A stretch of 21,703 bases of DNA from positions 1-21,703 of IMG/VR virus record IMGVR_UViG_3300025057_000050, one strand, 5' to 3'. The DNA comes from a virus. Every line of letters starts with the position of its first letter. Position 1 is the first letter of the stretch. The notes beneath the pieces are model-generated. The model searched no databases. It was given only the letters and a program-made list of their open reading frames with translations, and was not told the origin of the DNA. Shown piece after piece: positions 1 to 21,703 of the stretch. Position numbers and translations under genes: made by a program.

Positions 1-2786
1 CGTTCGCGTTCTAATTCCGATTGTCTTTGTTGTTCTAAAGCCAAACTTCTTTGCGCTTCTTCAGAACCTCCCGCAGCTAATTGCGTTAATTGGTCTTCGC
101 GTCGTTTTGAATCTGAAATTTCACGGTCAAGTTCTTCGACTCTTGCGCGGTCTTGTTCTCGATAAAAGTCTTGCGCAATTTCCAACATTTTGCGGTTTCG
201 CTCGCGTTGTTTGTCAAGTTTATCGTCTTCAATGTCTGCGACTTGATCCGCCCCGTCTTTTACCGCTTCGACTGTTTTTTCGATTGTGTCTTCCGTCCCT
301 TTTAAAATTTCATCGTTGAATTTTTTTGTGTTTTCCGCTTGTTCTTCCGCTAAATCAACACCAGGAAGAACCGACGGCGCTTTTTCCCCAGCTTTTTTTG
401 ATTCCTTTCTTCTTTGTCTTAAAAGTTCGTTAATTTCTTTTATTTGTTCAATCCTTTTGTCAATAACCGGATTTGAATCTTTAACAACTTTTAATTCCGC
501 TTCGTCCGCTTTTATTTTTTCCTCCAACAAGTCGATTGATTCTTGCGTGTCTTTCTTTTCAAGGTCTATTAATTTTTTATTTCCTCCAAAATTCTTAATC
601 CTTTCCGCTAAACCTTTTCTAAGTTCTTCAATTTCCTTTTTATTGAAATCGATTCGGTTTTGAATAATTTCGTTTTCAGCGTTCGCCGTTGCGGTCAAGT
701 CTGTTAATTCTTCTTCGTTAATTCTTTTGTTTTCCTCTAAATCGTCGCGAAGCGCTTGAAGTTGTGAAATTGAATAACGTCTTCGGGCTTGGAATCTGTT
801 TTCCAAACTTGCGCCCGTTCTTTTTTCCAATTCGTCTTGTTTTTCAATAGTTTCGTCAATTTCATCATTGAACAACGAAAGCGCCGTGATTGCAGCAGTA
901 ATTGCCGAAACAACCAAGCCAATTGGGTTCGCCTTCATTACAGTATTAAGGCCTTTGAACGAAATCGCAGCGCCTTTAATCCCTTTCGAAAACAAAGCCG
1001 TTGCAAGTTGCGCCCCTTTCGTAACGAGTGTATAAGTCGAAGTCGCTAATCTTGCCGCATTTATTGCCACTTTATAACTAACCCAAGCCGAAACACCAAC
1101 AGCAATGATTTTGAACCCTTGTTTTAACGCGCTGAAGAACGAACGAACGTCCCCTTCGTCAATCGTATCGAAAAACTCCTTTAATTGCCTAATTAACGGC
1201 CTTAACCCTTCGACAATTACTTGCCCGACAATTTCTTTAACGTCCCCGAATGAATTTGAAAGTTGAGTGAATCCGGCGTCGGCTTTTGCGGCCGCTTCGG
1301 CTGAGCCTCCATATTGCTTATTTAATTCGTCAAGGATTATCGATTGCGCTTCAGCAAGTCGCCCAGATTCGGTTAAAGTCTTAATAACTTCCTTTTGTTC
1401 CGTGCTGAACTGAATCCCGGACCTACTCAAAGCGGATAAATTCGCAACCGGATCGTTTAAGGCTTTACCTAATTGAATCGATGCGCTTTTCAAATCGCCG
1501 TCGAGTCTTGTCGCCAAATCAAGCGCAGCCGCTTGGGTTCTTTTGAAATTTTCGCCCGTGATATTGGTAAACGTTAAAAGCTGGGCCGTTGCGTTTTTCA
1601 AAATTTCTTCATCCCCGAACAAAGTATTTCTTTGCAAAGCCGTTGCTTCCTCTTTTAATTGTCTAAGCGATAGCCCCGCAGCGCCTCCGGTTGCTTCGAT
1701 ACCGGCTTTAACTTGTGCGACCGCTTTTTCTTGTTCCCTGAATGCTTCGATTGAGGAATCAATAAACGATTTAACGCCAGCAATTCCCGCAGTAATACCC
1801 AAGAAACCAAGCCCACGCGAAAACAATGAACCAACACGTCCCCACGCGTCCGCATAGTTTCCGACATTCCTTTGTGCGCGTCCGGTTGCCATTTCTAAAT
1901 CTCCGACGGCTTTCCTTTGCGCTTTTATTTGATTCAGTAATAACCCCCCGACTTGTGCGTTTTCGCGTTCCTCTTTGCTTAAATTATCGTAAGCCTTTGT
2001 CAACCTCGATAATTGTTGACGCATATCTTTAATCGATCCGGCAACGGCTTTGTTTTTTTCAATACGTGCCTTTTGTCTTGCTGCTTCTTTCTCTGCCCTT
2101 TCTTTATCTTTTTCGGCTTTCCTTTTTTGGAATTGTTCTTCCTTTTGCGCTTGTCTTCGATCGTATTCAGCATTTGCCCTTTTTTCCGCTTGCAACTTCT
2201 CTAATCGGGCTTTTTCTAAAAGGGCTAATTTGTTTTGAAATTGCGCTTCTTTTTCGGCTAATCTCCTTTTGTTTTCAGCATTTTTTTCCGCTTGTCTTCT
2301 ATCGTATTCGGCGTTTTTCCTTTTCTCCGCTTGTAATTTTTCTAATCGGGCTTTTTCTAAATCTGCTAACCTCCTACCGTATTCAGCTTCTTTTTCGGCT
2401 AATCTTCTTTTATTTTCAGCGTTTTTTTCCGCTTGCCTTCTATCGTATTCAGCATTTTTTCTTTTTTCTTCTCTAATTTTTTCAGCCTCTTTTGCTGCGC
2501 GTTTTTCTTCTTCTGCTATTTTTTTTGCTACAATTAAGCGGTGCTTTTGAAGTTCCGCTTCCGTTTCAATCGCCTTGTTCGCTTTCTTTCTCGCTTCGCT
2601 TAATTTCTGAACGTCTTCAGCCGTTTCAAGTTTGTTCGCCTTGACTTCATCTTTTAACGCACTACCGAATTTTCGAATTCCTTTGATCGATTCGTCAATT
2701 TCTTTTTGAATGTCTTTGAAAACCTCGATTAAAGGTTTTCCAAAATCCGGTTCGAAAAAGTCTTTGTTATTTAATTTCTTTGCCAT
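1..2786 (-). CDS. Tape measure protein, C-terminus cut by window edge
   Basis: This protein sets siphovirus tail length and helps DNA enter the cell. The frame is open from an ATG at 2784-2786 to base 1, giving at least 928 residues. The start lies inside the end of the upstream gene (20-base overlap), which suggests coupled translation. The N-terminal ~240 residues are highly charged Lys/Glu/Arg/Ala coiled coil with a 47-residue tandem repeat. A region typical of tape measures follows (NYADAWGRVG, then a glycine-rich hydrophobic stretch), then two hydrophobic segments (around IIAVGVSAWVSYKVA and PIGLVVSAITAAITAL), then more coiled coil to the edge. Size, coiled coils, hydrophobic segments and position after the tail tube support the call. 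The total length cannot be seen. Confidence 0.9.
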   Translation of the reverse strand, partial: MAKKLNNKDFFEPDFGKPLIEVFKDIQKEIDESIKGIRKFGSALKDEVKANKLETAEDVQKLSEARKKANKAIETEAELQKHRLIVAKKIAEEEKRAAKEAEKIREEKRKNAEYDRRQAEKNAENKRRLAEKEAEYGRRLADLEKARLEKLQAEKRKNAEYDRRQAEKNAENKRRLAEKEAQFQNKLALLEKARLEKLQAEKRANAEYDRRQAQKEEQFQKRKAEKDKERAEKEAARQKARIEKNKAVAGSIKDMRQQLSRLTKAYDNLSKEERENAQVGGLLLNQIKAQRKAVGDLEMATGRAQRNVGNYADAWGRVGSLFSRGLGFLGITAGIAGVKSFIDSSIEAFREQEKAVAQVKAGIEATGGAAGLSLRQLKEEATALQRNTLFGDEEILKNATAQLLTFTNITGENFKRTQAAALDLATRLDGDLKSASIQLGKALNDPVANLSALSRSGIQFSTEQKEVIKTLTESGRLAEAQSIILDELNKQYGGSAEAAAKADAGFTQLSNSFGDVKEIVGQVIVEGLRPLIRQLKEFFDTIDEGDVRSFFSALKQGFKIIAVGVSAWVSYKVAINAARLATSTYTLVTKGAQLATALFSKGIKGAAISFKGLNTVMKANPIGLVVSAITAAITALSLFNDEIDETIEKQDELEKRTGASLENRFQARRRYSISQLQALRDDLEENKRINEEELTDLTATANAENEIIQNRIDFNKKEIEELRKGLAERIKNFGGNKKLIDLEKKDTQESIDLLEEKIKADEAELKVVKDSNPVIDKRIEQIKEINELLRQRRKESKKAGEKAPSVLPGVDLAEEQAENTKKFNDEILKGTEDTIEKTVEAVKDGADQVADIEDDKLDKQRERNRKMLEIAQDFYREQDRARVEELDREISDSKRREDQLTQLAAGGSEEAQRSLALEQQRQSELERE
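2080..2500 (-). repeat. 141-bp tandem repeat within the tape measure gene
   Basis: About three diverged copies of a 141-base (47-codon) unit lie in tandem. The landmark atcgtattc recurs at 2160, 2301 and 2442, and ctaatcgggctttttctaaa recurs at 2201 and 2342. The period is a multiple of three, so the frame is kept. Each unit encodes charged coiled coil of the type AEYDRRQAEKNAENKRRLAE. Confidence 0.85.
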
Positions 2787-3261
2787 ATTGCGCCGCTTGT
2801 TCTTTCATTTGTTTAACGTACGAATATACTTTATTCGTGCTAATTTCCTTTTCGTTGATTTGGAAACCTATGTATTTTTCAATTCCCGCGATAAATTCGT
2901 GAAGTTTTACGGGTTTGAATTCTTCGTTCTGATAATTTAATTCGAGTTTTTGTTGTTCCCCTTTCAACCTGGCACGAATTACAGAACTTTTCGTCAACAT
3001 ATAATCTAACTGCAAATTAATGATTTTCTTTTCAATTAGTAGTCGATTAAAGAATTCGTCAGTTAATGCGAAGTTTTCGATAAATTCCGCATCCATTTTG
3101 CGCCACAATTCCGCCAAAACACCTTTCCAAACTTTCCGTTTTGTTAGCTTACTAGCTTCTTCGTTCTTGAAATCTTCGAACAAATAAACAAAATCGCCCG
3201 TTTCGCGGACCTTCCAAAAGTTGTAAATCGGTAAATCGTCGAGCGTTTCAAAGTATTTCAT
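2767..3261 (-). CDS. Tail protein of unknown function upstream of tape measure (164 aa)
   Basis: I do not recognise a family from sequence alone. The protein is soluble, charged and mostly helical, with no signal peptide or membrane segment. It lies directly before the tape measure gene and overlaps it by 20 bases, and it overlaps the preceding gene by the four bases ATGA. In siphovirus genomes this slot usually holds the tail assembly chaperone, which binds the tape measure before tube polymerisation. That role is an inference from position. I looked for but did not see a slippery heptamer that would give the usual G/GT frameshift product; the downstream overlap is a separate start instead. 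Confidence 0.75.
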   Translation of the reverse strand: MKYFETLDDLPIYNFWKVRETGDFVYLFEDFKNEEASKLTKRKVWKGVLAELWRKMDAEFIENFALTDEFFNRLLIEKKIINLQLDYMLTKSSVIRARLKGEQQKLELNYQNEEFKPVKLHEFIAGIEKYIGFQINEKEISTNKVYSYVKQMKEQAAQYGKEIK

Positions 3262-3686
3262 AGTTTGTTTACAATATATTGATACATTTCAACCAAAATT
3301 TGGTCCTTTACAATATTAAAAGAAAAATCGTCAAGTCCAAGAATGTCGATTCCGTATTCGCTGAACAAGTTCGTGTTTTCTTTGTTCGGATTCGCATCTA
3401 AAACGATTCCGTCCTTTACAACCGTAACCGTGAACGATTCGTAAAATTCGCCCGTGTCCCGTAGTGTAATATGGTCGTATCGTTGCCCCTTTTCCCGTTT
3501 TATTTCGACTGTGTAATCTGAATAGTCGCCAAGACTTCGACCCTCCGAATCCGTTCCGCGTTCATATAGTCTTTCTTGCTGAAGTTCGATTATTAGTTCT
3601 TTAATATTGTCAAGGTTCAGGACCGCAAAAATAACGTCGCCGAAGTCTAATTTTGCATATTTCGAAATTGTCTTATAAATATCCAT
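3258..3686 (-). CDS. Tail-module protein of unknown function (142 aa)
   Basis: A soluble protein with a basic/acidic middle segment (YERGTDSEGRSLGDYSDYT) followed by ITLRDTGEFYESF. Blocks of this sort occur in Bacteroidetes phage and prophage tail genes and recall HK97 gp10-like or virion morphogenesis proteins (residues around RDTGEF with a conserved Phe). That comparison is from memory and not tested. The start codon follows directly after an intrinsic terminator, so expression depends on read-through or re-initiation. The gene overlaps the next by ATGA. No catalytic motif is visible. Confidence 0.75.
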   Translation of the reverse strand: MDIYKTISKYAKLDFGDVIFAVLNLDNIKELIIELQQERLYERGTDSEGRSLGDYSDYTVEIKREKGQRYDHITLRDTGEFYESFTVTVVKDGIVLDANPNKENTNLFSEYGIDILGLDDFSFNIVKDQILVEMYQYIVNKL

Positions 3687-3690
3687 AATG

Positions 3691-3715
3691 AAAAAAAGGG
3701 AACGTCGCCGCCCCC
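3691..3715 (-). terminator. Intrinsic terminator between tail genes
   Basis: On the minus strand GGGGGCG and CGTTCCC form a 7-bp stem (two G-U pairs) around a GCGA tetraloop, followed by seven T. It lies between the 74-aa and 142-aa tail genes of the same operon and ends five bases before the next start codon. Confidence 0.65.
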
Positions 3716-3744
3716 TCCTTTAACCTATTAACTACTATAAACAA

Positions 3745-3969
3745 CTAACTGCCTTTTCTTTTGCTCGCCGGCGTTGCTTTCGCTTTTCCGACTTTCTTCC
3801 CCGTTAATGCTTCGTAAATTGTTACAAGATTAACAATTCCGTGCGGTTCGAATGTTGCTTTGAATTCAGGGAACGTCATCTTTTTGACGGCGTCCCTTTT
3901 AAATTCTGTCTTGCAATTTCCAACCAGGAAGAACCCCTTCGTTTTTGCCTCTTTAACAATTACCGCCAT
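3745..3969 (-). CDS. Small tail-module protein (74 aa), unknown function
   Basis: A short basic protein with a Lys-rich tail (VGKAKATPASKRKGS). The first 55 residues could form a small folded domain (KGFFLVGNCKTEF, then a helical part ending IYEALTGKK). It starts three bases after the stop of the tail tube gene and is followed by an intrinsic terminator, so it and the tube gene form one transcriptional block. Being made together with the tube suggests a structural or chaperone role in equal or lower dose, but no family is recognised. Confidence 0.7.
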   Translation of the reverse strand: MAVIVKEAKTKGFFLVGNCKTEFKRDAVKKMTFPEFKATFEPHGIVNLVTIYEALTGKKVGKAKATPASKRKGS

Positions 3970-3972
3970 TTA

Positions 3973-4878
3973 TTAAGGAATTGTGATTGTTACCGAAGGG
4001 ATCGCGCTGAAGTCGTAACCGTTTTTAGATGGCGTTAAGCTTAACACGTCGCCGGTTGTTTCAGCACTGAACGAGAATACATAAACACCTGCGCTTGATT
4101 CTGTAACGCCTGAAATCGTAACCGAACCAGGAGTTGGCGAAACTTCTTCAAGTGAAAAATCCCCAGCGATTAAGTCCTCAACTGGATCGCCGTAAGGATC
4201 AACTAAAGTCATTGTGAAACCAGTTGTTGAAATTGCCGAAGCCGTTCCGCTAACGTCTAACAACGAATAGAAATCTTCTAATGGCGAGAATCCCGAATCC
4301 AAGTCGCTTGCTTCTAAAACTCTAAGGTCCGCATCGTCTTCGATTTGTCTAAAGTTGAAATTCAATTCGATTTTTTCCGAAGTTGAATACGTCGGTTTTA
4401 CTAATCTATTGAAGTAACTTGCTTCGTCAACCAAAATCGGATAAAGATCCGTATCCCCGTCGCATTTCTTATAAATAATATTATCGTCCTTGTCGATAAT
4501 GTAAACACCGAATTTTACATTTTCCCAGCTTTTTAGCTGCGATAAATAGATTGTTCCTTGTTGGATTGCGTGACCTACAAAGTTTCTTGTCCCCCTTCTT
4601 GTTTCAATAACTCTACCCGAATCTAATGTTTCAACCTCCGGATCAGCTCTTTCGTCCGTAACGTTGTCAAGTTCTACAATCGGATAAAATCTATCCTTCG
4701 CGTTCGCTTCGTTGAATTTAGTAATCCAATTCGATAGCGTTGCCGCGTTTGCAAGCGAAATTTTATTTTTTGTTCCGTCTGCTGCATATTCCGGAACGAA
4801 AACCAATCTTTTTGCGATTGCCATTTTTGACGGACAACCCGGTTTTCCTAAGTCTACATAATTTGTTGAACAACTCAT
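3973..4878 (-). CDS. Major tail (tube) protein with C-terminal Ig-like domain
   Basis: 301 residues. Roughly the first 200 form the probable tube subunit, starting MSCSTNYVDLGKPGCPSK, with tube-like features such as strands alternating with acidic loops (IYLSQLKSWENVKFGVYI). From about residue 205 there is a Ser/Thr/Gly/Val-rich all-beta segment (SGTASAISTTGFTMTLVD, later SSAGVYVFSFSAE) that looks like a bacterial Ig-like or carbohydrate-binding decoration, which is common at the C-terminus of siphovirus tube proteins and exposed on the tail surface. Position between connector genes and tape measure agrees. The N-terminus is rich in Cys (C3, C15). The 68 bases upstream are AT-rich with no clear promoter. 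Confidence 0.8.
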   Translation of the reverse strand: MSCSTNYVDLGKPGCPSKMAIAKRLVFVPEYAADGTKNKISLANAATLSNWITKFNEANAKDRFYPIVELDNVTDERADPEVETLDSGRVIETRRGTRNFVGHAIQQGTIYLSQLKSWENVKFGVYIIDKDDNIIYKKCDGDTDLYPILVDEASYFNRLVKPTYSTSEKIELNFNFRQIEDDADLRVLEASDLDSGFSPLEDFYSLLDVSGTASAISTTGFTMTLVDPYGDPVEDLIAGDFSLEEVSPTPGSVTISGVTESSAGVYVFSFSAETTGDVLSLTPSKNGYDFSAIPSVTITIP

Positions 4879-4946
4879 TGTTTTTTTATTTTAATTAATT
4901 TTTGAATTCGTTTTGAAATTTACAATTTTTGTTTTTTGGTTGTACA

Positions 4947-5663
4947 CTAACAACACAAACAATTTAACGCGTTCGACATTGGGACGTCGATTTCTATTCC
5001 GACACCGGTTAAATGGTTGTCGAATATAACGTCAGAATTTGTTTGTCCGTTTCGAATTACACGAACAGACCATTTCGAAAATTTTTCAACTCTATAACTT
5101 TCGTCCTGGATATAAACGCCGCGTTCTTTCTCTAATTGGTTGACAAATTCCTCGCTCAATTCCTCCATTCGGTCCAAAACTTCCGTGTAAATTTCGGAAA
5201 TTGTTTTGTCGAAATGTTCGCACATATCCATGAAATAAAGCCTCAAAGTCGGCGTTCGCTGGATTATGTCGTTTTTATCGCGATTCTTTACAATGTTTTT
5301 AACCTCGAATAATATAATGGCCGGATAGTTGTTTCGCTGATCCGATTCCGTGTTTCTTTCGTTGTTTATGTCGACTGGGTTTCCGTAAAAGAAATAAGGA
5401 AAATTCGCCGTCCATGAAGTCGCCGCGCTTAAATCGGTCGAACTTAAAACTTTTATCGACGTATTCGAAACAACTTCTCTAACAAGTGAAGAAGAACCAA
5501 GAACACTAATGTAATGCCCAGAAACGACATCGAAAGTGTTTGTTACGTTTAAAGTGTAAATTCCCCCGCCTTCATTCACAACGGACGAAATTGTTCCCGT
5601 CCTTTTGTTGCGTAACTTGGTCACGACTGAATCGATCAATTGTTCTTCGGTTGTTCTTGCCAT
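4947..5663 (-). CDS. Head-tail joining / tail completion protein (238 aa), tentative
   Basis: An N-terminal helix (residues 1-20) is followed by a beta-rich insert at about 22-90 (SSVVNEGGGIYTLNVTNT...), then a mixed domain with LRLYFMDMCEHF and a long helix (IYTEVLDRMEELSEEFVNQLE). It ends in a cysteine pair, LNCLCC. Position directly after the adaptor gene and before the tube gene is where tail completion or terminator proteins lie, so this role is inferred from order. The insert is clearly similar to one at the end of the preceding protein. The gene starts one base after the stop of that gene. Confidence 0.7.
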   Translation of the reverse strand: MARTTEEQLIDSVVTKLRNKRTGTISSVVNEGGGIYTLNVTNTFDVVSGHYISVLGSSSLVREVVSNTSIKVLSSTDLSAATSWTANFPYFFYGNPVDINNERNTESDQRNNYPAIILFEVKNIVKNRDKNDIIQRTPTLRLYFMDMCEHFDKTISEIYTEVLDRMEELSEEFVNQLEKERGVYIQDESYRVEKFSKWSVRVIRNGQTNSDVIFDNHLTGVGIEIDVPMSNALNCLCC

Positions 5664-5913
5664 ATTACCAAATTCCTATTTTATTCAACTTCGAAAAATT
5701 CCACAAATCGAATATTTCGTAACTAATCGAAACCGCCCCCGAATAACTTTTTCCAGTTGCTCCGGTTATGTCGAAACTCGTATCGGCTACAATATTTGAA
5801 AATGTGTATTCGTCGCCTTCAATCTTTACGGTTGCCCCGTCCACCATGTAACGAGTATCCGAAACATTAAAAGTAAAAGAGCCGCCCCCATTGTCCACAA
5901 CCGAAGTGGAAGT
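5394..5913 (-). repeat. Two copies of a beta-rich module across a gene boundary
   Basis: Residues about 160-224 of the 241-aa protein (5719-5913) and 22-90 of the 238-aa protein (5394-5600) share a pattern: TSTSVVDNGGGSFTFNVSDT against GTISSVVNEGGGIYTLNVTN, later VDGATVKIEGDEY against VSGHYISVLGSSS, then ADTSFDIT against SNTSIKVL. The DNA also matches in part, as in GTTGTGGACAATGGGGGCGG against GTTGTGAATGAAGGCGGGGG. Confidence 0.75.
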
Positions 5914-6390
5914 TCTTGTTTGTTCGTCGTTGTCATAAATAAATTTATAGCAGCTATGATACAATTCAATTGCTTTATTGTACCTCGTTTTTATTAATCG
6001 TGAAATTTCTTCCATCGAAGCGTTCGCGCTTGCTTGACTCGCTCCCTTTACCTGGCCTACGATTGCGTTTTGAAACGATTGTTCACGAACGAAATTGAAC
6101 CAGGTAAACAAACGAAGCATTTTTTTTACCCCTACGAAATAAACCGATTCGTTTTCGCCGTTTTCATTCTCAACCGTGTAATTGTAACCGTTTAATAAAT
6201 CGGTCCATTTTTGAAGCGTTGGCGTTGGTAATTGCGCAACAAATTGAATGTAAAGCGTATCGCCTAACAACGAACGAAGGAATTTTTCTTCCGTTTCGTC
6301 AATGTAACTTTGCAAATCGGTATCGACCGAATTGTTGCGAGTTAATTTTAATTCGCCCGCGCTGAAGTCCGCTATTGAAATAATCGACAT
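5665..6390 (-). CDS. Head-tail connector/adaptor protein (241 aa)
   Basis: The N-terminal ~155 residues are helical, with IDETEEKFLRSLLGDTLYIQF and a second part, LFTWFNFVREQSFQNAIVGQ. This is the style of the Bacteroidetes phage adaptor that docks under the portal (HK97 gp6-like in position). Residues ~160-224 are an added beta module with a GGG turn, and the protein ends in a short Trp/Phe-rich tail (FDLWNFSKLNKIGIW). The gene lies just after an intrinsic terminator and upstream of the tail completion gene. Function is assigned by order and fold style, not by a diagnostic motif. Confidence 0.7.
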   Translation of the reverse strand: MSIISIADFSAGELKLTRNNSVDTDLQSYIDETEEKFLRSLLGDTLYIQFVAQLPTPTLQKWTDLLNGYNYTVENENGENESVYFVGVKKMLRLFTWFNFVREQSFQNAIVGQVKGASQASANASMEEISRLIKTRYNKAIELYHSCYKFIYDNDEQTRTSTSVVDNGGGSFTFNVSDTRYMVDGATVKIEGDEYTFSNIVADTSFDITGATGKSYSGAVSISYEIFDLWNFSKLNKIGIW

Positions 6391-6401
6391 AATGCAATAA
6401 T

Positions 6402-6429
6402 AAAAAAAAAGCGGCTACATAGTAACCGC
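6402..6429 (-). terminator. Intrinsic terminator after the 58-aa gene
   Basis: The minus-strand hairpin GCGGTTAC-TAT-GTAGCCGC has an 8-bp stem with one G-U pair and is followed by nine T. It lies 11 bases upstream of the start of the connector gene. Confidence 0.8.
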
Positions 6430-6457
6430 CCACATCAAACAAAAAACCAATAGAAAA

Positions 6458-6634
6458 TTATTTTTTTAATTCTTCAGCTAATCCAGCCGCTAAAAGTTTC
6501 GAAGCGGTTTTTTCATTAACTGCAAGATTTCCGTCGCTATTCAAAGCGCCTTCCGGGAAACCTTTCTTTTTTCCTTTTGCCGTTGGTTTTAATATTACTT
6601 TAACCGATTTAGCTTTTTCAATTTTATTGTCCAT
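6458..6634 (-). CDS. Small protein downstream of capsid (58 aa)
   Basis: A short frame running from ATG at 6632-6634 to TAA at 6458-6460. The protein begins MDNKIEKAKSVKVILKPTAK, is Lys-rich to residue 25, and ends in a helix (NEKTASKLLAAGLAEELKK). It is bounded by intrinsic terminators on both sides and uses codons like its neighbours, so it is probably real. A small gene in this position in related phages may be a head decoration or connector accessory, but no family is recognised. It may have its own promoter or depend on read-through of the upstream terminator. Confidence 0.7.
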   Translation of the reverse strand: MDNKIEKAKSVKVILKPTAKGKKKGFPEGALNSDGNLAVNEKTASKLLAAGLAEELKK

Positions 6635-6667
6635 TTGAAAACGTTTTTAAATTTTCACTAATATAAC

Positions 6668-6696
6668 AAAAAAAAGGACGGTATTTAAACCGCCCC
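6668..6696 (-). terminator. Intrinsic terminator after the major capsid gene
   Basis: On the minus strand GGGCGGT-TTAAAT-ACCGTCC forms a 7-bp stem (one G-U pair), followed by eight T. It lies 24 bases past the capsid stop and would end most capsid transcripts there. Confidence 0.85.
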
Positions 6697-6719
6697 TTTA
6701 TTATTTTACCCCTTTAAAA

Positions 6720-8006
6720 TTATGGAGTTTCCAAAGCAGCTTCAGCAGTTGAGAAAGTACCAGTCACGAAACAAGTTGTATCATTAGTTTCGATTAAAAC
6801 TTCTCCCCTCCATTCTGCAAGGATTGTCATCATGTTTTCGCGGAAGTCGTTCCCGTTTCTTCCCATTTCAACAGTGATTCCGCCTTTTTCAAGAATTAAC
6901 GCTTTGTTGAAAGCTCCAACTAAGAAATCCCCTTGCGTGATCGCAGTCGTTTCGATAATTGGAATACCGTCAATGTTCATAGTTGAACCAGCTTGTAACA
7001 CTCTTTGAACGTAACGTTTGTCAGTCGAAGAAACTTTTTCAAACTTCAATCCAGTAACGTCGCTTGGATGCATTACGATTGCTAAGTTCGAAGCGTCTTG
7101 CTCTGCAATTTTGATTTGATTAACAGCCGCCGCGATTACATCCACTTCGTTTGCATTGTCCACCGCGTTAGCGAACGCACCAGCAGCGAACGCAGTTGCT
7201 TGCGTGATAACCCCGTTTAAGTTTGTTCCAGTACCGTTACCGCCTAAAACTTGTGCGTCAACTCTAATAAATAAACGAACGATTAATTTGTTTCTGAACC
7301 AAGATTCAAACATTGCGTCGTCGTCTAGCATTTCAGTTGAAACTCTGAAATATGCAGTTTGCTTCAATAAGCTAACAGACGAAACCGCAAATTCGTTGTC
7401 GATTTGGTTCTTAGCAGCCGCTTCAGCAGTTCCAGCCGCCGCACCTTCTTGATTTCTTTCGAAAGCCCATTCAACAGTATTTCCCGAAACTGTTAATTTT
7501 GGGATAAGGTCGTAAACTCTTGGTTGTCTTTCAGCAATGTTGTTGATTCCTGGAAGTCTTACCGCTTGCGGCATTGTACCAGTAACCGACCCCGCGAAAG
7601 TCATATCGCCAACCGCTTTTCTTTCAATATCGAAAGTTACCCTTTTGTTCCCTTGTAAAAATTCGCTTCTTGCGTCCCCTTTTAAAGAACCTAAAGTTTT
7701 CGAAACTGAATCTTCAACCGATTTAACTTGAGATCCAGCAAGCGAACCGTCTTGTAGTTTTCCAAGAATGATTCCTTGTTGTTTCACTGCGTTTCTTAAA
7801 GATTCAACTTCACGCGATTTTAACGCCTCGATTTCTTTTTTCAAGTCGTCTGAAACGTTTGCGTCTTTTTTCGCAGCTTCTTCGATTGCCGCCATTTTTT
7901 CTTTTAGTTGGTTTTGCTCCCACGTTAATTTCTCAACGTAGTACTTTTGCAACTCAACTTCATTCATTTGTGCTAAAACTTCCGCACTCTTTAATTCAAA
8001 AGCCAT
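6720..8006 (-). CDS. HK97-family major capsid protein
   Basis: 428 residues, the usual length for an HK97-fold capsid precursor. Residues ~10-100 are charged coiled coil (KYYVEKLTWEQNQLKEKMAA, KKEIEALKSREVESLRNAV), matching the delta scaffold removed by the prohead protease. The shell domain follows, with PQAVRLPGINNIAERQPRV, the conserved strand KLTVSGNTVEWAFE, an E-loop-like Ala/Gly-rich region and the P-domain helix NEVDVIAAAVNQIKIAEQ. It ends VLIETNDTTCFVTG. The protease gene lies just upstream (11-base gap) and an intrinsic terminator follows, as expected for the most abundant virion protein. No HK97-type crosslink was tested for. Confidence 0.95.
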   Translation of the reverse strand: MAFELKSAEVLAQMNEVELQKYYVEKLTWEQNQLKEKMAAIEEAAKKDANVSDDLKKEIEALKSREVESLRNAVKQQGIILGKLQDGSLAGSQVKSVEDSVSKTLGSLKGDARSEFLQGNKRVTFDIERKAVGDMTFAGSVTGTMPQAVRLPGINNIAERQPRVYDLIPKLTVSGNTVEWAFERNQEGAAAGTAEAAAKNQIDNEFAVSSVSLLKQTAYFRVSTEMLDDDAMFESWFRNKLIVRLFIRVDAQVLGGNGTGTNLNGVITQATAFAAGAFANAVDNANEVDVIAAAVNQIKIAEQDASNLAIVMHPSDVTGLKFEKVSSTDKRYVQRVLQAGSTMNIDGIPIIETTAITQGDFLVGAFNKALILEKGGITVEMGRNGNDFRENMMTILAEWRGEVLIETNDTTCFVTGTFSTAEAALETP

Positions 8007-8017
8007 TGTCTTTGTTT

Positions 8018-8803
8018 TTAAAATTTATTTATTTGATTTATCCAAAATAAACGTTCATTCAAATTTGAATCGTTCGGCTTGTCTTCCTTTAAAGTGGTTT
8101 TAAAATCCGGCTTCATAGAAACAAGTGAATTTTGTAATTCTTGTATTTGTTTGAAAGTTAATTCCAAGTTTTGAAGTCGTTCGTCAGTTCCTCCACCGTT
8201 TCGCAACGTCTTTTGAAACCTTTCCGACATTTCGTTTAATTTCTCGATTAATTTATCGCGTCCCTCCGCCCCTTTCGCTACATCTAAAACCGGCGTGAAT
8301 TCATTCGCCCCGAACGTCACGGCTGAATTTTCCCAAAGTTTTACTTCGGTAATTTCGAAATGGCCGTTGTTCGAATCAAATGTTGATTTGTCCGCCTCGA
8401 TGTAATTCAATTTGTCTTTGATGTAATTAAACCCGATTGAATGTTCGCGTAAAATCCCGTCTTGGTAATCAAGAAGCGCGTCAGTTCCTTTTGTTGATCG
8501 TCCCAATTCAGAAACGAAAACAAGGCCTTTTTCATCCTCGTAAAGTTCAACGAATTTTCCGATTTGATGTTCCCAATCGTGATTCCTTAAATGCGCAATT
8601 TTACGATTTCCCGCCGTCATTGGTCCGCGCTCATGGATTGATTTCAAGAACGCCCCTTTTCTGATAACGTCGTTGTCCGAGTCCATAACGTCGAAAGCGG
8701 ACGCGTAACCTTTTACACGTCTTGACCCTTCGTCAATGTCTTCGATTTTAAACGAAATCGACTTAACGGGATAATGTTTTGAAAGTTTTGATTCAACATT
8801 CAT
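8018..8803 (-). CDS. HK97-family prohead protease
   Basis: A 261-residue serine protease of the S78 class that cleaves scaffold and capsid delta domain inside the prohead. Visible motifs are an N-terminal strand with RRVKGYASAFDVMDSDNDVI, the histidine motif HLRNHDWEHQIGKF (H75 likely catalytic) and the serine motif REHSIGFNY (S122). Domain order and spacing fit the family. After residue ~190 there is a Gln/Glu/Lys-rich helical tail (LQNLELTFKQIQELQNSL) that may act as built-in scaffold or targeting tail. It lies between portal and capsid genes, the classic order. Confidence 0.93.
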   Translation of the reverse strand: MNVESKLSKHYPVKSISFKIEDIDEGSRRVKGYASAFDVMDSDNDVIRKGAFLKSIHERGPMTAGNRKIAHLRNHDWEHQIGKFVELYEDEKGLVFVSELGRSTKGTDALLDYQDGILREHSIGFNYIKDKLNYIEADKSTFDSNNGHFEITEVKLWENSAVTFGANEFTPVLDVAKGAEGRDKLIEKLNEMSERFQKTLRNGGGTDERLQNLELTFKQIQELQNSLVSMKPDFKTTLKEDKPNDSNLNERLFWINQINKF

Positions 8804-8812
8804 ATTTCAATG

Positions 8813-10093
8813 TTAAATATTTTCGTTGTTGGTTGTATCGGTTTTATCCGAATTTCTTTTCAATTGGTCGTATTCTTCGCCTTCCATCGGTTCGTTCCCC
8901 ATATAAAGACGGGCTTCGTTTTGCGTCCAAATCCCACCGTTGACCAAATTAACCGCAACACTCGATTGTTTTTCCTTGTCGGCTTGTAGCGCTGGAACTT
9001 TCGCCGTCGAATAAGTTATTCGTAATTTGTCCCCGTCTACCAAATCCGGAGTCACGCACATATTCAAACCGTCTTTGATCGTATCCGCCAACGGAAGAAC
9101 AACGTCTTCGAACAATGCTTTTTCCGCTTCTTTTCGGTTGTTATAAGTACTCGAAGCCGTATCGTTCAGAACTTCAGCGTCAACGCCGTAAACAGAACAA
9201 AGCGTTCGAAGTGGAATTACAGACATTTCAATTAATTTCAAATCGCTTGGACTCATTCCGATTTGTTGGTAGTTTACTTTATTACCTCCAAAAGCAATTT
9301 TTCCGTATTTGTTCGGTCCTGAATTCCTTTTGTTCCAAACTTCCTCGATGTCTTCAATTTCTTCGTCTGTTAGCGGATAATCAGCCGTCGACGTTATTAT
9401 TCCCGAAGCTCCGCGATTCTTTAAAATTGATCCGTTCGCCTCCCAAGAATTATTTCCACTTTGCACAACGTACCAAGCCGCACGTATTGGACTCATTCCG
9501 TAAAGTCTTTCCTCAAACGTTCCAACTGGATTAACCATTTTTTGAAATAACATTTTTTCGTAAGGGATAAACGAATTTGTGATTTCTTCCAATTCGAAAC
9601 CTTTGATCGGGTTCATATAGTCGCCCGCTACAATGTCGATTTTATCCGCCGGCATTGTTGTAAGTTCAGCAATTCCAGGAAGTCCGATTGATTCCGATTT
9701 GTACATGTACGAATGGCCGAGCAGTAAATAATAAACCGCGTATTCTTCGATTAACCCTTGCCACGTTGTCAATTTATTCGGTGCTGCCATTAATTCGTTC
9801 CATTGCGTCCCCTCTGTTTTTTCCCATCCGTCGACGGTTTTAACCTCAACTTGCCAATCGATTTTCTTTAAACCTCTTGTGATTTTGTTAATTATTGAAT
9901 AAACGTCGGAACTTTTCGCGTAACCTTCTTTGATAATTAATTCGTCGTTTTGGTCCGTCATTCCCAAAATACGGTTGAAACCCTGAAGTCTTGAACTTGT
10001 CGCCGCTCTATAAAGTGGATTGTCCGTTTCAACTCCCGTTAATCTTGAAAGCGCTTTCGCTGCGATTCTTTGAAAAATATTCATTTTATCCAA
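8813..10093 (-). CDS. Phage portal protein
   Basis: 426 residues, typical of HK97 gp3-like portals. The dodecamer at one capsid vertex is the docking site of the terminase and the DNA gate. Family-like segments include SSDVYSIINKITRGLKKIDW near residue 60, the VYYLLLGHSYMYK strand, the PIRAAWYVVQSGNNSWEANG helix, a segment rich in Asn/Gly (KNRGASGIITS) and SSTYNNRKEAEKALFEDVV near residue 330. The C-terminal ~40 residues are acidic and disordered (EGEEYDQLKRNSDKTDTTNN). The start overlaps the end of terL by eight bases, so the two are probably translationally coupled. Confidence 0.95.
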   Translation of the reverse strand: MDKMNIFQRIAAKALSRLTGVETDNPLYRAATSSRLQGFNRILGMTDQNDELIIKEGYAKSSDVYSIINKITRGLKKIDWQVEVKTVDGWEKTEGTQWNELMAAPNKLTTWQGLIEEYAVYYLLLGHSYMYKSESIGLPGIAELTTMPADKIDIVAGDYMNPIKGFELEEITNSFIPYEKMLFQKMVNPVGTFEERLYGMSPIRAAWYVVQSGNNSWEANGSILKNRGASGIITSTADYPLTDEEIEDIEEVWNKRNSGPNKYGKIAFGGNKVNYQQIGMSPSDLKLIEMSVIPLRTLCSVYGVDAEVLNDTASSTYNNRKEAEKALFEDVVLPLADTIKDGLNMCVTPDLVDGDKLRITYSTAKVPALQADKEKQSSVAVNLVNGGIWTQNEARLYMGNEPMEGEEYDQLKRNSDKTDTTNNENI

Positions 10094-11489
10094 TAAGTTT
10101 TCGTGACCATTCAGCGCAACCGGTTAAACAGTCGGGCGCGTCGTCGTTTTTATTTTTTGATTCTAAACTAAATCCGGTTAAATCTACATAAAATTTTTGC
10201 CACTTGTTTTTGTAGTCCGTCGGAAAATAGCAATGAAGCGCCAACCACTGCGCTTGTGTTTTGATTCTTGCAATTTTATTTGCGCTTTGCCTGAACGGAA
10301 CGATTTTACAACTTTTGTGTCGTTTCTTTAATAAAAGTTGCTGAACCGCCCTTGCAAATCCGCGCCCGCCATTGTTCGATTCAATGTAACATTGGTCCGT
10401 TTTATTCTGAATTAATTTAGCAGCCAACAAAGGTTCGGTTCGCTCCATTGGGTCCTGTGTGTAAAGCGTGTCGATAATGTAAATATTTCCGTCGAACTCC
10501 TTGAACCAAATCGCGCAAAGAAAATCTTTTCCTTCGTCTGCCGTGTCCACATAGCAACGAATTAACGAAGGTTGTTCGCGCCCTTTGTCATCCATTGGGA
10601 AATGGTCGTAAGTTTTTAATTCGGAATAAAGCGAATTTTTCAAGTCCATTGGTTCTTGATGGTAATTGGCCCGCAAAATTGTTTCGTCCATCATTTTGCG
10701 TTTGTCTTCGTAGGTTTCCCGACTCATGAGTTCCGGACAAAGCATTTCTTCCCCGTTGAAAACTTCCATTTTTAAAACGTACCAGTCTTCCGGTTCTTGG
10801 TCCAGTAGATAGCCGCACAAATCCCGCTTCGCCCAACGTGTCATATTGACAATGTTTTTCGATCCTTCTTCAAGCCGTGACAAATACGTGTTTTTGTAAA
10901 ATTCGATTATGTCATCTAGCGCCCTATCGTTAAACGCTTCTTTGTAGTTCTTGACCGGATCGTCAATGATTCCAATATTTGCACCGACTCCCGTTATCGT
11001 ACCAGTTAAAGACGTCCCTAAATACGAAAGCGGCTGGCCTTGAATCGCCCAAAGTTGAAAAGACGCATCGCCTTTTTTTATTTTCGTATTCGGGAAAATA
11101 TCGGGATAAACTAAAATTCTAGAATCAACAGAAACCGTGTCGATCATGTTTCGGACCGCTTTCGAAAACCTTCCGGATAATGTTTCGTTGTAACAAACTG
11201 TAAAGATTTGGTTCGTTACGTCAACGCCTAAAATGTAAGCAGCGAATAAGGTCAGCGTATAGGACTTCCCGTGACGCGGCGGAATGTTAATCATTAGTTT
11301 CGAATAAGGCGTTCCGTCCGGCTTCAGCAGCTTGTCAGAATAAAAGTTTTCGAGCGTGTCGCAAATTGTTTTCAGGTGTGGCCGTGAATCTTTGTAAAAT
11401 TCCGGGTTCATCGCTTTGCAAAAGTTCCAAAACGACTTTCGAGCCAAAGCGGCTTCAATGTCTTTTATTGGAATATTAAGAAGGTTCAT
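10086..11489 (-). CDS. terL: Terminase large subunit
   Basis: A 467-residue packaging motor ATPase and nuclease. Walker A is PPRHGKS at 70-76 and Walker B is IIDDP at 174-178; NMTRWAKRD (~215-223) follows, the expected place for a coupling motif. The nuclease domain has an RNase H-like fold with acidic residues at YVDTADEG (D315), CYIESNNGG (E370) and NDDAPDC (D449, D450, D453). It drives DNA into the prohead through the portal and cuts the concatemer. It overlaps the membrane protein gene by 14 bases and the portal gene by eight, in a tight operon. All key residues appear intact. Confidence 0.97.
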   Translation of the reverse strand: MNLLNIPIKDIEAALARKSFWNFCKAMNPEFYKDSRPHLKTICDTLENFYSDKLLKPDGTPYSKLMINIPPRHGKSYTLTLFAAYILGVDVTNQIFTVCYNETLSGRFSKAVRNMIDTVSVDSRILVYPDIFPNTKIKKGDASFQLWAIQGQPLSYLGTSLTGTITGVGANIGIIDDPVKNYKEAFNDRALDDIIEFYKNTYLSRLEEGSKNIVNMTRWAKRDLCGYLLDQEPEDWYVLKMEVFNGEEMLCPELMSRETYEDKRKMMDETILRANYHQEPMDLKNSLYSELKTYDHFPMDDKGREQPSLIRCYVDTADEGKDFLCAIWFKEFDGNIYIIDTLYTQDPMERTEPLLAAKLIQNKTDQCYIESNNGGRGFARAVQQLLLKKRHKSCKIVPFRQSANKIARIKTQAQWLALHCYFPTDYKNKWQKFYVDLTGFSLESKNKNDDAPDCLTGCAEWSRKLIG

Positions 11490-12102
11490 CGAATCGAATA
11501 TCGATATTATAAGTTTGATTCGACGGCGTTTTTCCTCCGTGATAAGGAAAATGATACAAACCGAACCAAATTGTTTTGTGCGCCTTTAATTTGGCATGAT
11601 ACCAAGTTTCTGCCTTTTGATTAACGTCTTCAATCATTTGGAAATTCGTTTTGTTCGCGTAGCGGTATTGGTACGAATCGAAAACATTCAACTTCGGCCG
11701 ACTTGCAAAAGCGATTCGAATTGAATTGCGTCGATACAAAACCGAAGTGATTCCGAAAACCTTATTCTTTTGGTAGTTGTCCGGCTGAATTGCTCCTGGG
11801 CTCAAACGATACCAAAATTTAATTTCCTTTTTGAAGAAGAAGAACTTCACGTTTCGGATCTTAGTCCACATTAAACCGTCCGCGTAATGGTTGCCCCCTT
11901 TAATCCAATAACGGCCAGGAAGCGGAACGAAAAGTTTTGATTCAATATATTTGAATATCGCGTAAGTTCCGAAGCTAACAAAAGCCAAAACGAAAAGCCA
12001 TTGAGTAAAGAACGTCAACGCGTCGTTTGGATAAATGTAACTAATTAAGATCGGAATCCACATTGCAAAGATTATTGAAATTATCAACGATTGTTTTTTC
12101 AT
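11476..12102 (-). CDS. Two-span membrane protein between terL and terS (208 aa)
   Basis: Unrecognised. Residues ~5-23 (SLIISIIFAMWIPILISYIY) and ~33-52 (FTQWLFVLAFVSFGTYAIF) are hydrophobic and look like two membrane helices in a hairpin. With a basic N-terminus (MKKQ) and basic residues after the second helix, both ends probably face the cytoplasm. The remaining ~150 residues form an aromatic, basic domain (KIRNVKFFFFKKEIKFWYRL, QYRYANKTNF, FPYHGGK). The ends overlap terL by 14 bases and terS by the four bases ATGA, so it is expressed with the packaging genes. No holin or signal-peptide pattern. Superinfection exclusion or a membrane-linked packaging role are guesses. Confidence 0.8.
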   Translation of the reverse strand: MKKQSLIISIIFAMWIPILISYIYPNDALTFFTQWLFVLAFVSFGTYAIFKYIESKLFVPLPGRYWIKGGNHYADGLMWTKIRNVKFFFFKKEIKFWYRLSPGAIQPDNYQKNKVFGITSVLYRRNSIRIAFASRPKLNVFDSYQYRYANKTNFQMIEDVNQKAETWYHAKLKAHKTIWFGLYHFPYHGGKTPSNQTYNIDIRFDEPS

Positions 12103-12497
12103 TCTCCCAGCTTCTTTTTTATTTCAAGCAGCTTTTCCAAATCGTTTGATTCGAGCGCGTTTAGGTCGACTGTTTTTTGTTCGATTGACCCCGAATGTTG
12201 AACCTTGTCTTCTCGCTTGTCAGCCCAACCGAAGCGGTTCTTCATGTTCATGTAAAACAACGTTGCTGAAAAATCTTTATTCTCTAAGTTTACTCTACCT
12301 TGCTTTAACCACCACCCCTTTGAAAAATCTTCTCCTTTTTTTTTGGAGTCTAAAAACTCAGGGTATTTATCACACCAATTATAAAATGTTTGTTTACAAA
12401 TCTTTAATTCATAACATACTTCTTCTATACTCATTCCTTCGTACATTAATTCGATAAGTTTCTGACAAAGTTCTTTTGTGTATTTTGTAGGTCTCAT
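12099..12497 (-). CDS. terS: Terminase small subunit
   Basis: A 132-residue DNA-recognition subunit that starts packaging. Residues ~8-45 form a helix-turn-helix (LCQKLIELMYEGMSIEEVCY then ICKQTFYNWCDKYPEF). A middle helix (FSKGWWLKQGRVNLENKDFS) leads to NRFGWADKRED, common in small terminases, and a Gln/Leu/Lys-rich C-terminus probably binds TerL. It overlaps its neighbours by ATGA on both sides. Codon use changes within the gene: the part upstream of about 12290 (N-terminal half) has few CpG, like the HNH gene before it, while the C-terminal part has the CpG-rich composition of the late genes. Confidence 0.88.
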   Translation of the reverse strand: MRPTKYTKELCQKLIELMYEGMSIEEVCYELKICKQTFYNWCDKYPEFLDSKKKGEDFSKGWWLKQGRVNLENKDFSATLFYMNMKNRFGWADKREDKVQHSGSIEQKTVDLNALESNDLEKLLEIKKKLGE

Positions 12498-13027
12498 AAA
12501 ATACTATCTTTTTTAGACATATTCACAGATGGGTTTAATAATTGAATATTTGATTTTGTGTGCTTACCTCCTTTTGATAATGGAATGATATGATCGATAT
12601 GGTAATCGTGTTTTATACATACTCCACTTAATGCGCATTTGTAGTTTTGTTTAATCATTAATTCTTTTATAAATTTTGAAGTGACGCTTCCGTCTGACGT
12701 TGTTCTTTTCAACGCTCTTCTTTCAGAATTTAATGCTTTTACCTTTGCTTTACCGTCTTCTGATGAATATCTTTTGCGTTTATATTCGTTAATTAAATCT
12801 TTGTTTTTTATTTGATATTCTTTAACCTTTTTTTTGTAAGATTCTTTTTGCTTTAATTTTCTGTAATGGTCTCTATTTTTAATATAATAAAGCTTTGCGC
12901 AATCTTTACACCTAGACTGATATCCAGTTTTAGCTCTATTATCCTTTGCAAAATCTGTTATTTCTTTTTGAGTTTTACAAGAATTACAGAAAGTTGTTTG
13001 TTCAAGTGTTTTGCTAGGTCGCGCCAT
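12494..13027 (-). CDS. HNH endonuclease, homing-like
   Basis: 177 residues. The HNH core at ~130-170 reads CALSGVC, then HIDHIIPLSKGGKH (H143, D145, H146), then SNIQLLNPSVN (N160). An N-terminal element, CNSC (14-17) and CKDC (40-43), may bind zinc and is followed by a long Lys-rich linker (~50-110), suited to DNA binding. The second Cys pair found in many HNH cores is missing, but the catalytic His pair is kept. The gene is AT-rich with few CpG and sits inside the terminase block, overlapping terS by ATGA. HNH genes next to terminases are common and can be packaging cofactors or selfish homing elements. Composition favours recent arrival. Confidence 0.88.
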   Translation of the reverse strand: MARPSKTLEQTTFCNSCKTQKEITDFAKDNRAKTGYQSRCKDCAKLYYIKNRDHYRKLKQKESYKKKVKEYQIKNKDLINEYKRKRYSSEDGKAKVKALNSERRALKRTTSDGSVTSKFIKELMIKQNYKCALSGVCIKHDYHIDHIIPLSKGGKHTKSNIQLLNPSVNMSKKDSIL

Positions 13028-13031
13028 AATG

Positions 13032-13298
13032 TTACCTAATATAAGCTAATTTGAACCAAATTTGTTCAATTTTGTATAAATTTTTTATGTAGTCGATTGA
13101 TTTTTCACGAAGCGCAAATTTACAACGGCCGTACAGTTTTTGAATCATTGCGTTTTCGAGTTGCTGCGAATTAAGCGTTTTGCACTCGATGCACATTTGA
13201 TAAATAAACCGTTCGCGTGAATGTTTCGTTGCGAATGGAAGTTGTTCTTTTGCGTATTGCAAAAAGTCGTTTAAAGCGCGGTCGTGTTCAATGTCCAT
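13032..13298 (-). CDS. Hypothetical protein at the head of the late operon (88 aa)
   Basis: Unrecognised. A helical, basic protein with HDRALNDFLQYAKEQL at the start and two Cys (MCIECKTL) near residue 37. Composition returns to the CpG-rich late-gene type after the HNH island. It is the first minus-strand gene after the divergent control region and ends four bases before the HNH start, so its promoter lies in 13299-13600. A regulatory or packaging-related role is possible from position only. Confidence 0.65.
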   Translation of the reverse strand: MDIEHDRALNDFLQYAKEQLPFATKHSRERFIYQMCIECKTLNSQQLENAMIQKLYGRCKFALREKSIDYIKNLYKIEQIWFKLAYIR

Positions 13299-13351
13299 CG
13301 GGTGCGAATATAAGCGATTCGGTCGAAATAAAAAAATGTTACCGCGAAATG

Positions 13352-13449
13352 TTAGTGTTTATTGGGGTTTGCGGCGGTTGGTCCAAAACTGGAACAAAAA
13401 CGGTAACAAAACTTGAATTCATTGAAACGTTAGTATTTATTAGGGTTTG
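13352..13449 (+). repeat. Pair of 20-bp direct repeats, 78 bp apart
   Basis: TTAGTGTTTATTGGGGTTTG at 13352-13371 and TTAGTATTTATTAGGGTTTG at 13430-13449 match at 18 of 20 bases. The bases between them also carry AACAAAA-type motifs. Confidence 0.85.
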
Positions 13450-13705
13450 AATGGAAACGCTCGTTCGGTTACAAAATATTTCCCTATTGTGGTCTAGTTT
13501 TCATAAACAGTTCAAAACAAAAACACTAAAAGTTTTTTACCCTTATTTCTATTACTATTATTCTTTTTTTAAATATTAATTTAATAGAAAAAAATATGTT
13601 ATTTTGTAACTGATAAGATAAAGCACTGAAAATCAAACAGTTTGGAGTTACAAAAATGGAACAAAACTTGCCCATTTGGTTACAAAATTTGCAAACTTTT
13701 GTTAC
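13402..13705. repeat. GTTACAAAA-type motif cluster
   Basis: GTTACAAAA occurs at 13468-13476, 13647-13655 and 13679-13687, and its reverse complement at 13602-13610. AACAAAACTTG occurs twice, at 13405-13415 and 13660-13670, preceded by GGT and TGG. A further TTTTGTTAC lies at 13697-13705. The density in 300 bases resembles iterons or operator sites, although the host is AT-rich. Confidence 0.55.
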
Positions 13706-13812
13706 ACCCCGAAAAATAATCGATATAAACAAGCTTTTTAACATTTAATTTAGTCAAATTTGATATAAGTAAAAACTATAAGTTCAAGTCGGTTTAATTG
13801 AATTTATCTATA

Positions 13813-13847
13813 TTGAAACAACTAATTCAAAAAAAGTTTTAACTTTG
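13813..13847 (+). promoter_or_regulatory. Promoter for the early cassette
   Basis: TAACTTTG (13840-13847) matches the Bacteroidetes -7 consensus TAnnTTTG exactly. The only -33 TTG upstream (13813-13815) is 24 bases away, slightly more than the usual 17-23. Transcription would start near 13853, just before the GGTGAGAG arm of the leader structure. Confidence 0.6.
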
Positions 13848-13856
13848 GATTTGTAG

Positions 13857-13922
13857 GGTGAGAGCTGCATTTAAAAAATTTTATACAAATCCGTTTATGA
13901 AAGAGTCTCTCACCTCTGGATT
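13857..13922 (+). ncRNA. Structured 5' leader RNA, possible pseudoknot
   Basis: GGTGAGAG (13857-13864) pairs perfectly with CTCTCACC (13907-13914). Inside that 42-base loop AATCC (13888-13892) can pair with GGATT (13918-13922), downstream of the first stem. The two stems cross, which would give an H-type pseudoknot. It begins within a few bases of the predicted transcription start and ends just upstream of a T9 tract and the first early gene. Function is unknown: it could be a cis regulator or protein-binding leader. Confidence 0.4.
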
Positions 13923-13950
13923 AAGCGGTTTTTTTTTATGGAAATTATAA
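13897..13950 (+). CDS. Leader micro-ORF (17 aa) overlapping the first early gene
   Basis: ATG at 13897-13899 opens a 17-codon frame, MKESLTSGLSGFFLWKL, that stops at 13948-13950 inside the 173-aa gene. Its frame passes through T TTT TTA (13932-13938) in the exact X XXY YYZ phase of a -1 slippery site. A -1 slip there would enter the 173-aa frame at its ATG (13938). No ribosome binding site is clear, so the micro-ORF may not be translated. Confidence 0.3.
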   Translation: MKESLTSGLSGFFLWKL

Positions 13951-14459
13951 GCGAAGAATTAAAAAAGTACACAAAACGTCAAATTGAAGAAAAATTAAAA
14001 ACCTTTAGACAGCCACAAACGGAAATTAGTCGTATTGATAAGTATTACAAACCATCTATTGAAGAATTTTACGAAGGATTTGAATTTGTAATTTTACAAG
14101 ATTATAACGATTCTGAAGTTGAAGTTGAGGTTATCCCTTTTAATTTTACTTTTTCAGATTTAGAAAGATTTTTCGACCCCGAAAAATTATTAAACAAAGA
14201 AACGGTTTATCATGTTTCCGAACCGATCTATGTTAAAAAACTGGATCATTTCGACTTATACGATTTAGGATTTAAATATTTAAAACGTAAAAAATACAAA
14301 GAAATTTATTTTCGCGGAGATGATAAACTTTATTACTATCCATTTAATAACCTTATTGAAATAAAATATCCTTTCGACGAGGAAGAATCTAAAACACTTT
14401 TCATTGGCGAAGTAAAAAACAAAAGCGAATTAAAAAGGATTTTAAATTCTGTTTTATAA
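13938..14459 (+). CDS. Hypothetical early protein (173 aa)
   Basis: Unrecognised, soluble and acidic. The N-terminal helix (SEELKKYTKRQIEEKLKTF) is followed by a Tyr/Phe/Glu-rich part (YYKPSIEEFYEGFEFVILQD) and by alternating strands such as KKYKEIYFRGDDKLYYYPF. It ends FIGEVKNKSELKRILNSVL. CpG is lower than in the late genes. It is the first gene after the early promoter and structured leader, with no Shine-Dalgarno in front of the ATG (nine T precede it). This position fits a host-takeover or anti-defence protein, but that is only inferred from order. Confidence 0.75.
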   Translation: MEIISEELKKYTKRQIEEKLKTFRQPQTEISRIDKYYKPSIEEFYEGFEFVILQDYNDSEVEVEVIPFNFTFSDLERFFDPEKLLNKETVYHVSEPIYVKKLDHFDLYDLGFKYLKRKKYKEIYFRGDDKLYYYPFNNLIEIKYPFDEEESKTLFIGEVKNKSELKRILNSVL

Positions 14460-14477
14460 TAATTGTATTTAACCAAT

Positions 14478-14519
14478 ATACCCGGACCGCCTCTTAACAA
14501 TGCGCAATGTTCCGGGTAT
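14478..14519 (+). terminator. Hairpin after the first early gene
   Basis: ATACCCGGA (14478-14486) and TCCGGGTAT (14511-14519) form a perfect 9-bp stem, with TGCGCA inside the loop. It is 19 bases past the stop codon of the 173-aa gene. Only a weak T tract (TTTCATT) follows, so it could be a leaky terminator or a transcript-protecting hairpin. Confidence 0.5.
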
Positions 14520-14546
14520 TTCATTAAAAATAATTAACTTTTTCGC

Positions 14547-14576
14547 TTGTCAATTAAAAATAGTTTAGTAGATTAG
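14547..14576 (+). promoter_or_regulatory. Possible second early promoter
   Basis: TTG (14547-14549), 19 bases, then TAGATTAG (14569-14576), one mismatch from TAnnTTTG. The spacing is ideal, but the ATG at 14581 is so close that a transcript would be nearly leaderless or start inside the gene. Confidence 0.3.
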
Positions 14577-14580
14577 CGGT

Positions 14581-14731
14581 ATGGAAAAGATAAGCATCAA
14601 AGAATTAGAAAAACGAATCGCAGCGATCGAATCTAAAAAAGGAGTACAAGGAAACAAGGGAAAAAAGAGACAAGCAAAAGAAAATTAATGCGCTTAGAAA
14701 AGAATTAGAAGAACTTGAAAAAGATAATTGA
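14581..14731 (+). pseudogene. Frameshifted coiled-coil micro-gene
   Basis: The frame from ATG 14581 gives MEKISIKELEKRIAAIESKK and then turns into low-information sequence, stopping at 14686-14688 (35 aa). Removing one A from the A6 run at 14635-14640 restores a 49-residue frame to TGA at 14729-14731. The restored second half is strongly heptad-like (KKINALRKELEELEKDN) and ends three bases before the next gene start. A real one-base insertion, a sequencing error in a homopolymer, or programmed slippage could explain it. The restored product would be a small coiled coil of unknown role. Confidence 0.6.
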
Positions 14732-14733
14732 TT

Positions 14734-14970
14734 ATGACAGCAAAAAAATTTTTAGAAACTTTTTATGAAGAGCCATTACATATTGCAGATATTTTTGAAA
14801 TGGAGGAAGTCGTTAATGTTATGGAAAGATATGCGTCTATGAAAATAGACGCTTATAAAGAATGCTTTGAGCAATTTATTCCAGTTGATAAATGGGATGA
14901 AGCTACAAAGTTTTTAAGTACCTATAAAGATGGATTAGCAAAAGACTTTGAAAAGAAAGAAAGATTATGA
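14734..14970 (+). CDS. Hypothetical early protein (78 aa)
   Basis: Starts MTAKKFLETFYEEPLHIADI. I chose ATG 14734 over the in-frame TTG at 14728, as ATG is stronger and directly follows the restored end of the previous gene. The protein is helical and acidic, with NVMERYASMKIDAYKECFEQ and KWDEATKFLSTYKDGLAKDF. CpG is very low compared with the late genes. It overlaps the next gene by ATGA. No family recognised; similar short helical proteins are common in Bacteroidetes prophages, but function is not known. Confidence 0.7.
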   Translation: MTAKKFLETFYEEPLHIADIFEMEEVVNVMERYASMKIDAYKECFEQFIPVDKWDEATKFLSTYKDGLAKDFEKKERL

Positions 14971-15161
14971 AACCAAAAGAAAAAGCATTGTCATTACTTG
15001 ACAAAGAACAATTTTTAAGGCAAGTAAAAGCAGAGGCAGAAAAAAGACATTCGTATGAGGGAGGTGGACTAATGGCAAAAATAAAAGTTAATGCAGAACA
15101 ACAAAATTTTATAGAGCCTGCAATGTGGGCTTATGAGTTATTAATTAAAAACATATCATAA
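14967..15161 (+). CDS. Hypothetical early protein (64 aa)
   Basis: A basic, helical protein: KALSLLDKEQFLRQVKAEAE and then KRHSYEGGGLMAKIKVNAEQ, ending AMWAYELLIKNIS. It overlaps the previous gene by ATGA and ends two bases before the next start, so the run is one coupled operon. No recognised domain, Cys pair or membrane segment. Confidence 0.6.
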   Translation: MKPKEKALSLLDKEQFLRQVKAEAEKRHSYEGGGLMAKIKVNAEQQNFIEPAMWAYELLIKNIS

Positions 15162-15162
15162 T

Positions 15163-15333
15163 ATGAGATACGCAAAACAAATATTATTGGATGAATTAAG
15201 GGTATTAAAAAACGCAATTGCATATAGTGATTGGAGCCAGTATAAAGAGGCATTGAAAGTAAGAGAGGAAAAATACAGGGATCTTGAGAGGGCAATAAAA
15301 TTGATTGATAAAACAACGATTGACGCTATTTGA
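15163..15333 (+). CDS. Hypothetical early protein (56 aa)
   Basis: A 57-codon frame from ATG 15163-15165 to TGA 15331-15333. It reads MRYAKQILLDELRVLKNAIA, then YSDWSQYKEALKVREEKYRD, then LERAIKLIDKTTIDAI: a continuous coiled-coil helix, low in CpG like the two genes before it. The following gene begins two bases past its stop. A protein-protein interaction role is likely, but partner and function are unknown. Confidence 0.6.
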   Translation: MRYAKQILLDELRVLKNAIAYSDWSQYKEALKVREEKYRDLERAIKLIDKTTIDAI

Positions 15334-15335
15334 CA

Positions 15336-15521
15336 ATGAACTACAAAGAACTAAAACAACAGAAACGCAGCGAATTATTATTAAAGTTGCGAACCGGTAT
15401 GAGTGTAAGCCGCTTCGAAGTTTACCCGCACCGAAAAGAATTACGTCGAGCGCTTCAAAACGATTCGGAAGCGTTGGAACGTTTGGAATTTATGGTTGAA
15501 TCGGTTGAGAATACAATTTAA
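15336..15521 (+). CDS. Hypothetical early protein (61 aa)
   Basis: Starts MNYKELKQQKRSELLLKLRT; ATG 15336 preferred to the in-frame TTG at 15330 that overlaps the previous stop. A basic helical protein with GMSVSRFEVYPHRKELRRAL that could form a compact helix-turn-helix, ending ERLEFMVESVENTI. CpG content is higher than in the block before it, marking a compositional change at about 15335. Possibly DNA-binding, not shown. Confidence 0.6.
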   Translation: MNYKELKQQKRSELLLKLRTGMSVSRFEVYPHRKELRRALQNDSEALERLEFMVESVENTI

Positions 15522-15531
15522 ATTTATAGAT

Positions 15532-15825
15532 ATGGAAGCAATAAAAAACGACATCGCGAAACGCGTTGCAAAACTAGAAGACAGAATCATTCAATTTGAA
15601 AACCCGGAGCGAATCGCCGCGACTAATTTACTTGAAGAACTGGCCGGATCGATTGACTTCATGCAAAGAAAAGTTCGTAAACAACTGGAAGACGTTCGCT
15701 TTTACCAAGAATCAGGTCTTTCGACCGTTTCGAATATGCGTTATAAGGATTGGACCGTTTCGAAAGCTGCATTGACAAGGCTGCAAGATCGTTATCGTAA
15801 AGTATTGGGTTTGTTGGGTTCGTGA
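15532..15825 (+). CDS. Hypothetical early protein (97 aa)
   Basis: The frame extends upstream to 15496, but ATG 15532 is the likely start because the earlier start would overlap the previous gene. MEAIKNDIAKRVAKLEDRII is a helix. After it come LLEELAGSIDFMQRKVRKQL, an aromatic middle, and KAALTRLQDRYRKVLGLLGS. All helical, basic, with no cysteine. It overlaps the next start by one base (TGATG). Shape suggests a small DNA- or protein-binding protein; no family recognised. Confidence 0.65.
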   Translation: MEAIKNDIAKRVAKLEDRIIQFENPERIAATNLLEELAGSIDFMQRKVRKQLEDVRFYQESGLSTVSNMRYKDWTVSKAALTRLQDRYRKVLGLLGS

Positions 15826-16028
15826 TGAATAGTAAAGAAATAATACTTGAAAGCCGGGTTTCTGAACTTGAAGAAGAAATCGGAAAACTCCGGAAAGGAT
15901 TGACCGTTTCAAGACTTCGCGAAAATGGCGTTATAGCTTGCCAACACAAACAACATTGGAGAACATTGCAAGAAGATGGCACTATTAAAAAAGTTTGCTG
16001 TAAATGCAATAAAAAATTAAAATCATGA
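15825..16028 (+). CDS. Small Cys/His-rich protein (67 aa)
   Basis: MNSKEIILESRVSELEEEIG is a short coiled coil, followed by a possible metal-binding part: C39, H41, H44, then C58, C59 and C61 (CQHKQHW and VCCKCNKK). The spacing resembles a small treble-clef or zinc knuckle domain, though not an exact known pattern. The start ATG 15825 shares a base with the previous stop, and its own end overlaps the lipoprotein start by ATGA. Possible early regulator or inhibitor, inferred. Confidence 0.6.
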   Translation: MNSKEIILESRVSELEEEIGKLRKGLTVSRLRENGVIACQHKQHWRTLQEDGTIKKVCCKCNKKLKS

Positions 16029-16282
16029 AGAAGTTTAAAATTGTTTTTTATTTATTGTTAGTTGTTTTGTTTAATAGTTGCTCAAGTGACGTAAGATTAT
16101 CAAATGCGCAATGCCCCGTTATTATGATTGCTGAAATGGAAATGCAGATTGATGTTCACAATGGCGGTATTTTATTACAATGTGGTGATGGTGAAATTAT
16201 AGAAAGCACTTGCGCATCTTTTTTTGGCGCATCTATTTCAAACACTTATAATGTTGGTGATACTATTATACATTGCAACTAA
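16025..16282 (+). CDS. Small lipoprotein (85 aa)
   Basis: MKKFKIVFYLLLVVLFNSCS is a lipoprotein signal peptide: basic start, hydrophobic core and lipobox LFNSC with C19 as the lipidated residue. The mature ~67 residues carry four Cys (QC, LQC, STC, HC) that may form disulfides in the periplasm or outer-membrane space. The gene ends the early plus-strand cassette and overlaps the previous gene by ATGA. Phage lipoproteins often act in superinfection exclusion by blocking receptor or DNA injection. This is inference from type and position; no family is recognised. Confidence 0.75.
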   Translation: MKKFKIVFYLLLVVLFNSCSSDVRLSNAQCPVIMIAEMEMQIDVHNGGILLQCGDGEIIESTCASFFGASISNTYNVGDTIIHCN

Positions 16283-16286
16283 CAAC

Positions 16287-16338
16287 TTTATAAACGAGCC
16301 TTCACAACTGCGTGAGGAAAGAACGTTGCGTTTATAAA
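16287..16338 (+). ncRNA. Structured element at the end of the early operon
   Basis: TTTATAAACG (16287-16296) pairs perfectly with CGTTTATAAA (16329-16338), a 10-bp outer stem. Within it CTTCAC (16300-16305) pairs with GTGAGG (16312-16317) with one G-U. The element starts four bases past the lipoprotein stop and precedes a terminator. It could be a 3' end processed RNA, an sRNA or a protective hairpin. I compared it with hammerhead and RNase P cores and saw no full match. Confidence 0.45.
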
Positions 16339-16351
16339 TCTCTTATCAAAT

Positions 16352-16382
16352 AGACCGTTTCGTTTTGATTCGGTCTTTTTTT
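16352..16382 (+). terminator. Intrinsic terminator of the early cassette
   Basis: AGACCG (16352-16357) and CGGTCT (16371-16376) pair, followed by seven T (16376-16382). It lies between convergent genes and overlaps the stop codon of the VRR-NUC gene on the other strand. Confidence 0.8.
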
Positions 16383-16746
16383 ATTCGTACCCAAGCGCAG
16401 CCAAAACGCGCTGAATCGTTTCGTCAACCCCTTCGGTTGACCTGGCCAGCATATAAACGAATCCGTTTTGTTCAACTTTGTTTTGGAATATCTTTTGCGC
16501 CGGTTGTTGCGTTCCTTTTCCGGTTTTAAGTTCCAGGAATACAATTCGACCGTTTCCAATAACGGTTAAATCTGAAATTCCTTTTCGCATTCCTTTCGCT
16601 TTCAATTCTCGAATCTTTCCGAAGTCTTTTCGTTCTTCCCCTCCGAATTCAACCGCGTAAACAAAAAGGCCGGGACGTTCTAGTTCCAGCCTTGAAAGTT
16701 TATAGAATAAGTTTATTTGGAATTGTGTTTCTTCGTTTTTTCGCAT
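16381..16746 (-). CDS. VRR-NUC domain nuclease (121 aa)
   Basis: A single-domain member of the VRR-NUC (PD-(D/E)xK) family, often found in phage replication modules and thought to resolve or cut branched DNA. Visible pieces are NEETQFQINLFYKL (E6 likely part of the site), MRKGISDLTVI (D59), IVFLELKTGKG (E72, K74) and the conserved QQPAQKIFQNKVEQNGF. The length is normal for stand-alone phage forms. It follows an intrinsic terminator after the primase-helicase gene, so it may have reduced expression or its own promoter. Confidence 0.88.
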   Translation of the reverse strand: MRKNEETQFQINLFYKLSRLELERPGLFVYAVEFGGEERKDFGKIRELKAKGMRKGISDLTVIGNGRIVFLELKTGKGTQQPAQKIFQNKVEQNGFVYMLARSTEGVDETIQRVLAALGYE

Positions 16747-16757
16747 TGGGCGAAGAT

Positions 16758-16784
16758 AAAAAAAAGCCGCGTAATTGTGCGGCT
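16758..16784 (-). terminator. Intrinsic terminator after primase-helicase gene
   Basis: On the minus strand AGCCGC-ACAATTAC-GCGGCT has a 6-bp GC-rich stem followed by an eight-T tract. It lies six bases past the primase-helicase stop. Confidence 0.85.
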
Positions 16785-16790
16785 GATTCT

Positions 16791-19292
16791 TTAAAATGGT
16801 AATGTTTCCGGTTCGTTGTCTTTTTCTTTCGGACTACCGAACAAATTGACGCGTTCTTTAATTCCGTGACCTCTTGAAACGACCTTTGATTTTTCAAAGT
16901 GAATTTTGTTGTGTTCGCAGTATTCTTCAATCGCTTTCAGAATCTTATTTTTCGAAGGTCTATATTTAAATTGAATGTCGTTTTCATTATAGTAATTTGT
17001 TAAGCTTTCCAAAAACTCTTTTGAACCGACTTCGTGTTTTTCAATCCAAGTCGGAAGAAGTTCGGCGATTAATTCGACAATTACCGTTCCGTAAACCATT
17101 TTGAATTGTTTCTTCCAACCGTCGCCGCTTAATTCTGTGGCTTTTAATTTCAATCCGCCTTTTAACCAAAGTTGAATCGATTCGCAAAGAAGCGTATCAA
17201 AGTCGGCCCATTCTTTTGCGCCCCAGCCTTTCGGAAAATGCGCGTTGTAATATCCGTCAATTCCTCCGTTTTTGCTGAAGAAGTCCGAGAATTCAAGCGG
17301 AATTAAACGTCTTTTGATTCCTCCGTCTTTTACTTCGTATGAATAGTTTGTTTGAAGAATTATTTTCGGCGCGTCTTCGACCGGTATGTCGATAACGTCC
17401 TTAAATAGTTTCTTTAATTTGAACGAACCGGTTGAAATTTCCTTCAGGAATTCAAAAGGGAATGTTTTCGGAATGTCTGAAATCGTAAAAACTTTTTCCC
17501 CGTTCCAGGACTGAAACGCTTTTTCATCGAACGACATTTGCGCCCCGTTTGTGTTTCCGTACGTTGTGATTTCTTTTAACATACTACAAAAAACGTTCTT
17601 CCCGCTTCCTCCCCCGTCCGTTGGATCAAGCGCTTTTTCAGTTAGTAAAACAAAATAACCGGTTGTTTCGTCTTTCCATTCGTGCGAAAGGTAACCGAGA
17701 ATTTTTTTTGTGTAATCGTTCAGACCGCAAGCCTTTTGCAAAAAATCCGAATACATTTCAGGTTTTTTCGAAATCTTAAATTCCCGGTTCTTTATGTTAT
17801 CAGCAAAAATAAGTTGATCGAATTCGTCGTAACTTTCCAAGTCGATTGAATCGGCCGTGATATGAACAACGCCGTTTTTGTAAAGTTTAAACGAATTGTA
17901 TTTGTCGTCAGAAAGAATTAAATCTTTCGAAACAATTTCCAAACGGTTGATTGTGAAATCGGTTGATTTTTGGAAGAACGATTCTGTCGCGTCAACAATT
18001 TCGGTGTAAACGTCTTCATCTTCCGAAAAAATGTAATCGACCAAAGTATCTTGAAACTCGCGAACGCTTTGTTTGTGCAAGAATTTACCTTCTTTAATTC
18101 TGTAAAGTTCGCCGTTTTCCCCTAAGATTCGAAACCCTAATTCGTTGGCAACATTTACCAATTTGCCGCGACTGATTACGATTCCGTCTTGCTTGTTGAA
18201 CTTCCAAAACTCCCCGAAAGGAATATCCGAAGTCATTTTTTCAATTACTTCCTGATAAGCTGCTTTTCCTTGTTCGGAAAAATTCGGCATCGGTGGACTC
18301 TTTCTTTCCGCTAATTGGCGCGCTCTTTTAATTTCAGCCACCGAGTCGGCACGACCGAAGCCGTTTTCAACTAACCAACGGTAAAGTTCTTTACCGGTCC
18401 AACCGTTGATTGTCTGAACAAGTGAACACGGCGAATAATTGCAATTCTGTTCAAGTCTTGCGTCTGAAGATGTAAAAATGTGATAAGAACGTTTGTCTTT
18501 AATAAACGAAGCCGAAACGCCGCCTTTTTTATCCGGTCGCGTGTAGTGGATGAACTGCGAGTTCGAACCGTCATATTTCCAGCCGTACTGTTCAATAACT
18601 TTTTCGCCTTCTTGCGAATTGTTAAAGTCTTCAAACGGATTGGTTGAGTAATAACGGTCTTCGCGTTGTGTTTTCGAAACACGTTCTTTTTTAACTTTCT
18701 TCTTTTCGTTAATGTCTTCAATAATTGCAAGAAGAACGGCAACTTCGTTTGAATTCAAAATCGGAATTTCAACGTCTTTAACGATTGAATAACCTTCGGA
18801 CGGTGGACAAACAATGATCCCGCCTTCCCCTTTCAATTCGATTCCGGCTTCTTTTTCCCCGTCTTTGTATGCTAATTTTTTGGATCTTAACAATTCTTGT
18901 TCCTCCGACTGGCTGAATAAAATATGATAGCCGCCGGACTGGGTTTTATGAATTCTTAATTTGTCCCAAAGTTCCGGGTACATTTCGCGAAGCGCTGCGA
19001 AAAGTTTGTGTTCAACCCCTTCCCAATGCTTATTATCGATGTCAATCGCAACGGTACGGCGTGAAATTTGCCCCAAAACGATAGCAATCCATGACGTGCG
19101 GGACGCTTCGTAAATTTCATAGAATTGCGAAACTTTGATTCTGTTTGATTGCCATTTCTTCCAACCGAAGAACGGCGACTTTTTCGGAAGTGTCTTTGTT
19201 TCGGTCACTTCGTCACGGTCACGAACTGGGATAACGTTTATTCCTTGTTCGATTAGTTTACTAGCTTCTTTTATTACCTTTTCGTGTGTCAT
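16791..19292 (-). CDS. Primase-polymerase / D5-like replicative helicase
   Basis: An 833-residue fusion that primes and unwinds phage DNA. The N-terminal ~200 residues are a PrimPol (archaeo-eukaryotic primase) domain: GWKKWQSNRI, VAIDIDNKHW (D84, D86) and SGGYHILFS (H123), followed by IELKGEGGIIVCPPS. The C-terminal part is a superfamily 3 / D5-type helicase. Walker A is GGGSGKN (560-566), with VFTISDIPK (Walker B region, D606) and the arginine pair GGIKRRLIPLEF (R661, R662). A Shine-Dalgarno-like GGAGG lies eight bases before the ATG, unusual for this genome. It overlaps the 56-aa gene by ATGA. Confidence 0.93.
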   Translation of the reverse strand: MTHEKVIKEASKLIEQGINVIPVRDRDEVTETKTLPKKSPFFGWKKWQSNRIKVSQFYEIYEASRTSWIAIVLGQISRRTVAIDIDNKHWEGVEHKLFAALREMYPELWDKLRIHKTQSGGYHILFSQSEEQELLRSKKLAYKDGEKEAGIELKGEGGIIVCPPSEGYSIVKDVEIPILNSNEVAVLLAIIEDINEKKKVKKERVSKTQREDRYYSTNPFEDFNNSQEGEKVIEQYGWKYDGSNSQFIHYTRPDKKGGVSASFIKDKRSYHIFTSSDARLEQNCNYSPCSLVQTINGWTGKELYRWLVENGFGRADSVAEIKRARQLAERKSPPMPNFSEQGKAAYQEVIEKMTSDIPFGEFWKFNKQDGIVISRGKLVNVANELGFRILGENGELYRIKEGKFLHKQSVREFQDTLVDYIFSEDEDVYTEIVDATESFFQKSTDFTINRLEIVSKDLILSDDKYNSFKLYKNGVVHITADSIDLESYDEFDQLIFADNIKNREFKISKKPEMYSDFLQKACGLNDYTKKILGYLSHEWKDETTGYFVLLTEKALDPTDGGGSGKNVFCSMLKEITTYGNTNGAQMSFDEKAFQSWNGEKVFTISDIPKTFPFEFLKEISTGSFKLKKLFKDVIDIPVEDAPKIILQTNYSYEVKDGGIKRRLIPLEFSDFFSKNGGIDGYYNAHFPKGWGAKEWADFDTLLCESIQLWLKGGLKLKATELSGDGWKKQFKMVYGTVIVELIAELLPTWIEKHEVGSKEFLESLTNYYNENDIQFKYRPSKNKILKAIEEYCEHNKIHFEKSKVVSRGHGIKERVNLFGSPKEKDNEPETLPF

Positions 19293-19459
19293 ATTATTTC
19301 CTCCAAATTTAATTCAATGTCTGTTTGTTTTAAAGTGATTGCGAACTTTTCGTTGATAGTCACTTTCGGACCGATTCGTCCGTTGTTCAGCTTTCGCGCT
19401 TCTTTGATTATTAATTGACCGTTTCTTATTTCTAGTTGTGTAATTCTGATTTCGGTCAT
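19289..19459 (-). CDS. Small protein coupled to primase-helicase (56 aa)
   Basis: MTEIRITQLEIRNGQLIIKE starts at ATG 19457-19459, one base after the stop of the methyltransferase. It ends NLEEII with TGA at 19289-19291, overlapping the ATG of the primase-helicase. The last codons contain that gene's ribosome binding site (TTTGGAGGAAATAAT), so translation of this frame would open the site for the next gene. It looks like a small beta-strand protein; no family recognised. Coding is supported by tight spacing on both sides. Confidence 0.7.
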   Translation of the reverse strand: MTEIRITQLEIRNGQLIIKEARKLNNGRIGPKVTINEKFAITLKQTDIELNLEEII

Positions 19460-19460
19460 G

Positions 19461-20171
19461 TTAAAAAAGTCGTTGTTGTGCCGAGTGTTGTTTAAATCGT
19501 TTCATTGCGGCTTCGAAATAGTCTTTGTCTAATTCGCAAGCGGTTAAGTCAAAACCTAAGTTGTGACAAGCGATTGCGATTGAGCCGCTACCTAAGTGAG
19601 TGTCGAGGATTTTAACGTCTGAATTTCGGCAATCCGAACAAAGTTCGCGTTCTTGCTCTGAATGTTTATGATTGCATTTTCTTTGCGCGTAGTTTATTAA
19701 TAACCATTCGTAAAGCTTGACGGGTTTTTGTGTTGGATGGATTTTATCTCCGGTTGAGCTTTTCCCCTCTAAATTTCCGTAATATCTATAATCGAATTGT
19801 TTCGCAACTTTATCGAATGAAGTCCAAGCTAATTCGCCATCGGCAAAATTTGGAACGGGATTTCCTTTGTGCCAATAAATAAAACCCTTTCCGCCATAAT
19901 TCCAAATAAAAGGAAAGTAATTTCCACCCCAAACAATTTGGTTTTTTGAAACTCTGAACAGTTCGTTAAAATATTCTTCGTTTGGAATTCCTTCATCCCA
20001 ATTGCCCTTTTTGTACTGATTACTTATATACTTTTCGCCATTTGAAGCGGTTGAAAACCTATTATACTTCGCGAAATCTAATCCATACGGCGGGTCGACA
20101 ATCGCAAGGTCGAAATAGTTATCCGTATACCTCGCCATTAATTCCATGTTGTCTTCGTTCGTTATTTTCAT
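19461..20171 (-). CDS. DNA adenine/cytosine-N4 methyltransferase
   Basis: 236 residues, beta-class order: catalytic motif IVDPPYG (DPPY, 26-29) near the start, then SAM-binding motif I late (ILDTHLGSGS, 188-197), with KIHPTQKPVKLYEWL and CELDKDYFEAA (motif X/II region). It methylates exocyclic amino groups (N6-adenine or N4-cytosine); DPPY fits N6-adenine best. Residues 166-181 hold an unusual insert, CNHKHSEQERELCSDC, a possible zinc site between the catalytic and SAM parts. No restriction enzyme is next to it, so an orphan, self-protecting modification is likely. Its start overlaps the helicase stop by ATGA. Confidence 0.92.
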   Translation of the reverse strand: MKITNEDNMELMARYTDNYFDLAIVDPPYGLDFAKYNRFSTASNGEKYISNQYKKGNWDEGIPNEEYFNELFRVSKNQIVWGGNYFPFIWNYGGKGFIYWHKGNPVPNFADGELAWTSFDKVAKQFDYRYYGNLEGKSSTGDKIHPTQKPVKLYEWLLINYAQRKCNHKHSEQERELCSDCRNSDVKILDTHLGSGSIAIACHNLGFDLTACELDKDYFEAAMKRFKQHSAQQRLF

Positions 20172-21622
20172 CGTATTAAAATATCATTAAATTTCAAATT
20201 CGTATTCGCTTCGTTGTGACGTAAAAATCCGTTTTTGTAGCCGCACAATTTAGCAAAATTTTTCAAATAATCTTCGCCTTTTGCCCTTGCAATTCGCAAA
20301 CAATATTGTTTTTTCCCGCTAAACTCCCGGTAAATAAACAATTCGGATTCCTCCAGTTCCGAAATTCTTTTTCCTCGAATTCCGTTGAATTTGTCGGTTA
20401 ATTCCTTCAAAACGGTTTCGGGTTCTTCCTCCGGTTTTTTAACCTCCTGGAATTTATGGCCGCAGCTCGGACAAACAAGTTCAGCACGTTCGCACATAAA
20501 CCCGCAATCGGGACAATCGCGCAAATCGGACATTTCCAATTTTTGTCGAGGCGGTTTTTTATCGCACCAAAGTTTGTCCCATTCTCGGTCGGTAATCCAT
20601 AGACCGTGACGTTTCGCGTTTTCCCCGTAATCAATTACAGTGAATCGGTCTTTTCCTTCAGCGATACGCGAACCACGTCCAACCATTTGCAAATAAAGCG
20701 GAAGCGAAGTTGTCGCCCGGTTCAAAATTACTAAATCAATCGAAGGAAAATCGAATCCCTTTGTCAACATTCCAACCGAAACGCAAACGTTGACGTCTGA
20801 ACTCGTTTTGAATTGGTGCATATCAAAGGCCGCCGATTCGCTTTTCGAATGAATTGAAACCGCTTTGAAGCCTAAACCATTGAGCGCGGCGGTTGTGTTG
20901 TCGGAGTGTTCAACGTTTGAACAAAAAATGATCGCTTTCTTAAATTTGAATTTCTTCAAGTCGTCAAAAATACCGTTGTAAACTTTTGCCGTTTCGAAAA
21001 TTTCGCGTTGCTGCTGCTGATCGTATTCGCCCCCTTTTATTTTTAATTGGTCCACCCCTTCAACAACACGGGCGAAATGGTAATATGGCGACAAATATCC
21101 GTTTTCAACTAACCAAGACGGCTGCTTTCCGATTGAAATATCGTTGTAAATTTCGGTCAAGTGTTTTGCCTCCTTCCATCGCGGCGTTGCCGTGAATCCA
21201 ATTATAAAAGAATTCAACAACCTTTTCAAAACTTTCGTTGACGTTCCGATATGGGCTTCATCATTGATAACAATTAAATTCTTTCCGAGCGCTTCGAATT
21301 GGTCCAATATTGCTTTGCGTCGTGCTAATGTTTGAGCCATTCCAACGTAAACTTCGCCTGAATAAACGAACAATTCTTTTATTCCGGCTTTGATTTCCAC
21401 CACTTCCGAAAATTCTTCAGTGATTTGTTCAAATATCTTTCGCGACTCTGTCAGAATTAAAACGGCCTTCCCTTTTTTAATTGCTTGGTGTGTTATCCAA
21501 ACAAAGGTTTTCGTCTTTCCTGAACCAGTAGCGGCGCACGCAATTACCCGCCCGGACTGGGCGAGTTTTCGCGATACGTCTTTCGCCAATTCTTCTTGGT
21601 ATGGACGAAGTTTAAAATTCAT
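20168..21622 (-). CDS. Superfamily 2 DEAH helicase with zinc ribbon
   Basis: 484 residues. Motif I ATGSGKT (31-37), motif II DEAH (121-124), motif III GFTATPRW (~142-149), a C-terminal RecA lobe with KAIIFCSNVEHS and VSVGMLTKGFDFP, and motif VI QMVGRGSR (312-319). A four-Cys ribbon follows: CPDCGFMC (370-377) and CPSCGHKF (384-391). No nuclease motif is seen, so it is not a full type III Res subunit. It probably acts in recombination-dependent replication, like phage DNA-unwinding helicases. It overlaps the SSB gene by 11 bases and the methyltransferase by four. Confidence 0.93.
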   Translation of the reverse strand: MNFKLRPYQEELAKDVSRKLAQSGRVIACAATGSGKTKTFVWITHQAIKKGKAVLILTESRKIFEQITEEFSEVVEIKAGIKELFVYSGEVYVGMAQTLARRKAILDQFEALGKNLIVINDEAHIGTSTKVLKRLLNSFIIGFTATPRWKEAKHLTEIYNDISIGKQPSWLVENGYLSPYYHFARVVEGVDQLKIKGGEYDQQQQREIFETAKVYNGIFDDLKKFKFKKAIIFCSNVEHSDNTTAALNGLGFKAVSIHSKSESAAFDMHQFKTSSDVNVCVSVGMLTKGFDFPSIDLVILNRATTSLPLYLQMVGRGSRIAEGKDRFTVIDYGENAKRHGLWITDREWDKLWCDKKPPRQKLEMSDLRDCPDCGFMCERAELVCPSCGHKFQEVKKPEEEPETVLKELTDKFNGIRGKRISELEESELFIYREFSGKKQYCLRIARAKGEDYLKNFAKLCGYKNGFLRHNEANTNLKFNDILIR

Positions 21623-21703
21623 CTTTTGGCTTTGAATCTAACATTTGAAAATTAATAACCTGAATGTCCGTTGCGTAACGTGTTTGTCCGTCCTTTTCGT
21701 AAC
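21612..21703 (-). CDS. ssb: Single-stranded DNA-binding protein, C-terminal end only
   Basis: Twenty-nine residues are visible: YEKDGQTRYATDIQV, then INFQMLDSKPKDEF and a TAA stop at 21612-21614. The sequence matches the end of the OB-fold of bacterial SSB (the strand after KDGQTRY, then MLDSK), followed by a short acidic end (DEF) that may recruit partner proteins, as SSB tails do. The tail is very short for an SSB. It overlaps the helicase start by 11 bases. Most of the gene lies beyond the right edge. Confidence 0.8.
   Translation of the reverse strand, partial: YEKDGQTRYATDIQVINFQMLDSKPKDEF

Follow-up and report, generated by a model that had tools for sequence, protein, structure and literature searches.

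Do two adjacent proteins in the neck region of an uncultured tailed phage carry the same structural module and, if so, do the two copies work as a pair? The question was raised by an earlier note on a 21.7-kb virus record (hereafter the window, i.e., the whole stretch of 21,703 nucleotides that was analysed). It had claimed that the C-terminus of a 241-aa protein (A) and the N-terminus of a 238-aa protein (B), encoded next to each other, share a module of about 65 residues. Tandem duplication of that module was taken to suggest that the two proteins lie opposite each other or have a partner in common, or that the neck is decorated with repeated surface domains.

The two adjoining genes and their probable products

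The genes of the window follow on the minus strand in the order terminase, portal, S78 protease, HK97 capsid protein, A, B, tail-tube (major-tail-protein) candidate, and further tail genes (Table 1). A gap of 1 nt separates the stop codon of A from the ATG of B, and in this gene order no stopper-sized gene was found between the capsid and tail-tube genes. In the related locus L002 (4668-5441), the frame of B is open upstream, forming a 257-aa ORF that overlaps the end of A by 56 nt, which puts the start of B in question. Near the terminase genes, an HNH-type endonuclease-like gene was read from the sequence at 12494-13027. The tail-tube candidate has a C-terminal Ig/invasin-D3-like domain at residues 213-299 (Pfam Invasin_D3, E 3.2e-6, 28 bits, below the cut-off of 33), and the tail-tube gene of locus L020 encodes a similar C-terminus.

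Table 1. Coordinates of the genes and features discussed, numbered along the window.
Feature	Position	Strand	Size or residues	Basis or remark
Tail-tube (major-tail-protein) candidate	3973..4878	minus	301 aa	Position, Pfam Invasin_D3
Protein B	4947..5663	minus	238 aa	
Core of B, predicted beta-beta-alpha-beta-beta (tail-terminator-like order)	4980..5327	minus		AlphaFold, low confidence, pLDDT 41-67
Module in B	5382..5603	minus	about 21-94	AlphaFold, Foldseek PDB, alignment with module of A
Protein A	5665..6390	minus	241 aa	
C-terminal tail of A, terminal Trp	5668..5706	minus		Trp kept in 9/9 relatives (alignment)
Module in A	5707..5925	minus	about 156-228	AlphaFold, Foldseek PDB/BFVD, alignment of A proteins
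Capsid gene	6720-8006			A directly downstream, on the neck side

Protein A belongs to DUF6712 (Pfam PF20459, E 2.3e-6, 28 bits against a cut-off of 25, residues 40-156), and the A protein of L002 scored above that of the window. The AlphaFold model of A (nine relatives; overall pLDDT 81) contained helices at residues 20-51, 88-111, and 119-153 and a beta-hairpin at 68-86 (strands 68-74 and 80-86), with a barrel inserted after the last core helix and ahead of the conserved C-terminal Trp tail. The protein is adaptor-like, since it is encoded just downstream of the capsid gene and combines a helical core with a beta-hairpin as in solved adaptors, and it is probably the head-tail adaptor. Its best 50 structural matches in the PDB fell mostly on the barrel, with no solved adaptor among the matches listed. 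The literature searched yielded nothing on DUF6712, a family listed by Pfam as of unknown function, for which an adaptor role is now likely.

Protein B is encoded directly before the tail-tube candidate, and the same order was observed in L021, L022, and L037-L039. In its AlphaFold model (seven relatives; overall pLDDT 61), a barrel follows helix 1 and precedes the terminator-like core. A strand reading 'YPAIILF' resembles 'FPAVAVY' of lambda gpU by eye only. The core gave no profile match to gpU (hhalign probability 0.1%), a test that is not strictly defining given that terminators diverge widely, and B was not found in any database family. Because of the missing gpU match, B is described here as terminator-like by position and was not filed as a terminator; gene order and the low-confidence model suggest that it is probably a tail terminator to which a barrel has been added.

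A homologous beta module in A and B

Local alignment of the two modules (BLOSUM62) extended over 82 ungapped columns with 23 identities (28%) and reached a score of 99. In 5000 shuffled alignments, the mean score was 35 and the maximum 75 (Gumbel p 2.4e-7), so the similarity did not fall to the random level that the earlier note had named as refuting it. Profile-profile comparison of the A modules of three phages (window, L002, and L019) with the B modules of six phages gave an E of 3.6e-5, and profiles that had been re-cut gave 6.8e-6 with a probability of 85%, compared to a best E of 1.2e-3 and a best probability of 19% among 200 column-shuffled control profiles. Comparison of the A module with the core of B, included as a control, gave nothing. 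When the ORFs of 50 aa or longer in the window and 39 loci (2464 in total) were searched with an HMM of the A modules, B proteins belonging to this lineage were the only matches outside A (E 1e-7 to 1e-6). The conserved stretch spans approximately 65-70 residues, the first 54 of which are the most similar. A and B thus carry one homologous beta module, at the ends of the two proteins and at positions 5394-5913, as had been proposed.

The proposed tandem duplication was not demonstrated: the module of A sits inside the protein, ahead of its conserved C-terminal tail. At the DNA level the two modules are 42% identical, and they share 7 of 23 codons vs. 7.4 expected. A recent tandem duplication or gene conversion was ruled out on these grounds.

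The fold predictions agreed with the alignment. The module was modelled with a pLDDT of about 90 in A (strands A172-175, 187-190, 193-201, and 205-208) and mostly 85-94 in B, with one block at 66 (strands B35-40, 51-54, 57-65, and 69-73), and in the two separate models the strands lie in the same register, shifted throughout by 136 residues. The predicted folds therefore did not differ, both being of the same barrel class. In Foldseek searches of the PDB, both modules matched six-stranded barrels, namely the F1-ATPase N-terminal barrel, riboflavin synthase, and alanine racemase, and that of A additionally matched the FCCH half-domain of ubiquitin E1 (UBA1/UBA6; rmsd 2.8, about 81 columns, E 0.02). 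From known structures and the alignment lengths, we take the matched stretch of E1 to be the FCCH half-domain and that of F1 to be the N-terminal barrel. The E values of the PDB matches were only 1e-3 to 5e-2, with probabilities up to 1.00, and alignments of 70-80 residues with an rmsd near 3 recurred. Since a Pfam scan of the three A modules gave no match to the FCCH model, the module is termed FCCH-like only. The six-stranded fold is common to the module and the barrels of E1 FCCH, F1-ATPase, and riboflavin synthase; there is no sequence-profile match between them, and no enzymatic role is implied.

The listed structural matches are closed barrels and not Ig sandwiches, and the Pfam models Big_9 and Cadherin_5 matched the A modules only with E 0.06-0.12 over 24 residues. 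Within BFVD, the same barrel was found in tail-fibre, baseplate, and collagen-repeat proteins, indicating that the fold is common on virions. One BFVD entry, A0A6J5NA89 (413 aa, uncultured phage), matched A over 263 columns, and a protein of this size could be a fusion of A and B or contain several barrels.

Distribution of the module among relatives

A capsid-seeded scan and a B-profile scan recovered only nine A and seven B sequences, all on IMG/VR fragments. The module was present in both proteins in the window and L002. In L019, whose capsid protein is 54% identical, it was present in A, and no B was found within the 7.1-kb fragment. Five loci (L021, L022, and L037-L039) encode an A protein of 166-169 residues that lacks the module, together with a B protein that carries it. 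In L020, A is devoid of the module, and the next gene after it encodes the tail-tube protein. The relatives hence show all four states that the earlier note had proposed to look for (both, A only, B only, and, within the L020 fragment, neither), indicating that neither module requires the other; the barrel looks like an optional bolt-on rather than part of a dedicated matching pair. The functional pairing suggested by the earlier note was accordingly not supported, and an obligate pairing was ruled out by L019 and the L021-type relatives.

In a comparison of the window with L019, conservation was higher in the A module (42%) than in the A core (27%). Module-bearing A proteins were split from module-free ones in a tree of the A core (support 97/95), and in a tree of the modules those of A formed one side of a branch (96/94); both trees carry a long-branch warning. 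The barrel of A looks like a single gain.

Two fragments differ further in gene content. Downstream of its module-bearing A gene, L019 (4426-7084) encodes different structural proteins (120 and 284 aa), possibly of another tail type. In L020 (7486-8964), no B-like gene was found anywhere in the fragment, and a terminator is either missing or encoded elsewhere. Wider searches added little. A tblastn search of 50,697 phage records with A, B, both modules, and the tail-tube candidate returned nothing meaningful, and for the modules nothing even at E 10. Profile comparison of A, B, and the module with PDB sequences gave chance-level matches only, scans of genome contigs with portal and terminase found no relatives, and a scan of viral contigs for the module pattern matched only two near-identical contigs.

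Possible role of the barrels and comparison with known necks

Our preferred explanation, for which belief and doubt are about evenly balanced, is that optional FCCH-like barrels stand on the outside of the adaptor A and the likely terminator B, where they reinforce the neck and/or bind the host. A would be a dodecameric adaptor under the portal (12 copies expected) and B most likely a hexameric tail terminator capping the tail tube (6 copies expected), each with one six-stranded barrel that presumably points outward. A would have gained its barrel in a single insertion, in the lineage that comprises the window, L002, and L019, downstream of the last core helix and ahead of the conserved C-terminal tail. 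Together, the barrels would form an outer layer of the neck that strengthens the joint between adaptor and terminator, attaches weakly to the host surface, or does both, as external beta-domains do on the necks and tails of other phages. A and B may come into contact, because no gene the size of a stopper separates the capsid and tail-tube genes here and the adaptor of T5, which also has no stopper, docks on the terminator (PMC11313276). The decoration with beta-domains seems to run along neck and tail, since an Ig/invasin-like domain likewise forms the C-terminus of the tail-tube candidate. The low-confidence core of B, with no gpU match, weighs against this explanation, as does the L020 fragment, where the lack of B would be odd for an essential terminator. 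Further points against it are that the structural matches listed for A include no solved adaptor and that few A and B sequences were recovered.

It is unlikely that B is instead a fusion of stopper and terminator, in which the N-terminal barrel would be the stopper (head closure) and the C-terminal core the terminator, the barrel of A being a similar but unrelated fold that was gained later. Such a fusion would fit the lack of a separate stopper gene between the capsid and tail-tube genes, the beta-barrel core of known stoppers (PMC12886913), and the retention of the barrel in every relative of B that was found (L002, L021, L022, and L037-L039). However, the module of B gave no profile signal against lambda gpFII, the barrel matched FCCH, F1, and riboflavin-synthase types with no stopper among the PDB matches listed, and the presence of the same module in the adaptor A of this lineage indicates that the barrel is not bound to a stopper role.

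Contact between 12 barrels of A and 6 of B across the adaptor-terminator joint, the first of the earlier proposals, is distinctly improbable. The genes are adjacent, a neck with no stopper would bring A and B into touch as in T5 (PMC11313276), and the A module is nearer to the B module of its own lineage than to those of other phages. This is opposed by the loci in which one module occurs without the other, namely L019, where no B was found, and the five with the module in B only, and by a similarity that is old and bears no sign of co-conversion. We likewise consider it distinctly improbable that A and B acquired a common phage barrel independently and with no shared function: the fold is widespread in the tail proteins of BFVD, only 28% of the residues are identical, and identity at the codon level is no higher than chance, but the ungapped alignment over 82 residues and an HMM that finds only the lineage's B module in 2464 ORFs favour closer kinship. 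That, in a siphophage neck with no stopper, barrels of one family on adaptor and terminator interlock, as a collar that would replace the missing stopper ring and bridge the mismatch between 12-fold and 6-fold symmetry, is highly improbable.

For the preferred reading, optional decoration of the exterior of A and B, the closest precedent is the neck of Staphylococcus phage 812, which makes the earlier note's suggestion of a neck "decorated with repeated surface domains" plausible by analogy. According to PMC12886913, its adaptor consists of a helical core, a beta-hairpin, and an external beta-sandwich, and its adaptor, stopper, and terminator bear one external beta-sandwich each. The likeness lies in the anatomy of the adaptor, the extra beta-domain on the terminator, and the decoration of consecutive neck proteins. 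Phage 812 differs from the virus studied here in being a myophage that has a stopper as well as separate decoration proteins, and its extra domains are beta-sandwiches whose mutual kinship is not stated in the available part of that source, whereas the barrels described here are recognisably homologous.

Decorated neck proteins and shuffled virion domains, neck proteins included, are already known (PMC10684548). In the literature searched, we found neither a homologous barrel on both the adaptor and the probable terminator nor a paper that connects the FCCH fold with domains of phage virions. With one small barrel in two successive neck proteins and four states of presence and absence, these phages offer a natural test case for whether the decoration of the neck serves structure or adhesion.

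Phage T5 provides a second comparison: it lacks a stopper, and its adaptor p144 docks directly on the terminator p142 (PMC11313276). No stopper gene was seen in the window either, and the adaptor would bind the terminator directly; in contrast, the available part of that source describes no barrel on p144 or p142 outside the terminator core. In mycobacteriophage Douge, Ig-like domains on the capsid and tail tube bind host glycans (PMC13033339). The module resembles the Ig-like additions of phage capsid and tail-tube proteins in being an optional beta-domain that occurs in some relatives only (Fraser 2006, as cited in PMC10684548), but it is a barrel rather than an Ig fold, and it is carried by the probable adaptor and the probable terminator, not by capsid or tail-tube proteins.
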